Translations under genes and position numbers: made by a program
Source: Rhodohalobacter sp. 614A
GTDB lineage: Bacteria; Bacteroidota; Rhodothermia; Balneolales; Balneolaceae
Assembly: GCF_021462415.1 (NCBI RefSeq)
Contig: NZ_JAKEDS010000001.1
Coordinates: 902,273-966,272, forward strand
Length of the DNA: 64,000 nucleotides
Reading direction: 5' to 3'
Part shown: positions 1 through 64,000 of the stretch, piece after piece
How positions within the stretch are numbered: position 1 is the stretch's first letter
Layout of the letters: each line of letters opens with the position of its first letter
Notes under the pieces: model-generated
What the model was told of the DNA's origin: nothing
What the model saw: only the letters and a program-made list of their open reading frames with translations
The model's database searches: none

Positions 1-1
1 T

Positions 2-625
2 TTTGGTCTTGTAGCCTGTGAAGACGATAACCCCATGGGTATGGACAATGATGATGACGAGATGGTTAATCTCGGGTCAGGTGATGTTGGTGTCCTTAAT
101 TATGCCTATGCACTCGAGCAGTTGGAAGCGGCATTTTATATCGCCGTTCTGGATTCACCTTATAACGGAATGAGTTCGGAAGAAGGACAAATCATGGAAG
201 ATTTGCGAAATCATGAGGTGGCTCACCGCGACTGGTTTATGGCGGCAATCTCATCCGTAGCACCGAATGCCATTATTCCCGGCCTGACACCAGATTTCAG
301 TTCTGTTGATTTTGCCGACCGTGCAAGTGTGCTTCAAACCGCACAGGCTTTTGAGGATTTAGGAGTGTCGGCTTATAACGGGGCAGGTCAGTTAATTGAG
401 AATACAGATTACCTCGTTGAAGCCGGAAAGATTGTTTCTGTCGAGGCAAGACACGCAGCGGCAATCCGGTCGATCATCGGAATGAGTAACACCTCTTTTG
501 CCGGCGATGATATTATTGACATGAATGGACTGGAGATGACCAGAACCCCGAATGATGTTCTTGGAATTGCTCAAAACTTCATTACCGAGCAGATCGACGG
601 AAGTAACCTGCCCCAACCTCAATAG
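2..625 (+). CDS. Ferritin-like domain lipoprotein, 5' end missing
   Basis: The reading frame is open from base 2, so the gene starts before the window. The first visible residues, FGLVAC, look like the end of a lipoprotein signal peptide with the lipobox cysteine at bases 17-19. The ATG at 35 is therefore probably internal. The mature part is a four-helix ferritin-like protein (Ferritin_2 type): LEQLEAAFY, HEVAHRDWF, AFEDLGVSAY and SVEARHAA supply regularly spaced Glu and His residues that could bind a di-metal centre. It is followed 27 bases later by a second ferritin-like gene, and the two probably form an operon. A role in oxidative or desiccation stress in the envelope is a family-level guess; no substrate can be read from the sequence. 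Confidence 0.8.
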   Translation, partial: FGLVACEDDNPMGMDNDDDEMVNLGSGDVGVLNYAYALEQLEAAFYIAVLDSPYNGMSSEEGQIMEDLRNHEVAHRDWFMAAISSVAPNAIIPGLTPDFSSVDFADRASVLQTAQAFEDLGVSAYNGAGQLIENTDYLVEAGKIVSVEARHAAAIRSIIGMSNTSFAGDDIIDMNGLEMTRTPNDVLGIAQNFITEQIDGSNLPQPQ

Positions 626-652
626 AAATTTTTAGCCTAAACAGACAAAACT

Positions 653-1465
653 ATGAGTTTGATAAAATTTTTAGACCAATTCAACGACAAAGAATTAGAC
701 AATGAAGCCAAGGATAAATTCTTAAGCAGAAAAGATGCTTTAGGAAAGCTGACAGATTTCAGCAAGAAGCTTGCTCTTTCTGCAATTCCGCTCGGAGCGA
801 TGAGTGCACTTTCGAGTCCGGCCAAAGCGCAATCCACCGATGATTTGATTGGTGTGCTGAATTATGCCCTGACGCTGGAACATCTTGAGAATGAATTCTA
901 CGCGATGGGAAATGCACAATCAGGTTTAATTCCAGGTGGAAAGGACGCCGATATTTTTATGCAAATCGGCAAGCACGAACAACAGCATGTTGATTTCCTG
1001 ATCGATACCATCGGAACTCTTGGCGGAGATCCCATCGACAAGCCCGAGTTTGATTTTACTGTGGGCGGAGCGTTTGATCCGTTCAATAATTACGATCAGT
1101 TCCTGGCTCTTTCGCAGGCATTTGAAGATACCGGCGTGCGTGCTTACAAAGGCCAGGCGCCGGCCGTTCAGGGAGTTCCGCAGGTATTAACGGCTGCCCT
1201 GGCGATTCATTCCGTTGAGGCCCGTCACGCATCCGAAGTTCGGAGACTTCGAGGCCTGAAGGGTTGGATTACGCAGGATAATCGCGGTGCAGGTATGCCG
1301 GAAGCTACACAAGCTGTCTACAATGGAGAAAATCAGACTTCACAATTAGGAGTGGATGTTACATCTGTAACCGATGTTGGTGCTGACGGCGTAACCGAAG
1401 CCTGGGATGAATTCCTGACAATGGACGAAGTGACAACGATCGCCAGCTTGTTCATTTCTTCTTAA
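653..1465 (+). CDS. Exported ferritin-like domain protein
   Basis: 270 residues. The N-terminus carries SRKDALGK followed by a hydrophobic stretch ending in SPAKAQS. This resembles a Tat-like signal with RK in place of RR, cleaved after AKA. The rest parallels the upstream gene: LTLEHLENEFYAMG, GKHEQQHVDFL, AFEDTGVRAYKG and HSVEARHASEVRRL keep the Glu/His pattern of a ferritin-like four-helix bundle. The C-terminal 60 residues lack helix motifs and end near a surface-like acidic segment. The pair looks like an old duplication with one lipid-anchored and one soluble exported copy. The start follows a short AT-rich gap with no clear Shine-Dalgarno, which is common in this phylum. Confidence 0.8.
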   Translation: MSLIKFLDQFNDKELDNEAKDKFLSRKDALGKLTDFSKKLALSAIPLGAMSALSSPAKAQSTDDLIGVLNYALTLEHLENEFYAMGNAQSGLIPGGKDADIFMQIGKHEQQHVDFLIDTIGTLGGDPIDKPEFDFTVGGAFDPFNNYDQFLALSQAFEDTGVRAYKGQAPAVQGVPQVLTAALAIHSVEARHASEVRRLRGLKGWITQDNRGAGMPEATQAVYNGENQTSQLGVDVTSVTDVGADGVTEAWDEFLTMDEVTTIASLFISS

Positions 1466-1472
1466 AACTCAT

Positions 1473-1510
1473 GTGAGCTTTCCATATCGGGAAGCTCACT
1501 TTCTCACTTT
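1473..1510 (+). terminator. Terminator after the ferritin-like pair
   Basis: GTGAGCTT at 1473-1480 pairs with AAGCTCAC at 1492-1499, with more pairing toward the loop, and is followed by a T-rich stretch. It lies 8 bases after the stop codon, as expected for an intrinsic terminator. Confidence 0.75.
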
Positions 1511-1883
1511 TCTGCTGCGTTGAAAATCAATGAATAAATAATTTCTTCTCAACCCAAAGATTGGGTTAACAATGTGTTGTTTGGGATTGTTGAACCGGGA
1601 GATTCTTTGTCATAGAACTTTAAGGCGACTTTTCCCGAAACATCACATACGTCCGAAGGTCCATGGAAAGCCAGGTTTGATCTGCCTGGCTTTTCCTTTT
1701 CCTTGCCTTAGAGAATCTGGGATCTTTAGATCACCGATATGAAAATGATCTGGAAGACTGAACTTTACCCAAACAATTGAAATTCAAACCTTTGATGAAA
1801 ACAGTAAAACTATTTTTGTAGATTGTTGTAGTAGTTCAATTATTTAAAGCTAGAAATGCAGAAGCTATAGATTGGTGGAAAGA
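1511..1883. other. Intergenic region with a second terminator-like hairpin
   Basis: No gene seen. A strong hairpin, AAAGCCAGG (1667-1675) with CCTGGCTTTT (1685-1694), ends in a pyrimidine-rich run and looks like an intrinsic terminator. No ORF lies between it and the preceding terminator, so it may close a short untranslated transcript. The last 150 bases, AT-rich, should hold the promoter of the mutarotase gene. No copy of the palindrome seen upstream of susC and araB is visible here. Confidence 0.5.
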
Positions 1884-3008
1884 ATGAATTTGCAATCACA
1901 GAAAATCCTGTTTCTTTCAGGCTTGCTTATTATTGCGTCATGCTCGTCAAATACAGATCAGGAACAGAATAAAGAAATTATAACAGAGGAGTTTGGAACG
2001 ATGGATGACGGGTCACCTGTGCAACTATTCACGCTGGAAAATGCGAACGGGATGGAAGTATCCGTCACCAATTATGGTGGGATTGTAACGTCTATCAAAG
2101 TGCCGGATAAAAATGGCAATATCGAAAATGTAGTTCTCGGCTTTGACGATCTTGAACAGTACAAATCCGGCCATCCGTTTTTTGGAGCCATTGCCGGCCG
2201 CTACGCCAACCGAATTGCAGAGGGGAGATTTGAGCTGAATGGAGAAGTGTATGACCTGGCAACCAATGACGGGGAAAACCACCTTCATGGAGGAGTTGAA
2301 GGATTTGATAAAAAACGTTGGAATGCCGAAGTAAATGAAGAAGAAAATTCAGTCACGCTCAGTTATCTAAGCCCGGATGGTGAAGAGGGGTATCCCGGAA
2401 ATCTGGATGTGGAAGTTACATATACTCTTACGGATGATAACGAACTGCAAATAGATTACCACGCCACGACCGACCAATCAACCGTCGTAAACCTGACCAA
2501 TCACTCCTACTTTAATCTTAGCGGAGATCCTTCCGAGGGAATTTTGGATCATTTGTTAACCATCAATGCCGATCGGTATACTCCCGTTGATGAAGGCTTG
2601 ATTCCCACTGGAGAGCTTCATCCGGTTGAAGGAACGGCTTTCGATTTTACCCAGCTGGAAACGGTCGGCGCCAGAATAGATTCCATTCCGCCGGGATACG
2701 ATCACAATTATGTGCTGAATAATCCCGATTCAGGATTAAGAAAAATTGCCACGGTTGAACATCAACAATCCGGCCGGATTATGGAAGTATATACCGATCA
2801 ACCGGGCGTACAACTTTACACCGGTAATTTCCTGGATGGGAGCCTGAGGGATCGCCAGGGCAACCCGATTGAACAGTATGCTGCCTTATGCCTGGAAACC
2901 CAAACCTTTCCCGATTCTCCCAATCAACTTGATTTTCCCTCTCCTGTTTTAAATCCCGGAGATACGTACAAAACCACCACCATCTATCAATTTAAAGTAA
3001 GTGAGTAG
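1884..3008 (+). CDS. Aldose 1-epimerase (mutarotase), lipoprotein
   Basis: 374 residues from the ATG at 1884, which has GGTGGAA just upstream; a TTG 12 bases earlier is in frame but less likely. The N-terminus is a lipoprotein signal with the lipobox IIASC. The rest is a GalM-type beta-sandwich enzyme that interconverts alpha and beta sugar anomers. Family landmarks are GAIAGRYANRI, NHLHGG, NLTNHSYFNLSG with the catalytic His near residue 207, and CLETQTFPDSPNQ with the catalytic Glu near 338. It lies 33 bases upstream of the GH51 arabinofuranosidase, so it probably equilibrates the arabinose released in the periplasm or at the outer membrane. Sugar preference cannot be read from sequence. 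Confidence 0.9.
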   Translation: MNLQSQKILFLSGLLIIASCSSNTDQEQNKEIITEEFGTMDDGSPVQLFTLENANGMEVSVTNYGGIVTSIKVPDKNGNIENVVLGFDDLEQYKSGHPFFGAIAGRYANRIAEGRFELNGEVYDLATNDGENHLHGGVEGFDKKRWNAEVNEEENSVTLSYLSPDGEEGYPGNLDVEVTYTLTDDNELQIDYHATTDQSTVVNLTNHSYFNLSGDPSEGILDHLLTINADRYTPVDEGLIPTGELHPVEGTAFDFTQLETVGARIDSIPPGYDHNYVLNNPDSGLRKIATVEHQQSGRIMEVYTDQPGVQLYTGNFLDGSLRDRQGNPIEQYAALCLETQTFPDSPNQLDFPSPVLNPGDTYKTTTIYQFKVSE

Positions 3009-3041
3009 TATTGAATTTTTCTAAAATGAAACCAGTTTGCC

Positions 3042-4592
3042 ATGAAAAAAAACATATGCCTTTCACTTCTGCTCAGCCTTCTCGTATTTTTTCCGGTCGG
3101 GGCACAGGATAATAAAATTGTCATCAATGCCGACCAGGAACTGAGTACTATCAGCCGCCATATATACGGACATTTTGCCGAGCATTTGGGTGAAGGAATT
3201 TACGGCGGCGTTTGGGTAGGCGAGGACTCCGACATCCCAAATAGAAATGGATATCGTACCGATGTGCTTGAAGCCCTTGAACATCTGGAGGTTCCCAATA
3301 TTCGCTGGCCCGGTGGCTGTTATGCGGATGAGTATAACTGGCGAGACGGAATTGGCCCGATGGATGACCGGCCCAATACCATCAACACGCATTGGGGAAT
3401 GGTTATTGAAGACAACAGTTTTGGAACGCACGAATTTTTGAACTTTACCGAAATGCTGGGCGCCGAACCTGTGGTGGCAATGAATGTTGGAAGCGGCACT
3501 CCAAGGGAGATGCAGAATTGGATTGAGTACATGAATTACGGCGGTGATAGTGATCTGGCAAATCTGCGCCGGGAAAATGGCCGTGAAGAACCTTGGGGAG
3601 TGAAATATGTTGGCATTGGAAATGAAAGCTGGGGATGTGGCGGAAATATGGATCCTGAGTACTATTCAGACCTTTATAAACGCTTTGCTACATACGTCCG
3701 CGATTATAGCGGAACCGATGTTACAAGAGTGGCAAGCGGCTTTTCTAATGAACAATATGATTGGACGGACAAGGTCATGGAAGAAGCATCTCATATGATG
3801 GATGCTATTTCACTTCATTATTATACCATCGCCGGAGAGAGTTGGGGCCACAAAGGTACTTCTGTAGATTTTGGGGAAGAGCTCTATTTTGACGGCCTTC
3901 GCAAAGCACTTAGGCTGGATGAATTTATTGAAGGCCACACCAACAGGATGGATAAATATGATCCTGAAAAGCGGGTTGCACTTTTTGTGGATGAATGGGG
4001 GATTTGGACCGATCCGCTTCCCGGGTCCACGCCGGGATTTTTACAACAGCAGAATTCACTTCGCGACGCTCTTATCGCAGCTATTTCTTTGGATATCATG
4101 AACAAACACAGCGACCGGGTAAAGATGGCGAATATTGCACAGATGGTGAATGTGTTACAAGCTGTAATTTTGACGGATGGCGACCAGATGGTCAAAACGC
4201 CAACCTATCATGTGTTTGATCTGTACCGGGTTCACTTTGATACAAAGCTGCTTCAAACAAATTCTAATATTTCAAGCTACGGGTACAATGGTGAGGAAAT
4301 TCCGTCCATCAGTTTAACCGCTTCAAAAAACGATGATGGACTGATTAACCTCACCATTACTAATCTGGATCCGAATAATTCGCAGGAAGTTGAACTCGAT
4401 TTCCGTGGAATAGATGAGTTGGGAAGTGTTTCTTCCGGGAAAATTCTTACGGCCGATGAAGTGAGTTCAATCAACACATATGAAGATCCGGAAAATGTGG
4501 TTTTGCAAGACTTTAGTGATCACGAACTGAATGGGAATAAGCTTTCAATAACACTGCCTTCAAAATCAGTCGTGATGTTGACAATGGATTAA
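3042..4592 (+). CDS. Secreted alpha-L-arabinofuranosidase, GH51 family
   Basis: 516 residues with a Sec signal peptide ending VGAQ. Retaining glycosidase that removes terminal alpha-L-arabinofuranosyl units from arabinan, arabinoxylan or oligosaccharides. GH51 landmarks are FAEHLGEGIYGG near the mature N-terminus, NIRWPGGCYADEYNW, GIGNESWGCGG with the acid/base Glu at about residue 195, and FVDEWGIW with the nucleophile Glu at about 318. The C-terminal 130 residues form the beta-sandwich usual in the family, so the length is normal. It is the second gene of a mutarotase-GH51-regulator run, with 19 bases before araR. Export points to action outside the cytoplasm. Confidence 0.93.
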   Translation: MKKNICLSLLLSLLVFFPVGAQDNKIVINADQELSTISRHIYGHFAEHLGEGIYGGVWVGEDSDIPNRNGYRTDVLEALEHLEVPNIRWPGGCYADEYNWRDGIGPMDDRPNTINTHWGMVIEDNSFGTHEFLNFTEMLGAEPVVAMNVGSGTPREMQNWIEYMNYGGDSDLANLRRENGREEPWGVKYVGIGNESWGCGGNMDPEYYSDLYKRFATYVRDYSGTDVTRVASGFSNEQYDWTDKVMEEASHMMDAISLHYYTIAGESWGHKGTSVDFGEELYFDGLRKALRLDEFIEGHTNRMDKYDPEKRVALFVDEWGIWTDPLPGSTPGFLQQQNSLRDALIAAISLDIMNKHSDRVKMANIAQMVNVLQAVILTDGDQMVKTPTYHVFDLYRVHFDTKLLQTNSNISSYGYNGEEIPSISLTASKNDDGLINLTITNLDPNNSQEVELDFRGIDELGSVSSGKILTADEVSSINTYEDPENVVLQDFSDHELNGNKLSITLPSKSVVMLTMD

Positions 4593-4611
4593 AAATTTAA
4601 AGAGGAGTTAA

Positions 4612-5328
4612 ATGCCGAGCCCGAAACAGTACGAAAACATTGATCGGTTTCCAGTGGCACTGGATACAATCATTTTTGGATTCGACCGGCAAAACCTGAA
4701 ACTACTGCTGATCAAAAGAGATTTTGAGCCGGAAAAAGGTAATTGGTCATTAATGGGAGGTTTTCTTGAAGCGAATGAAAGTTTGGATGATGCAGCTTCG
4801 CGAATTCTTACAAAACTGACCGGTCTGAAAAATATCTACCTAGAACAGTTATATGGATTTGGAGAAATTGATCGTGACCCGGTGGAACGAACCATTTCAA
4901 TTGCCTACTACTCCCTGATTGATATCCACGATCAAAACAAAGATTTTGTTAAAAAATACAGTGCACGTTGGTTCCCGATTGACGGCCTGCCGGAGTTGAT
5001 TTTTGATCATAAGAAAATGGTGGAAGCGGCAAAAGCACGTCTCAGATATAAAGCAGCTCGACAACCCGTTGGATTTGAATTACTCCCGGAAAAATTTACG
5101 CTGCCGGAATTGCAGCATTTGTATGAGTCTATTTATGAAACTGAACTTGATAAGAGAAATTTCAGACGCAGAATTTTATCCATGGGTGTACTGATTAAAA
5201 CAAAAGAAAAACAAAGAGGATTTTCCAAGAAGGGTGCTTACCTGTACAAATTCGATAATGAAAAATTTAAAGAGTTGAACGCAACTCCCAACGATGCCAA
5301 TATAGTTTTCAAACCTCCGAAAATTTAA
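4612..5328 (+). CDS. araR: Nudix-domain transcriptional regulator, AraR of the NrtR family
   Basis: 238 residues: an N-terminal Nudix fold (about 10-140) and a C-terminal winged helix (about 150-230, PEKFTLPELQHLYESIY). In the Nudix box GGFLEANESLDDAASRILTK the Gly and first Glu are kept, but the REUXEE core reads RILTKL. Both metal-binding glutamates are lost, so it should bind a ligand rather than hydrolyse one. This architecture matches the NrtR-family AraR of Bacteroides thetaiotaomicron, a repressor relieved by arabinose. It sits between arabinoside hydrolases and SusCD, and two matching palindromes lie upstream of susC and araB. Assignment as AraR rests on architecture and context; the effector is inferred. 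Confidence 0.82.
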   Translation: MPSPKQYENIDRFPVALDTIIFGFDRQNLKLLLIKRDFEPEKGNWSLMGGFLEANESLDDAASRILTKLTGLKNIYLEQLYGFGEIDRDPVERTISIAYYSLIDIHDQNKDFVKKYSARWFPIDGLPELIFDHKKMVEAAKARLRYKAARQPVGFELLPEKFTLPELQHLYESIYETELDKRNFRRRILSMGVLIKTKEKQRGFSKKGAYLYKFDNEKFKELNATPNDANIVFKPPKI

Positions 5329-5753
5329 TTTTTTCTTTAAGCTTTTCTATGATCAGGTAGCGAAACAGTTGCAATTATTCTTTAAAAAAAGATCAGATCA
5401 TAATTTTTTTACTTATGCGCGAGCTCTCCACCGCTAAGTATTCTTACCTTTCTAGTTAGATTTGGTTTAAGCCGAATACTATTTACTTGGCACAAATATC
5501 GCCAAAAAAGGGCCTTTTTTTCTGTTTAATTACTCCTCAACCTCAAAAAAAATAATTCTTTACAAAAGGAGCGCTTTAAAAATTTGCATATTAGCATCTA
5601 TTTAAGTATTTAAAATAAGTGTGAAAAACACACTTAGTAAAAACCCCTATCATAACCTGCTGTTCTAATCCTGTCCTCGTCAGATATGGAAGATTGTTAT
5701 TAAATCTTTCATACAAGCGCAGGAATGATATTCAATAAAACTAAGGAGCTATA
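5329..5753 (+). promoter_or_regulatory. Regulatory region upstream of susC
   Basis: 425 AT-rich bases with no ORF. They contain the AraR-like palindrome at 5616-5636 and, directly before it, TAAAAT (5611-5616), which would serve as a -10 box. About 115 bases of leader separate the palindrome from the susC ATG. CTAAGGAG just before the ATG at 5754 is a strong Shine-Dalgarno. Everything except the palindrome and the ribosome site is tentative. Confidence 0.5.
5616..5636. promoter_or_regulatory. Probable AraR operator, susC copy
   Basis: TAAGTGTG (5616-5623), AAAAA spacer, CACACTTA (5629-5636): a perfect 8-bp inverted repeat around a 5-base centre. The same half-site and spacing recur upstream of araB at 12624-12642. 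The shared form and position in one arabinose locus argue for a common regulator, most simply the adjacent AraR. Confidence 0.72.
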
Positions 5754-8700
5754 ATGGACAAACTGCTACATACCAAACCGAAACCTTTAATTCTTATGGT
5801 AGCGCTTTTTTTGTGTCTGACTCATACTGCTTTAGGGCAGGAAGTTTCAGGCATAGTAACGGATGCCGAAACTTCTGAACAATTACCAGGTGTTAATATT
5901 GTGGTAAAAGGTACTACTACAGGAGTTTCAACTGATATTGATGGTAACTTTAACCTGATTGTACCTTCGTTATCAGACACATTAGTCTTTACCTTTATTG
6001 GGTATGGAATGCTTGAAGTACCCATCAACAACAGAACCGAAATAAATGTTGAATTGAGTCCTCTTGTTTTACAAGGAGACGAACTTGTCGTGGTTGGGTA
6101 CGGCACACAGCGGGCCGAGAATCTGACCGGATCAGTCGCATCCGTTTCAACCGAGGATATGGCTGATATACCTGTTCCCACAGTAACTCATGCCCTTCAG
6201 GGAATGGCTCCAGGTTTACAACTACTTGATGGTGGTAATCGTCCTGGACGCAACAGCCTTGATCTTTTAATTCGTGGACAAGGTACTTTGGGGAGAGAGG
6301 ATAACCCTGGCGCTGCCGATGCATCAAGACCCCTCATACTGATCGATGGTGTTGAAGGAGATCTTGCCACAGTGGATATGGATGACGTTGCGAATATATC
6401 TGTTTTAAAAGATGCTGCATCAGCAGCCATTTATGGTTCCAGAGCTGCTAATGGTGTAATTTTGGTAACGACTAAACGTGGAAATGCAGGTGAGCGTCTT
6501 CAAATAAGTTATAACGGGTATTGGGGAATGCAGGATATTACCGCATGGCCTGAACGTGTAGATACGGAAACACACATGCGGCTGGCAAATTTGGCTCGCT
6601 CAAACTATATGCAGTGGTGCCTGGACGGAAGGAATCCCAATGTTCCGGTTAGTGAATGCGCAAGCTATGATAGTTATCAGCCACGCTATACTGAGGAGTA
6701 TATTCAAAATACAATCGCCGGAAATGACCCCGATGCTTATCCTGATAACGAATGGGTAGATGCCCTATTTGATCCAGCACCAATTCAGGAACATACTCTC
6801 AGAATTTCAGGAGGAAGTACCTCTGCCCGGTATGCACTTTCCTTGAATTATATGGATGAAGGAGGGATGATGGCGAATACAGGCGCTAACCGATATGGTG
6901 TACGCCTCAATACAGATTTTCAGCCCTCAGAAAAATTAAGCGCAGGTTTAGACATTTCAGCTAACCGGCGTTGGGATATTATACCTGCCCAGAATGGAGA
7001 TGCTACATTCTTTCTTGTTCATGATACACCTCCAACTCGCAGAACAAAATATTCTGATGGTACATATGGGCTGAATTTATTTGGACGAAGTCCCCTGGCT
7101 TATGCTGAAATCAGTGGTGATGAACAACGTATTTTTTGGGAAGCGAAAGTGACCGGCCGCCTTAATTATACAATTGTTCCAGGTTGGTTAGAAGTCAGAA
7201 CATTGGCCTCTTTCGACTATGGAAATATGGATTGGGAGTTATTTCGCACCGATCCTAATTATATTGATGCGTATCCCGATGCCGGAAATTACTGGGGGCC
7301 AAATTATGGCGAGAATCGAACCAACGGTGAGATACAAACCACCCTTCAGGCAATCCTCGATTATGGCCACACATTTAATGATACTCACGATATTTCCGGA
7401 GTGGTTGGGTACGAACAAATTGATTACGATTTTGAGGAATTTCGAGCTTCCCGAGATCAGTTCTATAGTAATAGCCTTCGTTCGTTAGATTTAGGAAATA
7501 CGGTAAATGATGGAACACGTGGATACGGTAACGAATGGGGCTTAAGGTCCATGTTTGGCCGTCTGAACTATTCCATTCTTGATCGTTATCTCTTTGAATT
7601 TAATGCGCGATACGATGGCTCCAGCCGATTCGCCGAAGGTCATCGTTATGGATTCTTTCCCTCCTTTTCTGCAGGATGGAGACTTTCAGACGAACCCTTC
7701 TTTAATGTAAGCTGGGTAGATGAACTGAAAATAAGAGGTTCCTGGGGGCAGCTTGGAAATCAGAATGTGCCTCTCTATTCCTATTATTCTTCCATTAATT
7801 TAAGTATTCCATATTACCTGGGGAATTCAGGGGGGACCCAGGCGGTAGGTGGGGCTGCAACCAGCCTGGTGAATGAAGATTTATCATGGGAAACCACCAC
7901 CGTTACCAACTTTGGAGTGGATGCTACATTTCTTGCTGGAAGACTGAATTTTACGGGAGAAATCTATAAGCGGCTAACAGAGGATATTCTTTTGGATCTT
8001 CCAATTCCCGATATGGTTGGCTTGGATGCGCCTTTTCAAAATGCAGGTTCGGTTGAAAACAAAGGTTGGGAATTATCTCTCGGCTGGCAAGATATTGTTG
8101 GCGACTTCAATTATGGGATTAAAATGAATCTGTCCGATAACCGAAATGAAGTGGTCGACTTGGTAGAAACCGGACCGTATATAAATGGTGAACGGGTAAT
8201 CCAGGAAGGCAGTCCCATTAATGCCTGGTATGGATGGGAGGCTGAAGGGCTTTTCAGTTCTTATGAACAAATTGACAACTCTCCCCAACCCGCTGGCCAG
8301 GAAACTCATTTAGGGGATATTATTTTTAAAGATCAAAATAATGATGGCATCATAAATGATGAAGACCGGGTAATAATCGGTGACCGTAATCCGCGCTATA
8401 TTTTTGGTGTTAATCTGAATTTCGGATGGAAGAATTTTGATGCCACAATGTTCTTTCAAGGGGTAGGAAAGCGTGATCAATACCTGAGTCTCGGATTTAT
8501 ACAGGGACCGGTTTGGGAGAATTACACTTCAGAATGGCATAAAGATTACTGGACGCCCGAAAACCAGGATGCCCGTCATCCCGCATACTATTCCAATTAT
8601 AACCGGAATTACTATGCAACAAATTCATGGTGGGTTCTTGATGGAAGTTTTGTGAAACTGCGCAATGTTCAAGTAGGCTATACACTCCCGCAAAATCTCT

Positions 8701-8873
8701 TAGATAACCTCGGCATACAAAATCTAAGATTATATGTTACTGGTAAAAATCTGTGGACGCACCAAAATCTGGGGATAGGTCTGGATCCAGAATATCCAAG
8801 TACTGGGAGTACAAGAGGAGATTATTATCCTCAGACAAAAGTAATAAGTCTTGGTGCTAACATTAGCTTCTAA
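5754..8873 (+). CDS. SusC/RagA-type TonB-dependent outer-membrane receptor
   Basis: 1039 residues. The signal peptide ends HTALGQ. Residues about 30-115 form the carboxypeptidase-regulatory-like domain (VSGIVTDAETSEQLPGVNI). The SusC hallmark DELVVVGYGTQ precedes the plug domain (about 120-235, with RPLILIDGVEG and VLKDAASAAIYGSRAANGVI). A 22-strand barrel fills the rest, ending in the aromatic-rich SLGANISF. The length is standard. It works with the SusD-like lipoprotein 12 bases downstream to bind and import oligosaccharides using TonB energy. Flanking arabinoside hydrolases and the AraR-type operator upstream point to arabinan or arabino-oligosaccharides as ligand; that is context inference. 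Confidence 0.95.
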   Translation: MDKLLHTKPKPLILMVALFLCLTHTALGQEVSGIVTDAETSEQLPGVNIVVKGTTTGVSTDIDGNFNLIVPSLSDTLVFTFIGYGMLEVPINNRTEINVELSPLVLQGDELVVVGYGTQRAENLTGSVASVSTEDMADIPVPTVTHALQGMAPGLQLLDGGNRPGRNSLDLLIRGQGTLGREDNPGAADASRPLILIDGVEGDLATVDMDDVANISVLKDAASAAIYGSRAANGVILVTTKRGNAGERLQISYNGYWGMQDITAWPERVDTETHMRLANLARSNYMQWCLDGRNPNVPVSECASYDSYQPRYTEEYIQNTIAGNDPDAYPDNEWVDALFDPAPIQEHTLRISGGSTSARYALSLNYMDEGGMMANTGANRYGVRLNTDFQPSEKLSAGLDISANRRWDIIPAQNGDATFFLVHDTPPTRRTKYSDGTYGLNLFGRSPLAYAEISGDEQRIFWEAKVTGRLNYTIVPGWLEVRTLASFDYGNMDWELFRTDPNYIDAYPDAGNYWGPNYGENRTNGEIQTTLQAILDYGHTFNDTHDISGVVGYEQIDYDFEEFRASRDQFYSNSLRSLDLGNTVNDGTRGYGNEWGLRSMFGRLNYSILDRYLFEFNARYDGSSRFAEGHRYGFFPSFSAGWRLSDEPFFNVSWVDELKIRGSWGQLGNQNVPLYSYYSSINLSIPYYLGNSGGTQAVGGAATSLVNEDLSWETTTVTNFGVDATFLAGRLNFTGEIYKRLTEDILLDLPIPDMVGLDAPFQNAGSVENKGWELSLGWQDIVGDFNYGIKMNLSDNRNEVVDLVETGPYINGERVIQEGSPINAWYGWEAEGLFSSYEQIDNSPQPAGQETHLGDIIFKDQNNDGIINDEDRVIIGDRNPRYIFGVNLNFGWKNFDATMFFQGVGKRDQYLSLGFIQGPVWENYTSEWHKDYWTPENQDARHPAYYSNYNRNYYATNSWWVLDGSFVKLRNVQVGYTLPQNLLDNLGIQNLRLYVTGKNLWTHQNLGIGLDPEYPSTGSTRGDYYPQTKVISLGANISF

Positions 8874-8885
8874 ATCCCCGGAAAA

Positions 8886-10682
8886 ATGAATTTTAAGACT
8901 ATGAAGAACATGAATTTTTTGATGAATAGAATAGTGAAGAAACTCCGATCCGTTTTAGTGATGGGAGTTATCGTCGTCATTGCTACGGGTTGTAGTGATG
9001 ATTTATTGAATACATCACCCACAGACCGCGTTTCTTCTGCAACTTTCTGGAGCACAGAACGGGATTTCAGAACCGCACTCAATGCTTCATATGAGCAGAT
9101 GGTAGGCGTGGACTTAAATCCAATGTATTTTGATGGAGCAACTGAAATTGCATATTCCCATGCCGATTGGATGCGTCAGCATGAATATGTAATGGGCCGG
9201 GCCGATGCCTTGTCTGGCTGGTCTTCCGGAATGTGGTCACGAAGCTATACAGGAATAAGCCGGGCAAATGAAATTCTTTCCCAATTAGACGGAATAGAAG
9301 ATGGTATATTGTCTCCCGAAGCTGCGAATGAAGTACGCGGCCAGGCATTATTCTTGCGTGGTTATTACTATCACGAATTGTTATGGATGTTTGGTGGGGT
9401 GCCTATTTTTACAAATGTACCCACAGTACAGGAAGCGCGAGAAATAGGCCGATCTTCACGAGATGAGGTATACAGCCAAATTATTTCAGATTTATCAGAG
9501 GCGGCAAATTTATTGCCTTCAAGCTGGGCATCTGATCAATATGGGAGAGCTACAAAGGGAGCTGCCCTGGGCTATCAGGCTCGTACAGCTTTGTATGAAG
9601 CCAGCTGGAAAAAGTATCATGAAGGTGATGCCTCTGGTGCAAATCAACTTTATCAAACCGCTGTGGCCAAAAGCCAGGAAGTGATGGATCTTAATCAGTA
9701 CAGCCTGCATCCTGATTTCCGGGAACTTTTCACCTATGCGGGTGAGAAAAGTGCCGAAATCATCTTTGATTATCAAAAAGTTTCTGGTCAGAACGGATGG
9801 TGGGCCTGGTTAGGATTTGCTCCCAGCTCTATGGGAAGTAATGTAGATGTGGAACCTACACGCGAGCTGGTGGATCGGTTTCCTATGAGTGACGGACTTC
9901 CAATTGATGAATCACCTCTATATGATCCGGCTGCACCACGAATCGTGTATAGCGATTACGCAACTGGTGAGAATCCGACCGTCGAAACGTTAGGGATGTA
10001 CGCCAATAGAGATCCGCGCTTCTATGGAACAGTTCTATTTCCCGGCGCCGAGTTTAATAATTCTATTTACAACTCCTATCCGTTATGTGAAGAGGCTGCG
10101 GCAGTGCGTAGTGAGCCGTATGGCGGTGCCCCTCACGGATACTGTAGCTCGACATCCGACCGAATTCTGTTGACGGATTATAACAACACATACACCGGCT
10201 ATATAGCCATGAAGTATGTGGATCCACAGGATGAATCCTCACCAGGTAATAGCGGACTCAATATCATCAAAATGCGGTTTGCCGATATTTTATTGATGTA
10301 TGCTGAGGCGAAAACAGAACTGGGTGAAATGGATGAATCCGTGAATCAGGCTTTAACACAACTCAGGGATCGTGCAGGTATTCCACTACCGATTGATACT
10401 ACGACCATGTCTCAGAATGAAGCTCTCGATTTTATCCGAAATGAACGGACGATTGAGCTGGCTTGGGAAGGTCTTCATCTTGCAGATATCCGCCGGTGGG
10501 GTACTGCTGAGAATGTTCTGAATGGAGCTACTCATGGAATTGATATTGCCACTGGTAACGGAATGCAGCCGGTGCCCGGACAGCACGTTCGTTCATTTGC
10601 TGGCCCCCGGGATTATTTGTGGCCAATACCCGCCAGTGAACGTGATTTGAATGCAAATTTAGAACAAAATCCTGGCTACTAA
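8886..10682 (+). CDS. SusD/RagB-type glycan-binding lipoprotein
   Basis: 598 residues if started at the first ATG; other in-frame ATGs at 8901, 8910 and 8922 would shorten only the n-region. The lipobox is VIATGC, followed by SDDLLNTSPTDRVS, the usual SusD opening. The alpha-helical TPR-like core includes GQALFLRGYYYHEL and MRFADILLMYAEAKTELG. The C-terminal RagB domain has RNERTIELAWEGLHLADIRRWG and ends DLNANLEQNPGY, the standard SusD ending. It caps the SusC channel and presents the glycan. The gene directly follows susC and both are closed by the terminator at 10724. Confidence 0.95.
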   Translation: MNFKTMKNMNFLMNRIVKKLRSVLVMGVIVVIATGCSDDLLNTSPTDRVSSATFWSTERDFRTALNASYEQMVGVDLNPMYFDGATEIAYSHADWMRQHEYVMGRADALSGWSSGMWSRSYTGISRANEILSQLDGIEDGILSPEAANEVRGQALFLRGYYYHELLWMFGGVPIFTNVPTVQEAREIGRSSRDEVYSQIISDLSEAANLLPSSWASDQYGRATKGAALGYQARTALYEASWKKYHEGDASGANQLYQTAVAKSQEVMDLNQYSLHPDFRELFTYAGEKSAEIIFDYQKVSGQNGWWAWLGFAPSSMGSNVDVEPTRELVDRFPMSDGLPIDESPLYDPAAPRIVYSDYATGENPTVETLGMYANRDPRFYGTVLFPGAEFNNSIYNSYPLCEEAAAVRSEPYGGAPHGYCSSTSDRILLTDYNNTYTGYIAMKYVDPQDESSPGNSGLNIIKMRFADILLMYAEAKTELGEMDESVNQALTQLRDRAGIPLPIDTTTMSQNEALDFIRNERTIELAWEGLHLADIRRWGTAENVLNGATHGIDIATGNGMQPVPGQHVRSFAGPRDYLWPIPASERDLNANLEQNPGY

Positions 10683-10723
10683 AAGACTTGCCAAACATAC
10701 TTCTTAAAGGGGGACTAATTAAA

Positions 10724-10764
10724 AAACTGGTTGCAGGCTATAATTGTCTCAGCCAGTTTTTTTT
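10724..10764 (+). terminator. Terminator of the susCD unit
   Basis: AAACTGG (10724-10730) pairs with CCAGTTT (10753-10759) across a 22-base loop, followed by an unbroken run of Ts. It lies about 40 bases after the susD stop. Confidence 0.75.
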
Positions 10765-10893
10765 GACTTTGATCCAAATAGGGCTGTTATTTCTTGAAAT
10801 TGGCTGACTATAATTTTGTTGGTACTCTCCACTCGATGATGGCATTGATCCTAAAAAAAGTAATACCAAGCAGTTTTAAAAATAAGCGGGGGT

Positions 10894-11090
10894 CTCAGTA
10901 GCTCACCAGCATCCCGTTCGCCCAGCTTCCAGTAGAGGTTGTGGGCGGTAATCGTTTGCCACGTTTCAGATGTATCGGTTATTATTTCAGCCAGATTTTG
11001 CTTCAGCTTTACAATCTTTATTCCCATCCAGAAGTCACTAAAGCTCAGCGTTGGGGTTCTTTTGTCCCGTTGTTCATCTTTGTGGAAGAT
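10894..11090 (-). pseudogene. Decayed fragment of a second GH43 gene
   Basis: On the minus strand this stretch translates to pieces matching the intact GH43 protein next door. ITAHNLYWKLGERDAG corresponds to AARHRYWKLDERDAG, and LSFSDFWMGIKIVKLKQNL corresponds to LTFGSYWMGMKLVKLQGNL. At DNA level the segment aligns with about 11510-11685 with many substitutions. No start codon, catalytic Asp region or complete reading frame remains. It is the middle part only, left from a tandem duplication or an older paralogue. No function is expected. Confidence 0.8.
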
Positions 11091-11134
11091 TTCACCGAAA
11101 TGCCTTGATAGGTATTCTCTTTTTTATGATTGGG

Positions 11135-12157
11135 TCAATCAAGAGAAACATGAGGCCAGCCCTCTTTATCCCATTCAATTTCAAGCATAATTAACTTCGA
11201 ACGCCCCTCATCAGAAATATCATATCCGTGGGCTATCAAATAATCGATTCCATTAAATGTATAGGCCGAGTTGTGTCCTATTCCAGCCCAATCTTCATTA
11301 CCTTTTATAACCAGAGTTCCCCCGCCATGACGCATATCCGTGTTTGTGCGATCCAAGTAAGGCCCCGTTATTTCTTTGGAGCGTCCAACAACCACTTTGT
11401 AAGTACTTTCTTCACCAGCACAGCATCGGTCCCAGGATGAAAAAAGGTAGTAATATCCATTCTTTTTGAAGATGAACGGAGCCTCAATATCACCATTTTC
11501 AGTATCTCCGGCATCGCGTTCATCCAGTTTCCAGTAGCGGTGGCGGGCTGCAATCGTATGCCATTCCGCAGAAGTATCCACGGCAACTTCAGTGAGATTT
11601 CCCTGTAGTTTTACCAGCTTCATTCCCATCCAGTAAGAACCAAATGTCAGCCACGGGGTTCCGTTCTCATCAATGGCTAGATTGGGGTCAATCGCATTCC
11701 ACATATCACGGCCGGGTACCGATTTCACAACCGGACCATGGTCGGTCCATTCAAAATTGGGGTCATCCGGATGCAATGTTTGATTCGTTGCTACCCCTAT
11801 GGCCGAGGTATTTTTTCCAAAAGCAGAGACAGAATAATAAAGATAGTACGTACCATTGTGGTAGGCGATATCCGGTGCCCATATGTGATTCCGGAAATCC
11901 GGAACAGTTTCAAAGGTCCATTCGGGGGCTGAATCGAAAACCGGTTCTTCTTCTGTCCAATGAATTAAATCAGTAGAAGATTTTACGGATATACCCCGCC
12001 CGGTATGAAACAGATAATAGGTTTGGTCCTGTTGAATCATTACAGGGTCATGTACACGTACATCCCGTAATTGGGCATTAGCGAATCCTATAAATATAAA
12101 AGTGGATGCAATTACTGTTGTAAAGATTGTAATTAAATTCTTTTTAAAAGAAATCAT
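11135..12157 (-). CDS. Secreted GH43-family arabinanase/arabinosidase
   Basis: 340 residues with a Sec signal ending FANAQ. The five-bladed propeller has the three GH43 acids: Asp in VHDPVMI at about residue 37 (general base), Asp in NAIDPNLAID at about 157 (pKa modulator) and Glu in DIEAPFIF at about 225 (acid). The repeated blade phrases GTYYLYYSVS, PWLTFGSYWMG and GYYYLFSSWDRC fit endo-1,5-alpha-L-arabinanases. It would cut the arabinan backbone or remove arabinose residues; exact specificity is not readable. It is transcribed away from araB across a 530-base divergent region, and a broken relative lies directly downstream. Confidence 0.9.
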   Translation of the reverse strand: MISFKKNLITIFTTVIASTFIFIGFANAQLRDVRVHDPVMIQQDQTYYLFHTGRGISVKSSTDLIHWTEEEPVFDSAPEWTFETVPDFRNHIWAPDIAYHNGTYYLYYSVSAFGKNTSAIGVATNQTLHPDDPNFEWTDHGPVVKSVPGRDMWNAIDPNLAIDENGTPWLTFGSYWMGMKLVKLQGNLTEVAVDTSAEWHTIAARHRYWKLDERDAGDTENGDIEAPFIFKKNGYYYLFSSWDRCCAGEESTYKVVVGRSKEITGPYLDRTNTDMRHGGGTLVIKGNEDWAGIGHNSAYTFNGIDYLIAHGYDISDEGRSKLIMLEIEWDKEGWPHVSLD

Positions 12158-12688
12158 ATTAAATCGTTTTTATCCTTTGTGGTGTAAGGGTCCCCTGAAA
12201 TTTCTGGAAAAATATGGCTGCCCAGAGCTTTATTGATAATAATACTCATCGAAATGTTACTCTGCATTATTCAGAAAGTGTAGTTGACAGGGTCTGGATA
12301 AGCTATCAATTTGATCAAAAACTTGATTTAATCACAAATAGAACTTATTAAGACAACTGTAACACTTTTATAGAATTTTGCCAAATTTCATGCGATGATT
12401 GGCTTAAAAGGGAAAAGCCAATCTTTTTGGATTTAAGTTGAGTTGTTTTTCGGTCTGGTGATTTAAAAAGCCTGATTAGAACAAAATGATTAAGAAAAGT
12501 CAATTATAGTTTTGGAGCCAGAAAACGTGATTAGCCTATATATAAATGATTATTGCCTTCTAAATATTTGATCTTATTCTGTTTATAGGGTAATTATACT
12601 TGTGTGTTGCGTCGCGTTTTAAAAAGTGTTAAGATAACACTTATAGTAACGGTTGTATCCGAAATCTTCCCGGAATCAATTTTATAAC
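12158..12688. promoter_or_regulatory. Divergent promoter region between GH43 and araB
   Basis: 531 AT-rich bases without a gene. Toward araB there is a possible -35 TTGCGT (12607-12612), a 17-base spacer and a -10-like TAAGAT (12630-12635) lying inside the AraR-like palindrome, so a bound repressor would block the promoter. Toward GH43 only isolated half-sites (AAGTGT near 12275, AACACTT near 12359) are visible, not a full operator. A TTG at 12653 is in frame with araB, but the ATG at 12689 fits the kinase N-terminus better. Confidence 0.5.
12623..12643. promoter_or_regulatory. Probable AraR operator, araB copy
   Basis: AAGTGTT (12624-12630), AAGAT spacer, AACACTT (12636-12642): a perfect 7-bp inverted repeat around 5 bases, ending 46 bases before the araB ATG. 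It differs from the susC copy only at the innermost arm pair, where T/A replaces G/C. That is a compensated change, as expected for a dimer-binding site. Confidence 0.72.
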
Positions 12689-14383
12689 ATGAGCCGTGAC
12701 AAAGACAAACATGTCATTGGAGTCGATTTTGGAACGGATTCAGTTCGGTCTGTTCTCATCAGCTCGAGTGGCAATTACATAGGTGATGCCGTACACTACT
12801 ACTCCCGTTGGAAAGAGGGAAGGTATTGCAATTCATCAGCGAACCAGTTTCGACAGCACCCGTTAGATTATTTGGAAGGATTGACCGAAACCATCACCAG
12901 GGTTTTGAATGAAGCGGGTAGCAATATCAGAAATAACGTTGCCGCCATTTCTGTAGATACAACCGGATCTACTCCTGTCGCTGTTAACAAACGAGGGACG
13001 CCTTTGGCTCTGACGGATGGATTTGAGGAAAATCCCAACGCGATGTTCATTCTCTGGAAAGATCATACCGCCATTAAAGAAGCGGAAGAGATTAACAATC
13101 TGGCGGCGAAATGGGACATCGACTATACAAAATATGTGGGTGGTGTTTACTCTTCTGAATGGTTCTGGGCAAAGATCTTACACACGGTTCGGTCGGATGA
13201 AAAAGTGAGGAAACACGCCTGGAGCTGGGTGGAGCATTGCGATTGGATTCCGTTTGAGTTAACGGGGGGAGACGATATTTCAAAAATGAAACGCAGCCGT
13301 TGTGCCGCAGGCCACAAAGCGATGTGGCATGAAGAGTTTGGCGGCATTCCCGCCCAGGATTTTTTAAGTGCTTTAGACCCATTATTGGATGGAATCCGCG
13401 AACGAATGTTCAGAGATACATACACGGCTGATCAGCCGGCGGGAAAGCTATCAAAAGAATGGTCAGAAAAACTTGGACTGCCTATGGGAGTTATGGTGGG
13501 TACGGGCGCATTCGACGCCCACATGGGTGCAGTTGGAGGAGAAATAGAGCCCTATTATCTGAGTAAGGTAATGGGCACCTCCACCTGCGATATGTTGATC
13601 GCTCCAAAGGAAGATATGGAAGGGCAACTGATTAAAGGAATTTGCGGTCAGGTAGACGGATCGGTTATTCCCGGAATGATGGGGCTTGAAGCGGGCCAAT
13701 CAGCTTTTGGGGATGTTTATGCCTGGTTCAAAGAAATCCTTCTGTGGCCTGTTAGAAACAGTCATATTCTTGAAGATCATTTGCGGGAAAAATTACTGGA
13801 TGAGCTGAATGACTCGCTAATTGGAAATCTGGAAAAAGCCGCCGCAGAAAATATTTCTGTTGAGAATGATAAATATCTAACCGCTCTCGATTGGCTGAAT
13901 GGACGGCGAACTCCGGATGCAAATCAGAACCTGACCTCGGCGATTGAAGGAATGAGCCTTGGTACAACAGCGCCGGATATCTACCGGGCGCTGGTCGAAT
14001 CGACCTGTTTTGGTGCTAAAGCCATTGTGGACCGGTTTGTCGAGGAGGGAATTCCGATTAAGGGAATTATCGGGATGGGTGGAGTTGCCAAAAAATCATC
14101 GTATGTAATGCAGATGTTGAGCGATGTATTGAACATGCCTATCCGGATTGTGAAATCAGAACAAACCTGTGCACTGGGTGCTGCGATGTTTGGTGCTACG
14201 GCTGCCGGACTTTTTCCAAGGGTAGAGGAAGCCGTTGAAGCAATGGGATCGGGATTTGAAAAGACGTATGAACCGAATCCTGATATGGTTGGTCATTATC
14301 AGAAAAAATATGAAAGTTATTGTTCACTGGCTCTGACAGTAGAAGCACGTATCTCTAACCGGAGATTGGAGAATAATGGGTAA
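12689..14383 (+). CDS. araB: Ribulokinase
   Basis: 564 residues from the ATG at 12689 (MSRDKDKHVIGVDFGTDSVR). FGGY carbohydrate kinase that phosphorylates L-ribulose to L-ribulose-5-phosphate with ATP. Visible landmarks are the N-terminal phosphate-binding loop GVDFGTDSVR, WKDHTA, SWVEHCDWIPFELTG, the catalytic-Asp region GAFDAHMGAVGG, and the C-terminal GIIGMGGVAKKSSYVMQML and CALGAAMFGATAAG segments. Length is typical of AraB. It overlaps araD by 8 bases (ATG at 14376 inside the araB end), so translation is probably coupled. The AraR-like operator lies just upstream. A xylulokinase reading is unlikely given araD and araA downstream. Confidence 0.95.
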   Translation: MSRDKDKHVIGVDFGTDSVRSVLISSSGNYIGDAVHYYSRWKEGRYCNSSANQFRQHPLDYLEGLTETITRVLNEAGSNIRNNVAAISVDTTGSTPVAVNKRGTPLALTDGFEENPNAMFILWKDHTAIKEAEEINNLAAKWDIDYTKYVGGVYSSEWFWAKILHTVRSDEKVRKHAWSWVEHCDWIPFELTGGDDISKMKRSRCAAGHKAMWHEEFGGIPAQDFLSALDPLLDGIRERMFRDTYTADQPAGKLSKEWSEKLGLPMGVMVGTGAFDAHMGAVGGEIEPYYLSKVMGTSTCDMLIAPKEDMEGQLIKGICGQVDGSVIPGMMGLEAGQSAFGDVYAWFKEILLWPVRNSHILEDHLREKLLDELNDSLIGNLEKAAAENISVENDKYLTALDWLNGRRTPDANQNLTSAIEGMSLGTTAPDIYRALVESTCFGAKAIVDRFVEEGIPIKGIIGMGGVAKKSSYVMQMLSDVLNMPIRIVKSEQTCALGAAMFGATAAGLFPRVEEAVEAMGSGFEKTYEPNPDMVGHYQKKYESYCSLALTVEARISNRRLENNG

Positions 14384-15083
14384 ATACGATTCTATAAAAC
14401 AGGCTGCCTACCAAGCCAATATGAAGATTGAGGAACTGGGTTTGGTTCTTTTCACTTTTGGCAATGTAAGCGCTGTTGACCGGGTCGAAGAAGTGTTTGC
14501 CATCAAGCCGAGCGGTGTGCCGTATGAGGATTTATCACCGGAAAAAATGGTGGTGGTGGACTTTGATGCAAAAACAGTTGAAGGTGATTTGCGTCCCTCA
14601 TCCGACACGAAAACCCATGCCGTTCTTTACAAACACTGGCCGGAGATAGGCGGCGTTGCCCACACGCATTCAACGTATGCAACCGCCTGGGCTCAGTCGC
14701 TAAAAGACATTCCCATTCTTGGAACCACTCATGCCGATCATCTGACAGTGGATGTACCGTGCGCTCCGCCAATGGCTGATGAGATGATCAAGGGAGATTA
14801 CGAGTATCAAACCGGTTTCCAGATTCTCAAACTGTTTGATGAACGGAATTTATCCTATAAAGAAGTGGAAATGGTGTTGGTTGGAAGTCATGCGCCGTTT
14901 ACATGGGGAGAGTCGGCCGAGAAAGCCGTTTACAACAGTGCGGTTTTGGAGCAAATTGCCGAAATGGCATTCCTGAGTTTACAGATTGATCCGAAAGGTT
15001 TTAGAATGAAAGAGTCGCTCATTCAAAAACATTATGAGCGAAAACATGGAAAAGACGCCTACTATGGACAGAATGGTGATTAA
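14376..15083 (+). CDS. araD: L-ribulose-5-phosphate 4-epimerase
   Basis: 235 residues, the usual length. Class II aldolase fold that converts L-ribulose-5-phosphate to D-xylulose-5-phosphate using a metal ion. Landmarks are FTFGNVSAVDR, AIKPSGVPYEDL, SSDTKTHAVLYKHWPEIGG, the zinc-ligand motif HTHSTYATAWAQ, and a further His in LVGSHAPFTWG. It starts inside the end of araB and is followed 21 bases later by araA, forming the classical three-enzyme arabinose operon in the order B-D-A. Confidence 0.95.
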   Translation: MGKYDSIKQAAYQANMKIEELGLVLFTFGNVSAVDRVEEVFAIKPSGVPYEDLSPEKMVVVDFDAKTVEGDLRPSSDTKTHAVLYKHWPEIGGVAHTHSTYATAWAQSLKDIPILGTTHADHLTVDVPCAPPMADEMIKGDYEYQTGFQILKLFDERNLSYKEVEMVLVGSHAPFTWGESAEKAVYNSAVLEQIAEMAFLSLQIDPKGFRMKESLIQKHYERKHGKDAYYGQNGD

Positions 15084-15104
15084 ATAATAAGGGGAAAAAC
15101 GATT

Positions 15105-16511
15105 ATGACAATGCTGCCGAAAAGCAAACCAAAAATTGGAGTTCTGGGCATCATGCAGGAACTATATGATAAATCACTGCCGGGGATTACGGAACGGCAG
15201 GAAGAGTATGCCCGGAATGTTTGTGAAGAATTATCTGATGTGGCCGACTGGGATTTCCCGAAAGCCGCCCGAGACCGGGATGACATCGAGAATATCCTGG
15301 GAGATTTCAATCATAAAGGCCTGGATGGAGTGATGATTATAATGCTGACTTACGGACCGGCTATGCGAACGGTCCGGGCTCTTCAAAAAAATAATCTCCC
15401 GATTCTCCTGGCCAATATTCAACCCGAACCGGAAATTGCCACCGATTGGGACATGGCCGACCTGACTTACAATCAGGGAATCCATGGTGCGCAGGATATG
15501 GCAAACGCAATTCTCCGAACGCATGGCGATAATTTTGAGGTGATCTCCGCCGACTGGAAAAGTGATGAGTTTAAAAATTATGTATCCGATTGGGCGAAAG
15601 CGGCTCAGGCTGCGACAGCCCTGAAACGAATGAGAATCGCGGCCATTGGAAAAATGCATGGAATGGGAGATACGCTTTCGGACGAAGCAGCTTTTACCCG
15701 GGTCATCGGTCCGGAAGTAAACCGTGAATATATCGGCGAGATCTATCGCTTTATGGAAGTCATCAGCGAGGAAGAGGTTAACGAGCGTGTGATTGTTGAA
15801 CGGAATAGGTTTGATGTGGATGAGGATATGCCCGAAAAAAATCTGCGCTATGCCGTTCGTATGTATCTCGGCTTCAAACATTTTTTGGAAGAGTACGATT
15901 ACCAGGGATTTTCCGCCCACTTTGACACGTTTAAAGGCGATGGCCGGTTTGAACAGATTAATATGCTGGCCGCATCCAATTTGATGGCAGATGGTTATGG
16001 ATACGCCGCTGAGGGTGATACCAACACGGCGAGCATGGTATCTGCGGGACATATTTTGGAAGACACCGCTCACTTCACTGAAATGTATGCGATGGATTTT
16101 AAAAGAAAGTCTATGCTGATGAGCCACATGGGAGAAGGCAATTGGAGAATTGCACGGAAGGATAAACCGGTTAGGCTGGCAAATCGCGTGCTTGGGATTG
16201 GTGATCTGGGCGATCCGCCCACCACAGTTTTTATGGCAGAGCCGGGTCCGGCAACGATTGTTTCACTGGTTCATCTCGTTGGCGAGCACTTCCGCCTTGT
16301 GGTTTCGTACGGAGAAATCCTCGACACCGAAGAATACCCGACCATTGAAATGCCCTATTTTCACTTCAAACCTGCAAGCGGTCTTCGAGCATGCAATGAC
16401 GGATGGCTGAAAGCGGGCGGGACGCATCACCAGGTTCTGCATCTGGGCGATCAGAGACAGAAATGGAAGATGCTGTGCAATATTCTGGGTATTGAGTTTA
16501 CAGAGGTTTAA
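15105..16511 (+). CDS. araA: L-arabinose isomerase
   Basis: 468 residues, somewhat shorter than the 500 of the E. coli enzyme. Interconverts L-arabinose and L-ribulose in the cytoplasm with a divalent metal. The presumed catalytic and metal residues appear in order: Glu in YGYAAEGDTNTAS, Glu in HFTEMYAMDF, His in MLMSHMGEGNW, and a late His in GTHHQVLHLG. AAGGGG upstream of the ATG at 15105 is a good Shine-Dalgarno. Its place after araB and araD fixes the assignment. The symporter follows 27 bases downstream. Confidence 0.92.
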   Translation: MTMLPKSKPKIGVLGIMQELYDKSLPGITERQEEYARNVCEELSDVADWDFPKAARDRDDIENILGDFNHKGLDGVMIIMLTYGPAMRTVRALQKNNLPILLANIQPEPEIATDWDMADLTYNQGIHGAQDMANAILRTHGDNFEVISADWKSDEFKNYVSDWAKAAQAATALKRMRIAAIGKMHGMGDTLSDEAAFTRVIGPEVNREYIGEIYRFMEVISEEEVNERVIVERNRFDVDEDMPEKNLRYAVRMYLGFKHFLEEYDYQGFSAHFDTFKGDGRFEQINMLAASNLMADGYGYAAEGDTNTASMVSAGHILEDTAHFTEMYAMDFKRKSMLMSHMGEGNWRIARKDKPVRLANRVLGIGDLGDPPTTVFMAEPGPATIVSLVHLVGEHFRLVVSYGEILDTEEYPTIEMPYFHFKPASGLRACNDGWLKAGGTHHQVLHLGDQRQKWKMLCNILGIEFTEV

Positions 16512-16538
16512 TGACACCAAACACTATATCATACGCTC

Positions 16539-18293
16539 ATGGGAATACTATCATTCATTGACTGGGTCGTCGTTGGCTTATATTTTCTGTTGATTCTGGG
16601 AATCGCCTGGTGGGTGATCAAACAGAAAACGGAAACAACATCAGACTTTTTTCTTGCCGGTCGACACTTGGGCTGGTTTGTGGTAGGAACGTCCATTTTT
16701 GCATCCAATATTGGTTCCGAGCATCTTGTCGGGTTGTCGGGTACGGGGGCTACGGACGGTATGGCACTGTCTCATTACGAACTGCAAGCGTGGTGTTTGT
16801 TGATTTTAGCCTGGGTCATGATTCCGTTCTATGTACGTTCCAAAGTGTTTACAATGCCGGAGTTTTTGGAGAGACGCTTTTCACCACTGGCAAGAACACT
16901 TCTTTCCACGGTTTCTCTTGTGGCGTATGTGCTTACCAAGATTGCCGTTGGAATCTTTGCCGGTGGTATTGTATTGAGTGTGCTGCTTCCCGAACTGCAA
17001 TTTATGGGGATGAACAGTTTTTGGCTGGGATCCATCATCGTGATCATTTTGACGGGTATTTACACAGCTCTTGGCGGACTTCGGGCGGTGGCCTACACGG
17101 AAGCTATCCAGGCTATTGTTTTGATTATCGGTTCTATGTTTGTTCTCTTTTATGGAATTCAGGCCATCGGCGGTTGGGGGTCATTGGTAGATACAGTTGG
17201 CTCAGAAATGTTTAACCTCTGGAAACCGATTGTCCCTGATGGTGTCAGTGCAACATGGGCACCGATTATAACCGAAAGCCAGATGGCATGGTATTTCAAT
17301 GATCAGTATCCATGGCTGGGAATGCTTTTTGCCGCCCCCATTGTAGGCTTGTGGTACTGGACTACCGATCAATACATCGTTCAGAGAGCACTCGGCGCCC
17401 CCAATGAAGAGCAGGCTCGTCGCGGAAGTATCTTCGCCGCGTTCCTGAAATTGCTGCCTGTTTTCCTATTTATCATTCCCGGTATCATTGCCTTTGCATT
17501 GGCGAAATCCGGAACCATTGCCGAGATGCAGCAACACATGATCGGAGCGGATGGCGAGGTGATCCGTGAAAATGCACAGGCGGCTTTCCCAATGATGGTA
17601 GCTTACGTTTTACCTGTTGGAATTCGAGGATTGGTCGTTGCCGGGTTGTTAGCCGCTTTAATGAGCTCACTTGCCGGGGTTTTCCACGCTTCTTCCACAC
17701 TGTTTACGATGGACCTTTATACCAAGATGAAGGAAAAGACCACCGATAAAGAACTTGTTTGGGTGGGGCGTATAGCCGTTGTAGCCATGATTGTCATCGG
17801 TTTGCTATGGATTCCGGTGATCCAGGGAAGCCGTGGTCTTTACGATTATCTACAGGGCATCCAGTCTTATCTGGCCCCGCCGATTTTCGTGGTGTTTTTT
17901 ATGGGGATTTTCAACAGCCGGTTAAACAAACAGGGTTGCTTATCTGCGCTGATTGTTGGAATTATACTCGGTCTGTTCCGGCTGGCAGTCGATACACCGG
18001 CATTCTTGATGGATGATTTTTCATACACCGAGGGTTCTTTCCTTTGGATTGTCAACAACATCTTCTTCCAATATTACAGCCTGGGAATGTTTGTAATTTG
18101 TATCGCCGTCATGGTTGGAGTGAGTTACGCAACAGCCGCACCCGACAAAGAGAAAATCTCCGGACTGACTTATCAAACATTAACCGAAGAAGACAAACGA
18201 GAGTCAAGGGCAAGTTGGGGAATGAAAGAAGTTATTTGGTCGGTATTGCTGATGGTAATTATTGTCGTGATTTATCTTTATTTCCGTGGATGA
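16539..18293 (+). CDS. Sodium/solute symporter (SSS family), probable arabinose transporter
   Basis: 584 residues with about 13-14 hydrophobic segments. SGLT-type landmarks are DFFLAGRHLGWFVVGTSIFA, ASNIGSEHLVG, GGLRAVAYTEAIQA, YWTTDQYIVQRAL and the LMSSLAGVFHASSTLFTMDL segment that includes Na+-site residues. The family couples sugar uptake to the sodium gradient. Being last in the araBDA operon, it most likely imports L-arabinose across the inner membrane; substrate is inferred from context. Its stop codon abuts the stop of the convergent gene at 18294 with no gap, so no separate terminator fits between them. Confidence 0.9.
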   Translation: MGILSFIDWVVVGLYFLLILGIAWWVIKQKTETTSDFFLAGRHLGWFVVGTSIFASNIGSEHLVGLSGTGATDGMALSHYELQAWCLLILAWVMIPFYVRSKVFTMPEFLERRFSPLARTLLSTVSLVAYVLTKIAVGIFAGGIVLSVLLPELQFMGMNSFWLGSIIVIILTGIYTALGGLRAVAYTEAIQAIVLIIGSMFVLFYGIQAIGGWGSLVDTVGSEMFNLWKPIVPDGVSATWAPIITESQMAWYFNDQYPWLGMLFAAPIVGLWYWTTDQYIVQRALGAPNEEQARRGSIFAAFLKLLPVFLFIIPGIIAFALAKSGTIAEMQQHMIGADGEVIRENAQAAFPMMVAYVLPVGIRGLVVAGLLAALMSSLAGVFHASSTLFTMDLYTKMKEKTTDKELVWVGRIAVVAMIVIGLLWIPVIQGSRGLYDYLQGIQSYLAPPIFVVFFMGIFNSRLNKQGCLSALIVGIILGLFRLAVDTPAFLMDDFSYTEGSFLWIVNNIFFQYYSLGMFVICIAVMVGVSYATAAPDKEKISGLTYQTLTEEDKRESRASWGMKEVIWSVLLMVIIVVIYLYFRG

Positions 18294-18740
18294 TTACGAG
18301 TTTGTTGAAAGGATGAAAATCACTCCATAAGCAAGGCCAAGATTAAGAATCAGGTAGAGAAGGTTAGATAAAACACGAACGGATTTTCTCTGTTGTGGCC
18401 ACTCCACGTTTGCTATTTCGCCGATAATCACACCCAATCCTAAAAAGAAGAACCACGTTGTAAACAAGAATCGGGTTGAGCCTCTTACAAAAATAGTTGC
18501 CAGGTCATGAATAAAACCACTGACCAAAAAAGTCAGAATAGTTGCCACGGAAACCGGCAGGATTCTTTTGATGGGTGAGTGAATGTACTTGCCCAAATAG
18601 TAGCTGAAGACAGGGTTCCAGTATTGCCAAAAAACCTTGGGTGATTTGGCGCTAAATGATTTTGAAAACATCATTATGAGCGAGCCGGAAGCTCCCAAAG
18701 GAATTCCTGTCCGCCGAAGGACATATTGGCCCAGGCTCAT
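18294..18740 (-). CDS. Small MBOAT-like membrane protein
   Basis: 148 residues from the ATG at 18740, which has AGGA upstream; a GTG further out adds nine residues. Three or four hydrophobic segments. FWQYWNPVFSYYLGKYI followed by TFLVSGFIHDL resembles the C-terminal catalytic core of membrane-bound O-acyltransferases, where that His is the active-site residue. Normal MBOAT proteins are two to three times longer and the N-terminal membrane helices are absent. It could be a minimal relative, a truncated gene or a different family with a similar motif. It is convergent with the symporter and lies 37 bases downstream of another membrane protein gene. Confidence 0.55.
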   Translation of the reverse strand: MSLGQYVLRRTGIPLGASGSLIMMFSKSFSAKSPKVFWQYWNPVFSYYLGKYIHSPIKRILPVSVATILTFLVSGFIHDLATIFVRGSTRFLFTTWFFFLGLGVIIGEIANVEWPQQRKSVRVLSNLLYLILNLGLAYGVIFILSTNS

Positions 18741-18776
18741 ATTTTTCCTACTGGATTTCAATATCACTCTTTTTTA

Positions 18777-19328
18777 TCAGGTAATTTGTATACGCGGATC
18801 GTTCGATTTTGATATCTGAAAGACAAGAACTGATGAAACGAGTTCTATCGCCCCGCCCAAAAATGCTCCGGTAATAAACGGCAGTTGCATGACCGTGCAA
18901 AAAATCCCAGAGACGATTAAAAATCCGCCAATCCCCCAGTAAATCCGTAATCCATACAGGGTTGAAAATAACAGGTATCGGCTGCCGATGATCATCATCA
19001 TAATGGGAAAGAATAACCCGGCGTTAAAGAGCATGGCCGCATACGCAATGAAAAATCCTACAAATAATAAAACCGTACTTTCGAATACCAGGGCAGCCAG
19101 GGGATTCCCTTTTTTGTGTGATCCGGGCCGCTTTAATAATTTGCAGATAACTACCGAGATGGGATGAATAAACATTCCGCCTACAAATAATGCAATAATA
19201 CTGGCTTGGGCAGAGCTAAGCTGACCGAATAGCCCGGCGACGACCCAAACCAGTCCGGATGCAAGCAAGCCCGGTGCTCCCCCGAAATAACCAAATCTCA
19301 TATTTTCCTGTGCTTCAGCGATTGTCAT
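18777..19328 (-). CDS. Membrane protein resembling the DUF7010 family
   Basis: 183 residues with about five hydrophobic helices and short loops. The opening MTIAEAQENMRFGYFGGAPG and GLVWVVAGLFG are what I recall of small integral membrane proteins annotated as DUF7010. No catalytic motif is visible and no function is known to me. It probably shares a transcript with the small MBOAT-like gene downstream on the same strand. Its promoter must lie in the region shared with the first cold-shock leader. Confidence 0.65.
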   Translation of the reverse strand: MTIAEAQENMRFGYFGGAPGLLASGLVWVVAGLFGQLSSAQASIIALFVGGMFIHPISVVICKLLKRPGSHKKGNPLAALVFESTVLLFVGFFIAYAAMLFNAGLFFPIMMMIIGSRYLLFSTLYGLRIYWGIGGFLIVSGIFCTVMQLPFITGAFLGGAIELVSSVLVFQISKSNDPRIQIT

Positions 19329-19580
19329 ACAACATCTTTTTTATTTAAAGGTTTTAGGTCTGTCTATGGAAAAAGGAGGCAAAAGTTGCAGAATTTGATT
19401 GCCTGAAACAAGAATAGTGGTTAAATGAAGAATCACCGACCTGAAAGCACAGGGAGTTTTAGGTCTTTAAATTTGAAGAATGGCAGTTCATCAAAATTCG
19501 AGAGAACGCGAAAAGCCGGAAACACTACCCCAAAAAAATCCCCAATTTACATTCCGCCTAAATCCCCTTATCTTAAAACT

Positions 19581-19713
19581 CAATTTAATTCACACCTGCG
19601 AGAGGGTGTTTTAGTAATCTTCTCTGGAAACGACTTGGTAACGCAATTCTTTTTAGTAGTACGGATGAATGCCTGATCGTACGTGTAAAACTAACTATTA
19701 CTACACTATTATT
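19581..19713 (+). ncRNA. Conserved 5' leader of cold-shock gene 1
   Basis: This leader is nearly repeated before the second cold-shock gene (20081-20204). Shared blocks are CAATTTAATTCACACCT, AGAGGGTG, TAGTAATCT, TTGGTAACGCAA followed by TCTTTTTAG, ACGGATGAA and GTACGTGT. A hairpin ACACC/GGTGT (19592-19596 with 19605-19609) and a second stem GTACG/CGTGT (19659-19663 with 19682-19686) occur in equivalent places in both copies. Conservation outside the coding region suggests a cis-acting RNA, as known for cspA-type mRNAs. The rest of 19329-19580 holds no gene that I can support. Confidence 0.65.
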
Positions 19714-19932
19714 ATGCCACAACAAGGAAAAGTTAAATTCTTTGACTCACAAAAAGGATTTGGATTTATTAAGCCGGAAGACGGCGGAAAAGATATTTTT
19801 GTCCACAGAAACAATGTAGATGGTCTTGGACCCAACCAGGGTTTGGAAGACGATGAAAATGTAGAATTTGAAGTTGAAGATACTCCAAAAGGCCCAAGCG
19901 CAATAAATGTTGTTAGCCTGGATTACGTATAA
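19714..19932 (+). CDS. Cold-shock protein, copy 1
   Basis: 72 residues from ATG 19714 (MPQQGKVKFFDS). An upstream in-frame start at 19669 lies inside the conserved leader and is rejected. The single cold-shock domain has RNP1 KGFGFI and RNP2 DIFVHR, which bind single-stranded RNA and DNA; C-terminal GPSAINVVSLDYV closes the OB fold. The family melts RNA secondary structure during cold or growth transitions. The paralogue 270 bases downstream is about 80 percent identical by eye. Confidence 0.95.
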   Translation: MPQQGKVKFFDSQKGFGFIKPEDGGKDIFVHRNNVDGLGPNQGLEDDENVEFEVEDTPKGPSAINVVSLDYV

Positions 19933-19952
19933 ACGTAATAAACTACCTTTTT

Positions 19953-19985
19953 AAAAGCCGCATCTTACCGGATGCGGCTTTTTTT
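19953..19985 (+). terminator. Terminator of cold-shock gene 1
   Basis: AAGCCGCATC (19955-19964) pairs with GATGCGGCTT (19971-19980) across a 6-base loop, followed by Ts. A classic intrinsic terminator 20 bases after the stop. Confidence 0.92.
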
Positions 19986-20080
19986 ATGCCCGGACGGAGT
20001 TTCGTTCCCGCGTTCACCCCGTTTTTATCTTCTTAAAATCATTAATAGTTATTTTCCTGAAAAGCCTGTAACTTACGATT

Positions 20081-20204
20081 CAATTTAATTCACACCTACA
20101 AGAGGGTGGATAGTAATCTTTCTGAAATGGTTTGGTAACGCAACTCTTTTTAGCACGGATGAACACCTGAGAGTACGTGTATAAAACACTATATTACAAT
20201 CAAT
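20081..20204 (+). ncRNA. Conserved 5' leader of cold-shock gene 2
   Basis: Second copy of the leader described at 19581. The hairpin is CACC/GGTG (20093-20096 with 20105-20108). The second stem is GCACG/CGTGT (20153-20157 with 20176-20180). In the first copy the GC step of this stem is GT, so pairing survives the base change as a wobble. The spacing between blocks varies by only a few bases between the copies. Confidence 0.65.
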
Positions 20205-20423
20205 ATGTCACAACAAGGTAAAGTAAAATTCTTCGACAAAACAAAGGGCTTTGGTTTTATCAAACCCAATGATGGAGGAAAAGATATTTTTGTTCACAGA
20301 AACAATGTTCCCGATCTTGGTCCTAACCAAGGTTTGGAAGATGATGAAAACGTAGAATTCGATGTTGAAGATTCCCCTAAAGGCCCTACTGCAGTAAATG
20401 TTAAGAGCCTGGATTACGAATAA
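20205..20423 (+). CDS. Cold-shock protein, copy 2
   Basis: 72 residues, MSQQGKVKFFDKTKGFGFI. Single cold-shock domain with RNP1 KGFGFI and RNP2 DIFVHR intact. Differences from copy 1 are mostly conservative (PEDGG to PNDGG, VDGL to VPDL). It has its own leader and terminator, so it should be transcribed independently. Tandem duplication of the whole leader-gene-terminator unit is the simplest origin. Confidence 0.95.
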   Translation: MSQQGKVKFFDKTKGFGFIKPNDGGKDIFVHRNNVPDLGPNQGLEDDENVEFDVEDSPKGPTAVNVKSLDYE

Positions 20424-20451
20424 GCGATCAGATTCAACTGATTTTAAAAAC

Positions 20452-20483
20452 AAAGCCGTATCGTAAATGATGCGGCTTTTTTT
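20452..20483 (+). terminator. Terminator of cold-shock gene 2
   Basis: AAAGCCG and CGGCTTT form the outer stem with ATC/GAT inside, followed by seven Ts. It is built on the same plan as the first cold-shock terminator. Confidence 0.9.
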
Positions 20484-20542
20484 GTTTCTGTGAGGAGTAC
20501 GCTAATGATTGATCGGGGAAAAGAGTTTTTCTGAGTTCGTCA

Positions 20543-21010
20543 TTAATTTGTATCGCCTTCGGATAAGGTAAGTTTATAACGGGCAGAACCATCTTCCCCA
20601 TAAAGATTTTTTGATTCAGGATCTATTTCGTTCAGATCCTCATCAACAATGATCCAGTCTCCATCGGTAACGGGGTCAATGGTTAAAAAGAGAGATGATT
20701 GATTTTCCAAAAGCTGGTAAACCGTAATTTTACCTAATGCTTCAGATGGTTTTGGCGGGGCGCCGATGTCTCCGGCCTGAAAGATTTTTAAAGTGGTGTC
20801 GGCAGGAACAGTAACGGTACTGTCCATCTCAATAAATGCAATATTATAGGTTACCTGCATATCAGAATCGGTTTGATTGTTTACGTAGAAGTAAGACGAA
20901 GCGCCATAATCAATAATTATTTCGGGTTCCGTGCTACTTTCAAGACAGGCAGCCATTGTGAGCACAAATGCTGAGCAGGCAAAAAGGAATGCAATTTTCA
21001 TAGTTTTCAT
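20543..21010 (-). CDS. Small lipoprotein of unknown function
   Basis: 155 residues if started at the ATG at 21010, which gives a clean lipoprotein signal (MKTMKIAFLFACSAFVLTM, then AAC). An earlier in-frame ATG at 21073 adds 21 charged residues and would spoil the signal. The mature part is beta-rich and acidic, without recognised motifs; NNQTDSDMQVTYNIAF and the following strands could form a small beta-sandwich. It is divergent from the phosphoesterase-barrel gene at 21118. I do not recognise the family. Confidence 0.7.
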   Translation of the reverse strand: MKTMKIAFLFACSAFVLTMAACLESSTEPEIIIDYGASSYFYVNNQTDSDMQVTYNIAFIEMDSTVTVPADTTLKIFQAGDIGAPPKPSEALGKITVYQLLENQSSLFLTIDPVTDGDWIIVDEDLNEIDPESKNLYGEDGSARYKLTLSEGDTN

Positions 21011-21117
21011 GATAATACGTTCTATATGTAAATGATACTTTTCCCTATAATACACGGGCGTTTTCAGGTACACCTACTTTCATTTTATTATTATCTTAAG
21101 CCTCAATATTTTGATGA

Positions 21118-24100
21118 ATGTTTAAGAAGTTTACTCTCATACCCCTCCTGCTCTTACTGGCTTCCTGTACGCAGTCTGTATTGTATATTGATAAGGATGA
21201 TGATCAGCAGGTTCCACAAACTCCTCCGCCGGAGGAAGATTTGGTCTACCGTGTTTTTTTGATTGGTGATGCCGGTAAGCCCTCGCTGGACGCCCATGAA
21301 CCGGTTCTTAAACTTTTGCAATCATTTTTGGAGGATGCAGGGGAGCAGAGTTCAGCCATTTTTCTGGGGGATAATGTGTACGAAGTGGGCCTTCCCGATT
21401 CCACGGACCTGGACCGGGAATTGTATGAACGCCGGCTGATTGAACAGTTAAAAACAGTGGAGAATTTTCCGGGCCGTGTGGTGTTCATTCCCGGAAATCA
21501 CGACTGGGATAACGACGGGCCTGAGGGCTGGGAGAAGGTAAAGCGGCAGGAACAATTCATCGAAGAATATCTAGATCGGGGCAATACTTTTCTTCCTGAT
21601 GGCGGATTCCCGGGGCCGGTTACATTCAAACTCCTGGATAAAGATGATGATGAACGCCTGCGAGAAGACATTCGCCTGATTGTGCTGGATACACAGTGGT
21701 GGCTTCATCAACACGAAAAACCATACGGCGATACCGGCGATTACGAACTTTCTGATGCGGGAGACATTCTCATTGAATTGGACGACATCCTGAAGAAGCA
21801 GCGAAATGATCACTTGTTAATCGCAGCTCACCATCCGCTTATCACACATGACAATCACGGGGGCTATCTGCCGCCATCAACACATTTAAAGCCGCCTGTT
21901 TTTGGAAGCTTGTATATGTTGTACCGCCGTGTTTTCGGGTTCCGGCAGGATGTGCATCACCATCGATATCGGGGAATGGCCGATGCTCTGCAAAAGCTGT
22001 TCAACACTTACGAACTTGAGGATTTGATTTATGCCTCCGGCCATTCTCACGGGCTGCAATATCATCGGGAAGAAGGTTCGAGAATCAGCCACCATTACCT
22101 GGTCAGCGGAGCCGGCAGTAAAGAAACCTATATCGCGCACGGCCGGGGAGCCGAGTTTACTTATGGAAACAGTGGTTTTATCACGGTTCAATATTATGCC
22201 GACGGATCTGTTTGGATGGAAGGCTGGGCGCCGGAGGGCGATGGTTCAACGGGAACATTGCTTTACCGAACTGAAATGAAGCCTCCTCATGAGGATGCTT
22301 TTCCTGATGAAATTATCACTGAATCCATCCCCGATAATGATTATACCGACAGTACGAAAACCGTTGCGGCAAATCCCGGATACGATGGAAAGAGTTTTCT
22401 TTTTGAATGGATTATTGGAAAACACAATCGCAAATACTGGTCGGTAAAAAGCGAATTTCCGGTGTTTGATGTAACTGAAATTGAAGGGGGATTAACCCCG
22501 GTACGGATTGGCGGAAAAGGTCAATCCACAACGGTGCACTTAGAAAGTGAGGAAGGACGGGATTTTGTTCTCCGGTCTGTAGATAAAAGGGCAGGCCGTA
22601 TCTGGAGCGACGATCTTCGCAAGACCTTTGCCCTGGATGTGGCACAAGATCAGTTTTCCATTATCAATCCGTATGCCGCACTGGTGATTCCCGATCTGGC
22701 CGATGCCGCGGGTGTATATCATACCAATCCAAAAATCTATTTTGTTCCGGATGATCCACAACTTGGCGCTTATGCCGAAGAAATCAGTGGAGAGTTAGCG
22801 CTTTTTGAAGAGAGGCCCAACGGAGATATGAGTGATGTGGCAAGTGTTGGACATTCAGAAGAAATCCTGAGTAGTGTAGAGCTGTTGCGGGAAGTGGATA
22901 ACGATATCGATCATCGGGTGGATCAGGACGCATTCGCCCGGGCGCGCCTGCTGGATATGCTGCTTGCTGACTGGGATCGCCACAGCGATCAGTGGCGCTG
23001 GGCATCGTTTGAACCGGAAGATGAGAAGGGCAAAATCTATAAACCCGTTCCCCGTGATCGTGACGTGGCCATGATGCGCATGACCGGTTTGATTCCAAAC
23101 CTGGCCCGGTTTATGGGGCCTTTTTTCCAGTATCAAAACTTTTCGGAGAGCTATGGAAACCTGAAGGGATTGAATTTCAACTCGCTGGATATGACCCGCC
23201 GTTTTACTAATCAACTTACGCAGTCGGATTGGCTGGAGATTGCCCGGGATATTGAAACATCACTTACTGATGAGGTAATTGAAAAAGCCATTCGAAATTA
23301 CCCTGAGCCTGTTTTCGAGAAATATGGTGATGAGACAATACGGATTTTAAAAGCCCGTCGGGATAAGCTGATTGATGTGACGGAAGAGTATTACGGGTTG
23401 ATTTCGGGAGTGGTGTCCATTCCCGGAAGCAACAAGCGGGAACGGTTTGAGGTAGAGGTTCTGAGTAATGAGGAAGTGAGAGTGAAAGTCTCCAAGTTAT
23501 CCGGCAAAGGCGAATTGCGGGAGCAGTATTTTGACCGAACTTTTCAGGCAAGCGAAACCAGGGAGTTGTGGCTTTACGGGATGGGAGACAGCGATCAATT
23601 CCGCTTGTCCGGCGATTCATCCAACCCGATTAAAATCAGGGTGTCCGGTGGTTCGGGAGAAGATGAATACCTGGATGAAACTCCAAGAAAAGGGTTGGGG
23701 CGTACCGTTGTAATTTACGATACGGAATCAGGGAATCATATTGAACCCGGCAACAATACAAAAACCAAACTGGAAGATATTCCGGGCAATATCCGGTATA
23801 ATTACAAAACCGATTTCCGCTGGAATACAAACCGGCTTGGGCTTTACTTCGACTATAATTCTAACGATGGCTTGTTCTTTGGCGGCGGCCCGCAAATCAC
23901 CCGTCACGGGTTTCGGAAGCATCCGGCTTCCCACCATTTTGCGAGAGCCAATTTTGCTCCGCTGACCGGCGCAGCGAATATCCGGTATGATGGAACTTGG
24001 TACCAAATATCAGGGGATTGGAGGGCTGAACTGGATGCCCAATTTCACTTCCCAAAAAGCTATAAGAACTTCTTCGGGTTGGGCAACGAAACCACACTTG

Positions 24101-24855
24101 AAGACCGTTCGCTAAACTATTATCGCGCCAGATTATACCAATATTCGGTGGCTCCGCGGTTGGCCATCCAAAGAAATATCATGGATTTTTATACCGGCGT
24201 GCGGCTTCGGGCAACAAATGTAGATGCAGATCCCGATAACATTGTTTCTGATCCCGATTTGAACATTCCCGCCGGCGATTTTCGAGAACAATTATTTGGC
24301 GGAGTCACGCTTGGGGTGAGGTTTTCTGATATCGATAATTCGTTGAATCCACGGCACGGTTACCGGTTTCTTTCAGAAGGGGAAATTAATTTCGGGCTGA
24401 TGAATACGAGCGATAACTTCACACAACTCCATTCAGAGCTGGAACTCTATTTTTCACCGTTTACGGAATCTCAAATCACGCTTGCCAATCGTACCGGTGG
24501 CGCGCATAACTTCGGGGAGTTTCCTTTTTATGAAGCCAATACTCTTGGCGGTACCACCAATCTCAGAGGTTTCAACAACAGGCGTTTTTCCGGGCGATCC
24601 TCCTTTTTCAACAACACGGAATTGCGCCTGGAACTGTTCGATTTTTACAGATATCTGCTCGGTGGAAGTGGCGGCATTAATGGATTTTTTGATACCGGAC
24701 GGGTGTGGTCCGACGGTGAATCGTCCTCCATGTGGCACATAGGATATGGCGGGGGAATCTGGTTTAATGCTTTTGATTCGGTTTTAATAAATGCAGCAGT
24801 CGGCTTTTCTGATGAAACCACGATTTTCACTGTCAAAACAGGATTTTTATTCTGA
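21118..24855 (+). CDS. Lipoprotein metallophosphoesterase fused to a C-terminal outer-membrane barrel
   Basis: 1245 residues. Lipobox LLASC near residue 17. Residues about 42-320 are a calcineurin-like phosphoesterase with GDAG (Asp51), GDN (85-86), GNHDWD (126-131), AAHHP and SGHSHG (307-312). The C-terminal 350 residues resemble the Bac_surface_Ag/BamA barrel: NPRHGYRF, then TLGGTTNLRGFNNRRFSG, ending with aromatic TGFLF. Between them, residues about 455-700 carry a Gly-rich loop IGGKGQST, a Lys after a beta strand (near 490), ADWDRHSDQW (617-626) and KPVPRDRD (642-649), which recall atypical kinase folds. Phosphoester substrate unknown. Probably anchored in the outer membrane. The barrel and phosphoesterase calls are firm; the middle domain is a guess. 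Confidence 0.85.
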   Translation: MFKKFTLIPLLLLLASCTQSVLYIDKDDDQQVPQTPPPEEDLVYRVFLIGDAGKPSLDAHEPVLKLLQSFLEDAGEQSSAIFLGDNVYEVGLPDSTDLDRELYERRLIEQLKTVENFPGRVVFIPGNHDWDNDGPEGWEKVKRQEQFIEEYLDRGNTFLPDGGFPGPVTFKLLDKDDDERLREDIRLIVLDTQWWLHQHEKPYGDTGDYELSDAGDILIELDDILKKQRNDHLLIAAHHPLITHDNHGGYLPPSTHLKPPVFGSLYMLYRRVFGFRQDVHHHRYRGMADALQKLFNTYELEDLIYASGHSHGLQYHREEGSRISHHYLVSGAGSKETYIAHGRGAEFTYGNSGFITVQYYADGSVWMEGWAPEGDGSTGTLLYRTEMKPPHEDAFPDEIITESIPDNDYTDSTKTVAANPGYDGKSFLFEWIIGKHNRKYWSVKSEFPVFDVTEIEGGLTPVRIGGKGQSTTVHLESEEGRDFVLRSVDKRAGRIWSDDLRKTFALDVAQDQFSIINPYAALVIPDLADAAGVYHTNPKIYFVPDDPQLGAYAEEISGELALFEERPNGDMSDVASVGHSEEILSSVELLREVDNDIDHRVDQDAFARARLLDMLLADWDRHSDQWRWASFEPEDEKGKIYKPVPRDRDVAMMRMTGLIPNLARFMGPFFQYQNFSESYGNLKGLNFNSLDMTRRFTNQLTQSDWLEIARDIETSLTDEVIEKAIRNYPEPVFEKYGDETIRILKARRDKLIDVTEEYYGLISGVVSIPGSNKRERFEVEVLSNEEVRVKVSKLSGKGELREQYFDRTFQASETRELWLYGMGDSDQFRLSGDSSNPIKIRVSGGSGEDEYLDETPRKGLGRTVVIYDTESGNHIEPGNNTKTKLEDIPGNIRYNYKTDFRWNTNRLGLYFDYNSNDGLFFGGGPQITRHGFRKHPASHHFARANFAPLTGAANIRYDGTWYQISGDWRAELDAQFHFPKSYKNFFGLGNETTLEDRSLNYYRARLYQYSVAPRLAIQRNIMDFYTGVRLRATNVDADPDNIVSDPDLNIPAGDFREQLFGGVTLGVRFSDIDNSLNPRHGYRFLSEGEINFGLMNTSDNFTQLHSELELYFSPFTESQITLANRTGGAHNFGEFPFYEANTLGGTTNLRGFNNRRFSGRSSFFNNTELRLELFDFYRYLLGGSGGINGFFDTGRVWSDGESSSMWHIGYGGGIWFNAFDSVLINAAVGFSDETTIFTVKTGFLF

Positions 24856-25003
24856 TTATTATTAGCTAATCGACGATCTGGCTTGTAACAATAGAAAAGG
24901 AATTTCGTTCGAAAAACTTCATATATTATTTAACTGCTGAGGAATAATTACGTAAGGACAACTCTTTTCAAAATCCTCGAGAATTAGTGTTGTAAAAACC
25001 GGG

Positions 25004-26968
25004 ATGACACAACAGACCAACATAAGAATGCTTGCCGCTGTAATGTTTGCTGATATTGTCGGCTATTCGAAAATGATGCAGCAAGATGAACAGAAAGCTA
25101 AATTTTTGCGTGACCGCCAGCGAACCGTCATCAATAAACTCCTGCTGAAATATCATGGGCAGGTGATGCAGTATTACGGCGATGGAATTCTCATCATGTT
25201 TGGCAGTGCGTTGGATGCTGTTAACTGTGGGTGGGACATTCAGAAGAAATTGAAAAAAGATCCGGCAGTTCCCATGAGAATTGGCATTCATATGGGAGAT
25301 GTAATGTACGACGATGAAGGAATTTATGGCGATGCGGTAAACATTGCCGCACGGGTTCAGTCGCTTGGTATTTCCGGTTCGGTTATGATGTCGGGCAAAG
25401 TGGTGGATGAAATTAAAAATCAGCCGGGTTTTCGGGTTGAGTCATTCGGCGAACTGGAGCTCAAAAATATTTATATGCCCGTGGGAATTTATGCTCTTGC
25501 CAATAACGGGATTGATGTACCGTCGCAAAGTTACATTCGCAGGCTTACCGGTAGCAACCTTAAAAGCATTGCGGTTCTTCCATTCAACAATTTTAGCTCC
25601 GAAAGCGATAATGAATATTTTAGTGACGGAATCACCGAGGAAATCATAAATGCCCTGACAAGAATTAAGGATTTACAGGTGGCCTCGCGCACGTCCGTAT
25701 TCACCTATAAAAAAGACATCAAAGATATCCGGGAAATCGGGAAGGAGTTGAATGTAAGTACTGTGCTTGAAGGGAGTGTGCGAAAGGCAGGGAATAAGAT
25801 TCGTGTAACGGCCCAGCTCATCAATACGGAGAATGGTTTTCATATTTGGTCTGAGAATTTTGACGGGGAGATGGAAGATATCTTTACTGTGCAGGATGAG
25901 ATCTCCCGAAAAATTGTAGATAAGCTTCAGGATAGTTTCAGCCATGAAGAGCAGAAGCAGAAAGTTTATGAATCGTCTACCGATAGTGTTGAAGCGTACA
26001 ATTATTATCTGCAAGGTTTATACTACTGGAACAAGAGAACTCCGGAAGCTGTTTTTAAAGCCATCGATTATTTTGACCGCGCTATTGGCGAGTGCGAAAC
26101 GTACACAAACGCGCTGGCTTTCTTGGCAAACTGTTACACGTACCTCGGCACCATTGGGCACATGGCTGGCGAACGGGCATTTCTTATTGCGGAAAAATAT
26201 GCTTTGCGCGCAATTGAGATTAACAATTCCCGGGCCGACTCCTATATAGCGCTGGGATATGTAAATCTGCTTTTTAAATGGGAGTTCAGTAGTGCGGAAT
26301 CAAATTTCCGGAAGGCAATAACGCTGGAACCGGATAACAGCGAAGGACGCCAGGTTTTGGCCCTTTATTATCGGATTATCGGCAGGTATGACAAGATGCT
26401 GATACAGGCTGAATCGGCTGTTAAAATTGATCCGTTGTCGTTACCGGCGCTTCTCGAATCGGGCCGTTCTCATATGATTTTAGGAAATTATGAAAAAGCC
26501 CTGAATGCATTCAATGAAGCGTTAGAGCTGGATCCGTTATTCAGGTCAGCTTTGGAGGGTAAAGCGATGGTTTATTTGGTTCAGAAAAAGTACGACAAGT
26601 CCCTTCGTATGATTAAGAAATATGCCAAATTGATCGATTCCAAATACAGGGGAGCTACACAGCTTGCTTTTATTTATGCTATGATGGGTGATAAAGATCT
26701 TGCCGGGGAGTACCTGGATCTGATGAAAGAACGGGAGAAAGAGGAGCCGGACCGAAATCTTACGCTGGATTTTGCAATGGTTTACGCGGCACTTGGAGAT
26801 AAAGATCGTGCTTTTGAATATTTACAAAAAGCTGTAGATATAAAACTGGGATCCATCCTGTTGATCCATTCACTCCCGATTGCGGATCAATTAAAGGATG
26901 ATCCCCGGTACAATCAAATTGTGGATGAAATTGGATTGCCAAATGAAAATATCAGCGCAGATCATTAA
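25004..26968 (+). CDS. Class III nucleotide cyclase with TolB-like and TPR domains
   Basis: 654 residues. N-terminal cyclase catalytic domain (about 8-165): metal Asp17 in MFADIVGYSKM, Asp60 in YYGDGILIMF, and transition-state Asn/Arg in DAVNIAARVQ. Residues about 185-320 (SIAVLPFNNFSSESDNEYFS, VLEGSVRKAGNKIRVTAQL) match the FlgO/TolB-N-like domain usual in this subfamily, and the rest is TPR repeats. By eye, the two positions that select adenine (Lys and Asp in classical adenylyl cyclases) are Gln56 and Gly106, so the product nucleotide is uncertain. Seventy-seven bases downstream begins a Pycsar-type effector gene, then an HD hydrolase. Confidence 0.9.
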   Translation: MTQQTNIRMLAAVMFADIVGYSKMMQQDEQKAKFLRDRQRTVINKLLLKYHGQVMQYYGDGILIMFGSALDAVNCGWDIQKKLKKDPAVPMRIGIHMGDVMYDDEGIYGDAVNIAARVQSLGISGSVMMSGKVVDEIKNQPGFRVESFGELELKNIYMPVGIYALANNGIDVPSQSYIRRLTGSNLKSIAVLPFNNFSSESDNEYFSDGITEEIINALTRIKDLQVASRTSVFTYKKDIKDIREIGKELNVSTVLEGSVRKAGNKIRVTAQLINTENGFHIWSENFDGEMEDIFTVQDEISRKIVDKLQDSFSHEEQKQKVYESSTDSVEAYNYYLQGLYYWNKRTPEAVFKAIDYFDRAIGECETYTNALAFLANCYTYLGTIGHMAGERAFLIAEKYALRAIEINNSRADSYIALGYVNLLFKWEFSSAESNFRKAITLEPDNSEGRQVLALYYRIIGRYDKMLIQAESAVKIDPLSLPALLESGRSHMILGNYEKALNAFNEALELDPLFRSALEGKAMVYLVQKKYDKSLRMIKKYAKLIDSKYRGATQLAFIYAMMGDKDLAGEYLDLMKEREKEEPDRNLTLDFAMVYAALGDKDRAFEYLQKAVDIKLGSILLIHSLPIADQLKDDPRYNQIVDEIGLPNENISADH

Positions 26969-27045
26969 TCGTAAGCATTAAATTTGATTCTCTCTACCTT
27001 TCAGGGGAGAAAGTTCTAAAACCAAAACATCAATAAACCAAACAC

Positions 27046-27684
27046 ATGTCAGATAAAACAGAAGAACCGGATTTACCCGGAGAACCGGGGAATGAGGAGA
27101 ATTCAGATCCTAATGATCAGCCCAAAAAGAAAAAGCTGGGATCGCGCCGGCGAGGAGTTTCGGATATGTTCCGGACATCCTACCGGACTCATGTTGAGCT
27201 GAGCGCCATTGCAGATAATAAGTCCAATATCATGATCAGTATTAATGGTATTATTATTTCCATTACTATTGCATCCATTTCACCCAAGATTGATTCAAAT
27301 CCGTGGTTGTTAATTCCAACGTCCATTTTGTTGATTACCTGTATGGTTGCCTTAGTCTATTCAATCCTTGCGGCGCGTCCGCGTGTAAGCAATGAAAAAG
27401 TAACGCTGGATGATGTACGGGCAAATCGATCCAATATTCTTTATTTCGGCAATTTCTTTAAGCTAAGCCGGGATGAATATGTAACCGGGATTGAGGAGTT
27501 GATGGCCGATAGTCAACGCCTTTATAATACAATGGCGAGGGATTTGTATGGATTGGGAACCGTTCTTGAAACGAAATTCAGGCTGCTTCGGATTGCATAC
27601 AACGTATTTATGTGGGGGCTGGCCCTGTCCGTAAGCAGTTATATTTTGGTGTATTTTCTCGTTTCCGGGGGAACGTTTTTTTAG
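27046..27684 (+). CDS. Pycsar-effector-type (PycTM/DUF5706) membrane protein
   Basis: 212 residues. After a 40-residue acidic then basic tail come the family signatures: TSYRTHVELSAIADNKSNIM, a first pair of membrane helices (about 60-80 and 86-108), AARPRV, NILYFGNFFKLSRDEYVTGI, ETKFRLLRIAYNVF and a last helix (about 188-210). In Pycsar defence, proteins with this fold sense cyclic pyrimidine nucleotides and damage the membrane. Here the gene follows a nucleotide cyclase and precedes an HD hydrolase. In flavobacterial proteins I recall, the HD and PycTM parts are fused in one chain. A housekeeping signalling role is as plausible as defence. Confidence 0.82.
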   Translation: MSDKTEEPDLPGEPGNEENSDPNDQPKKKKLGSRRRGVSDMFRTSYRTHVELSAIADNKSNIMISINGIIISITIASISPKIDSNPWLLIPTSILLITCMVALVYSILAARPRVSNEKVTLDDVRANRSNILYFGNFFKLSRDEYVTGIEELMADSQRLYNTMARDLYGLGTVLETKFRLLRIAYNVFMWGLALSVSSYILVYFLVSGGTFF

Positions 27685-27715
27685 CTGATATTGGTAATGA
27701 CTTTAAAGTAAATGT

Positions 27716-28330
27716 ATGGATCACAATGGCATTGTGAAAAATGCGGAGACGCACGTCCGGGAACTCTATCAAACACATTTCAAGCCAGAATTTGTGTATC
27801 ACAACCTGGATCATGTACAAAGCGTGGTAAAAGCTGCCGGCCAGGTTGCCGGGCATTACCAGCTGGAAGGCGAAGATAAAGCTGCTGTTCTGATTGCCTC
27901 GTGGTTTCATGATACGGGATACCTGTTCAACAGTAATGACCATGAAGAGAGGAGCGCTGAACTAGCTGTCTCTTTTTTGAAACAGGAAAAGGCAGAAGAG
28001 AGCCTTATCACTAAAGTAAAAGAGTGCATTTTAGCCACGAAAATTTTCAAGAAGTCTCCTTCATTAATTGCAAAAATTGTTTCTGATGCGGATTTGTTTC
28101 ATCTGGGCACCTCAGAATTCTGGAAAAGTAATAAGAGGATGAGAGAAGAAATGAATCGGCGTTTTGGAAAGGATATTTCAGCAGAGAAATGGCAGAGAGG
28201 TACGTTAAGCCTGCTAAAAAGACATCGGTTTGAAACAGATTTTTGTAAGAACCGACTTCGGGAAGGGAAGAAAGAAAATATTACCCAGCTGCAAGAGTGG
28301 CTGGAAGTTGAGAAACGTAAAAGAACGTAA
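27716..28330 (+). CDS. HD-domain phosphohydrolase
   Basis: 204 residues. Metal-binding residues are visible as H33 (YHNLDH), H65-D66 (WFHDTGY), H76 (NDHEERSAEL) and a later Asp in IVSDADLFHLG. The fold is that of small HD phosphohydrolases that cleave nucleotides or cyclic nucleotides. The C-terminal part (EKWQRGTLSLLKRHRFETDF) matches the segment that joins HD and PycTM in the fused proteins I recall from Flavobacteriia. It starts 31 bases after the PycTM gene on the same strand, so the two are probably co-transcribed. It may remove the signal made by the upstream cyclase; substrate is unknown. Confidence 0.85.
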   Translation: MDHNGIVKNAETHVRELYQTHFKPEFVYHNLDHVQSVVKAAGQVAGHYQLEGEDKAAVLIASWFHDTGYLFNSNDHEERSAELAVSFLKQEKAEESLITKVKECILATKIFKKSPSLIAKIVSDADLFHLGTSEFWKSNKRMREEMNRRFGKDISAEKWQRGTLSLLKRHRFETDFCKNRLREGKKENITQLQEWLEVEKRKRT

Positions 28331-28392
28331 GCACTCTTTCTTTTTATGCATTTAATAATATATTCTGCGGGTAATTTTAATAGAAAAAATGA

Positions 28393-29946
28393 ATGGTCAT
28401 GAAACGAATTCTGCAAATCTCTTTAGTAATAATACTAGTCTTTTCGGCAAATTTATCGGCTCAGACAACCGAAGACGTAGTGGACGCCATTGTCAGGGAG
28501 GCGACTGAAAACTCTCAACTTGAATATTTAGCCCATCAGCTGACCGACGTGATTGGTCCGCGCCTTGTGGGAACTCCGCAAATGCAACATGCGCACGACT
28601 GGGCGGTACAGCAATTTGGCGAATGGGGCATCGAAGCCGAAAATCAGCAGTTTGGCGAATGGCAAGGCTGGGAACGAGGTATCACGCACATTGACCTGGT
28701 TTCTCCACGAGTGGTTTCCCTGAGTGGACAGCAGTTGGCATGGAGTCCATCAACGGGTGAAGATGGAGTAACAGCAAATCTGGATATTCTGCCAACGGTT
28801 GAAAATCAGGAGGAATTTAACGAATGGCTTACTACGGTGGAGGGTAAAATTATTTTGATTTCAGAGCCGCAAATTACGGGCCGTCCGGATGATAACTGGG
28901 AAGAGTTTGCTACGGAAGAATCGTTTGAAAAAATGAAGAAAGAACGCGATGAACAAATGGCGGCTTGGCGGGAAAATATGGAGCATATTGGCTATGGCCG
29001 CGACCTTAATAAAAAACTGGAAGAAGCTGGGGCGGCTGCCATCTTTCAATCCAGATGGTCGCGGGGATTTGGGGCGAATAAGATTTTTAGCGCCAATACA
29101 GAAAACATTCCGGTGATCGACCTTTCTCTGGAAGATTATGGAATGCTCTATCGAATGGTGGAATATGGCGACGAACCGGAAGTGTATGTGAAAGCGGAAT
29201 CAAAAGATCTTGGCAAAGTACCGACTTTCAACACGATCGCAACGATTCCGGGCACGGAAAAACCGGAGGAGTATATCATTCTTTCCGCTCATTACGATTC
29301 CTGGGATGGAGGAACCGGTGCAACGGATAATGCGACCGGATCTATTACTATGATGGAAACCGCACGTATTTTGAAGGAGGTGTATCCAAATCCTAAACGG
29401 ACGATTATTGTCGGTCTTTGGGGTAGCGAAGAACAAGGGCTGAATGGATCCGGCGCCTTTGTTGCAGACAACCCTGAAATTGTAGACAACCTGCAGGCCC
29501 TCTTCAATCAGGATAACGGAACCGGACGCGTGGTTCGCATTTCCGGCCAGGGATTCCTTCATTCCTATGAATTTTTGCAGCGATGGCTGTCGGCTGTTCC
29601 AAGTGAGATTACCAGTCATATCGAAACCACGTTTCCCGGCACGCCCGGCGGCGGCGGTTCTGACTATGCTTCTTTTGTATCAGCCGGTGCTCCCGGATTT
29701 TCGTTGAGTTCGCTAAGCTGGAGCTATTGGAATTACACTTGGCACACCAATCTCGATACCTATGATAAAATTGTGTTTGACGATGTTCGTAACAACGCCA
29801 TTTTAACGGCTATTTTAACTTATATGGCCAGTGAAGATCCGGCAACATTTCCACGCGATAAAGCCGTGCTTCCGATCAACCCAAGAAATGGAGAACAAAT
29901 GACCTGGCCCGAACCACGGACGTCTAACCGTACCGGTCTCGATTGA
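28393..29946 (+). CDS. Secreted M28-family zinc aminopeptidase
   Basis: 517 residues with a signal peptide ending NLSAQ; an ATG at 28399 is an equally good start. A PA-like insert lies between the N-terminal part and the catalytic core. The two-zinc site is spelled out by AHYDSWDGGTGATDNATG (His, bridging Asp), LWGSEEQGLNGSGAF (catalytic and ligand Glu), FNQDNGTGR (Asp) and TWHTNLDTYDKI (His). It is an exopeptidase that should release N-terminal residues from peptides in the periplasm or outside the cell. It lies 63 bases after the HD gene but has no obvious functional link with it, and is closed by the terminator at 29978. Confidence 0.9.
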   Translation: MVMKRILQISLVIILVFSANLSAQTTEDVVDAIVREATENSQLEYLAHQLTDVIGPRLVGTPQMQHAHDWAVQQFGEWGIEAENQQFGEWQGWERGITHIDLVSPRVVSLSGQQLAWSPSTGEDGVTANLDILPTVENQEEFNEWLTTVEGKIILISEPQITGRPDDNWEEFATEESFEKMKKERDEQMAAWRENMEHIGYGRDLNKKLEEAGAAAIFQSRWSRGFGANKIFSANTENIPVIDLSLEDYGMLYRMVEYGDEPEVYVKAESKDLGKVPTFNTIATIPGTEKPEEYIILSAHYDSWDGGTGATDNATGSITMMETARILKEVYPNPKRTIIVGLWGSEEQGLNGSGAFVADNPEIVDNLQALFNQDNGTGRVVRISGQGFLHSYEFLQRWLSAVPSEITSHIETTFPGTPGGGGSDYASFVSAGAPGFSLSSLSWSYWNYTWHTNLDTYDKIVFDDVRNNAILTAILTYMASEDPATFPRDKAVLPINPRNGEQMTWPEPRTSNRTGLD

Positions 29947-29977
29947 TTTCAATTGATTGGTTATAAGGGAAAGATAG

Positions 29978-30010
29978 TAAAGCCATTCCGGATTTTGGGG
30001 TGGCTTTTTT
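29978..30010 (+). terminator. Terminator after the M28 peptidase
   Basis: AAAGCCA (29979-29985) pairs with TGGCTTT (30001-30007) across a 15-base loop, followed by a T run. It stands 33 bases after the stop. Confidence 0.8.
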
Positions 30011-30067
30011 ATGCGGATTGATATGAGAGATGGACGAATTATGGTTACCCATTGTTGTCTACAGTTT

Positions 30068-30712
30068 TTATTTCAGTTCATAATCTCCATTGGCCCATTT
30101 TATCGTTGGTTCAATCCATTCCTTTAAGGGCTTGAATAAAAATCCGTGTCCCATTCCTGTATTTAATTCAATTTCTTTGAAATGCGGGATTTCACAAGTT
30201 GAATTATTTTTCCGTTCAATGGACGATTCCCCGAACGGATCGGTTTTTTCATAAATAGTTAAAACATTTCCGCAGTAGTTTATGTTGGGAATATTCTCTA
30301 TATCGCTATTCCTAAAACTTGCCACAAACACGAAATTCAAATCAGCATTTGCGGCTACTGTTGAAACGTATTGGGCAATATATCCGCCTTTAGAAGTTCC
30401 TACGACAGTTATTTTTTGAGGGTCGATTCCTTTTGAAAGTAAGCTGTCAATTTGGTTTACAATTCCGAGAGCATATTCACGAGCGTTCACATTTCCATTT
30501 CGTTTTTCGCTAATAACGGTCAGGCCACTTTTTTCAAATTCCGCCAGAATTTCTTTGTATTCGGTGCGCCCATATTCCGGATGCGATTCATGAAGGGCAT
30601 GTTCTTCTAAGAAACGGTTGTGAAGAAAGAAAACATATCGGTCATTGTTTTCTTTTGTACAAGCAAAAAATGTTGAGTAGAAAATAATTACAGTTACTAA
30701 ACCTATTTTCAT
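30068..30712 (-). CDS. Lipoprotein alpha/beta-hydrolase
   Basis: 214 residues with a short lipoprotein signal (lipobox FFAC). The nucleophile elbow reads GTSKGGYIAQY, with Ser as likely nucleophile; a late His in GMGHGFLF and an Asp in EKTDPFGESS complete a plausible triad. YVFFLHNRFLEEHAL near the mature N-terminus could contribute the oxyanion region. Substrate unknown. It opens an AT-rich accessory stretch (30-33 kb). Lone single gene: convergent with the M28 peptidase and divergent from the toxin-antitoxin pair. Confidence 0.75.
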   Translation of the reverse strand: MKIGLVTVIIFYSTFFACTKENNDRYVFFLHNRFLEEHALHESHPEYGRTEYKEILAEFEKSGLTVISEKRNGNVNAREYALGIVNQIDSLLSKGIDPQKITVVGTSKGGYIAQYVSTVAANADLNFVFVASFRNSDIENIPNINYCGNVLTIYEKTDPFGESSIERKNNSTCEIPHFKEIELNTGMGHGFLFKPLKEWIEPTIKWANGDYELK

Positions 30713-30941
30713 CGGAAGCGGGTGTATGATATGTAAAGTTGAATAGCTACATCATGATAAAGATTGATAAAGATTTTGATCGAATCACTGGAGGGTTCAA
30801 TTTTTGGGTTGATGTGCGAGTGGAGATTCCAGATTAGCGATATCAGAATTCTGTTTTATTTGATTTTTGATTGAGGCTCTTAAAATTCAACGTAATCCAA
30901 TGCGGACAGACGCATAACCCAATTTAGGATTTAGCTTATTT

Positions 30942-30968
30942 TGTGTATAAATTATGAAATAATACACA
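30942..30968. promoter_or_regulatory. Inverted repeat upstream of the vapBC pair
   Basis: TGTGTAT (30942-30948) and ATACACA (30962-30968) form a perfect inverted repeat with a 13-base spacer, centred 26 bases before the antitoxin ATG. Toxin-antitoxin operons are normally repressed by their own antitoxin, and this is the natural operator candidate. Confidence 0.55.
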
Positions 30969-30980
30969 TTAATAATTTAT

Positions 30981-31184
30981 ATGATTATGCGAACAAATGT
31001 AGTAATTGATGATGATTTGATGGATGAAGCATTGAAAGTCAGTCGTTTAAAAACCAAAAAGGATGCTGTTGAAGAAGGGCTGAAATTATTGGTTCAGCGA
31101 AAAAAACAGGAAAATATTCGAAATTTACGAGGAAAATTATCCTGGAGTGGTGATCTGGAAAAGATGAGGACTGATACACCGTGA
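30981..31184 (+). CDS. vapB: VapB-type antitoxin
   Basis: 67 residues, or 65 from the second ATG at 30987 (MRTNVVIDDDLMDEAL). The N-terminal ribbon-helix-helix motif TNVVIDDDLMDEALKVSRLK with KTKKDAVEEGLKLLV is that of type II antitoxins paired with PIN toxins (DUF2191 type). The C-terminal LRGKLSWSGDLEKMRTD should wrap the toxin. The stop codon overlaps the GTG start of the toxin gene by 4 bases. The antitoxin blocks the nuclease and, with it, should bind the inverted repeat just upstream. Confidence 0.88.
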   Translation: MIMRTNVVIDDDLMDEALKVSRLKTKKDAVEEGLKLLVQRKKQENIRNLRGKLSWSGDLEKMRTDTP

Positions 31185-31576
31185 TTTTAGTAGATACGAG
31201 TGTCTGGATTGATTATTTCAACGGAGTCGAAAATTGGCAAACGGATAGTCTCGATCGCCTTCTCATTCAGGAAACGGTGCTAATTGGAGACATTATTCTC
31301 ACCGAAATTTTACAAGGATTTGATTCGGACAACGACTTTAAAAAAGCGAAGGAAGCTCTTGATCCTTTAGACTGCGTACATTTGGGAGGAAAAGAATTAG
31401 CCATTCAAGCGGCGTCGAATTATCGGTTGTTACGCGCAAAAGGAATTACCATTCGAAAAACCGTTGATATGCTCATCGCAAACTGGTGCATTTCCCATAC
31501 AGTAGAATTGCTGCATAATGATAAAGATTTCGAGAGGATTGCAGGGGAGTTGGCATTGGGTATTTATGGGGCTTAA
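31181..31576 (+). CDS. vapC: VapC-type PIN-domain toxin ribonuclease
   Basis: 131 residues from a GTG start overlapping the vapB stop. PIN-domain acids are present: Asp5 in MILVDTSVWIDYF, Glu in GDIILTEILQGF, Asp in IRKTVDMLIANWCI and Asp in LLHNDKDFERIA. These bind Mg2+ for RNA cleavage. VapC toxins usually cut initiator tRNA or other specific RNAs to halt translation; the target here is unknown. All four acids are intact, so the toxin looks active. Confidence 0.9.
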   Translation: MILVDTSVWIDYFNGVENWQTDSLDRLLIQETVLIGDIILTEILQGFDSDNDFKKAKEALDPLDCVHLGGKELAIQAASNYRLLRAKGITIRKTVDMLIANWCISHTVELLHNDKDFERIAGELALGIYGA

Positions 31577-31792
31577 AAGAGTGGTTATCCTGTTTTTTGG
31601 ATTAATGGGGTTCACCTTTAGTAGGTTACCTAATAAATTGGAAGGCGGCATGACCGGAGGAGGATGGTCCGTTGTATAGACTGATTATGCTCCTCTTTCA
31701 TTTAGATTTTTAAATAAATCACTAAAAAGGCGGTTTTCAACTTCTAAGACAAAGTCTATAGGATCTAAATATTTTGAGTTAATTTCATTTAT

Positions 31793-32785
31793 TTATGATC
31801 TGGTAGTTCTGAAAAACATTGTTTGAGGCTTCATATCATCAATATTGATATGAAATGATAGGACAAAAGTATTAATGTCGACTTGCGATTTATTTAAAAG
31901 TGAGAGTATTTCATAAGCATATCTACAAACGGAATCATGGATTTCAAAAACATTCGAATTTGAAGTATTAATATGAATATTGAACCAAGCCTCTTCACCT
32001 TTTCTTTTGTCAAAAAAATTTAATCTAAGTTCCCCATCTAAGAATTCTTTGGTTTCAAAAGGATTTAACTCTTTCAATTCATGTGATTCTAGATACTTTT
32101 TTAGTGCCTGCTTCTCTTTTGTAAAATCTTCTTTTGATTCATTTGATTGGATCGACCCACTCTGAATTTCTAGCTGGGTATATTTAAAAAGGTTCGGTAA
32201 AAAATTAATTATGCGATAGATTGAATAAAGCAGAATTAATAAGGTCGAATAGAATAAACCCTTGCTTGTTAATTGAAAACTTCTATTTGAGTAGAAAGAA
32301 ATAGCAACTGGATAGAGAACAAAAATGATGATGGAAAAAAGTAAAAGAAGATTTCTGAAGAATCCCAGATTGCGTATGAAATGAAAATAGCTTCTAACGC
32401 TGCCATAATTTTGGGGTACAAATTTCTCCGAAAAAATTGTGTGTATATAACCTAACTGATTGTAGTAATCCATTAGTGTTTTAATAAAGAAGAACGCAAA
32501 TAGATAAAATAAACTCGATAATAGGGAAGGATATATTGATAAGTATAGTGCAGAAATAGGAATTATTGTTAAGTAGGCTAACGAAATAAGTAAATTTTGC
32601 CCAAACTTAACATAGTATTCTAAAAACATATTTCGGCTAAACTTGAAGGAAGAGAAGCCATCTTGGATAACATATATTAAACCAGCAAAAGCTAAACCAA
32701 GTAATACACCTGATATTGATAATAAAGTTCTATAGTAATTAGAGTAATTATTTAAGCTAGCTGGGTCTAATAAATTTTCAATCAT
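31793..32785 (-). CDS. Multi-pass membrane protein of unknown function
   Basis: 330 residues. About five hydrophobic helices fill residues 15-190, paired as LLSISGVLLGLAFAGLIYVI, LISLAYLTIIPISALYLSI, LLSSLFYLFAFFFI, LLLLFSIIIFVLYPVAISFY and LFYSTLLILLYSIYRI. A soluble C-terminal domain of about 130 residues with charged helix KEKQALKKYLESHELKEL follows. Coding DNA is visibly more AT-rich than its neighbours, which suggests acquisition. No motif I recognise. A 67-codon frame just upstream overlaps its start by 4 bases, but I do not count that as a gene. Confidence 0.7.
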   Translation of the reverse strand: MIENLLDPASLNNYSNYYRTLLSISGVLLGLAFAGLIYVIQDGFSSFKFSRNMFLEYYVKFGQNLLISLAYLTIIPISALYLSIYPSLLSSLFYLFAFFFIKTLMDYYNQLGYIHTIFSEKFVPQNYGSVRSYFHFIRNLGFFRNLLLLFSIIIFVLYPVAISFYSNRSFQLTSKGLFYSTLLILLYSIYRIINFLPNLFKYTQLEIQSGSIQSNESKEDFTKEKQALKKYLESHELKELNPFETKEFLDGELRLNFFDKRKGEEAWFNIHINTSNSNVFEIHDSVCRYAYEILSLLNKSQVDINTFVLSFHINIDDMKPQTMFFRTTRS

Positions 32786-32992
32786 GAATTATGATTTCGT
32801 TGGAGAAGCCTAACATATCTACTACCAATTAAAAACAATGGTAGATAATCCTCAAATCGTTTAAAAATTCTAATTCGAGGAAGGAAACTTTTCTCAAAAT
32901 ATTTGCGAATGCAGACTTCAGAGTAGCGAGTGCAGAAGTGTTGATATTGCCCTGAAATCGCATATCGAATCTCACATATCTCCAATCAAAAA

Positions 32993-35900
32993 TCACTCAT
33001 CATTTCCGGAGGCACGAATAACACGTCTCGACCAGATACTGATATCATCCAGGATTACATAGATAGAAGGAAGTACGAGGAGTGTAACGATGGTGGAGAA
33101 TGTCAGTCCGCCGACGATGGCGCGGGCCATGGGGAAGTAGGGAGGGCCATCGCCGCCGATTTGGGTGGTTCCGATACAGAGTGGAATCAATCCGAGAACG
33201 GTAGTTCCGGCTGTCATTAAAATGGGGCGCATGCGGTCGCGTCCGCCTTGCACAACGGCTTCTCGGCGGGAGAGTCCTTCGCTTCGCAGGTGGTTGATGT
33301 GATCAATCAGTACAATTCCGTTGTTCACGACTATTCCCATCAAAATCAGGATGCCGATAAAAGCCATCAAATCAAAACTGGTGCCGGTGATGAAGAAGAA
33401 CCAGAAGATGCCAATCACACCAAAAAAGATACACGAAATAACACTGGTTGGATAAAGGAGTGACTCAAACAGGGAAGCCATAATCAGGTAAATCAAAAAG
33501 AACGCAATTCCGATGTTGAAGAGCATCACATTCATGGCTTCCGCGTCGTTCCCGAAACTCCGTCCAAAACTCCACGAATATCCGGCCGGATAGACAATTT
33601 GATTCATCACTTTTGAAATTTCCGTGCGTGCTTCGTCTGAAGTAATATCATCCAGATTGATATTGATTCCCAGGGAAGTTTTGCGGTTTTCACGGAAAAT
33701 TCGACCGGCGCCGGGCCGTTGCTCAAAATCGGCAAGAGTGGCCAGTTTAACGGTTTGTTCTTCGTTTACCGTAATCGGCAGGTTTTGGAGATCTTCCATC
33801 GTTTGGCGATTTACATCCTGGAAGGCAAGAACCACATCAATTTCACTCTCGGGTCCGCGAATTCGCTGGACGGTTTGGCCCCGCATGGCGTTCGAAACCA
33901 TATTGGCAACGGCATCTGATGTGAGTCCAAAATTGCGGGCACGATCGTGATTTACAGTCAAACGCACTTCATCGCTTCCGGTTTCGGCTTCGGATCGAAC
34001 ATCGGCAAAACCGTCAATCTGTCCCAGCCTCCATTCTACCTGTTCGGCGAGATCTTCAAGTACATCCATGGCTTCTCCCTGCACAAAAACCTGGACCTGT
34101 TCGGAGCTGTTCCGGCTGATGTATTCAAACCCGGGTTGACCAATAGCAATTTTTGGCAGGTTCGCTTCTATCTCTTCCTTGATTTGAGTGACCGATTTAT
34201 GGGCTTCATCGTCAGGAATCAGGTTGATTGTAGACGTGGCATTTTCGGGTTCGTAATAGGTATAAACGGATTCAATCTCGAAATTTTCCTGGTTGTTGTA
34301 GAGGTATTCTTCGATTCGGTCTACCGACTCTTTCACTGTTTCCAAAGTGTACGAGGCATTCAAATTGTACTGGAGATAGAGCTGCCGTTCTTCCACTCTC
34401 GGAAACATATCAACATTCATAAAAGAGAGAGGAATAACACCGCTGAAAAACAGGAGGGTTATCAGAAATACAGACAATTTTCGACGTTCCAGAAGCCAGT
34501 CCAACAATTGAGAATATTTTATGGAAAGCTTGTCGATAAGCGTTTCTTTCTTTGATTTTTCCGGCGGGGTGATTTTTGACGCAAGCAGCGGAATGACCGT
34601 GAGTGAAATGAGAAGAGAGGCCAGCAACGATATAATGATGGCCATCCCGATGTAATACATGTGCTGCGAGATAAAACTTTCGTTCACCACATTTGGCAGA
34701 AATACGATGATAGACGTCAGGGTTCCGGCAGTTACGGCAATGGCAACCTGTTTGGCCCCGAGAACAGAGGCCGTTTTAGCGTCATTCCCTTTTCGCTGGA
34801 ACCGGTGAATGTTCTCCGTCACCACCACGGCATTATCCACCAGCATACCAATGGCCAGCATCAATCCCATCATCGAGAGAATATTCAGGCTGATATCAAG
34901 AAAGAAGAAAAAGCCGAGTGTAACAATCAGTGAGAACGGTACGGCGGTGGCCACGATCAACGTTGTACCGACCTGTCTCAGGAAAATATAGAGAACCACA
35001 ATCGATAAAAGTGCACCAATCATCCCGGCATTAAACAGTTCCCGTAATGAGCTGAGAATGCCATCGGCCTGGTTGAACATCTCGTAAATTTCGATGCCTC
35101 TCATTTCAGGAAGCTTGCTGATTTCATCGATTTCAGCGAGAACGGCATCCACGACCTCTACGGTATTTGCTGTCGATTCTTTGGTGATGTCGAGCCCAAC
35201 GGCATATTTTTTATCAAGATGGCGGGCGTAATTTCGTTCAGGTTCGGTGTATTTAACCGTTGCAATATCTTTTACCCGAATATTTCGGTCGGCAATAATG
35301 AGATTTTCAATATCCTCCACTCCGTTCAAATCTCCCATTGGCCGAACCATATATCGCATTCCGGAATCCGTAATTCTTCCGGCAGAGATGGAGAAATTGG
35401 CCTGGCGGAGCTTGTTGCTCAATTCATTCAGGTTGATATTATAAGCGGTGAGCCGATCGGGATCGAGCTCTACCCGGATCTCTTTTTTCTCAACGCCGTA
35501 GAGTGTGACTTGCCCAACACCCGGAATTCGTTCAATGCGTTGTTTTAAATTTCGGTTGAGAAGTTCATAAGCATCAGAGAGGTCACGGTCGCTCGAAATT
35601 CGGAGCAAAAGGGTGGGGGCGTCGCCATCCTGGAATTTAAAAATCTGGTAATACTCAAAATCTTCAGGAAGCTGATTTCGAACACTCTCAATTTTTTCCT
35701 TGATTTCAATCGCCTTCAGATTGATGTCATTTCCCTGCTTGAAAATCACAACTACGCCGGCGTTGTCTTCACCTGAATTGGAGTTGATTTGTTCTACGCC
35801 GCTCAGGGTTGCAAGAACCTCCTCTATCGGACGGGCAATGTTTTCGTTGATTTCTGCCGGTGTGGAATTGGGATATGGAAGTTGAACAAACGCACCCGGA

Positions 35901-36025
35901 AAGGTGATGTTGGGCATAAACTCAAGCGGAACCAGGCGTGTGGCAATCAACCCAACCACCACCAAACTGACAAAAATCATCAGTGTGGTAACCGGCCGCC
36001 GTATGGAAAGATCTGTAATATGCAT
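32993..36025 (-). CDS. RND-family efflux transporter, second pump
   Basis: 1010 residues, HAE1/AcrB-like: ITDLSIRRPVTTLMIF as first membrane helix, periplasmic porter repeats, MGLMLAIGMLVDNAVVVTENI with the proton-relay Asp in the fourth helix, and a matching second half ending VLPSIYVILDDISIW. It exports lipophilic compounds or toxic solutes using the proton gradient, with an adaptor and an outer-membrane channel. It starts 9 bases after the first pump, in the same operon. No TolC-type channel gene lies nearby. Confidence 0.93.
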   Translation of the reverse strand: MHITDLSIRRPVTTLMIFVSLVVVGLIATRLVPLEFMPNITFPGAFVQLPYPNSTPAEINENIARPIEEVLATLSGVEQINSNSGEDNAGVVVIFKQGNDINLKAIEIKEKIESVRNQLPEDFEYYQIFKFQDGDAPTLLLRISSDRDLSDAYELLNRNLKQRIERIPGVGQVTLYGVEKKEIRVELDPDRLTAYNINLNELSNKLRQANFSISAGRITDSGMRYMVRPMGDLNGVEDIENLIIADRNIRVKDIATVKYTEPERNYARHLDKKYAVGLDITKESTANTVEVVDAVLAEIDEISKLPEMRGIEIYEMFNQADGILSSLRELFNAGMIGALLSIVVLYIFLRQVGTTLIVATAVPFSLIVTLGFFFFLDISLNILSMMGLMLAIGMLVDNAVVVTENIHRFQRKGNDAKTASVLGAKQVAIAVTAGTLTSIIVFLPNVVNESFISQHMYYIGMAIIISLLASLLISLTVIPLLASKITPPEKSKKETLIDKLSIKYSQLLDWLLERRKLSVFLITLLFFSGVIPLSFMNVDMFPRVEERQLYLQYNLNASYTLETVKESVDRIEEYLYNNQENFEIESVYTYYEPENATSTINLIPDDEAHKSVTQIKEEIEANLPKIAIGQPGFEYISRNSSEQVQVFVQGEAMDVLEDLAEQVEWRLGQIDGFADVRSEAETGSDEVRLTVNHDRARNFGLTSDAVANMVSNAMRGQTVQRIRGPESEIDVVLAFQDVNRQTMEDLQNLPITVNEEQTVKLATLADFEQRPGAGRIFRENRKTSLGININLDDITSDEARTEISKVMNQIVYPAGYSWSFGRSFGNDAEAMNVMLFNIGIAFFLIYLIMASLFESLLYPTSVISCIFFGVIGIFWFFFITGTSFDLMAFIGILILMGIVVNNGIVLIDHINHLRSEGLSRREAVVQGGRDRMRPILMTAGTTVLGLIPLCIGTTQIGGDGPPYFPMARAIVGGLTFSTIVTLLVLPSIYVILDDISIWSRRVIRASGNDE

Positions 36026-36034
36026 GGTTTCCGG

Positions 36035-39000
36035 TCAGGCCGTTTCTGTTTCGGTTGAGTAGGTTTTTCGATCCATAATCGAATACATCACGGGTATTAC
36101 AACAAGAGTGAGCAGAGTGGATACAAGCAGTCCGCCGATGACGGTAATTCCCATTGGAGCCCGAAGTTCAGCCCCATCGCCAAATCCGATGGCAAGTGGA
36201 AGCAATCCAAGTGTGGTTGTCAGTGTTGTCATCAAAATGGGGCGGAGGCGGGACCTGCCACCTTCCATAATGGCTTCAATTTTATCGGCTCCTTTTTGTC
36301 TCATCTGGTTGATCAGGTCAATCAAAACAATGGCGTTGTTTACCACAATTCCGGCCAGCAAAATCAACCCGATAAATACCACAACGCTGATCGTCGTTCC
36401 GGTGAGGTAAAGAGCTAAAATGGCTCCGACCAAAGCAAGTGGAATCGTAAACAGAATGATGAACGGATGAAGGAGTGATTCGAACTGAGAAGCCATGACT
36501 AAGTAGACCAAAAACACAGCCAAAGAAAGTGCAAACAGCAGTGATTGAAACGAGTCTGACATTTCCTCATTTTGGCCGCCAATTTGTGCATACACACCCG
36601 TTGGCATCGTTACTTCTGAAAGAATTTCCTGTACGTCTTCGGCTGCTTCTCCCAAATCGCCATAGTTCAGATTCGCTGAAACAATAGCCACTCGCTGTTG
36701 GGAAACCCGGCGAATTTCACCCGGGCCATTCGCAATTTGTACGTCGGCAATGGCACTCAGAGGAATTGGTCGTTCGCTTCCGGGATTCACAACCAGCCGT
36801 TGAATTTCCTCGATGGAAGCCCGGTCTGATTCCTGCGCACGAACCAAAACATCAATCTTTCGATCTCTCCACGAATAGCGGGTTGCCACATCTCCGCGGA
36901 CATTACTCACGATCCGATCGGCCACTTCATGAACCTGCAAACCAAGCGCGGCGGCACGATCCCGATCAAACATAATCTGAACTTCCGGACTGCCTGTTTC
37001 CATTGTGCTCTTCACATCCGCAAAACGGCCGTTGGCGGAGAGGCGCCGGGTAACGGCATCGCTGGCTCTTTTCAGGTTATCCAGGTCAAATCCACTGATT
37101 TCAATTTCAACCGGTGTTTTAAAGCTGAACAGTTCCGGCCGGGCAAATTTGTATTGAAGTCCCGGTACGTTTTGAAGAGATGAACGCATTCTTTCCATCG
37201 TCTGCTGTTCTTCAGATGAAGATGCTCCGGATGCAAGGGTTACGTTCAATTCGCCCCAGTTTTCACCGCCTTCATCAGGATTGGCGTCCATTCGGTTTCC
37301 GGTTCCGGCAACGGCAAAAGTTGTATGCACGCCTTCATAATCTTTAGTTGTGTTTTGAACAGACCGAAGTGCCTGGTCTGTTTTTTCGATGGGCGTTCCG
37401 GGAGGAAGTTTAAACTCAACTGAAAATTCACCTTGAGAAAGTTGTGGAATGAGTTCAATTCCGATTCGCGGAACCAAAGCAAGCGATCCGGCAAAAATCA
37501 AAATGGCGGATACAAGAACCAACGCTTTGTGGTTAAGAGACCAATTCAAAAGACCTGTGTATCTTCTCTCGGTGAACTGGTATCCTTTATCAAACGCTTT
37601 TACAAAAGGAGAGAATATGGCTTTTGTGATTTTTGCAATCCAGCCGAAAATAAACCGAATGGCTTTTGTGATAGCCGTTGGAATCGTATAAAAAAGGAAC
37701 ATTCGTACGGCACGGAGTCCGCGGCCAAATTTGGTTTTTGGTTCTTTCAGCTCAAGCGGTTCAATTTTTTTCTTATCACCACCCAGTGATGAAAGCATGG
37801 GAATCAATGTGATGGCCACAATCAGGGACGCCAATAATGAAAATGTAACCGTAAGTGCCTGATCGCGGAAAAGTTGACCGGCGATGCCCTGCACAAATAC
37901 GAGCGGGAAGAAAACAGCGATTGTGGTCAGGGTGGATGCAATTACAGCCATTCCAACTTCACTGGCACCTTCGCGGGCCGATTCTACAATTCCTTGGCCC
38001 TGTTCCCGATGACGCGCGATGTTTTCAAGAACCACAATGGAATTATCAACAAGCATACCGATTCCAAGCGCAATTCCACCGAGCGACATGATGTTGAGGG
38101 AAATATCATTCCCGTACATCAAATTAAACGTGGCGATGATAGAGACTGGAATGGATACAGAGATAATAACCGTGGTCCAGAAATTCCGAAGAAAGAAATA
38201 GAGAACCAGAACCGCCAAAATACCGCCGATAATCCCTGCATTTTTTACTTCGTTGACTGCGGAGGCAATGAATATGGACTGATCATAAACTTTTTCAAGC
38301 TTCATGTTTGATGGGAGAGCGACCCGGATTTCATCCATTCGTTCATTAACCGCTTCGGCAACGGCAACGGTATTTGCATCGCCTTCCTTGTAAATAGCGA
38401 TTTCCACAGCCTCAGAACCATTCAGGCGGGTGATGGCTTCTCTTTCTTTGTAGGACTGAATTACTTCGGCCACATCTTTCAGGTAAATCACATTTCCTGA
38501 ATCACTGGCTACAACTACATTTCGGATCTGGTCTACATTCTGAAACTCATTAAGTGTTCGAACCAGGTATTGCTGCGGGCCGTCTTCAAGACGACCACCC
38601 GAGAGATTCACGTTTTCTGCCCCAAGGATTTGAGTAATGGTTTCAATCGGAATGTTGAGATAGGAAAGGCGCTGCTGATCGATGTTTACCTGTATCTCTT
38701 CTTCCAATCCACCGCTGATTTTTACAGAAGCGACGCCAAGGGAAGATTCAAGATTCTTTTTGAGCTGTTCATCCGCTAAAATCCGAAGTGTCTTCAGACT
38801 GGCAATGGCATCGGGACTGGAGAGATCTTCATAACTTGCATAATTAACAGGCGCATCATCTTCAGACTCGTCAATCTCTTCATCATTATAAAAGAGTGCA
38901 TATCGGAGAATGGGATCGAGAGTTGGGTCGAAGCGAAGTGTGACCGGTTTTTCTGAATCGAGGGGAAGCTGAACGGCATCAAGTTTGGCCATCACATCGA

Positions 39001-39316
39001 GGTTGGCAATGTTCATGTCCGTTCCCCAGGCAAATTCCAAAACCACATCCGATTGGCCTGCTCTTGAAATCGAGCGCACCTGCTGAACTCCTTTTACAAC
39101 CCCGACGGCTTCTTCCACAGGTTTGGTGATCAGGTTTTCAACTTCAACGGGGGCAGCACCTTCAAATTCGGTTCGGATGGTGAGAGTCGGATAACTCAAT
39201 TCAGGAAGAAGATTCACATTCAGCCGGGAAAGAGAAACCATCCCGAACAGGAGCACTCCAACGGTGAACATCGCAATTGTGACTTTCCGGCGAATCGAAA
39301 TATCGATGATTTTCAT
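36035..39316 (-). CDS. RND-family efflux transporter, first pump
   Basis: 1093 residues. It has the same twelve-helix RND plan: IIDISIRRKVTIAMFTVGVL start, LGGIALGIGMLVDNSIVVLEN with the relay Asp, GEFSVEFKLPPGTPIEKT in the second porter repeat, and LTLVVIPVMYSIMDRK near the end. It carries an extra basic cytoplasmic loop of about 70 residues between helices 6 and 7 (FGRGLRAVRMFLFYTIPTAI region), which explains the extra length over the second pump. The adaptor gene ends 12 bases upstream, so all three genes form one transcription unit. Confidence 0.93.
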   Translation of the reverse strand: MKIIDISIRRKVTIAMFTVGVLLFGMVSLSRLNVNLLPELSYPTLTIRTEFEGAAPVEVENLITKPVEEAVGVVKGVQQVRSISRAGQSDVVLEFAWGTDMNIANLDVMAKLDAVQLPLDSEKPVTLRFDPTLDPILRYALFYNDEEIDESEDDAPVNYASYEDLSSPDAIASLKTLRILADEQLKKNLESSLGVASVKISGGLEEEIQVNIDQQRLSYLNIPIETITQILGAENVNLSGGRLEDGPQQYLVRTLNEFQNVDQIRNVVVASDSGNVIYLKDVAEVIQSYKEREAITRLNGSEAVEIAIYKEGDANTVAVAEAVNERMDEIRVALPSNMKLEKVYDQSIFIASAVNEVKNAGIIGGILAVLVLYFFLRNFWTTVIISVSIPVSIIATFNLMYGNDISLNIMSLGGIALGIGMLVDNSIVVLENIARHREQGQGIVESAREGASEVGMAVIASTLTTIAVFFPLVFVQGIAGQLFRDQALTVTFSLLASLIVAITLIPMLSSLGGDKKKIEPLELKEPKTKFGRGLRAVRMFLFYTIPTAITKAIRFIFGWIAKITKAIFSPFVKAFDKGYQFTERRYTGLLNWSLNHKALVLVSAILIFAGSLALVPRIGIELIPQLSQGEFSVEFKLPPGTPIEKTDQALRSVQNTTKDYEGVHTTFAVAGTGNRMDANPDEGGENWGELNVTLASGASSSEEQQTMERMRSSLQNVPGLQYKFARPELFSFKTPVEIEISGFDLDNLKRASDAVTRRLSANGRFADVKSTMETGSPEVQIMFDRDRAAALGLQVHEVADRIVSNVRGDVATRYSWRDRKIDVLVRAQESDRASIEEIQRLVVNPGSERPIPLSAIADVQIANGPGEIRRVSQQRVAIVSANLNYGDLGEAAEDVQEILSEVTMPTGVYAQIGGQNEEMSDSFQSLLFALSLAVFLVYLVMASQFESLLHPFIILFTIPLALVGAILALYLTGTTISVVVFIGLILLAGIVVNNAIVLIDLINQMRQKGADKIEAIMEGGRSRLRPILMTTLTTTLGLLPLAIGFGDGAELRAPMGITVIGGLLVSTLLTLVVIPVMYSIMDRKTYSTETETA

Positions 39317-39328
39317 AATGGCTCCGCC

Positions 39329-40381
39329 TTACAGACTTTCGATAACGCTTACTTTTGAGCTGTCTTGCAGGCTTCCCTGCCCGATGGTAACCACCATTTC
39401 TCCGTCATCAAGGCCATTTATTACTTCTACATTTGAGCCGTTGGTATACCCGGTTTGAATTTCTTTTTTGAAGGCGAGAGAATCTTTAATCACGTAAACA
39501 CTTTGTGCAAGGTCTTCCGAGATAACAGCCGATTTTGGAATCATACGCGTGTTTTCTCGGGTATCGTACACAATTTTTACACGACCAAACATTCCGGGAC
39601 GGAGCATGTCTTTCGTTTCATCCACGTAGATTGTGACTTTGAATGTTCCGGTTTCAGAATCCACCACCGGGCTGATACGCTCCACATGGCCAATAAACAT
39701 TTCATTTGGAAGAGCGTCCACGCGAAGTTCAGCGCGTTGGTTATTTCTGATTTTCGACATCTCATGTTCGGGGATGTGAAGAATGGCCTGAAGCGGAGTA
39801 AAATCCGTTACCCGATACATGGGTTGATCCGTGCCGATCATATTTCCTGCTTTCACATGCCGGCGCGAAATCACACCACTTATAGGTGATCTTACAGAAG
39901 TATATTCCAGGTTGAGTTGAGCCAGATCATATGTCGCTTTTTGAGACTCGTACTCAAATTGTGAATTCTGAAAAGTTTCCGCTGCGATCAATTCACGATC
40001 AAAAAGCTCTTTATTTCGTTGATAGTCATTATATAATCTGTCGAGAGTAGCTTTTGCCCGGTCGGCTTCAATCTGGTATTGGTCATCTTCAATTTTGGCA
40101 ATGACCTGCCCGGCCTGAACCATGTCGCCTTCTTCAACATAAATTTCTTCGATAATTCCACGGACTTTTGAAACGACGGTTGCTTCCTGCTCGGCTTCGA
40201 GTGTCGCCGTGTTTGAATAGTAAGCAGAAATATTCCCCCGGCTAACACTGCTGACTTCGACCGGAATAATTGGGGTGTCGTCTTCACTGTTTTCACTCAT
40301 TTCTTCGCCGCCGCAGGCTTGAAGAGTAAACAGAATGACTACCGAAGACAAAAGTAGCTTGAGAGATGTAAAAGATTTCAT
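39329..40381 (-). CDS. RND efflux periplasmic adaptor (membrane-fusion protein), lipoprotein
   Basis: 350 residues with lipobox TLQAC. Barrel-sandwich halves are visible as ATVVSKVRGIIEEIYVEEGD and SVRSPISGVISRRHVKAGN, separated by a coiled coil of about 60 residues (ADRAKATLDRLYNDYQRNKE...). A beta-barrel domain (LRVDALPNEMFIGHVERISP) and membrane-proximal domain follow. It bridges the inner-membrane pumps and an outer-membrane channel. It is first in the operon, 85 bases from the anti-sigma gene. Confidence 0.92.
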   Translation of the reverse strand: MKSFTSLKLLLSSVVILFTLQACGGEEMSENSEDDTPIIPVEVSSVSRGNISAYYSNTATLEAEQEATVVSKVRGIIEEIYVEEGDMVQAGQVIAKIEDDQYQIEADRAKATLDRLYNDYQRNKELFDRELIAAETFQNSQFEYESQKATYDLAQLNLEYTSVRSPISGVISRRHVKAGNMIGTDQPMYRVTDFTPLQAILHIPEHEMSKIRNNQRAELRVDALPNEMFIGHVERISPVVDSETGTFKVTIYVDETKDMLRPGMFGRVKIVYDTRENTRMIPKSAVISEDLAQSVYVIKDSLAFKKEIQTGYTNGSNVEVINGLDDGEMVVTIGQGSLQDSSKVSVIESL

Positions 40382-40465
40382 GAGCTTAAGACCGTTTGAT
40401 TAGTACCAACGGTTTGCTCTACGTGTGGTCAAAAAAAAATGTTACGGAGCGAGATTGAGAAATTC

Positions 40466-41260
40466 TTACTGCTGCTCACCCAAAAGGAACATATCACCGG
40501 TAGGTTGTGGAACGCCGCCTTTGGGTTCAAGCGTAACAGCAAATACATTGGATTGCGGCGATGGCTGTTCATTTAACTGTTCAACCCGGAAAAACAGATC
40601 GGTAGATGGTTCCTCAAAATTAAACACTCCCGCCGGAATTGGATTCTCTCCCTCTTTAATCAACCATAATTGATAGTCCTTATCTTCGGGCGGGGCGGGA
40701 AGATTGGCCAGTTGCAATACGGCTTCACCTTTTTCGGGATCCCAAAGAATTTTTCCATATCCGTCAGGGCTGGGTTCCTGGCCGTTCATATTAACTAACG
40801 TCACCTGGCGACCGGAAAGAACCGTCAGCAGTTGCTCTTGTCGGTCGAGTTGGCTTTCAAGTTCTGTTATTTGAGCCTGCTGATTTTCTATCGTTTCATT
40901 CAGATCCATTGTGAGATAACCAAAGACCAACGATGCAATTAATAAGATGGCGGCCGCAACTTTGTACCCCCAAATCGGGATGATATTGTTGGGTTGGGTT
41001 GATTCTGCTTCAGGTTCTTCCCCAACCGAAGAAATTGAATTCATGATGTTTTTCTCAACCTGCGGCGAGGGTGTCATTGGGTCCACAGCCAGGGCCAATT
41101 CATCACGAATCTCCATCATCTCCTCAAAAAGCTGAATCTGCTCGGGATCAGCATCGCGCAGCATTTTTTCAAACTGACGATTTTCTTCATCAGAAAGCGA
41201 ATCCAGCACATAGCCTGCGCAAAGAGATTCAAAATCGTTATGTTCTTCTTCGTTTGTCAT
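40466..41260 (-). CDS. Anti-sigma factor, RskA type
   Basis: 264 residues. The N-terminal helical anti-sigma domain (DFESLCAGYVLDSLSDEENR) is cytoplasmic. One membrane helix lies near residues 100-118 (YKVAAAILLIASLVFGYL). A coiled coil (IENQQAQITELESQLDRQEQ) leads to the periplasmic RskA domain (KILWDPEKGEAVLQLANLP, YQLWLIKEGENPIPAGVF). It should hold the upstream sigma factor inactive until an envelope signal triggers proteolysis. Start overlaps the sigma stop as TAATG, so translation is coupled. Confidence 0.9.
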   Translation of the reverse strand: MTNEEEHNDFESLCAGYVLDSLSDEENRQFEKMLRDADPEQIQLFEEMMEIRDELALAVDPMTPSPQVEKNIMNSISSVGEEPEAESTQPNNIIPIWGYKVAAAILLIASLVFGYLTMDLNETIENQQAQITELESQLDRQEQLLTVLSGRQVTLVNMNGQEPSPDGYGKILWDPEKGEAVLQLANLPAPPEDKDYQLWLIKEGENPIPAGVFNFEEPSTDLFFRVEQLNEQPSPQSNVFAVTLEPKGGVPQPTGDMFLLGEQQ

Positions 41261-41871
41261 TATTTATTGTCGGGTACAAGCATGTCTCGCAGTTTAATCA
41301 TTCCCTGGCGCATTCTGTATTTAACCGTTCCAAGAGGAATATCCAGCTTTTCGGATATTTCTGATTGACTCATTCCATTGAAATAGGCAACGTACAGTAC
41401 TTTCCGTTCTTTTTTACTGAGTTGATTTAGTGCCCGGCGAACCATTTCAGCCCGTTCAGACAGTTCAAGATCTTCATGCGGATTATTGAATTCACCTTCA
41501 AGCGTGATCGAAAAATCAGCGTTGTTAACCAAATGGTCTTCCTTTTCCGAATCTTTAAAAGCCCGTGAGCGGGTTCTGTCGATAGCTTTATTGCGTGCCA
41601 TGGTTACTAAAAAGGTATAAACCCTTCCTCTGGATTCATCAAATTGACCGGCTTTTTCCCAAGCTTGAGTAAAGACTTCCTGCAAGCAGTCTTCGGCTTC
41701 CTCCCTGTTTTTCAAAATAGATACAATCAACCCGAAAAGAAGATTCTTGTACTTATTATATAAAAGCTTCATTGCCGCTGTATCCCCGTTTTGGATGCGA
41801 TACATCCATTCCCGTTCCTTTTCGGAATGTTTTGCAAAAGCGATAAAGGTTACAAGCCAGTAGACTATCAC
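41260..41871 (-). CDS. ECF-family RNA polymerase sigma factor
   Basis: Up to 203 residues from a GTG at 41871. An ATG at 41805, with AAGGA 6 bases upstream, would give 181 residues and start just before region 2; the start is uncertain. Region 2 reads YNKYKNLLFGLIVSILKNRE and DCLQEVFTQAWEKAG. Region 4 reads LNQLSKKERKVLYVAYFNGM followed by SQSEISEKLDIPLGTVKYR, a SigK-like helix-turn-helix. It redirects RNA polymerase to a small regulon under control of the coupled RskA-type anti-sigma factor. The adjacent RND operon is a possible target, from position only. Confidence 0.92.
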   Translation of the reverse strand: MIVYWLVTFIAFAKHSEKEREWMYRIQNGDTAAMKLLYNKYKNLLFGLIVSILKNREEAEDCLQEVFTQAWEKAGQFDESRGRVYTFLVTMARNKAIDRTRSRAFKDSEKEDHLVNNADFSITLEGEFNNPHEDLELSERAEMVRRALNQLSKKERKVLYVAYFNGMSQSEISEKLDIPLGTVKYRMRQGMIKLRDMLVPDNK

Positions 41872-42098
41872 TTGCTTTTAACTATACGTAATGTTGATTG
41901 TCCCCGGATGGGAATTATTGCAGTTGTTAAGTCTAAACATAATACAGGTTTAATTCTCTCCCAAATGATAAATGTTTGTTTTAGGGAGAAATGAAACTGT
42001 TCTGAATGCGAGAACCAATTTCTTTTTCTATTTCGATGTAATGGGTGAAGGTGTTATTTTCAAATCAAACAACTGATGAACTCTTAATTGCTTGATGA

Positions 42099-42941
42099 AT
42101 GTCTGAACAACAAGGATACGGTTTACTAAAAGGGAAGAAAGGAATTATTTTTGGCGCACTGGATGAGCGTAGTATTGCATGGAGAATTGCTTTGGCCTGT
42201 AAACGCGAAGGGGCCGATTTTGTACTGTCGAATGCGCCTATTGCTCTTCGGCTCGGTGTACTAGATGCCCTGGCTGAAGAAACCAACTCAAAAATTCTGC
42301 CTTGCGATGTGAGCAAAGAGGATGAAGTAGAAGCGCTGATGGAAGATACGAAAGAAGAGCTGGGAAGTATTGACTTTATTCTGCACGCTATCGGAATGTC
42401 ACCAAATGTTCGCAAGAAAAAAGAGTACAGCGATCTGAATTATGCGTGGTTCAATCAAACGCTGGATATCTCGGCGATTTCGCTTCATAAAGTGCTTCAT
42501 TTTGCTGAAAAGACAGATATTCTGAATGACGGCGCCAGTGTTGTGGCTCTTTCCTACATCGGTGCGCAACGCATTTTTTCAAAATATTCTGATATGAATG
42601 ATGCCAAGGCACTTCTGGAAAGCATCGCAAGAAATTATGGAAGCCGGCTGGCGAAAAGAGGAATTCGTGTGAATACCGTTTCACAGGCACCGACTAAAAC
42701 CTCTGCGGGAACAGGAATTAAAGGATTTGACGGCATGTATACCTTTGCCGATAAAATTGCACCGCTTGGAAATCCCAGTGCGGATGAATGTGCCGATTAC
42801 TGCATCACACTCTTCTCCGACCTGACCCGAAAAGTAACGATGCAAAATCTCTATCACGATGGTGGATTTGCAACCTCGGGAATTTCCGAAGAGATGATAG
42901 AAGGGCTGGCGAAGCTTTACGCAGAAGACGAAAATGAATGA
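42099..42941 (+). CDS. fabI: Enoyl-[acyl-carrier-protein] reductase (NADH)
   Basis: 280 residues. Short-chain dehydrogenase fold that performs the last reduction in fatty acid elongation. FabI hallmarks are GKKGIIFGALDERSIAW (cofactor loop with GALDERSIA), LPCDVSKEDEVEAL, LHAIGMSP, and the catalytic Tyr-X6-Lys in YSDMNDAKALLES. The C-terminal LYHDGGFATSGI is the usual family ending. Single gene; the next gene on the same strand is separated by an inverted repeat. Confidence 0.96.
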   Translation: MSEQQGYGLLKGKKGIIFGALDERSIAWRIALACKREGADFVLSNAPIALRLGVLDALAEETNSKILPCDVSKEDEVEALMEDTKEELGSIDFILHAIGMSPNVRKKKEYSDLNYAWFNQTLDISAISLHKVLHFAEKTDILNDGASVVALSYIGAQRIFSKYSDMNDAKALLESIARNYGSRLAKRGIRVNTVSQAPTKTSAGTGIKGFDGMYTFADKIAPLGNPSADECADYCITLFSDLTRKVTMQNLYHDGGFATSGISEEMIEGLAKLYAEDENE

Positions 42942-42942
42942 T

Positions 42943-43016
42943 GAATATTGAACAAGGATTTTAGAATTTAGAAGTAAATAGACCTTTCGTTATTCGTCAT
43001 TCCTTGTTCAGTATTC
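42943..43016. repeat. Intergenic imperfect inverted repeat between fabI and ruvC
   Basis: GAATATTGAACAAGGA (42943-42958) pairs with TCCTTGTTCAGTATTC (43001-43016) with one mismatch that remains a G-U pair in RNA, around a 42-base loop. No T run follows, so it is not a standard terminator. It resembles short dispersed intergenic repeats I recall from Bacteroidota genomes; no second copy is seen in this window. Confidence 0.6.
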
Positions 43017-43031
43017 GATATTCCAAACTTT

Positions 43032-43607
43032 ATGTCCAAGAAGATTCTCGGTATCGACCCAGGTTCCCGCACTACGGGGTATGCTGTCCTCGTTCGGGAG
43101 AATACTTCTTATTCTGTTGAGGCGTGCGATGTGCTTCGAATGAAGAAAATGGATAATCATAACGATCGTCTCCAGTTTATTTTTGATGAAGTAACCCGGC
43201 TGATTAAAGAGTTTAAACCGGATGAATGTGCAGTAGAAACACCGGTTTACGGTGTTGATCCTCTCGCAATGCTAAAACTTGGCCGGGCACAGGCGGCAGC
43301 GATTTTAGCCATTACCAATCAGGGACTGCATGTTGCCGAGTACTATCCTAAAATGGTGAAGAAATCAATTACCGGAAACGGGAATGCCAGCAAACAACAG
43401 GTGGCATTTATGCTGGATAAACTACTGAAAATGCCTGAAGGTAAATTGTCGAAGGATGCGACGGATGCCCTGTCTGTTGCCTGGTGCCATTTTACTCATG
43501 CAGATGTGAATTCATCTCAAACCGGATCAAAAAAAATGCATCAAAACAACAGCAAATCGAGCTGGGCAAAGTTTGTAGAAGACAATCCGGATCGGGTAAA
43601 GAAGTAA
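43032..43607 (+). CDS. ruvC: Holliday-junction endonuclease RuvC
   Basis: 191 residues. Resolves Holliday junctions together with RuvAB. Catalytic acids are visible in LGIDPGSRTTGYAVL (Asp), CAVETPVYGVDPLAML (Glu) and KDATDALSVAWCH (two Asp). The C-terminal 30 residues are a basic, Ser/Asn-rich tail beyond the usual fold. ruvA follows 68 bases downstream; ruvB is not in the window. Confidence 0.96.
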   Translation: MSKKILGIDPGSRTTGYAVLVRENTSYSVEACDVLRMKKMDNHNDRLQFIFDEVTRLIKEFKPDECAVETPVYGVDPLAMLKLGRAQAAAILAITNQGLHVAEYYPKMVKKSITGNGNASKQQVAFMLDKLLKMPEGKLSKDATDALSVAWCHFTHADVNSSQTGSKKMHQNNSKSSWAKFVEDNPDRVKK

Positions 43608-43675
43608 GAAGTTTCTCTTCAAAGGGATGAGAAACGCCGATATTTTAAGTATCAAACCAAATAACCAAGGACATA

Positions 43676-44266
43676 ATGATTGCGTATCTAAACGGCACTC
43701 TTCAACAGAAAACAGAAGATGAGTGTATCATCGATGTAAATGGAGTGGGATACCGCGTAGAGATATCCACCCAAACGTTAGAAACGCTGCCGGATACCGG
43801 AGATAAACTGAAGCTTCTGATTTATCACCATATTACGGATAATGATCAGCGGCTTTTTGGGTTTGCATCAAGTAAAGAGAAGAATCTTTTTGAGAGATTG
43901 ATAACTGTGAAGGGAATTGGCCCGAAGCTTGGTCTGACAATTTTATCCGGAATGCCGGCACCGGCGCTAATGGAATCGATTGTGACGCAGGATGTTAAGT
44001 CGCTTTCAACCATTTCGGGAATCGGGAAGAAAACAGCTGAGAGAATGGTACTGGAATTGAAAGACAAGCTGTTTGATGAATCTCAGCCGTCCGTTATCTC
44101 CGGTTCAACAGAAAGCCGGAGTAAGCGCGAAGAAGCAACCTCAGCCTTGGAGGCCCTTGGTTTTTCCAAAACACAGGCGACTCAAACGGTTAATCAAATT
44201 GCCGGAAAAAATCCCAAAGCAACGGTTTCAGAGATTGTGAAAGAGGCCCTGGCGAAGCTGAAATGA
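43676..44266 (+). CDS. ruvA: Holliday-junction DNA helicase subunit RuvA
   Basis: 196 residues. It binds the four-way junction and recruits RuvB. Domain I OB fold MIAYLNGTLQQKTEDECIID, domain II with helix-hairpin-helix motifs VKGIGPKLGLTILSG and ISGIGKKTAERMVLELKDKL, a Ser-rich linker, and domain III (REEATSALEALGFSKTQATQ) that contacts RuvB. Length and order are standard. Confidence 0.97.
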   Translation: MIAYLNGTLQQKTEDECIIDVNGVGYRVEISTQTLETLPDTGDKLKLLIYHHITDNDQRLFGFASSKEKNLFERLITVKGIGPKLGLTILSGMPAPALMESIVTQDVKSLSTISGIGKKTAERMVLELKDKLFDESQPSVISGSTESRSKREEATSALEALGFSKTQATQTVNQIAGKNPKATVSEIVKEALAKLK

Positions 44267-44348
44267 TAATATTTTGTTAATCTTTATTGGTTATTATTAA
44301 GGACTAAGCCGTTAGCTTTCATCTAATCAAAAAACAAACTGACGTATT

Positions 44349-45026
44349 TTGTCCAAACAAACCATTCTTGTAGTCGACGACGAACAGGACCTGCTGGATC
44401 TAATTGAATACAATCTTCGTCAAGAAGGTTTTAACGTATTAAAGGCCGAAAACGGGAAAGACGGTATTCAAATGGCCAAAGAGAATATGCCGGATCTTGT
44501 GTTACTGGATATCATGATGCCGCAAATGGACGGTATTGAAGTGTGCGACCGCATGCGCGAAGATTCAACGTTAACTCATATCCCCATCATTTTTCTGACC
44601 GCCCGAAGCGACGAAAAAACCGAGATTGAAGGATTGAATAAAGGAGCGGATGATTTCATTACGAAACCGATCAGCACCTCCAAATTGATTTCGCGGATTA
44701 AAGCCGTTCTTCGAAGGTTTGAAGAAACGGAAGAGAAAGTTCAGAAATTAAAGGTACACGATCTGGAAATTGACAAGGATCGTTATATCGTAACGCGCGG
44801 CGAAGAGGAATTTCAGCTTCCCCGAAAAGAATTTGAGCTACTCTATTATTTAGCCAGCAAAAAAGGAAAAGTTCGGGATCGCCAAACTCTTCTCAATAAA
44901 GTGTGGGGCGATAACATTTATGTTGTGGACCGAACGGTTGATGTTCACGTGAGAAAAATCAGAGAAAAACTCGGAGATCATTATATTGAGACCGTAAAGG
45001 GTGTCGGTTACAGGTTTAAAGAATGA
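44349..45026 (+). CDS. OmpR/PhoB-family response regulator
   Basis: 225 residues from a TTG start at 44349; no nearer ATG would keep the receiver domain whole. The receiver has the acidic pair in VVDDEQDLL, phospho-acceptor Asp54 in LVLLDIMMPQMDG, Thr in FLTARSD and Lys in DFITKPI. A winged-helix domain follows (LPRKEFELLYYLASKKGKVR, VDVHVRKIREKLG, VKGVGYRF). The histidine kinase gene begins 4 bases before its end. PhoB-like by architecture; no phosphate gene nearby confirms that. Confidence 0.93.
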   Translation: MSKQTILVVDDEQDLLDLIEYNLRQEGFNVLKAENGKDGIQMAKENMPDLVLLDIMMPQMDGIEVCDRMREDSTLTHIPIIFLTARSDEKTEIEGLNKGADDFITKPISTSKLISRIKAVLRRFEETEEKVQKLKVHDLEIDKDRYIVTRGEEEFQLPRKEFELLYYLASKKGKVRDRQTLLNKVWGDNIYVVDRTVDVHVRKIREKLGDHYIETVKGVGYRFKE

Positions 45027-46105
45027 GTCGTTCTGATTTAAAAAAAAGAAAAATATCGTCCATATCACTCAGAACGGCTTTTCCGTCTGCGCTGATGATT
45101 ACTCTGGTCGGTTTTTGTTTCCAGTACCTCTTCCTTTCAATTAGCCTATCGCAATCCATCGGGTTTGTTCTGGCTCTTTTTATTTCATCTTTTGGGATTG
45201 TTTACTTGGTATCGGCACGGCTTCACAATAAACGGGTGCGGACGTTGTATGGAATTGTTAAAAATATATCCCGGAAAAAATTCAAAGAATACAACAACAA
45301 TCCCGACCAGAAGAATGATGAGCTTGATTATTTAATTGAACGCTCCATTCAGGCGAGTGATACGGTTAGCAAAGAGCTGGCCCGGCTCAATAAAATTGAA
45401 AATTACCGCAAGGAATTTATCGGTGATATTTCTCACGAGCTGAAGACGCCCATTTTTGCCATCCAGGGATTTATTGAAACCCTTTTAAACGGAGCCATTC
45501 ACGATAAAAATGTGAACGAAGTATTCCTCAAAAAAACAATGCGGAACGTGAACCGGCTCATCTATCTAACCAATGATTTGATGGAAATTTCGCGCCTGGA
45601 GACCGGCGAGCTGAAATCGAATATCAAAGAGATGTATTTGCGTGATGTGGTTTTGGATGTGGTGGAGAGTCTTCAGTACAAAGCTCAAAAAGAGAATATT
45701 GAAATCCGGGTGAAGGATTTTGACAAAAATATCCAGGTTCGGGCAGATCGCAATCAGGTAAAACAAGTACTGATCAACCTGATTGAAAACGGAATGAAGT
45801 ACAATAAGCCCGGCGGTTATGTTGAAATTGGAGTGACGGATTTCAAAAAATTGAAGGACAAACTTCTTCTTTATGTTCGGGATACGGGAATCGGGATTGA
45901 GAAGAAGGATTTAAAGCGGGTTACCGAACGGTTCTTCAGAGTGGATAAATCGCGCTCAAGAGAAAAAGGAGGGACCGGACTCGGCCTGGCCATCGTGAAA
46001 CATATTGTAGAAGCACATGGCGAAAAATTGTTTATTGAAAGCTCGCCCGAAGAAGGTTCCACATTCAGTATTACACTCACAAAGACCAATCCCGTTTTGG
46101 TTTGA
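45023..46105 (+). CDS. Sensor histidine kinase, PhoR-like
   Basis: 360 residues. Two closely spaced membrane helices near the N-terminus (about 18-65) with almost no periplasmic loop, a linker, then the dimerisation domain with His138 in FIGDISHELKTP. The ATPase domain has N box NQVKQVLINLIENGMKY, G1 YVRDTGIGI, F and G2 boxes (RFFRVDKSRSREKGGTGLGL). It phosphorylates the response regulator encoded immediately upstream, with which it overlaps by 4 bases. Without a periplasmic sensor it probably reads a membrane or intracellular signal through a partner. Confidence 0.93.
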   Translation: MSRSDLKKRKISSISLRTAFPSALMITLVGFCFQYLFLSISLSQSIGFVLALFISSFGIVYLVSARLHNKRVRTLYGIVKNISRKKFKEYNNNPDQKNDELDYLIERSIQASDTVSKELARLNKIENYRKEFIGDISHELKTPIFAIQGFIETLLNGAIHDKNVNEVFLKKTMRNVNRLIYLTNDLMEISRLETGELKSNIKEMYLRDVVLDVVESLQYKAQKENIEIRVKDFDKNIQVRADRNQVKQVLINLIENGMKYNKPGGYVEIGVTDFKKLKDKLLLYVRDTGIGIEKKDLKRVTERFFRVDKSRSREKGGTGLGLAIVKHIVEAHGEKLFIESSPEEGSTFSITLTKTNPVLV

Positions 46106-46162
46106 TTTGGTTTTGCCTACCTTTCCCTGCATCCAAAATCATTTGGGACGAGTTTTAACATA

Positions 46163-46197
46163 GCCACAAAACGTCGAGAGTTTTATGATTTTGTGGC
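46163..46197. terminator. Inverted repeat after the two-component pair, possible terminator
   Basis: GCCACAAAA (46163-46171) pairs with TTTTGTGGC (46189-46197) across a 17-base loop. It lies between the kinase stop and the next gene. No T tract follows the stem, so termination is only likely. Confidence 0.45.
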
Positions 46198-46233
46198 TCA
46201 CCATAATAAAGGTTAATTCAAAAAAATTATAGA

Positions 46234-47310
46234 ATGGTCTATGCAGTGATTATGGCTGGCGGAGTGGGGACGCGCTTTTGGCCGAAGAGCCGTAAATCTA
46301 ATCCCAAACAATTTTTAAACCTGTTTGGCGAAACTACCATGATTCAGCAAACGGTAGAAAGATTGAATGGATTCATCGAGCCGGAAAATGTGGTGGTGGT
46401 TACCAACCGGGATTATGTTTCGCTTGTGAAAGAACAGTTGCCTGCTGTTGATCCTTCTTTCATTATTGGTGAACCGATTGCGCGAAATACGGCGCCATGT
46501 ATTGCCTCGGCGGCAGCACTTTTACACAAACAAGATCCTGATTCTGTGATGATTGTCCTGCCGGCCGATCACAGGATTGGAAATCCCAAAGCATTCAAGC
46601 AGGTACTAAAAACGGCAGTTAAAACCGCAAGGAATGAGCAGAGCCTGGTAACGCTGGGTATCAAACCACACCGGCCGGAAACCGGTTATGGATACATTCA
46701 GAGATCTTTGGAGCCGGTGATTGACGATTCTGAACTTCCGGTTTTTAAAGTTCAGAAATTCACCGAGAAACCAGATGCAGAAACGGCAGAACGGTTTTTG
46801 GAATCGGGTGATTACCTGTGGAACAGCGGTATTTTTATCTGGAAGACGAGTGTAATTCTTGAAGCTTTTAAGCAGCAAATTCCAGCAATTTATAAAGAAG
46901 CCAAAGCTCTTGAATCTTCTGAATTTTCTGATGAAGATGTTCATGAATTTTATCAAGCCTGTCCGTCTATTTCCATTGATTACGGAATTATGGAGAATGC
47001 GGATAAAGTTAATGTAGTGCCGGGTGATTTTGATTGGAATGATGTGGGAAGCTGGAAGGCCGTTCACGAGCTCTCTGATAAAGACGATAACGGAAATGCC
47101 TCGGTTAACACAGACGCTCTGTTTGTGAATTCCGACGGAAACTATGCATCCACCAAGGGAAAAAAACTGGTAGCTTTTGCTGGGGTAAAAAACATCGCCC
47201 TTGTTGAAACGGATGACGCCATTTTAGTTGTAAACCTGGATGAAGCGCAGGATGTAAAAGAGGTTGTTGAAGAACTAAAGGAAAACGAAGAGACGAATAA
47301 ATACCTTTAA
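46234..47310 (+). CDS. Mannose-1-phosphate guanylyltransferase
   Basis: 358 residues. Makes GDP-mannose from mannose-1-phosphate and GTP for polysaccharide or glycolipid synthesis. The nucleotidyl-transfer signature is AVIMAGGVGTRFWPKSR followed by NPKQF; IGEPIARNTAPCIASAA and LPADHRI carry metal and GTP contacts; KFTEKPDAETAERFLESG and YLWNSGIFIW are typical of the ManC/RfbM group. It has only the nucleotidyltransferase domain; the isomerase domain of bifunctional ManC is absent. Convergent with the MBL hydrolase gene, 48 bases away. Confidence 0.94.
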   Translation: MVYAVIMAGGVGTRFWPKSRKSNPKQFLNLFGETTMIQQTVERLNGFIEPENVVVVTNRDYVSLVKEQLPAVDPSFIIGEPIARNTAPCIASAAALLHKQDPDSVMIVLPADHRIGNPKAFKQVLKTAVKTARNEQSLVTLGIKPHRPETGYGYIQRSLEPVIDDSELPVFKVQKFTEKPDAETAERFLESGDYLWNSGIFIWKTSVILEAFKQQIPAIYKEAKALESSEFSDEDVHEFYQACPSISIDYGIMENADKVNVVPGDFDWNDVGSWKAVHELSDKDDNGNASVNTDALFVNSDGNYASTKGKKLVAFAGVKNIALVETDDAILVVNLDEAQDVKEVVEELKENEETNKYL

Positions 47311-47357
47311 GCTGAACGTATTTTCGGGCAGAAGTAAAGCCATCTCCATTTCCCGGT

Positions 47358-48116
47358 TCAGATTTCAATCTCAAGCTGATCGTATGCCAAACGGATGTGT
47401 TTTGGCAATTTCTGATTTGTCTTCTCATGATCAACATAAGAATTCATGTGAATGAGATATGTTCTTTGCGCGCCGATTTCGTTCGCTATGTCCACAGCTT
47501 CGGGGATGGTAAGATGAGTTGGATGCTTCGGTTCCCATCGTAGTCCGCTAAGTACAAGAACTTTGCTGCCCTTCACTTTTTCCATTGTGGAGTCGGGAAT
47601 TTCCTTTACGTCCGTCATGTACGAAAAGTCATTCACCCGAAATCCCAGAATTTCAATACTGCCGTGTTGGTATGGAAGGGGAGTGATTTCGAGATCCCGG
47701 AATGTTTGATTTGATTCAATCACTTCCATATCGAGCGAGGTGGATCCGGGGTACTTTCCATCTCCGAACATATAATCGAAACGGGTTTTGATAGATTGGA
47801 TGGCCCGTTCAGAACTCAGGAGAGGGATGGAAGTCTTCTGGGCATAATTATAAGACCGAAGATCATCCAGACCGGCAATATGGTCCATATGTTCGTGGGT
47901 AATTAAGACCAGGTCAATATGCCGAATGTTTGACCGAATGCTTTGAATACGAAATTCAGGCCCTATATCAATCACAACAGAGGTTTGATCTGTTTGAAGC
48001 CAGGCCGAACAGCGGGTACGTTGATTCCTCGGGTCGTTGCCAATCATCTCGCGGCCAAAACCACCGGCAACAGGTACGCCCATGGAAGTGCCGGTTCCAA
48101 GAAAGGTGCATTTCAT
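47358..48116 (-). CDS. MBL-fold metal-dependent hydrolase, PhnP-like
   Basis: 252 residues from ATG 48116 (MKCTFLGTGTSMGVP), the position where family members start. In-frame ATGs at 48131 and 48146 lie inside the end of the preceding gene. The metal site is THEHMDHIAGLDDLR with later His in LPYQHGSIEILG, THLTIPEA and YLIHMNSYVDHE. PhnP-like enzymes cleave cyclic phosphodiesters, often as a repair step; the substrate here is open. It follows the 95-codon gene directly and is probably coupled to it. Confidence 0.9.
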   Translation of the reverse strand: MKCTFLGTGTSMGVPVAGGFGREMIGNDPRNQRTRCSAWLQTDQTSVVIDIGPEFRIQSIRSNIRHIDLVLITHEHMDHIAGLDDLRSYNYAQKTSIPLLSSERAIQSIKTRFDYMFGDGKYPGSTSLDMEVIESNQTFRDLEITPLPYQHGSIEILGFRVNDFSYMTDVKEIPDSTMEKVKGSKVLVLSGLRWEPKHPTHLTIPEAVDIANEIGAQRTYLIHMNSYVDHEKTNQKLPKHIRLAYDQLEIEI

Positions 48117-48120
48117 TTTT

Positions 48121-48408
48121 TTAAGATTCATCTTCTGCCTGGTCAAACCGCTCTAACCGTTCCCAAATTATTTCGAGCTCTTTTCGGACGGCTGGTTTTA
48201 TGAAGAGTGTATCGGGGCCAATGTGGTCAATCACCCGTGCTAAAATTACAGCTTGAGATTCGGCAGGACGGTTTTTGTTGATCACCACGAGTTTTTCGCC
48301 CTCTATGATGCATTGGTCTCCCCTGAATGTTCCGCGTTCTTTTCTGATGGTGAAACCACCCCGCTCGCATAAACTTTCAAGTTCCAGTAATAACTTCTCA
48401 ATCTTCAT
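48121..48408 (-). CDS. Small conserved-looking protein of unknown function
   Basis: 95 residues, MKIEKLLLELESLCERGGF, then a compact beta-rich section (FRGDQCIIEGEKLVVINKNR) and a C-terminal helical tail. No domain recognised. A real gene is likely because it fills the gap between two same-strand genes, has a clean start 6 bases after the preceding stop, and ends 4 bases before the MBL hydrolase start. Cysteines at about 14 and 32 are not arranged as a zinc site. Confidence 0.75.
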   Translation of the reverse strand: MKIEKLLLELESLCERGGFTIRKERGTFRGDQCIIEGEKLVVINKNRPAESQAVILARVIDHIGPDTLFIKPAVRKELEIIWERLERFDQAEDES

Positions 48409-48414
48409 TCCTAA

Positions 48415-49155
48415 CTAAAATGCGTATCCGATTGTAATGGAGTGCGAAGTATAATCATAATCATTCAAATCTCCCTCAATTCGATAGCGGTTATAATCAA
48501 AATAGTAACCGAGTGTTAGAGCATTTGACCCAAATAAATTGTTGATATGGAGTAATGCCTTTCCATCAAATTTAAAAAGATTTCCACCAAAAAGTGACCC
48601 TTGCGAGAAGCTGAATCCATAATTCGGAGTTGATCTTATATCTAAAGTCACAGCATCTCCAAGATTAAATATGGTTGAAAGGCCTGTACCAATAGACAGC
48701 GAGCTTTGCAAAAACTCGGCATTCGATTGATTTTTGCGAATCTGCTTCAAATCAGATGTTATTTGAAGTGGAAGCATCAGTAAAAAATTTTGAGCCCGTG
48801 CAATCGGGAAACCATTATATAAACGTCCGTTAAGATTTAAAAACGATGCATCGTCCATGCCTGTGAGCGTTCCCCCAATGGCAAAACTCAAATCGAGGCC
48901 CGGGCTGTCGAGCCGAAGGCGGATGATACTGTCGTTGAAATCGACGCGCTCCCGATCTGATATCCCTTCACCCTGATAAGAAAAATCGGCAAGTTCCCAG
49001 CTTGCGCCTATCATCGTGTAAAAGTAGATCCCTTCCCGGCGCCCGGGTTCGTCATCACTAATGGAAAACATTTGGGCTTGAGATGAAATCGGTAAAAGAA
49101 TGAAAATTGTGCCGGTGAGAATAGCTGTAAATAAAAATTTTAAATAATATTTCAT
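48415..49155 (-). CDS. Exported protein, probable outer-membrane beta-barrel
   Basis: 246 residues from ATG 49155, giving the signal MKYYLKFLFTAILTGTIFIL with cleavage after SSQA. The earlier frame start at 49209 would bury the signal. The mature part alternates polar and hydrophobic residues in strand-like segments (LDLSFAIGGTL, ALTLGYYFDYNRYRIEGDL) and ends HSITIGYAF, an aromatic C-terminus usual for outer-membrane barrels. Specific function unknown. It precedes two co-directional genes on the minus strand. Confidence 0.75.
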   Translation of the reverse strand: MKYYLKFLFTAILTGTIFILLPISSQAQMFSISDDEPGRREGIYFYTMIGASWELADFSYQGEGISDRERVDFNDSIIRLRLDSPGLDLSFAIGGTLTGMDDASFLNLNGRLYNGFPIARAQNFLLMLPLQITSDLKQIRKNQSNAEFLQSSLSIGTGLSTIFNLGDAVTLDIRSTPNYGFSFSQGSLFGGNLFKFDGKALLHINNLFGSNALTLGYYFDYNRYRIEGDLNDYDYTSHSITIGYAF

Positions 49156-49212
49156 CTTCGGAATGATATGGTGCAGAAAATCAGTTAACCCTAAAAATAG
49201 TTGGATCACCTT

Positions 49213-49755
49213 ATGAAAACAATAATACTGTTACTTACTTCAATTTCTTTCCTGATGATAACGAACGAACGCGCAGATAGTGTCTATCAATATGAACTTA
49301 ATTCATTAGACGGTGAAAACATTTCATTGTCTGATTTTGAAGGCGATTTACTTTTGATTGTAAACACAGCATCCGAGTGTGGGTTTACACCGCAATACGA
49401 AGGGTTGCAAGAGCTTTATCAAACATATTCCGGCCAGGGGTTCAAGGTTCTTGGATTTCCTGCAAATAATTTTGGCGGACAAGAACCGGGAACGGATAAG
49501 GAAATCGCTCAGTTTTGTCAGGCGAATTATGGAGTTTCATTCCCGATGTTTTCAAAGGTTTCTGTAAAAGGTGATGATCAACATCCGCTTTTTAGCTATC
49601 TGACAGACGCAGAAAACCCGGATTTTACAGGAGATATCTCATGGAATTTTGAAAAATTTCTCATTGATCGGAACGGAAATGTCGTGAGAAGATTTAAAAG
49701 TAATGTTGAACCCATGAGCGAAGAACTGATTGCTGCCGTAGAAGGGAATTTATAG
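49213..49755 (+). CDS. Exported glutathione peroxidase-family thiol peroxidase
   Basis: 180 residues from ATG 49213; an earlier TTG at 49201 is rejected. An N-terminal hydrophobic segment suggests export to the periplasm. The catalytic set is Cys56 in NTASECGFTPQYEGLQ, Gln in FPANNFGGQEPG and Trp/Asn in SWNFEKFLIDRNG. The usual second Cys sits in AQFCQANYGV, which fits a thioredoxin-dependent peroxidase with Cys rather than selenocysteine. It reduces peroxides. Divergent from the barrel gene by 57 bases and closed by a strong terminator. Confidence 0.92.
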   Translation: MKTIILLLTSISFLMITNERADSVYQYELNSLDGENISLSDFEGDLLLIVNTASECGFTPQYEGLQELYQTYSGQGFKVLGFPANNFGGQEPGTDKEIAQFCQANYGVSFPMFSKVSVKGDDQHPLFSYLTDAENPDFTGDISWNFEKFLIDRNGNVVRRFKSNVEPMSEELIAAVEGNL

Positions 49756-49787
49756 ATCGTTTTTCCTTACATACATCCCATCCCGAT

Positions 49788-49820
49788 AAAGGGCTCCGGC
49801 TGATCCTGGAGCCCTTATTT
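49788..49820 (+). terminator. Terminator after the peroxidase gene
   Basis: AAAGGGCTCC (49788-49797) pairs with GGAGCCCTT (49808-49816), followed by a short T-rich run. Confidence 0.88.
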
Positions 49821-49911
49821 ATTGAAATAATTAGAAAGGAAATTCTATTGACTTCATGCACAGAACGTCTTTATATTTAAGTCTCTCAAAAAATTGAGAA
49901 ATTGACATATT

Positions 49912-49985
49912 GGTCCGGTAGTTCAGTTGGTTAGAACGCCTGCCTGTCACGCAGGAGGTCGAGGGTTCGAGTCCCTTCCGGATCG
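49912..49985 (+). tRNA. tRNA-Asp (anticodon GTC)
   Basis: 74 bases folding as a complete tRNA. The acceptor stem GGTCCGG pairs with CCGGATC, with one G-U and discriminator G at 49985. Anticodon stem CCTGC/GCAGG holds a loop with GTC at 49946-49948, and the T arm has GGTTCGAGTCC. CCA is not encoded. Its 3' half is the attachment site of the element that follows, and further copies of that half lie at 54818 and 55211. The gene stays intact because the integrated sequence restores the 3' end. Confidence 0.97.
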
Positions 49986-49987
49986 CT
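49944..49987 (+). repeat. attL of the integrated element (tRNA-Asp 3' end)
   Basis: These 44 bases, from the anticodon loop to two bases beyond the tRNA, recur exactly at 54818-54861. That length of perfect identity at a tRNA 3' end, with an integrase gene next to the other copy, identifies the left attachment junction. Confidence 0.92.
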
Positions 49988-49994
49988 TTCCTAT

Positions 49995-50029
49995 AAGCCC
50001 TTAACTCCCATCGAGTTAGGGGCTTTTTT
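49995..50029 (+). terminator. Terminator supplied by the element to tRNA-Asp
   Basis: AAGCCC and TAACTC (49995-50007) pair with GAGTTA and GGGCTT (50013-50025), followed by T6. It differs from the native tRNA terminator, which insertion has moved beyond 54873, so the element brought a replacement. Confidence 0.88.
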
Positions 50030-50070
50030 GTTTCCTTAAAAACCTTCTTTTGTGTAACCTTCATTTTTTC

Positions 50071-50091
50071 GGGGACAACATAGGGACAACA
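50071..50091 (+). repeat. Left arm-type integrase repeats
   Basis: Two tandem copies of GGGACAACA, at 50072-50080 and 50083-50091, spaced 11 bases (one helical turn), about 85 bases inside attL. The same doublet occurs near the right end at 54676-54696 in the same orientation. Tyrosine integrases bind such arm sites. Confidence 0.7.
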
Positions 50092-50559
50092 AAAAATGAT
50101 CTGCCTCCCTTATTTTTGAAGATATTCACACTCACATTTTGAGAGCAAACTCCCCCCTTACTACAGGTTGACAGATAAAAACATTACTTAAGCGAACGGT
50201 TTCCAGTATAGGTGTATAAAAGGTGTCGAAGTAGGGGGGGAGCTATACACAAAGGAGGGGCTTCCTCTTGGTGCTGGTATTTAGAGGCCGGTGCGGTTGC
50301 GGCCTTGCCCCCTGGAATGAGTGAACGTGTACGCCGTAAGCAAGGCCAACAGGTCAACGCTCCCCCTCTGGCATTGCGAAGGCGAACTTTACATAATTTC
50401 TGTATATACGACAGCCGGACAAGGGGAAACAGTTAAGTGAGGAGAGCTGTTGTATAACATCAATTATGTAAAAGTGAGTGAATGAAAGGGGGCTGGAAGG
50501 CCTCTGACTGTCGATTATAGACAATGGAAAGCGCCGGTTTTACCGGCGCGTTACCTCCA
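50092..50559. other. Non-coding left end of the element, rich in secondary structure
   Basis: 468 bases with no convincing gene. Visible structure: GTGTATA (50212-50218) with TATACAC (50244-50250); GGCCTTGC (50301-50308) with GCAAGGCC (50340-50347); G-rich runs such as the seven Gs near 50234. GCGCCGGT/ACCGGCGC (50531-50549) acts as terminator for the minus-strand genes. It could be an origin of replication, a structured RNA or both. A 74-codon frame at 50212 overlaps these stems and looks spurious. Confidence 0.5.
50531..50551 (-). terminator. Terminator at the end of the element's gene block
   Basis: Perfect stem GCGCCGGT (50531-50538) with ACCGGCGC (50542-50549) over a 3-base loop, followed on the minus strand by TTTCC. 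It lies 9 bases after the stop of the last element gene. Confidence 0.65.
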
Positions 50560-50889
50560 TCAAATCTTAAGAACCTCAACTAAGCTGTGAAGGTCATCAA
50601 GTAGGTTCTGTTGTTTCTGCAAGGTTATAGGCTTCCTGGTAGCTCTTCTCTTTGCACGCTCCAGAAAATCCATAACTCCAAGAAATAAGGCTGTCTGGAA
50701 TCGGTCACTGGATACAAGTTTTTTATGAACGGTGGATAGTCTATCCAGATAGACCTCATCCTTTTCGGGATGCTCTTCTAATACTGAATGTATATTTTTC
50801 AATGTACGCTGGAGGTATTCGATTAATTCCAGATCCGTATTGAATTGAGACTTTTTGCTCTTCATAGGTACTGTTTTTGTTTCTGGCAT
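50560..50889 (-). CDS. Element protein of unknown function, last in the block
   Basis: 109 residues, mostly helical by eye (DLELIEYLQRTLKNIHSVLE, RFQTALFLGVMDFLERAKRR). Basic patch AKRRATRKPITLQKQQ near the C-terminus. No family recognised. It begins 11 bases after the preceding gene and is probably co-transcribed with it. Confidence 0.65.
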   Translation of the reverse strand: MPETKTVPMKSKKSQFNTDLELIEYLQRTLKNIHSVLEEHPEKDEVYLDRLSTVHKKLVSSDRFQTALFLGVMDFLERAKRRATRKPITLQKQQNLLDDLHSLVEVLKI

Positions 50890-50900
50890 GGTAGATGGAT

Positions 50901-51218
50901 TTAAGGTTTATCTGTATTAGTAAAAAATAGCCGGTGGACTTGATCGACTAAATTCTTTGCCTGTTGATAATCGGAACTGTGACACTTCCTCTGCATTTCT
51001 TCAAAGCGGTTGTCCAGCTCTTCCAGCATGGCTTTTAAATTGCGAAAGGCATGGTAGATACCGGCGCCGGAATAGTTGGCTTCGTTCTGTTGATTTGCTA
51101 TATCGAGGCCATGTATCAAGTCATCAAGTACAATGATCTGGCTGTCGATACTGTCTCTTAGATCAATGTTGCTGACATGCGAATATTCACCAATGGTTGT
51201 TCTGTTCTCATTACTCAT
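50901..51218 (-). CDS. Small helical element protein of unknown function
   Basis: 105 residues, acidic, predicted helical (SIDSQIIVLDDLIHGLDIAN, AFRNLKAMLEELDNRFEEMQ). One Cys, no metal motif. Similar in size and style to the next gene, so the two may be partners. A G-rich gap of 139 bases separates it from the gene upstream, with room for an internal promoter. Confidence 0.65.
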   Translation of the reverse strand: MSNENRTTIGEYSHVSNIDLRDSIDSQIIVLDDLIHGLDIANQQNEANYSGAGIYHAFRNLKAMLEELDNRFEEMQRKCHSSDYQQAKNLVDQVHRLFFTNTDKP

Positions 51219-51357
51219 GGTTTATTGTTATTTTGTGTTTGGGTTAAACTTTGAGGGGGTTACTGATTGATCTCGGGATACCCCCTCCCCCCTTGGGGGT
51301 ATATTCCTTTCAGAGAGAAAAAGACTCTTAAGGCATCGGTTTCACGGGTGTAACTTC

Positions 51358-51564
51358 TTAGAGATTTTGACCGCCCCCCTTTAGTGCTACTGCAAAGACG
51401 GTGGCGCCGGTAGCAAAGGTTCCCTTCACGGTGTCATGTATCGTTACCTGGTCTGCCTCTCCATCTGATAGCTCCTGTCTAATAGCTTGCTGGCTCGAAG
51501 CATAGAAGAGAGTCCGGCCGGTCATGGTGTGGATAACTTTAAAGCGTTTGCCCTGGTTACTCAT
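51358..51564 (-). CDS. Very small element protein of unknown function
   Basis: 68 residues, MSNQGKRFKVIHTMTGRTLF. Its start overlaps the end of the preceding gene by 8 bases, which supports it being translated. It ends in a Gly-rich segment (ALKGGGQNL). No motif recognised. Confidence 0.6.
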   Translation of the reverse strand: MSNQGKRFKVIHTMTGRTLFYASSQQAIRQELSDGEADQVTIHDTVKGTFATGATVFAVALKGGGQNL

Positions 51565-52312
51565 GGTTCACCTCCACATAATTCTCATAAAAGATTTCAG
51601 GCGGTTCTCCATGCTTTCCATCCAGCTCACTTGCGTACTCTTCAATATCAGATACAAGGGTATCGTAGCTAATACCTTTCTCCAATATCTTTTGAAATAT
51701 TCCCTCCTCTATATGATCGGGGTACTCGTGCTCATACCGGATTAAGCGCCGGTAATCATTAAAGAGTTTTTCAGCTTTATCGAAGTTGGAAGAGGGAGGC
51801 TTCTCCTGCTCTGTCTCCTGTTCTTCTTCCTCTTCCTGCTCTTTTTCCTTATGCCTTTGGGAGTCCCCTTTTAGAGGTCTCTTAGGGGTCTGTTCTGATT
51901 CCTTCCATTCAACAGCCTTTGTCATTACACGTGAATGATTCTGACAGAACCAATCGAATAGGTCATGTTCAATCATCAATTGAGTGTATGATCTGTGAGC
52001 ATTGTTATTGAATGGGTCAAGAGGCTTTCGGGGGCAATATTGATCCGGTACGAAGCTGTAAAGGAGTATTCGATCTACCTTCTGGAGTACCCTTTTTTCA
52101 TCTTCATTTATGTTCTGCAGGAAGCTCTTAAGATCAATCGAATCAATACCGATCTGATAACATGCAAAGTCAAGATCAATGATCCAGACTCCAATATTAT
52201 CACAGTTATCATTGATATACTCCCAAAAGAGTTTATGGCTCGGATGAAGAATCCTATACCAACGCTCCTGCCATCGGTTGGCATTATGAAACCGTTTATG
52301 TGACTGTTGCAT
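51557..52312 (-). CDS. Probable replication-related protein of the element
   Basis: 251 residues. The N-terminal half (WYRILHPSHKLFWEYINDN followed by CDNIGVWIIDLDFACYQIG) resembles winged-helix regions at the start of primosomal or replication proteins in Bacteroidota phages and plasmids. The middle (about 135-170) is a highly charged Glu/Gln/Lys linker, and the C-terminal 80 residues are helical. No helicase or primase motif is present, so initiation or loading is more likely than catalysis. The assignment is by resemblance and by its place in a small integrative element. Confidence 0.5.
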   Translation of the reverse strand: MQQSHKRFHNANRWQERWYRILHPSHKLFWEYINDNCDNIGVWIIDLDFACYQIGIDSIDLKSFLQNINEDEKRVLQKVDRILLYSFVPDQYCPRKPLDPFNNNAHRSYTQLMIEHDLFDWFCQNHSRVMTKAVEWKESEQTPKRPLKGDSQRHKEKEQEEEEEQETEQEKPPSSNFDKAEKLFNDYRRLIRYEHEYPDHIEEGIFQKILEKGISYDTLVSDIEEYASELDGKHGEPPEIFYENYVEVNHE

Positions 52313-52324
52313 CGGTACTCTCCC

Positions 52325-52558
52325 TTACTGGCTTTCAGAAGTTCCGGCGCGTTCATCCAGCATCTTTTCTACGTCTTTCAAACGATAGCCGACAGTCCTG
52401 GAAGAGAGTCGAATTTTAGGAGGGAGGTCGCCTCTCTTCTCCATTCTCCAAAGGGTCTGTTTAGATACGGAGAGTTTCTTGGCCAAATCTAACGGCCGGA
52501 TGATTTCGATACTGTCTGTTGAATTACTCATGGTTTCTACTGTTTGTTTGCGGTTCAC
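52325..52558 (-). CDS. AlpA/excisionase-like helix-turn-helix protein
   Basis: 77 residues, or 68 from an internal ATG at 52531. The core PLDLAKKLSVSKQTLWRMEK followed by GDLPPKIRLSSRTVGYRL is the MerR-like winged helix of AlpA and excisionase proteins (Phage_AlpA/HTH_17). In P4-type elements such proteins switch on integrase or act as directionality factor. The next gene starts 13 bases later. Confidence 0.82.
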   Translation of the reverse strand: MNRKQTVETMSNSTDSIEIIRPLDLAKKLSVSKQTLWRMEKRGDLPPKIRLSSRTVGYRLKDVEKMLDERAGTSESQ

Positions 52559-52639
52559 ATTGAATACAGTAGAAACCTAAAGAGGAGGGAGAACTAAGAA
52601 CAGGTAAGCAATTTCGTTTTATAGGTAATTACTTACCTA

Positions 52640-53416
52640 TTAATCTGGTCTATTGTTGTATGCATTTCTATAAAATTTTTCTTCATCATTGATTGGTACT
52701 CCCTTGTCAATGATCTCCTGAACAGAGTAACGCATTTCCTTTATCCAGCCTCTTAGCTTACTATAAGATTCAGGCCTTCCAAGTCCTGCATTTCTATATT
52801 CCCAAAATTTTTCATAGAACAGCTCCCTGTATATTGGCTTTCTCTTTTCAGTATCCGGCGCCGGTGCGTACTCCTCTTTTAGCTTTTCTAATTCACTTAA
52901 ATAGCCAACTAATTTGCGATAAGTAAAATCTACATTCGTTTGAATCTTTGATTTATTCTTAGATTTGTCATAAACATAGTAAGTAAGATTGATAACCGTG
53001 TACCCTCCCTTTTTATAGTTTTGATAGTACTCTTGAAACTTGTAATATTTTTTTGAGTCGATTCCTAAAACCGACATTTTCTCCATATCAAAACGGTCTT
53101 TAGTTACCTTATCAATTTCATTGATTCGGTTTTGAATATCTGAAAACTCTCTTTGATAAAAGACATTTTTCTTGTCCTCTTTCACTTTCCCTATTTTCTC
53201 AAAAAAGAATCTTATATGACCGTGAACAGCTACCTCTATAGCTTTATCTAAAATATCGTATTGAGCATCTACTATTTTTTGATACTCTTCATCCGGCAAT
53301 TGTCCCTCCATATTCAACACGAAAGGTTCCTGGCCTGTTGCTGGAGTTGTCCAGTGGTCTAATCCATCCAGCTTGCCATCTAACCAATCCTGAAAGGTAT
53401 ATGTATCCTCTCCCAT
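52640..53416 (-). CDS. Element protein of unknown function next to the integrase
   Basis: 258 residues from ATG 53416, immediately after the integrase stop; a longer frame would overlap the integrase by 47 bases. Charged and helical with Tyr-rich stretches (KKYYKFQEYYQNYKKGGYTV, TYRKLVGYLSELEKLKEEYA). No nuclease, ATPase or membrane motif is visible. Coding is more AT-rich than the integrase. In small integrative elements the slot beside the integrase often holds cargo, including phage-defence genes, but nothing in the sequence proves that. Confidence 0.7.
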   Translation of the reverse strand: MGEDTYTFQDWLDGKLDGLDHWTTPATGQEPFVLNMEGQLPDEEYQKIVDAQYDILDKAIEVAVHGHIRFFFEKIGKVKEDKKNVFYQREFSDIQNRINEIDKVTKDRFDMEKMSVLGIDSKKYYKFQEYYQNYKKGGYTVINLTYYVYDKSKNKSKIQTNVDFTYRKLVGYLSELEKLKEEYAPAPDTEKRKPIYRELFYEKFWEYRNAGLGRPESYSKLRGWIKEMRYSVQEIIDKGVPINDEEKFYRNAYNNRPD

Positions 53417-53417
53417 T

Positions 53418-54644
53418 TTAAGCCCCAATCTGAATGATCTTACCCTGTTCCTCTTCCTCTTCATCCAATATCATCTGCAACTTAGAAGCCCAACGGTTTA
53501 ACGCGGTTCGCTTCTCTTCCAGATAGTCGTACCGATCATAGATAGCCGTTACCTGGTTGTCTCCAGCAATGCCTTTATGATTGAGGAGTTTCCCTAATGT
53601 GGTACGATCTACCTTCAATCCGGCAAGGTAGGTGGCAACAGTCCGGCGTAAGTCGTGAGGCCGGAAGTCCTTCACTTCTGCAATTTCCCGGACATCGTCA
53701 ACGGGTCGTTTTATTCCTTCCAGTGGTGCGTTGTCATTAACAGGAGAGGCAAAAACATACTCTTTGGCGCCGGTTATAGGCTTCAGATTTTTAAGCACGT
53801 CAACGGCTAAATTTGATAACGGTACTTGATGTTCACGCTTTCCCTTTGCCAACTCTTTGGGAATAGTCCAGACTCCATTTTTAATGTTCTCCCATTTCAT
53901 GTGGCGCGTTTCCTTAGATCGTTGACCGGTTAACAGAAGCAGCTTTAAAACCGATTTAGCTGGCTCTTGTACCTCTTCAAAAGCTCCCCAAAGGCGCCGG
54001 ATCTCTTCCTCTTCATAGTACCTCTCCCTTTTGTTTTCTCCCCCTTCGTATTTTGTTGTATGGCTTACAGGATTGCTCTCTGTAACTGCTTTCTCCATTC
54101 CAATGGTGTAGATTCGAGACAGCAAAGAGCGAACGCGGTTTGCCATCGTCTTACTCCCTCTTTTATATGCAATGTTATCCAGAAATTTTATGATAAGGTG
54201 TCGATCAATCTCTTTGATTTCCTTATTACCAAAGACCGGTTTAATCTCATTGTCTATGATGCGTTCATACTCATCGGCTGTTTTCTCTCGAAGGGTTGGT
54301 AAATGGTACTGTTTGAATGCCTCCAGTAGTTCGGAAAACATTTTGCCTGGCTTCATACGCTCTTTTTTCTCCTGGAGGGGGTCAATCCCTTTATGGAGTT
54401 GGTTTGATATGCCTCTGGCTTCATCTCTGGCAATAGAGAGGCTCATATTCGGATAGGTGCCAATGGTGAAGCGTTTCACCTTATCGTTATACCGGTATCG
54501 GTACACAAAGGATTTATGACCGGTGGGAGTAACTCGAAGGGCAAGGCCGTTAACAACAGTGTCGTAAACTTCAATTCTCTTTTTTTCCGGCGCCGGATGG
54601 TGACGGACAAAGGAGTCTGTTAGCGAAAGTTTGCTATTAGACAT
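53418..54644 (-). CDS. int: Tyrosine-family site-specific integrase, P4-like
   Basis: 408 residues. The N-terminal DUF4102-type arm-binding domain has VVNGLALRVTPTGHKSFVYR and FTIGTYPNMSLSIARDEAR. A core-binding SAM-like domain covers about 110-200. The catalytic residues are Arg in LLTGQRSKETRHMKW, His-X-X-Arg in PHDLRRTVATYLAG, His in LNHKG and the nucleophile Tyr in AIYDRYDYLEEKR. It recombines the attP core with the tRNA-Asp 3' end. It sits at the attR side, 174 bases from the repeat, with arm-type sites just upstream of its start. Confidence 0.94.
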   Translation of the reverse strand: MSNSKLSLTDSFVRHHPAPEKKRIEVYDTVVNGLALRVTPTGHKSFVYRYRYNDKVKRFTIGTYPNMSLSIARDEARGISNQLHKGIDPLQEKKERMKPGKMFSELLEAFKQYHLPTLREKTADEYERIIDNEIKPVFGNKEIKEIDRHLIIKFLDNIAYKRGSKTMANRVRSLLSRIYTIGMEKAVTESNPVSHTTKYEGGENKRERYYEEEEIRRLWGAFEEVQEPAKSVLKLLLLTGQRSKETRHMKWENIKNGVWTIPKELAKGKREHQVPLSNLAVDVLKNLKPITGAKEYVFASPVNDNAPLEGIKRPVDDVREIAEVKDFRPHDLRRTVATYLAGLKVDRTTLGKLLNHKGIAGDNQVTAIYDRYDYLEEKRTALNRWASKLQMILDEEEEEQGKIIQIGA

Positions 54645-54675
54645 GGCTGGGTTGTTGGGTTAAACTTTTGATCTC

Positions 54676-54696
54676 GGGGACAACAGGGGGACAACA
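54676..54696 (+). repeat. Right arm-type integrase repeats
   Basis: GGGGACAACA at 54676-54685 and again at 54687-54696, the same doublet with the same 11-base period and orientation as at the left end. It lies about 120 bases from attR and directly upstream of the integrase gene, so integrase binding could also repress its own promoter. Confidence 0.7.
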
Positions 54697-54817
54697 AAAA
54701 TTGGAATGCCTCTGTCGTTTGCGTTACCTCAAGTTACTTCAAAACCCTATGATATACAACACTTTACGGAACTTTTTCGGGGGTGCTGAAACCTTTAGCT
54801 ATTTTTATAAAAACTGA

Positions 54818-54861
54818 CTGTCACGCAGGAGGTCGAGGGTTCGAGTCCCTTCCGGATCGCT
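54818..54861 (+). repeat. attR of the element (tRNA-Asp 3' fragment)
   Basis: Exact 44-base copy of the tRNA-Asp 3' part at 49944-49987. It lacks the 5' half of the tRNA, so it is a remnant and not a gene. It continues into the original downstream sequence with the native terminator. Confidence 0.92.
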
Positions 54862-54910
54862 CAAAAAAAAGCAAAGCTGCTCATATAAAAATGGGCAGCT
54901 TTTTTTGTTT
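54830..54910 (+). repeat. Direct repeat A: tRNA-Asp 3' end plus native terminator
   Basis: 81 bases containing the last 31 bases of tRNA homology, an A run, and the terminator AAAGCTGC (54873-54880) with GCAGCTTT (54895-54902) and T run. A second copy at 55232-55314 differs by one substitution and a 2-base insertion in the A/G run. The two copies bracket the GIY-YIG gene. Confidence 0.9.
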
Positions 54911-54934
54911 GAAAGGTATATCAAGATTAAAAGG

Positions 54935-55207
54935 ATGCACTATTTATACATTATATATAGTGAGAAAAGGGGTAGCTACTATTCAGGTCAGACAAAGGAT
55001 GTTAAAAATAGATTATCCAAACATAACAGAGGTCACTCCCTCGCTACAAAAAATGGCATACCTTGGGTTCTTAGAAAAGTTGTAGAATTTGAAACCAAAT
55101 CTGAAGCAATTAAAGCTGAAAATTGGCTTAAAAGAATGAAAAGTAAAAAAGTTATTGAACGAGTTATTCGAGGTAAAATTGATATGCGAGAGGTCATTGC
55201 CGATTAG
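54935..55207 (+). CDS. Small GIY-YIG endonuclease between tRNA-derived repeats
   Basis: 90 residues from ATG 54935 (MHYLYIIYSEKRGSYYSGQT). A TTG at 54905 lies inside the terminator of repeat A and is rejected. The whole protein is one GIY-YIG nuclease domain: IIYS and YYSGQ stand for the GIY and YIG strands, Arg in VKNRLSKHN and Glu in AIKAENWLKRMKS complete the site, as in the UvrC-like single-domain group. The coding DNA is very AT-rich. It has its own copy of the tRNA-Asp 3' end directly downstream and another directly upstream, with no other gene, so it looks like a single-gene cassette. Confidence 0.9.
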   Translation: MHYLYIIYSEKRGSYYSGQTKDVKNRLSKHNRGHSLATKNGIPWVLRKVVEFETKSEAIKAENWLKRMKSKKVIERVIRGKIDMREVIAD

Positions 55208-55210
55208 AAA

Positions 55211-55262
55211 GCCTGTCCCGACCCCTCGGGAAGGTCGAGGGGTCGAGTCCCTTCCGGATCGC
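55211..55262 (+). repeat. Altered tRNA-Asp 3' half downstream of the GIY-YIG gene
   Basis: GCCTGTC, a changed 15-base stretch, then GGTCGAGG, GTCGAGTCCC and TTCCGGATCGCT, aligning with the tRNA-Asp anticodon-to-3' segment. The altered part makes a perfect hairpin, GACCCCTCG (55220-55228) with CGAGGGGTC (55236-55244). The anticodon stem is destroyed, so this is not a functional tRNA. Confidence 0.82.
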
Positions 55263-55314
55263 TCAAAAAAAAAGGCAAAGCTGCTCATATAAAAATGGGC
55301 AGCTTTTTTTGTTT
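55232..55314 (+). repeat. Direct repeat B: tRNA-Asp 3' end plus terminator
   Basis: Second copy of the 54830-54910 repeat. The terminator AAAGCTGC (55277-55284) with GCAGCTTT (55299-55306) has T runs on both strands and also serves the convergent CHAP-like gene that ends at 55321. This copy is therefore probably the one at the ancestral position. Confidence 0.9.
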
Positions 55315-55320
55315 TGAGTT

Positions 55321-55986
55321 CTATGCATTCAGCAATTCAAGCATATGCTCTCGGGTTGGCGCATCAAAGATTCCTGAAATTTCCAGTTCAAAGTTGGTTG
55401 CCTGGAATTGTTTGAGGGCTCCTTCGGTTTTGGGGCCAAAAATACCATCGGATGTTCCTGCGTTAAATTGAAGCAATTTAAGTGCGTTTTGAAGATTTAC
55501 GACATCCGTTCCGGTATCGCCTTTCTTTAAATCCTTATCTTTTAACTCAAACTTATTATCTGGCTGGAGCCGCCTAAAGGAGAGGACTCTTTCAGCAGGG
55601 TAGGCAGAGATGGAGACTGAATTATTTTGATTTCCGCCTAAGGTATAGACTCTCGATTTATCGCTGGAATATCCAAAGAAAATACCAACATGGCCTTGAT
55701 GAGAGTTCGGATCGCCGCGCCAGTATACAACGATATCACCCGGCTCGGGATTTTCTACCGGTAAACCTACCGTCAGCCACGAACGCGCAGCTGCTGAGCC
55801 TGACCGTTTAACGCCGCATTTCATCGCTACCCAATTCATGAATACGCTACACCAAGGGGTTTCGTCATCGTCAATCCATGAAATTCCGATTTCATTTGAA
55901 TACTGAAGTATTCTTTTATTATGCTGGCTTCCGCTTATTTCAGATATACCTAACTCTTTGGTGGCTACTTGTATGATTTTATCCAT
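55321..55986 (-). CDS. CHAP-like peptidoglycan hydrolase with peptidoglycan-binding domain
   Basis: 221 residues, no signal peptide. The N-terminal 145 residues resemble the TIGR02594/CHAP cysteine peptidase group: Cys46 in TPWCSVFMNW, His in HQGHVGIFFGY, and an Asn in TLGGNQNNSVSI. The C-terminal 65 residues are a PG_binding_1 domain (LKKGDTGTDVVNLQNALKLL, SDGIFGPKTEGALKQFQ). It should cut peptide bonds in the cell wall. Lack of a signal suggests export by another route or a phage origin. It marks the ancestral right flank of the tRNA-Asp locus. Confidence 0.85.
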   Translation of the reverse strand: MDKIIQVATKELGISEISGSQHNKRILQYSNEIGISWIDDDETPWCSVFMNWVAMKCGVKRSGSAAARSWLTVGLPVENPEPGDIVVYWRGDPNSHQGHVGIFFGYSSDKSRVYTLGGNQNNSVSISAYPAERVLSFRRLQPDNKFELKDKDLKKGDTGTDVVNLQNALKLLQFNAGTSDGIFGPKTEGALKQFQATNFELEISGIFDAPTREHMLELLNA

Positions 55987-56084
55987 TTCTCTCGGGGCTT
56001 TTTGGTGTTAAAGGATTTTAATACTTCTCTCCTGTTGATAATAACTTAGAAATCAGGATGATCTACAACTACTTTTTAAAATAT

Positions 56085-58526
56085 TTACTTGGCCAGCAGC
56101 ATCTTTTCAACCCGAACCCCCTGGTTTGTGACCATCCTGTAAAAATACACGCCTGAAGCTAAACCGGATGCATTAAAAGGAATTTCGTAGTATCCGATAT
56201 TGAACTCTTCATCGAGAATCGTTTGAACAAGTGAGCCCATCGAATTATAGATATCCAGCCTCACACGGGATCGTTGTGGAATTACAATAGGGATTGTGGT
56301 TTGATGGTTGTACGGATTCGGATAATTATTGCCGAGCGTTAACTCGCCATCAGAAAAGAGAAACTCAATTTCGATGTCTTCTGAGAGGTTCAGGCCAGCG
56401 GCAAAAACGTTGTACTGAACAACTTCTTCTGTGTTGCCGGTAATTGAAAACGTTGCCTGGCCTTCGCTGTCGGTTGTTGCTTCATCGGGTGAAATTTGGG
56501 ATGAACCATTATCCTGTTCAATTTGAACCTCAATTCCTTCAAAGGGTTCTCCATTGCTGTTTTCAACCCGTACGATTATTAAACTTTCCTGGATGCCCGT
56601 GGCTAAAACTCTGTCTCTGGAAACCTCTACGCCAGAATTTTGTAAGCTAATATCAATTGTGGATGCTGTTTCAATATTTGAATGATTGCTCTGAGTGGTT
56701 TCCACGCCGGACCGAACACGATAGTAGTAGTCCGTACCGGGTGTAAGATTGGTTATTGTAAAAGATGTTACATCGCCAACATCTTTGTTTTCAAATCCGG
56801 AGAGAATGGATGTGAAATCCGGGTTGAGTGAAACATCCAAAAAATAACGCTCGGCAGCTGAAACATTTGTCCAACGGGCAGTGAATGACACGGCATCTAC
56901 TTGTATCGGCTCCAAGGCACTTGGGCTTGTGAGAGCGGGAGTGCTGAATGATCGCTGATTTCCAAACGAAGTTCCAACTGAGTTTGTAGCATAGGCCCTG
57001 ACATAATAGTCTCTGTTTTGTTCAAGATTTGTTATTTGGATTTGAAACGGGCCAAGGCCATCTCCGGCAACTGCGCATTCGTCAGCGAATGAGGGATTTG
57101 GTTCCGTATCCCAGCAGAATCCATTTTCGAAGATTGAGCTGCCGCCATCATCCGTTGAATGACCATTCAGTTGTGCAAGGGAATAAGAGATATTGGTAAC
57201 CGGATTTGTTGTAACGGAGGGCAGATCAAATTCCGTTGCGGTTGTTCTGTACTGTTCAACCACGTGCTGTATTTCTCTCATGCTTCGGGCATTGTCGGCA
57301 GGAGAAAATTCCCCCGAGTATGAACCAGTAGGAACGCCTTCGTAATTGATGTCCGGATTTGAAAATACAAGAACTTGGCTGGATCCATCGAGATATGTCA
57401 TAACAGATGCGTATGAAATTCCATCATTTCCCGTCCATCTCCAGCCTGTTGAGTAGGGAAAGATTCCCCGCCGGTTCGTATTGTTAGCGGCATTTTGATT
57501 TTGGTTTCGACTATGAGCATTGCCGAAGTTATGCCCCATTTCATGGCCGTGTGTTCTTCCGTTCGCCTGTTGTACGCGTGTAATTGAAAATGCATATTGT
57601 GGTAAGCCACTCTGGGCGGTAATCACCCATGCAATGCCGCCTGTATCTTCCGTTTCAGAGAATAGAGCAACAAGATCGGCTCCATACTGATCTCTTAGCT
57701 GATGAATCTCATCCATATGACCTGCGGTTTCTTCTCCCCAGGGATTAAATAAAGCGGAGGCGGTTAATCGCCGCAAATCCAATTCAGAATCTCCTGTCTC
57801 GGTGTATTGTGTGCGATGAGTATGGACCAGGCGAAATTCGAGATCCAGGTTTGAATTATCAGCAGAAACCTGCGCGACAGCCATAGCCTGATTGATAATG
57901 TTTTGAATGCCACTTGAATTTGTTGCCGCCCAATTTTCTGCGTTTGGAGTGTAAACAATCATGACGTCAATAATTGATGTTTCATGATCATGAGAAACCT
58001 GTGGCTGAGAGTTGTTTTTGTTTGAGTGGGGATTTTCATTTGTTACAACGAGTTGATCATCATGATTGCAAGCAAGCTCATCAGATTGATGCGGATCTTT
58101 TTCAACAAGTATATGTTGACTTTGGAATGAGTCGTACCTGATCTCTAAATAAGTATGATCATTCAGAATATTAACCGTAGATAAAGCCTGGCCGGTTGAG
58201 GGGGAGTAAGAAAAGATGAATGAGTTAAGTTGGTTATTGTTTGTGTGGCCGACAGCAGACCATCCTCCGTTTGGTGAGTGAATAATCTTTTGAATTGCAA
58301 CGTTGTAGAGTTGATCGTCTGGTCCCGGAATGGAAATCTCTTGAACTTCATTTTCTCTTAATGCTGAGAGAACGGATTGATTGAGGTGGATTGACGAGGC
58401 GTTTAAATCAGACGGTTGTTTTGCATTCCAGTTTGTAGTTTCAAGACCAGTCTTCTCAAACAAAAGAGGGGAATCATTTTGTGCGTGTATTGAGGCCGGC
58501 AGGAATAATGCCAACACAATAACCAA
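56085..58526 (-). CDS. Large secreted metalloprotease with FN3-like modules and C-terminal sorting domain
   Basis: 813 residues from the TTG at 58526, but the frame stays open upstream and an ATT at 58556 gives a better signal peptide. The catalytic motif is HEMGHNFGNAH (about 328-338), a metzincin (reprolysin-like) zinc site. A pro-region precedes it. Fibronectin-type modules follow (about 440-625: LEQNRDYYVRAYATNSVG, TNLTPGTDYYYRVRSGVE), then a Big-1-like module (SNGEPFEGIEVQIEQDNG). The last 85 residues (NYPNPYNHQTTIPIVI, ASGLASGVYFYRM) are a Type-9-style sorting domain. It is likely secreted and surface-attached. Confidence 0.9.
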   Translation of the reverse strand: MVIVLALFLPASIHAQNDSPLLFEKTGLETTNWNAKQPSDLNASSIHLNQSVLSALRENEVQEISIPGPDDQLYNVAIQKIIHSPNGGWSAVGHTNNNQLNSFIFSYSPSTGQALSTVNILNDHTYLEIRYDSFQSQHILVEKDPHQSDELACNHDDQLVVTNENPHSNKNNSQPQVSHDHETSIIDVMIVYTPNAENWAATNSSGIQNIINQAMAVAQVSADNSNLDLEFRLVHTHRTQYTETGDSELDLRRLTASALFNPWGEETAGHMDEIHQLRDQYGADLVALFSETEDTGGIAWVITAQSGLPQYAFSITRVQQANGRTHGHEMGHNFGNAHSRNQNQNAANNTNRRGIFPYSTGWRWTGNDGISYASVMTYLDGSSQVLVFSNPDINYEGVPTGSYSGEFSPADNARSMREIQHVVEQYRTTATEFDLPSVTTNPVTNISYSLAQLNGHSTDDGGSSIFENGFCWDTEPNPSFADECAVAGDGLGPFQIQITNLEQNRDYYVRAYATNSVGTSFGNQRSFSTPALTSPSALEPIQVDAVSFTARWTNVSAAERYFLDVSLNPDFTSILSGFENKDVGDVTSFTITNLTPGTDYYYRVRSGVETTQSNHSNIETASTIDISLQNSGVEVSRDRVLATGIQESLIIVRVENSNGEPFEGIEVQIEQDNGSSQISPDEATTDSEGQATFSITGNTEEVVQYNVFAAGLNLSEDIEIEFLFSDGELTLGNNYPNPYNHQTTIPIVIPQRSRVRLDIYNSMGSLVQTILDEEFNIGYYEIPFNASGLASGVYFYRMVTNQGVRVEKMLLAK

Positions 58527-58807
58527 TGTTGTGATATTGTTTTTTTTTAATTGAATGATTGACCTCGGGGTTATTGTTAAGAAACTTCCAAAGTATAATT
58601 ACAATTTCTGAGAAGGATGATAACAGAATTGTACGAAATAAATGGTGAATTCTCTTCAGTATCTATTTATGCTTCGTAAGATTGGTGATTACTTATCGTT
58701 TTAGCCACTGTCAGTGAGCATTTATAAATTCGCTGGAAAACGTTATTTTTAAAATCACAGGACAATACGAAATTAATTCGTTATAAATAAAGTAAAAACA
58801 AATATTT

Positions 58808-60697
58808 ATGGATAGTTTGTATCCCGCATACGATGTGATTGTAGTGGGCGCAGGCCATGCTGGAAGCGAAGCTGCAGCCGCGGCCGCAAATATGGGAGCA
58901 AAAACGCTGCTCATTACAATGAACCTGGATGCAATTGCAAAAATGTCTTGCAATCCCGCAATGGGTGGGGTAGCCAAGGGGCAATTGGTGAGAGAGATTG
59001 ATGCTCTTGGTGGTTTAAGTGGAATGGTTGCTGACAAGAGCGGTGTTCAGTTTCGAATGTTGAATCGCAGCAAGGGGCCGGCAATGTGGAGCCCGCGGTG
59101 CCAAAGTGATCGTGCACTTTATTCAAAAACAATGAGAGAGGAGCTTGAGAGGATTCCGAATCTCTATTTTCGTCAAGACAACGTTGTAGAAATTCTTACT
59201 GATGATTCCGGAAAAGTAATTACAGGCGTGGTGACCCAAACGGGGCAGAGCTTCCAGTCTAAGTCCGTTATTTTGACTAGCGGTACTTTTTTGAATGGAA
59301 TTATTCATATCGGCGAAAGTCAATATGGCGGCGGACGATCCGGAGAAAGAGCGTCTGTTGGTATTTCTGCATCATTAGAAAAACTCGGGTTTGAAATTGG
59401 TCGTTTAAAAACGGGAACACCTCCGCGGCTTGATGGCCGTTCTATTGATCTGTCTAAACTGGAAATTCAATACGGCGATGAAAATCCGAGTCCGTTTTCT
59501 TTTATGACGGATGAATTGCCAGATGTAAATGATCAGCTAACTTGCTGGATCGGATATACAAATACGGAAGTTCACGAAAAGTTAAAAACCGGATTTGATC
59601 GCAGCCCCATGTTTAATGGCCGGATTAAATCTGTAGGTCCGCGTTACTGTCCAAGTATCGAGGATAAGATTAATCGTTTTGCTGATAAAGACAGACACCA
59701 ACTATTCCTGGAACCGGAAGGGTGGGATACTTATGAGATGTATTTAAATGGGTTTTCAACATCTTTGCCCGAGGATGTACAATATCATGCACTTCGAACT
59801 ATCCCGGGTTTTGAAAAAGCAGTGATGTTACGCCCCGGGTATGCCATTGAATACGACTATTTTCAACCATACCAGGTAAAGAGAAGTCTTGAAACCAAAC
59901 TCGTTAACGGTCTCTTTTTTGCAGGCCAGATTAATGGAACAACAGGTTATGAAGAAGCCGCTTGCCAAGGATTAATGGCCGGCATTAACTCTGCTTTATT
60001 TGTGCAGGAAAAAGAACCTTTTGTCCTGAAGAGATCAGAGGCATACATTGGTGTTCTAATTGATGACCTTATTAATAAAGGCACGGAAGAACCTTATCGA
60101 ATGTTTACCTCACGAGCTGAACATCGAATTCTGCTTCGACAGGATAATGCAGATCTTCGCCTGACGGAGCTGGGCCGAAGAATTGGTTTAGTAGGGGATG
60201 CACGATATGAAAGATTTAGCAAAAAGAAAGAGGAGATAGATCAATTATATGATCTGATCAGTGATTACACAGTTTATCCGGAGAAGATGGATCCGATGCT
60301 TGAGGCAAACGAAACCTCGACTCTTTCCCAACCTGTGAAGGCAAAATCATTGGTGCCCCGACCTGAATTACATCTTCGGGATATTTTAGATGCAGATGAG
60401 GAACTTAATTCTAAAGTAGCTGAAATTACAACCAATAATTATGTGATCGAACAGGTTGAGATTCAGATCAAATATGATGGCTATATCAAACGGGAGTTTG
60501 AGATGGTAGAGGAGATGAGCAAACAGGAAAATACTCAGATCCCGGACAAGATTAACTACGAAAAAATTAAGAGCCTTTCCTCAGAAGGGAAGAATAAACT
60601 TGCTAAAATTCAGCCGGAAACCATTGGTCAGGCATCACGAATTAGTGGTGTTTCTGCAAGTGACGTTGCTGTTTTAATGGTTTATCTGAAAGGATAG
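58808..60697 (+). CDS. mnmG: tRNA uridine-5-carboxymethylaminomethyl modification enzyme MnmG
   Basis: 629 residues, standard length. FAD-dependent partner of MnmE that builds the cmnm5 group on wobble U34 of several tRNAs. Landmarks are the FAD loop [73 protein letters not shown] with a catalytic Cys, and [18 protein letters not shown]. The C-terminal helical domain ends [20 protein letters not shown]. rsmG starts 8 bases downstream. The mnmG-rsmG pair is commonly near oriC, in line with the parS-like sites here. Confidence 0.97.
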
Positions 60698-60712
60698 GTT
60701 TCACGTGAAACA
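60697..60712. promoter_or_regulatory. parS-like centromere site 1
   Basis: GGTTTCACGTGAAACA matches the parS consensus TGTTNCACGTGAAACA at all but the first base. It spans the mnmG-rsmG junction and contains the GTG start of rsmG (60705). ParB-family proteins bind such sites to segregate the origin region. Confidence 0.8.
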
Positions 60713-61343
60713 TTCTATAAATACGGTTGAAGTTGATTCAGAGGTACTTTTCAAAGCAAGAAAACTCTATTCGGCCCACAATGATCAGCTCGAAAAGTAT
60801 ATTGATTTACTTCTCGAGTGGAATGAAAAAATCAACTTAGTAAGCCGTAATGTTTCACGTGAAACAGTGAGGGAGCACGTTGTTCATTCCCTGCTGCCTA
60901 TACCGCTTGGATTGGTTCAGTGGAACAACAAATGGATCGATTCGGGTACGGGTGGAGGACTTCCCGGCATTCCATTGGCTATTTGTGAGAAAGAAAAAGA
61001 GTGGCATTTGAATGATAATGTCCGTAAAAAAATGCGGGCAGTGGAAGATATTTCTCAGTCAATGGGGCTTGAAAATGTAGAGGTCATCGCCAAAAGTATT
61101 TCACTCATTCAGTTGGAGAAAGGTACCGGGATTGTAACGAAACATGCTTTTAAAATTAAAGATTTACTCAAACATTTGGACTCCCAGCCATGGGAAACTA
61201 TTCTGATGTGGAAAGGTGTGGGGGATGTAGAGGAAGAGGTTCGGCGGTCTCGAGAAAACTTACATGTGACTATCTATGCTTTTGATTTTGGAAAAGACGA
61301 GCCATTCTATGAAGGTAAAGGAATTGTCAAAATTGAAAAGTAA
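60705..61343 (+). CDS. rsmG: 16S rRNA (guanine-527-N7) methyltransferase RsmG
   Basis: 212 residues from a GTG start that lies inside the first parS-like site, with AAGGA upstream. SAM-dependent methyltransferase: the region LLEWNEKINLVSRNVSRETV, then WIDSGTGGGLPGIPLAI as the SAM-binding motif, and MRAVEDISQSMGLENVEVIA. The NVSRET stretch is the translation of the second parS-like site, so the protein sequence there is shaped by the DNA site. A few family residues near the C-terminus are divergent (TIYAFDFGKDEPFYEGKGIV), but the fold seems complete. Confidence 0.93.
   Translation: MKHSINTVEVDSEVLFKARKLYSAHNDQLEKYIDLLLEWNEKINLVSRNVSRETVREHVVHSLLPIPLGLVQWNNKWIDSGTGGGLPGIPLAICEKEKEWHLNDNVRKKMRAVEDISQSMGLENVEVIAKSISLIQLEKGTGIVTKHAFKIKDLLKHLDSQPWETILMWKGVGDVEEEVRRSRENLHVTIYAFDFGKDEPFYEGKGIVKIEK
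60851..60866. promoter_or_regulatory. parS-like centromere site 2, perfect match
   Basis: TGTTTCACGTGAAACA, a perfect 16-bp palindrome identical to the bacterial parS consensus, inside the rsmG coding region. It is 154 bases from site 1. No parA or parB gene lies in the remaining 3 kb. Confidence 0.88.
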
Positions 61344-61522
61344 CAAGTGCATTTACTTCACTATCTGTTCATTCGCTGAAATTCACAAGAAACAATTCTG
61401 AAAGACAGTCTTTTTTATAAGATAGTGGTCTGATTTTTAAAATTAGGTCGATGAATTTCTTTCAAAATGAGAGACATTTCTTACCTTAAAAATGGTGCAA
61501 TAACAAAACAAACTCTATCAAA

Positions 61523-62476
61523 ATGTCCCGACTTAAAAGCTCTGAACGGCGCATGAAATTGATTCTCATTCTACAGGATTCAAAAAAAAGACTGACTGTA
61601 GACGAACTGGCGGAAACATTTGGAGTCAGCAGGCGCACTATATTCAGAGATTTCAATGTTTTATCGGAAATAAATGTGCCAGTCACCTGGGATAAATACA
61701 GCGGTTACGGAGTAATGGAAGGGTACAAGGTTCCGCCATTGATGTTTACAGCTCAGGAGCTTGCCACAATTATGGTTGGTCTGAATTTTGTTAAATCACA
61801 AGTGGATAAACAGCTAGTGGATGATGCGAAAGGAGTGGAGTTGAAGATCAAAAATACAATTCCCGATGAGTTGAAAGAATTTATGAGTTCTCTGGATGAC
61901 CGAACCGTTGTGGATCCGTTTCTGCATTTTGGCCACGAAAAAAAAGAGGGTGGAAACTGGTATTTGGTTAGCAGCGCTATCTCACAATCAAAATCACTGG
62001 GTTTTTCGTACCTAAGCAAAAGTGAAAATGAAATTACGGAACGCACCATCGATCCATATCTTTTGGTTTTTTATCGAGACCATTGGAATGTGATCGGGTT
62101 TTCTCATAAAAGAGAGGCTATTCGAAATTTTGTTCTCGACCGGATGGATGCAGTCAAAATTTTGGACAAAAAATTCGCCCGAAAAACCGAAATGGACGTA
62201 GAGGGTTTAATTTTTGGATCTAACGAGTCCGGCCAATTAGTGGAGGTGTTAGTCAATGAATCGGCTGATCGTGCGTTTAGGGCCAATCTCCCAACAAAAA
62301 TTTTTAAGCAAAACCCTGTTTCGGATAAAAAAAATAAGGTTGGCTTTCATTTTGAAAATTTAGACTATATCAACGAGTGGCTTCTTCAATTTGGTAACAA
62401 GGTTGAAATTCTTTCTCCAGAGGAGTTGAAACAGAAGAGGAAGAAAATTTTAGCTTCCATGATGAAATCTCTCTGA
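61523..62476 (+). CDS. WYL-domain transcriptional regulator
   Basis: 317 residues. N-terminal winged helix of the HTH_11 type (KLILILQDSKKRLTVDELAE followed by TFGVSRRTIFRDFNVL). A central WYL domain (RTIDPYLLVFYRDHWNVIGF, RNFVLDRMDAVKIL) is followed by the C-terminal WCX extension (EVLVNESADRAFRANLPTKI, INEWLLQFGNKVEILSP). Such proteins bind nucleic-acid-type ligands and control DNA repair, defence or metabolic genes. No obvious operator or target lies next to it. Convergent with gyrA. Confidence 0.9.
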   Translation: MSRLKSSERRMKLILILQDSKKRLTVDELAETFGVSRRTIFRDFNVLSEINVPVTWDKYSGYGVMEGYKVPPLMFTAQELATIMVGLNFVKSQVDKQLVDDAKGVELKIKNTIPDELKEFMSSLDDRTVVDPFLHFGHEKKEGGNWYLVSSAISQSKSLGFSYLSKSENEITERTIDPYLLVFYRDHWNVIGFSHKREAIRNFVLDRMDAVKILDKKFARKTEMDVEGLIFGSNESGQLVEVLVNESADRAFRANLPTKIFKQNPVSDKKNKVGFHFENLDYINEWLLQFGNKVEILSPEELKQKRKKILASMMKSL

Positions 62477-62482
62477 AATAAA

Positions 62483-62507
62483 AAAGGCTCTCGAAATGAG
62501 AGCCTTT
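62483..62507. terminator. Bidirectional terminator between the WYL regulator and gyrA
   Basis: AAAGGCTCTC (62483-62492) pairs with GAGAGCCTTT (62498-62507) over a 5-base loop, with A and T runs on the two sides. It can end both convergent transcripts. Confidence 0.9.
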
Positions 62508-62531
62508 CAAAATCAGATTTATTTATGAAGA

Positions 62532-64000
62532 TCAACTGACAACCGGTGCGTCAGCTTCGTCATCGTCTTCATTCACTACTCTTGTGACGGCGCCGATCTT
62601 ACCGTCATCATCCAGCCGCATGATTCGAACTCCCTGAGTATTTCTGCCCATTGTTCGAATTCCTTTACACTGCATTCGGATTACTTTGCCTCGTTCGGTA
62701 ATTACCATTAAATCGTCATTATCCGAAACTTCTTTTAGTGCAATCAGATTTCCGGTTTTGGGAGTCACTTTCAATGTAATTACACCTTTACCGCCGCGGC
62801 TTTGCTCACGATAATCATCGACTAACGATCGTTTGCCATATCCATTTTCTGAAATGGCGAGCACCGTGGCTTCGTGAGTATTTTTAATGACAACCATATC
62901 AACAAGTTCATTATTCTTGCCTAAAGTCATTCCGCGAACGCCGGATGTATTTCTGCCCATTTCACGTGCTTCCTCTTCATGGAAACGGATGGCACGGCCT
63001 TTTTTATTGGCAAGAATGATGTTGCTTTCACCATCTGTAAGCGCAGCTTCTAAAAGACTATCACCTTCACGAATGTTGATGGCAATTATACCATCTCTAC
63101 GTGGTCGACTATACGCTTCAAGCGAAGTTTTCTTAACCTGACCTTCCTTGGTGGCCATGATTATGGAGTGGCTGTTGATGTAATCTTCATCCTCCAGAGT
63201 TTTAACAGGCACAAATGTTTTGATACTGTCATCTTTATCAATATCAATAAGATTGACAATGGCACGGCCTCTCGCTAAACGTGAGCCTTCCGGAATTTCG
63301 TAGACTTTCAACCAATAACAATTTCCTTTTTCGGTGAAGAAGAGGATGTAATTATGGTTGGTCGCTACAAAAAGATGCTCTACATATTCGTCATCTTTGG
63401 TAGTCGTACCTTTCATTCCTTTTCCGCCTCGGCGTTGTCGTCGGTAACCACTTACAGGCATTCGTTTGATGAACCCTTTGTTTGAGATCGTTACTACAAC
63501 ATCCTCATCGGCGATCATATCCTCGACACTGAAATCTTCAGCAGAGTATACAACCTGGGTTCGTCGTTCATCACCGTATCGGTCTTTCAATTGCAGAAGT
63601 TCCTCTTTAATGATTCCGTTTTGTTTCTCACGACTGGAGAGTGTTTCTCTGAAATCAGCAATTTTATCAACGATATCACGGTATTCCTGGTCAACTTTTT
63701 CACGTTCCAGGCCTGTAAGTTTTTGGAGCCGCATATCCAGAATAGCTTTAGCCTGGATGTCCGTAAGCGCAAACTTAACCCGAAGTTCTTTATTCGCTTC
63801 CTGAGGATTATTAGAAGCCCGAATCGTTTTGATCACTTCATCAAGATTATCGAGAGCAATCTTGAGTCCTTCTAAAATATGAGCTCTTGCCTCGGCCTGA
63901 TCGAGATCATAAATGGTACGGCGAATAATAACTTCAATCCTGTGCTCAATAAAGTGTTCTATTAACTCTTTGACAGACATGACTTTAGGGCGTCCTTTAA
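62532..64000 (-). CDS. gyrA: DNA gyrase subunit A, C-terminal part
   Basis: The frame runs past the right edge; the ATG at 63980 is internal (GRPKVMSVKEL). Visible are the end of the breakage-reunion domain with its coiled coil (ILDMRLQKLTGLEREKVDQE) and the C-terminal beta-pinwheel. QRRGGKGMKG is the GyrA box that lets gyrase wrap DNA and introduce negative supercoils, which separates it from ParC. The pinwheel repeats (VVTISNKGFIKRMPVSGYRR, FFTEKGNCYWLKVYEIPEGS, NIILANKKGRAIRFHEEEAR) are complete. The tail is acidic (EDDDEADAPVVS). Confidence 0.97.
   Translation of the reverse strand, partial: KGRPKVMSVKELIEHFIEHRIEVIIRRTIYDLDQAEARAHILEGLKIALDNLDEVIKTIRASNNPQEANKELRVKFALTDIQAKAILDMRLQKLTGLEREKVDQEYRDIVDKIADFRETLSSREKQNGIIKEELLQLKDRYGDERRTQVVYSAEDFSVEDMIADEDVVVTISNKGFIKRMPVSGYRRQRRGGKGMKGTTTKDDEYVEHLFVATNHNYILFFTEKGNCYWLKVYEIPEGSRLARGRAIVNLIDIDKDDSIKTFVPVKTLEDEDYINSHSIIMATKEGQVKKTSLEAYSRPRRDGIIAINIREGDSLLEAALTDGESNIILANKKGRAIRFHEEEAREMGRNTSGVRGMTLGKNNELVDMVVIKNTHEATVLAISENGYGKRSLVDDYREQSRGGKGVITLKVTPKTGNLIALKEVSDNDDLMVITERGKVIRMQCKGIRTMGRNTQGVRIMRLDDDGKIGAVTRVVNEDDDEADAPVVS

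Follow-up and report, generated by a model that had tools for sequence, protein, structure and literature searches.

The small GIY-YIG nuclease gene found downstream of the only tRNA-Asp gene of Rhodohalobacter sp. 614A is most probably (about two chances in three) a free-standing homing-type endonuclease cassette living on tRNA genes. It would represent a widespread Bacteroidota family of apparently mobile nuclease cassettes, each subfamily being largely bound to one kind of tRNA, and no description of such tRNA-linked GIY-YIG cassettes was found in the literature searched. In the window analysed (64,000 nucleotides of contig NZ_JAKEDS010000001.1, positions 902,273 to 966,272) the cassette is separated from its tRNA by a 4.87-kb integrase element. 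The two elements differ in kind, one being a tyrosine-integrase island and the other a tRNA-specific GIY-YIG cassette.

Two elements nested at one tRNA-Asp gene

The features of the region, in window coordinates, are as follows.

49912..49986, + strand: tRNA-Asp(gtc), intact (ARAGORN)
49944..49987, + strand: attL, the 3' part of tRNA-Asp, 44 bp, identical to attR
50069..50107, + strand: left-end repeat of the integrase element, two GGGACAAC-like units, 85% like 54674-54712
50560..50889, - strand: element ORF, 109 aa, no convincing family match
50901..51218, - strand: element ORF, 105 aa, no convincing family match
51358..51564, - strand: element ORF, 68 aa, no convincing family match
51557..52312, - strand: orf251, element ORF, 251 aa
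52325..52558, - strand: AlpA/excisionase-like HTH protein, 77 aa (AlpA E=9e-6; phrog_66 excisionase E=5.5e-11)
52640..53464, - strand: element ORF, 274 aa, no convincing family match
53418..54644, - strand: tyrosine integrase, 408 aa, with Arm-DNA-bind_3 domain (Phage_integrase E=2e-21; phrog_1 E=4e-66)
54674..54712, + strand: right-end repeat of the integrase element, two GGGACAAC-like units, partner of 50069-50107
54818..54861, + strand: attR, the original tRNA-Asp 3' part, displaced
54863..54910, + strand: terminator-like hairpin of the tRNA, first copy
54935..55207, + strand: GIY-YIG nuclease gene, 90 aa, bare nuclease domain (Pfam GIY-YIG E=4.2e-14)
55205..55263, + strand: pseudo-tRNA-Asp, D-loop to 3' end, anticodon arm replaced
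55216..55231, + strand: 16-bp palindrome TCCCGACCCCTCGGGA replacing the anticodon arm of the pseudo-tRNA-Asp
55267..55314, + strand: terminator-like hairpin, second copy, 98% identical to 54863-54910

An earlier note on this DNA had described the integrase element as lying between two perfect 44-bp copies of the 3' end of tRNA-Asp, and these do match exactly. When the outer flanks of the element were joined in silico, a restored tRNA-Asp was called by ARAGORN; the genome has a single tRNA-Asp among its 42 tRNA genes (ARAGORN, on stretches covering all Rfam tRNA hits). The terminal repeats at 50069-50107 and 54674-54712 are probably arm-type integrase sites. As that note had also stated, the GIY-YIG cassette lies directly past attR and uses tRNA-Asp-derived sequence, in the form of the degraded tRNA copy that follows the ORF. 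The stop codon TAG of the nuclease gene (55205-55207), which the note had not mentioned, already belongs to the stretch derived from the tRNA. The palindrome in the anticodon-arm position and the duplicated terminator-like hairpin were likewise new observations. Since the repeated stretch includes the hairpin, the cassette unit is taken to be the GIY-YIG gene, the pseudo-tRNA and the terminator.

The proposed order of events, cassette first and integrase element second, was borne out by the genomes G005 and G015, sisters on the MnmG tree, in which the cassette follows tRNA-Asp at a distance of 59 and 77 bp, respectively, with no element between. The pair is thus nested at one tRNA-Asp, as had been claimed, with the cassette displaced by 4.9 kb. 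Nested integration recurs in G242 at tRNA-Asp and in G187 at tRNA-Ala. An integrase element guessed at tRNA-Asp of G012 from a similar repeat adjoining the tRNA was not borne out: no match to the window integrase was found at E<=0.01 in 12.5 kb, and no integrase among five ORFs (Pfam). Movement of the cassette by the integrase was rejected, because the duplication includes the hairpin and because several Ser, Pro and Arg loci have their damaged tRNA copy upstream of the intact one.

A gene block that was fixed and vertically inherited without the repeat would have spoken against the earlier account of the integrase element; this is not what was seen, relatives of the integrase occurring in just 5 of 28 genus genomes (E<=1e-30, own genome included; best other 42% identity). 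Within the genus a relative of orf251 was present in G009 only (34% identity); of the 91 other genomes in the family, 9 had one. The G242 relative of orf251 matches a phage replisome-organizer family weakly (E=4e-4), and orf251 is therefore probably a replication protein, judging from sequence. The note had further likened the element to a satellite. A phage satellite dependent on a helper phage would be consistent with the small size, the integrase and AlpA-like regulator, the probable replication protein, and the finding, as the note had stated, that no structural or conjugation genes were recognised among the seven element ORFs by Pfam, NCBIfam and PHROGs. Nevertheless this label was not upheld and is unlikely to be right. 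No gene for packaging, capsid interference or another helper-linked function was recognised in the same collections, in which four or five of the seven ORFs matched nothing and small ORFs could hide such a gene. Moreover, an island at the same tRNA-Asp site in G242, a member of another genus, has an integrase 49.6% identical to that of the window and is IME-like, carrying a MobA/VirD2-type relaxase together with restriction and other defence genes, and no phage structural gene among the 14 further ORFs that reach 220 aa or more. Relatives of orf251, the integrase and the AlpA-like protein also recur jointly, at three of the seven orf251-relative loci examined. With its integrase and att sites the window element resembles integrative mobilizable elements, sharing with them the arm-binding domain of the tyrosine integrase, the AlpA-like regulator and the use of a tRNA 3' end as att, but it measures only 4.87 kb and no relaxase was recognised in it by Pfam, unlike in its G242 relative. 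PADLOC returned one weak mad1 match for the AlpA-like protein.

The cassette family and its tRNA copies

Residues Y4, Y15, G17, R25, H29 and E61, which we take to be the catalytic residues of GIY-YIG nucleases, were invariant in 16 members of the family, as expected of such a nuclease. The AF2 model (pLDDT 96) gave 1zg2 as the best Foldseek match (E=1.5e-3), with Slx1 at 0.04 and the I-TevI domain at 0.41. The closest solved structures were the UPF0213 proteins BH0048 (PDB 1zg2) and EF2693, BH0048 being also the best sequence match (E=5e-14). These proteins, presumably the YhbQ/YazA group, share the bare GIY-YIG domain; we know of no tRNA linkage for them. In PHROGs there was a weak match of residues 1-64 to the homing-endonuclease family phrog_314 (E=3.5e-4) and no further domain. 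That the protein lacks the DNA-binding part which I-TevI and SegB have besides the nuclease domain counts against the homing reading. A phage origin was considered and rejected, as only six matches appeared in the phage collection (E 3e-4 to 5e-4; 38-44% identity over 73-79% of the query), all to unannotated Listeria/Staphylococcus records.

Matches to the GIY-YIG profile occurred in 242 of 394 sampled Bacteroidota genomes, a count not limited to tRNA-linked copies. At 55 of 73 GIY-YIG places in 40 genomes of the genus and order a tRNA gene lay within 600 bp, on the same strand in all 55; the other 18 include some contig ends and some copies away from tRNAs. In the phylum sample the fetched stretch contained a tRNA at 18 of 22 loci, up to about 1.5 kb off, and 17 of 20 further phylum places, chosen from the lower part of the best profile matches listed, had one within 600 bp (same strand 17/17). 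The phylum figures rest on these two sets instead of the 92-match phylum table, which repeats genus loci and near-duplicate records. None of 25 MnmG control loci had a tRNA within up to 1.5 kb.

The GIY-YIG gene was usually sandwiched between an intact tRNA on one side and a pseudo-tRNA on the other. A far-side pseudo-tRNA was found at 36 of 53 genus and order loci (2 of 55 with a short far side were dropped) and none of significance at the remaining 17; the reverse-complement control reached a score of 22 or more in 5 of 53. At the further phylum places the count was 16 of 17. The anticodon arm and/or T arm of these copies was often swapped for an unrelated palindrome, and in 37 of 120 rows (8 of them further copies in one array) tRNA 9-mers in the right order stood on either side of a palindrome, against 0 of 120 in the control. 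The stop codon plus 9 nt was tRNA-derived in 16 of 46 GIY-YIG genes (control 0/46). An Rfam scan of ten loci returned tRNA and rRNA only. In the own genome, where matches representing intact tRNAs nearby were removed after visual inspection, pseudo-tRNAs accompanied three of the four GIY-bearing tRNAs, the Val cassette having none, versus 1 of the 38 other tRNAs. This one, a pseudo-tRNA-Ile with a palindrome, lies in an rRNA operon without a GIY-YIG gene. Cassettes also form tandem arrays of up to five copies, and decayed copies occur, stops being present in 4 of 73 frames and others being truncated.

Target association, descent and alternatives

The protein tree was compared with the isoacceptor of the neighbouring tRNA. 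With unlabelled rows and rows with stops dropped and one row kept per phylum locus, 26 changes were needed for 21 labels, for which the minimum is 20 and shuffles gave at least 57. Ser-gct members did not group together, their 4 rows requiring 4 changes. On the genus and order tree, from which 4 of 73 rows under 60 aa were dropped, 10 changes were counted without the 17 unlabelled rows and 22 with them (shuffled mean 46.8); copies away from tRNAs fell into two small clades of their own, of unsure placement. Protein clades largely keep to one tRNA isoacceptor or isotype, which is an association and not a measured specificity. One hallmark of homing endonucleases, the keeping of one target within clades, is present as an association, Ser-gct excepted; another, sporadic distribution with decayed copies, was observed. 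Purifying selection acted on the GIY-YIG frames in most pairs compared: dN/dS was 0.12 between Gly-type genes of two species, five tandem copies differed by no non-synonymous change, and second copies in three same-tRNA arrays with differing copies gave 0.65, 0.57 and 0.18.

It could be argued that the gene is a vertically inherited, tRNA-linked host gene with a housekeeping role on tRNA genes or branched DNA, as its UPF0213 neighbours in structure may suggest, and that the pseudo-tRNAs arose by tandem duplication and decay. The similarity of Asp cassettes does roughly track host relatedness within the genus, and some of the pattern can therefore be accounted for by vertical inheritance combined with frequent loss. 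We consider this explanation improbable as a whole, given that occupancy on the MnmG host tree showed, for seven tRNA types, a scatter equal to that of shuffled labels (presence and absence were assigned manually, the tree lacks genomes in which MnmG had no match, and for Asp four genomes of unknown state were omitted), that 14 of 40 genomes (2 of 25 within the genus) had no match at all, and that neither the arrays, the frames with stops nor the near absence of pseudo-copies from tRNAs without a GIY-YIG neighbour fits a housekeeping gene.

Alternatively, the palindrome could be the mobile part, REP-like and moved by other enzymes, with the GIY-YIG genes as passengers of tRNA duplications. Palindromes of the type TCCCGA-N2-9-TCGGGA, to which the census was confined, do occur also away from tRNAs: 16 were counted in the 4.69-Mb genome, TCCCGACCCCTCGGGA at 55216-55231 among them, and 3 lie in pseudo-tRNAs (control pattern 0). 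On this number, a high-copy genome-wide repeat was rejected. In addition, one own-genome GIY-YIG gene interrupts an apparent REP-associated tyrosine transposase gene, and GIY-free pseudo-tRNA units exist, as arrays in G003. Passengers, however, need not track the tRNA isoacceptor as the clades do; the purifying selection on most of the frames compared and the concentration of own-genome pseudo-tRNAs at GIY-bearing tRNAs also argue against this view, which we regard as unlikely.

Least probable is a tRNA-linked toxin or defence module whose nuclease attacks phage tRNA genes or tRNAs, with the pseudo-tRNA as a decoy or regulatory RNA. Phages carry tRNA genes, the clades look isoacceptor-specific and co-transcription of the pseudo-tRNA with the mRNA would be possible, but the GIY-YIG protein had no PADLOC match, no antitoxin-like partner gene was seen, and patchy, decaying single-gene cassettes look selfish.

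Proposed mechanism and known systems

By analogy, the homing cassette is best read as the equivalent, on bacterial chromosomes, of SegB, a homing endonuclease associated with tRNAs in phages. In PMC13096335, which has the SegB work of Brok-Volchanskaya 2008 among its references, SegB is a GIY-YIG enzyme that cuts inside tRNA genes, is associated with tRNAs of many isotypes in phages and drives tandem tRNA+segB arrays. SegB of T-even phages shares with the present cassettes a free-standing nuclease gene beside tRNA genes, the association with many isotypes, the tandem arrays and a nuclease-gene 3' end resembling tRNA; its motif RAWTSGAAC, read on the other strand, corresponds to the tRNA T-loop consensus, as derived in this analysis. 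Likened by description rather than by sequence, the present cassettes differ in lying on bacterial chromosomes, with an intact tRNA on one side and a pseudo-tRNA, often bearing a palindrome, on the other, in encoding a bare 90-aa nuclease domain and in having isoacceptor-linked clades.

Two further systems share single traits. Mobile endonuclease genes can carry a replacement gene end, as in the Allomyces mitochondrial atp6 element, where insertion likewise leaves an intact gene and the displaced end of that gene; there the target is protein-coding and mitochondrial, and no palindrome replacement is known to us. Rickettsia palindromic elements are small palindromes inside tRNA genes that stay in use, whereas the present palindromes replace arms of damaged tRNA copies beside a nuclease gene.

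In the mechanism we propose, the nuclease would cut the cognate tRNA gene on chromosomes that lack the cassette, and the donor, serving as repair template, would have its cassette copied into the cut locus. The intact tRNA copy would keep the cell alive; in the other copy the palindrome would abolish cutting and resemblance to a tRNA, and would make loss of the cassette by recombination less likely. At a later time, the tyrosine integrase of an IME-like island would have inserted at the same tRNA-Asp, rebuilding its 3' end from the island's own attP and moving the old 3' end and the cassette 4.87 kb away. The cassette genomes G000, G005 and G021 share an identical intact tRNA-Asp with G002, which had no Asp-type match, and with G040, which had none in the 230 bp after tRNA-Asp. 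Therefore the donor tRNA should be cuttable, unless the target reaches into the flank or the enzyme is restrained. In the boldest form of the proposal, to which we give even odds, these would be Bacteroidota-wide natural gene drives on essential tRNA genes, whose isoacceptor-specific GIY-YIG nucleases rebuild the cut tRNA, park a hairpin-replaced copy within the element and stack in arrays.

If the homing reading is true, a considerable share of the Bacteroidota harbours selfish cassettes that target tRNA genes, which would account for tRNA pseudogenes and repeats near the tRNAs of this phylum and would raise the question of how cells survive a nuclease aimed at the sole copy of a tRNA gene. 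The family would then constitute a natural, isoacceptor-resolved collection of site-specific nucleases, and tRNA-targeting homing would be extended from phages to chromosomes.

Cassette and integrase element at the tRNA-Asp gene

The earlier note, made from the sequence alone, had read two nested mobile elements at the tRNA-Asp gene of the window, first a cassette carrying a GIY-YIG nuclease gene and then a larger, satellite-like element with an integrase. Its anatomy (exact repeat, seven ORFs, cassette past attR) was found to be correct, and ARAGORN called a tRNA-Asp when the outer flanks of the 4.87-kb integrase element were rejoined. The features of the locus are as follows.

49912-49986, tRNA-Asp(gtc)
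49944-49987 (attL) and 54818-54861 (attR), exact 44-bp repeat
Between the repeat copies, minus strand, seven ORFs; the one adjoining attR encodes a tyrosine integrase with an arm-binding domain
Beyond attR, in order: terminator-like hairpin; 90-aa GIY-YIG ORF (54935-55207, plus strand); damaged copy of the tRNA 3' part; second hairpin copy (98% identical)

The proposed order of events is supported by relatives as well as by geometry. The locus is orthologous across the genus, because the upstream glutathione-peroxidase-like gene recurs, with tblastn matches at 19 of the 23 other tRNA-Asp loci (in one case on the other side). In the sister pair of the window genome, G005 and G015 (MnmG tree, 25 genomes of the genus), the cassette lies 59 and 77 bp 3' of tRNA-Asp and the integrase element is absent; the rejoined window core matches them at 301/403 and 295/403 aligned bases. 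That these sisters carry the cassette without the element supports an older cassette and a later arrival of the element. Downstream of the cassette, window positions 55321-58526 encode a CHAP and peptidoglycan-binding protein (Pfam) and an 813-aa ORF which by eye resembles a secreted metalloprotease; neither had a tblastn match at those 23 loci, whose fetched stretches extend no more than about 1.5 kb past the tRNA.

Within the genus the window integrase is only distantly related to others: 5 of 28 genomes, its own included, have a match at E<=1e-30, and the best other is 42% identical. A closer integrase (49.6% identity) was found at the attR end of an island in another genus (genome G242), where tRNA-Asp and the matching attR are about 35.7 kb apart and two tandem Asp cassettes follow attR. 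This island (loci L257/L260) carries an AlpA relative, a MobA/VirD2-type relaxase, ParA, type I restriction genes, a Schlafen/AlbA protein, SRAP and UmuC-like genes, a reverse-transcriptase-domain protein, and a UvrD and OLD-TOPRIM pair that resembles Gabija. A Pfam scan of every other ORF of 220 aa or more, 14 in number, revealed no phage structural gene. With a relative of this content, the satellite label is not supported, and IME-like islands are a better place for the window element than phage satellites. No relaxase was recognised in the window element, which may therefore be a reduced IME-like form or have moved with help. In a further genome, G187, tRNA-Ala is the site of an integrase element about 4.3 kb long that includes an HNH/NUMOD4 gene, and the cassette again lies past the second att copy; islands nested over cassettes therefore recur.

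Linkage of the GIY-YIG family to tRNA genes

Six GIY-YIG genes of the cassette kind were found in the window's own genome. Four have a tRNA gene (Gly, Val, and Ser twice in tandem) no more than 600 bp away, the window copy abuts attR, and the sixth splits what resembles a REP-associated tyrosine transposase gene. At this last site (L006:993-1946; contig C3, about 737.1-738.0 kb) the GIY-YIG gene is flanked by two apparent transposase half-frames and surrounded by palindromic repeats; the downstream half-frame resembles NF047646 positions 58-146 of 146 (E=3e-10, under the curated cut-off), and the upstream one gave no match and was read as transposase by eye.

Across 40 genomes from the genus and order there are 73 GIY-YIG places; 55 of them have a tRNA gene within 600 bp, in every case on the same strand, and most commonly lie 50-80 bp past the tRNA 3' end. 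The family profile was matched at E<=1e-8 by 242 of 394 phylum genomes, a count that may take in copies without tRNA linkage. A tRNA gene lay within the fetched stretch at 18 of 22 phylum loci; of the other four, integrase elements displaced two (L118, L123), and the remaining two are at the ends of contigs. A further phylum sample of 20 places, drawn from the lower part of the matches listed, had 17 within 600 bp of a tRNA, again all on the same strand. Control MnmG loci had a tRNA within up to 1.5 kb in 0 of 25 cases. The tRNA types with cassettes include Asp, Asn, Gly, Val, Ala, Leu, Ser, Pro, Arg, Cys, Met, Gln and Glu, as well as initiator Met, which was assigned by reading the sequence.

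The GIY-YIG protein tree tracks the tRNA, with 26 changes for 21 isoacceptor labels (minimum 20), and shuffles never gave fewer than 57. The starred Leu clade joins members of this order with other phylum families, as does the less well supported Ser clade; Ser-gct rows are dispersed. For each of Asp, Gly, Val, initiator Met, Ser, Asn and Pro, occupancy on the host tree showed no clustering beyond that of shuffled labels, with the qualification that copies may be hidden in incomplete genomes. Arrays with identical encoded proteins comprise five units at tRNA-Leu (450-bp period) and five at tRNA-Asp (315 bp), the tandem Leu copies having up to six synonymous and zero non-synonymous differences. 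Between two species compared for the Gly type dN/dS was 0.12, and for the second copies of three arrays the values were 0.65, 0.57 and 0.18, so that some, not all, second copies look decayed. GIY-free, MITE-like tandem units of pseudo-tRNA and terminator were found 3' of tRNA-Asp in G003 (L098) and G006 (L083), the latter having two such units, repeating at roughly 178 bp, ahead of its GIY-YIG gene.

Damaged tRNA copies and their palindromes

Opposite the intact tRNA, on the far side of the GIY-YIG gene, 36 of the 53 loci that could be tested have a damaged copy of that tRNA (p<0.01 relative to 300 shuffles; in the reverse-complement control a score of 22 was reached in 5 of 53). In the phylum sample 16 of 17 loci have one. 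The intact tRNA is upstream at most loci; several Ser, Pro and Arg loci are reversed, with the damaged copy upstream and the intact gene downstream. The GIY-YIG stop codon falls inside tRNA-derived sequence at 16 of 46 loci (control 0/46). Among the 42 tRNA genes of the own genome, a pseudo-copy stands beside three of the four with a GIY-YIG gene, versus one of the 38 others (Ile, rRNA operon).

The anticodon arm, the T arm or both are often swapped for a palindrome in the damaged copies. In 37 of 120 far-side regions (29 loci, as eight are further copies of the same array), in-order tRNA 9-mers flanked both sides of a palindrome whose stem was 6 bp or longer; with the tRNA reversed, this was so in 0 of 120. 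The palindromes vary by tRNA type (TCCCGA...TCGGGA, TCCGCCTGAGGCGGA, TCACGC...GCGTGA and others); TCCCGA-N2-9-TCGGGA has 16 sites in the 4.69-Mb own genome, three of them within pseudo-tRNAs. The GIY-free pseudo-tRNA-Ile, 38 bp upstream of intact tRNA-Ile in the rRNA operon spacer of contig C10 (L109 position 995 / L204), has a TCCCGAGGAGTCGGGA palindrome in its anticodon arm. Further pseudo-tRNA-Asp fragments with palindrome remnants lie directly upstream of intact tRNA-Asp at L075, L078, L079, L081, L084 and other loci.

Proposed homing and the comparison with SegB

Judged from sequence, the cassette anatomy fits a free-standing homing endonuclease targeting tRNA genes. Linkage, strand, pseudo-tRNA, the match of clade to tRNA, patchiness, decay and arrays are the observed parts of this reading; beyond them, the nuclease would cut the tRNA gene, repair would copy the cassette into the cut gene, and the palindromes would protect. 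Homing meets a problem of self-protection, because occupied genomes share an identical intact tRNA-Asp with the apparently empty G002 and G040, neither of which showed an Asp cassette. No report of tRNA-linked GIY-YIG cassettes in bacterial chromosomes was found among the titles and starts of abstracts listed from the full-text literature outside most subscription journals and preprints. The phage enzyme SegB is a GIY-YIG nuclease that cleaves inside tRNA genes and causes tRNA and segB to be amplified in tandem, with RAWTSGAAC as its reported motif (PMC13096335). Read on the other strand this motif is GTTCSAWTY, the T-loop consensus, and it is often exactly the T arm that palindromes replace in the present pseudo-tRNAs. 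SegB is the nearest studied case found for the cassette.

Follow-up and report, generated by a model that had tools for sequence, protein, structure and literature searches.

A minimal GIY-YIG nuclease unit at tRNA-Asp in Rhodohalobacter and its recurrence beside tRNA genes in about 12 phyla

Introduction

In Rhodohalobacter sp. 614A (Bacteroidota), a 90-amino-acid (aa) GIY-YIG nuclease is encoded between two near-identical stretches of tRNA-Asp sequence, which raises the question of what kind of unit the gene and the repeats form together. The window analyzed here is a stretch of 64,000 nucleotides (contig NZ_JAKEDS010000001.1, positions 902,273 to 966,272). In a first-pass annotation, the gene and its flanks had been read as what looks like a minimal mobile cassette with a period of about 402 bp that carries its own copy of the target and lies between two near-identical repeats (81/83 bp), each made of the tRNA-Asp 3' end and a terminator. 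The anatomy of the locus, its recurrence at other tRNA genes and the hairpin found in the displaced tRNA copies lead to a different description.

Anatomy of the tRNA-Asp locus

The two repeats exist, and the 90-aa open reading frame (54935-55207) is the sole gene between them. One pair of segments (54830-54870 and 55232-55272) is 98% identical at a spacing of 402 bp, and a second pair (54863-54910 and 55267-55314) is 98% identical at a spacing of 404 bp. The core of the tRNA 3' end is found three times in the window (at 49963, 54837 and 55239; two exact copies and one with a single mismatch) against 0.00 expected by chance, which, together with the recurrence of such repeats elsewhere, rules out a chance origin. 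The features of the locus are the following:

49912-49986, plus strand: functional tRNA-Asp(GTC) (ARAGORN; Rfam tRNA, 70.7 bits)
49944-49987, plus strand: left attachment copy, in which 44 bp of the tRNA-Asp 3' half match 54818-54861 exactly (direct sequence comparison)
49988-54817, no strand: separate integrative element inside tRNA-Asp, outside the GIY-YIG unit, which splits the unit from the tRNA (integrase and AlpA-like genes)
54818-54910, plus strand: original tRNA-Asp 3' half and intrinsic terminator; right attachment copy of the integrase element and first repeat of the first-pass annotation (sequence comparison)
54935-55207, plus strand: GIY-YIG nuclease gene, 90 aa, single UPF0213/Slx1-like catalytic domain (Pfam, AlphaFold2, Foldseek, conserved residues)
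55202-55262, plus strand: decoy (pseudo-) tRNA-Asp, in which a D-arm remnant, fused to the end of the GIY-YIG gene, is followed by a hairpin for the anticodon arm and by the 3' half (sequence comparison; same form at related tRNA-Asp and tRNA-Gly loci)
55216-55231, plus strand: hairpin TCCCGACCCCTCGGGA, the family-wide TCCCG...CGGGA palindrome (palindrome; enrichment and tRNA-arm position in related loci)
55263-55314, plus strand: second tRNA-Asp terminator copy (98% identical to 54863-54910; folds as a terminator hairpin)

The left repeat is indeed a tRNA-Asp 3' end with its terminator, although it starts at 54818. It looks free-standing because a separate 4.9-kb integrase element displaced the 3' end of the resident tRNA-Asp. 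This neighbouring element encodes a tyrosine integrase with Arm-DNA-binding and Phage_integrase domains (53418-54644, minus strand) and an AlpA-like regulator (52325-52558, minus strand); no integrase gene lies within 54818-55314. The right repeat (55202-55314) does not fit the same description: it extends back into the D-arm-like GATTAGAAAGCCTG, the palindrome TCCCGACCCCTCGGGA takes the place of the anticodon arm, and no cloverleaf fold was found for the decoy RNA of the window. Replacement of the anticodon arm by a hairpin recurs in alignments of related loci. Since the left repeat is part of the resident tRNA, from which the integrase element has cut it off, and the right one is a defunct tRNA copy that bears a conserved hairpin, the reading as a target-duplication cassette between equal repeats is rejected. 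Before the integrase element arrived, the order would have been tRNA-Asp, terminator, GIY-YIG gene, decoy tRNA-Asp, terminator. The resident tRNA-Asp is single-copy, with one full-length match in its own genome; other matches are tRNAs of 75-78% identity.

Repeats of the GGGGTAAC/GGGACAAC type also lie behind the tRNA-Asp or tRNA-Gly of several congeners (L103, L111, L120, L273), which suggests that these repeats and the 4.9-kb integrase element represent a family of tRNA integrative elements.

Family and structure of the nuclease

The 90-aa protein matches Pfam PF01541 (E 4e-14) and thus belongs to the GIY-YIG superfamily. Among 22 homologs, Tyr16, Gly18, Arg26, His30 and Lys66 are invariant, while Tyr5 and Glu62 are nearly so. 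The AlphaFold2 model reaches a pLDDT of 96.5, and the best Foldseek matches are UPF0213 (1zg2) and Slx1, followed by the catalytic domains of I-TevI and UvrC. The relationship to UPF0213 proteins (1zg2 and 1ywl) is apparent in both sequence and structure, that to Slx1 in structure. According to Pfam and the predicted structure, the protein consists of one catalytic domain, with no separate DNA-binding domain. A separate sequence-specific DNA-binding domain is typical of I-TevI-type enzymes; because it is absent here and protection of the element-bearing allele from its own nuclease is only putative, the unit is not classed as a homing endonuclease. To our knowledge, UPF0213/Slx1-like families have no tie to tRNA genes. 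No tRNA-gene link is reported in the available sections of a 2006 survey of GIY-YIG proteins (PMC1564403).

Recurrence at other tRNA genes

The triad of tRNA, GIY-YIG gene and decoy recurs at other tRNAs of the same genome, in the genus and in about 12 phyla. Five more GIY-YIG homologs are encoded in the genome. One is preceded by tRNA-Gly and followed by a full-length decoy that bears a hairpin; a pair sits ahead of an intact tRNA-Ser, arranged as a tandem repeat of decoy tRNA-Ser 5' half plus GIY-YIG gene; a fourth directly follows tRNA-Val, and the fifth has no nearby tRNA. Across 59 genomes, homologs adjoin tRNA-Asp, Gly, Val, Met, Ser, Leu, Pro or Asn. That the GIY-YIG gene and the tRNA-derived repeats belong together, as proposed from the window, holds far beyond this genome: 101 of the 138 homologs with enough flanking sequence have a tRNA within 300 bp, and in 101/101 it is encoded on the same strand. 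The same-strand arrangement accounts for 47/75 homologs in the genus search and 54/63 in the cross-phylum set, against about 0.8% expected from tRNA density (our own estimate, based on 43 tRNA matches in 4.7 Mb). Decoy fragments on the far side of the gene score better than the best of 40 shuffles at 44/63 loci in the genus and 58/63 in the cross-phylum set (102/126 in total). For the latter, the species genomes scanned were selected by protein only, and 80 loci were read of 324 confirmed candidate stretches; the profile for the contig scan was a 10-row alignment, the 22-row alignment being too diverse. A scan of viral contigs returned no relatives.

At a typical locus, upstream decoys composed of promoter and 5' half precede the intact tRNA and its terminator, which are followed by the nuclease gene and by downstream decoys composed of 3' half and terminator. 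The hairpin loop is identical in the upstream and downstream decoys of two loci (L013, L016). Tandem units of tRNA, terminator and GIY-YIG gene are present in several species, with the nuclease retained at L027, L042 and L066; tandem units without it are found at L108, L016 and L244. At L108, three hairpin-bearing pseudo-tRNA-Asp copies with a spacing of ~177 bp lie downstream of tRNA-Asp, and L244 contains tandem hairpin-bearing tRNA-Leu copies, in both cases with no GIY-YIG gene near. At L016 (178-476 relative to the tRNA), two 178-bp units, in which the GIY-YIG gene is reduced to its first codons and joined to a decoy tRNA, resemble deletion derivatives. Other GIY-YIG relatives in the same genomes (e.g. 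L075, L079, L080) have no nearby tRNA. At loci lacking a tRNA, Rfam returned one tRNA-like match with an insertion (L198) and one unrelated sRNA, and no other RNA class.

GIY-YIG subfamilies track tRNA identity: on a nuclease tree built from few columns and with many weak forks, tRNA identity changes 36 times, compared to 80-94 times in 200 shuffles.

Proposed mechanism

The explanation favoured here, with somewhat better than even confidence, is that the window unit belongs to a widespread family of minimal elements at tRNA genes, in which nuclease-provoked breaks and recombination between tRNA copies allow spread to empty alleles. The nuclease gene is placed between a working tRNA and a disabled copy on the same strand. 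Downstream of the tRNA, it is accompanied by a decoy that keeps the 3' half and terminator; upstream, by one that keeps the 5' half along with the promoter. In the decoy, the TCCCG...CGGGA hairpin takes the place of the anticodon, T or D arm. The nuclease would induce breakage at the tRNA locus or close to it; judging from its Slx1/UPF0213 relatives, it would act on the hairpin or on DNA in branched or hairpin form, and by analogy to SegB the hairpin is proposed as the likely substrate or as a protective mark. Recombinational repair between the tRNA copies would then duplicate the unit of tRNA and nuclease, which could thereby reach alleles of that tRNA still lacking it. Of the two homology arms, one would come from the working tRNA and the other from the decoy, and the host would never lose its tRNA. 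Such an element is probably selfish and homing-like, duplicating tRNA loci. The loci compared show the anatomy of the unit and its recurrence, the conserved hairpin, the match of nuclease subfamily to tRNA, purifying selection, the lack of decoys at empty sites and the tandem units; the nuclease substrate and its cleavage, break-induced copying, mobility, transfer between genomes and selfishness are inferred. Several observations speak against the explanation: the protein has no separate DNA-binding domain, the intact tRNA can be identical with and without the unit, nuclease identity partly follows MnmG identity for Gly and Asp, similar hairpins lie far from any GIY-YIG gene, and hairpin and nuclease numbers correlate only weakly within the genus (rho 0.32, p 0.10). 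A further proposal, advanced tentatively and given slightly less than even weight, is that the units represent a new class of element in many phyla, in which a structure-specific single-domain GIY-YIG nuclease is paired with a hairpin decoy tRNA as cis-acting site, while the tRNA gene supplies homology arms and landing site.

Occupied and empty sites

The presence of the nuclease is patchy among congeners, and empty allelic sites are found at both tRNA-Gly and tRNA-Asp, as expected for a SegB-like locus. At tRNA-Gly, the nuclease is present in 8 of 30 genomes, and hairpins are found at 8/8 occupied and 0/22 empty sites. At tRNA-Asp, hairpins are found at 5/5 occupied sites vs 2/21 empty ones, with contigs cut near the tRNA set aside and one of the 21 "empty" sites being the window itself, whose unit is hidden by the integrase element. 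Outgroup families have a clean tRNA-Asp with mnmG close behind. Relatives without the gene are thus also without the duplicated copy, both for the hairpin decoy at tRNA-Gly and for tRNA-Asp in the outgroup. Repeats already in place at empty sites, or a lack of association between such genes and tRNA repeats elsewhere, would have counted against the link drawn in the first-pass annotation; neither was encountered.

The intact tRNA sequence can be identical between occupied and empty genomes; therefore, the tRNA coding sequence alone does not represent a discriminating homing target. Targeting of the coding sequence as such is disfavoured for this reason, and the target is possibly located in flanking DNA or at the hairpin. 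Among congeneric species, the anticodon and T stems of tRNA-Gly(GCC) vary by compensatory changes (L256-L276).

Terminators and spacers are often alike within one locus but differ from species to species, a pattern that favours local tandem duplication or gene conversion over an imported target copy. These matches, the tandem arrays both with and without nuclease and the SegB precedent also argue for a simpler scenario, in which the nuclease drives tandem duplication of its own tRNA locus, surplus copies decay and inheritance is vertical, with no homing between genomes. In addition, nuclease identity correlates with MnmG identity for tRNA-Gly (rho 0.68) and tRNA-Asp (rho 0.47), not for other tRNAs, and much of the pattern may therefore be vertical with losses. 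Decay, however, leaves unexplained why decoy tRNA arms of many phyla share a common TCCCG...CGGGA hairpin. The broad phylum distribution also argues against this scenario, as does sister species G005, in which tRNA-Gly is 97% identical to that of the window genome, yet the unit is absent. Amplification that is local only is accordingly regarded as unlikely.

The TCCCG...CGGGA hairpin

In the cross-phylum set, the hairpin reaches a density of 2.2 per kb on the decoy side vs 0.02 per kb in far flanks (~100-fold), and three control palindromes gave 0 matches; in the genus set, the values are 0.87 and 0.01 per kb. This enrichment over control palindromes and far flanks rules out an ordinary terminator or a chance palindrome. 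Among 75 hairpins flanked by tRNA sequence, 48 start with TCCCG. They occupy anticodon, T or D arms at positions that are repeated between species and phyla, replacing, for example, tRNA positions 28-44 in Ala, Met, Leu, Arg and Pro. The distal stem of the hairpin varies yet remains paired, which suggests that the stem-loop structure matters. Some decoys contain double hairpins of ~22 bp.

The hairpins are not restricted to decoys next to a nuclease gene. The genome of the window contains 12 TCCCG...CGGGA sites against 0 for the control, congeners contain up to 59, and dispersed conserved palindromes of this kind are a feature of REP/RAYT systems. Loops in apparent RNase P RNA, in the 23S region and in dispersed repeats are also capped by these palindromes, and similar hairpins occur with no GIY-YIG gene near. 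In two relatives, TCCCGA...TCGGGA hairpins were located by eye in apparent RNase P RNA genes (L247, 324-639; L248, 380-690). At L134 (1501-1516; G000:C10:3582), the 5' half of a pseudo-tRNA-Ile bears the hairpin and directly precedes an intact tRNA-Ile, with no nuclease gene; this tRNA-Ile adjoins tRNA-Ala, apparently in an rRNA operon.

The dispersed copies allow for a reading in which the hairpin itself moves as a REP-like palindrome, with the GIY-YIG protein as its mobility nuclease (the part that RAYT/TnpA-REP has for REPs) and decoy tRNAs as preferred landing sites. The Slx1-like fold and the co-occurrence of hairpin and nuclease at the tRNA-Gly sites are in agreement with it, as is the ~4-fold higher hairpin density in genomes with the nuclease (median 3.5 vs 0.8 per Mb; Spearman 0.64, 59 genomes). 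Nevertheless, the correlation between hairpin and nuclease numbers is non-significant within the genus (rho 0.32, p 0.10) and outside it, the idea that hairpin number simply follows nuclease number finds no support within the genus, and certain genomes have hairpins and no detected nuclease or the reverse. As the position of the nuclease beside an intact same-strand tRNA is also left unexplained, mobilization of the hairpin is considered improbable.

Selection on the nuclease

The medians of dN/dS for the nuclease are 0.04-0.11, with most dS values saturated, and by this measure the gene is under strong purifying selection. This selection, the long tie of each subfamily to one tRNA and weak PADLOC similarities to PDC-S14 and UzuA could speak for a nuclease domesticated by the host to protect or maintain tRNA genes, to process decoy RNA or to serve in defence, but the PADLOC matches span only ~30 residues of the nuclease domain, the gene is patchy among congeneric species and some copies are degraded by stop codons or truncations, which renders a host function very improbable.

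Relation to known systems

The homing-like tRNA-gene element favoured here has its closest parallel in SegB of T-even phages. In T6, this GIY-YIG nuclease is encoded beside tRNAs and drives tandem amplification of a unit of tRNA-Tyr and segB, the junction of which shows microhomology between the segB 3' end and the tRNA 5' region (PMC13096335). A free-standing GIY-YIG gene beside tRNAs, tandem units of tRNA and nuclease and a microhomology junction of nuclease 3' end and tRNA 5' region are shared by both systems; the present elements differ in being chromosomal, in encoding a protein that is only the 80-90-aa catalytic domain and in having a decoy tRNA with the TCCCG...CGGGA hairpin. Because its action most resembles that of SegB, the unit is grouped with tRNA-linked free-standing GIY-YIG elements.

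REP/REPIN sequences with RAYT (TnpA-REP) resemble the present loci in that short palindromes are clustered around, and dispersed from, a small single-domain nuclease gene. There, the enzyme is a HuH/Y1 tyrosine transposase, whereas the unit contains no Y1/HuH transposase gene, the GIY-YIG gene being its sole gene, and the hairpins at the gene sit in tRNA arms. Tyrosine-integrase tRNA elements, one of which is in this window, likewise duplicate the tRNA 3' end and leave the tRNA functional. The GIY-YIG unit, in contrast, has no integrase, a hairpin disables its displaced copy, and it also comes in upstream versions with a 5' half. Organelle hairpin elements (double-hairpin elements and sponge RHEs) also place short hairpins in loops of structured RNAs; they are organellar, and a link with a nuclease gene and with tRNA duplication sets the present loci apart. 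A group I intron with endonuclease is rejected, as nothing interrupts the functional tRNA and no intron was detected by Rfam. For the decoy-hairpin part we know of no counterpart. In the literature searched, with subscription journals and preprints largely outside its scope, the triad has no prior description, the only related reports being those on SegB and general GIY-YIG papers.

Significance

If the favoured explanation is correct, many bacteria, especially Bacteroidota and related phyla, would harbour a minimal element for which essential single-copy tRNA genes serve as home and as homology alike, and which leaves disabled tRNAs behind. This would account for the pseudo-tRNA arrays that complicate tRNA annotation and would extend nuclease-driven tRNA amplification, as found for SegB in phages, to bacterial chromosomes. 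It would also point to a possible function for a large set of small GIY-YIG proteins that have none assigned, with the hairpin as a concrete candidate substrate.
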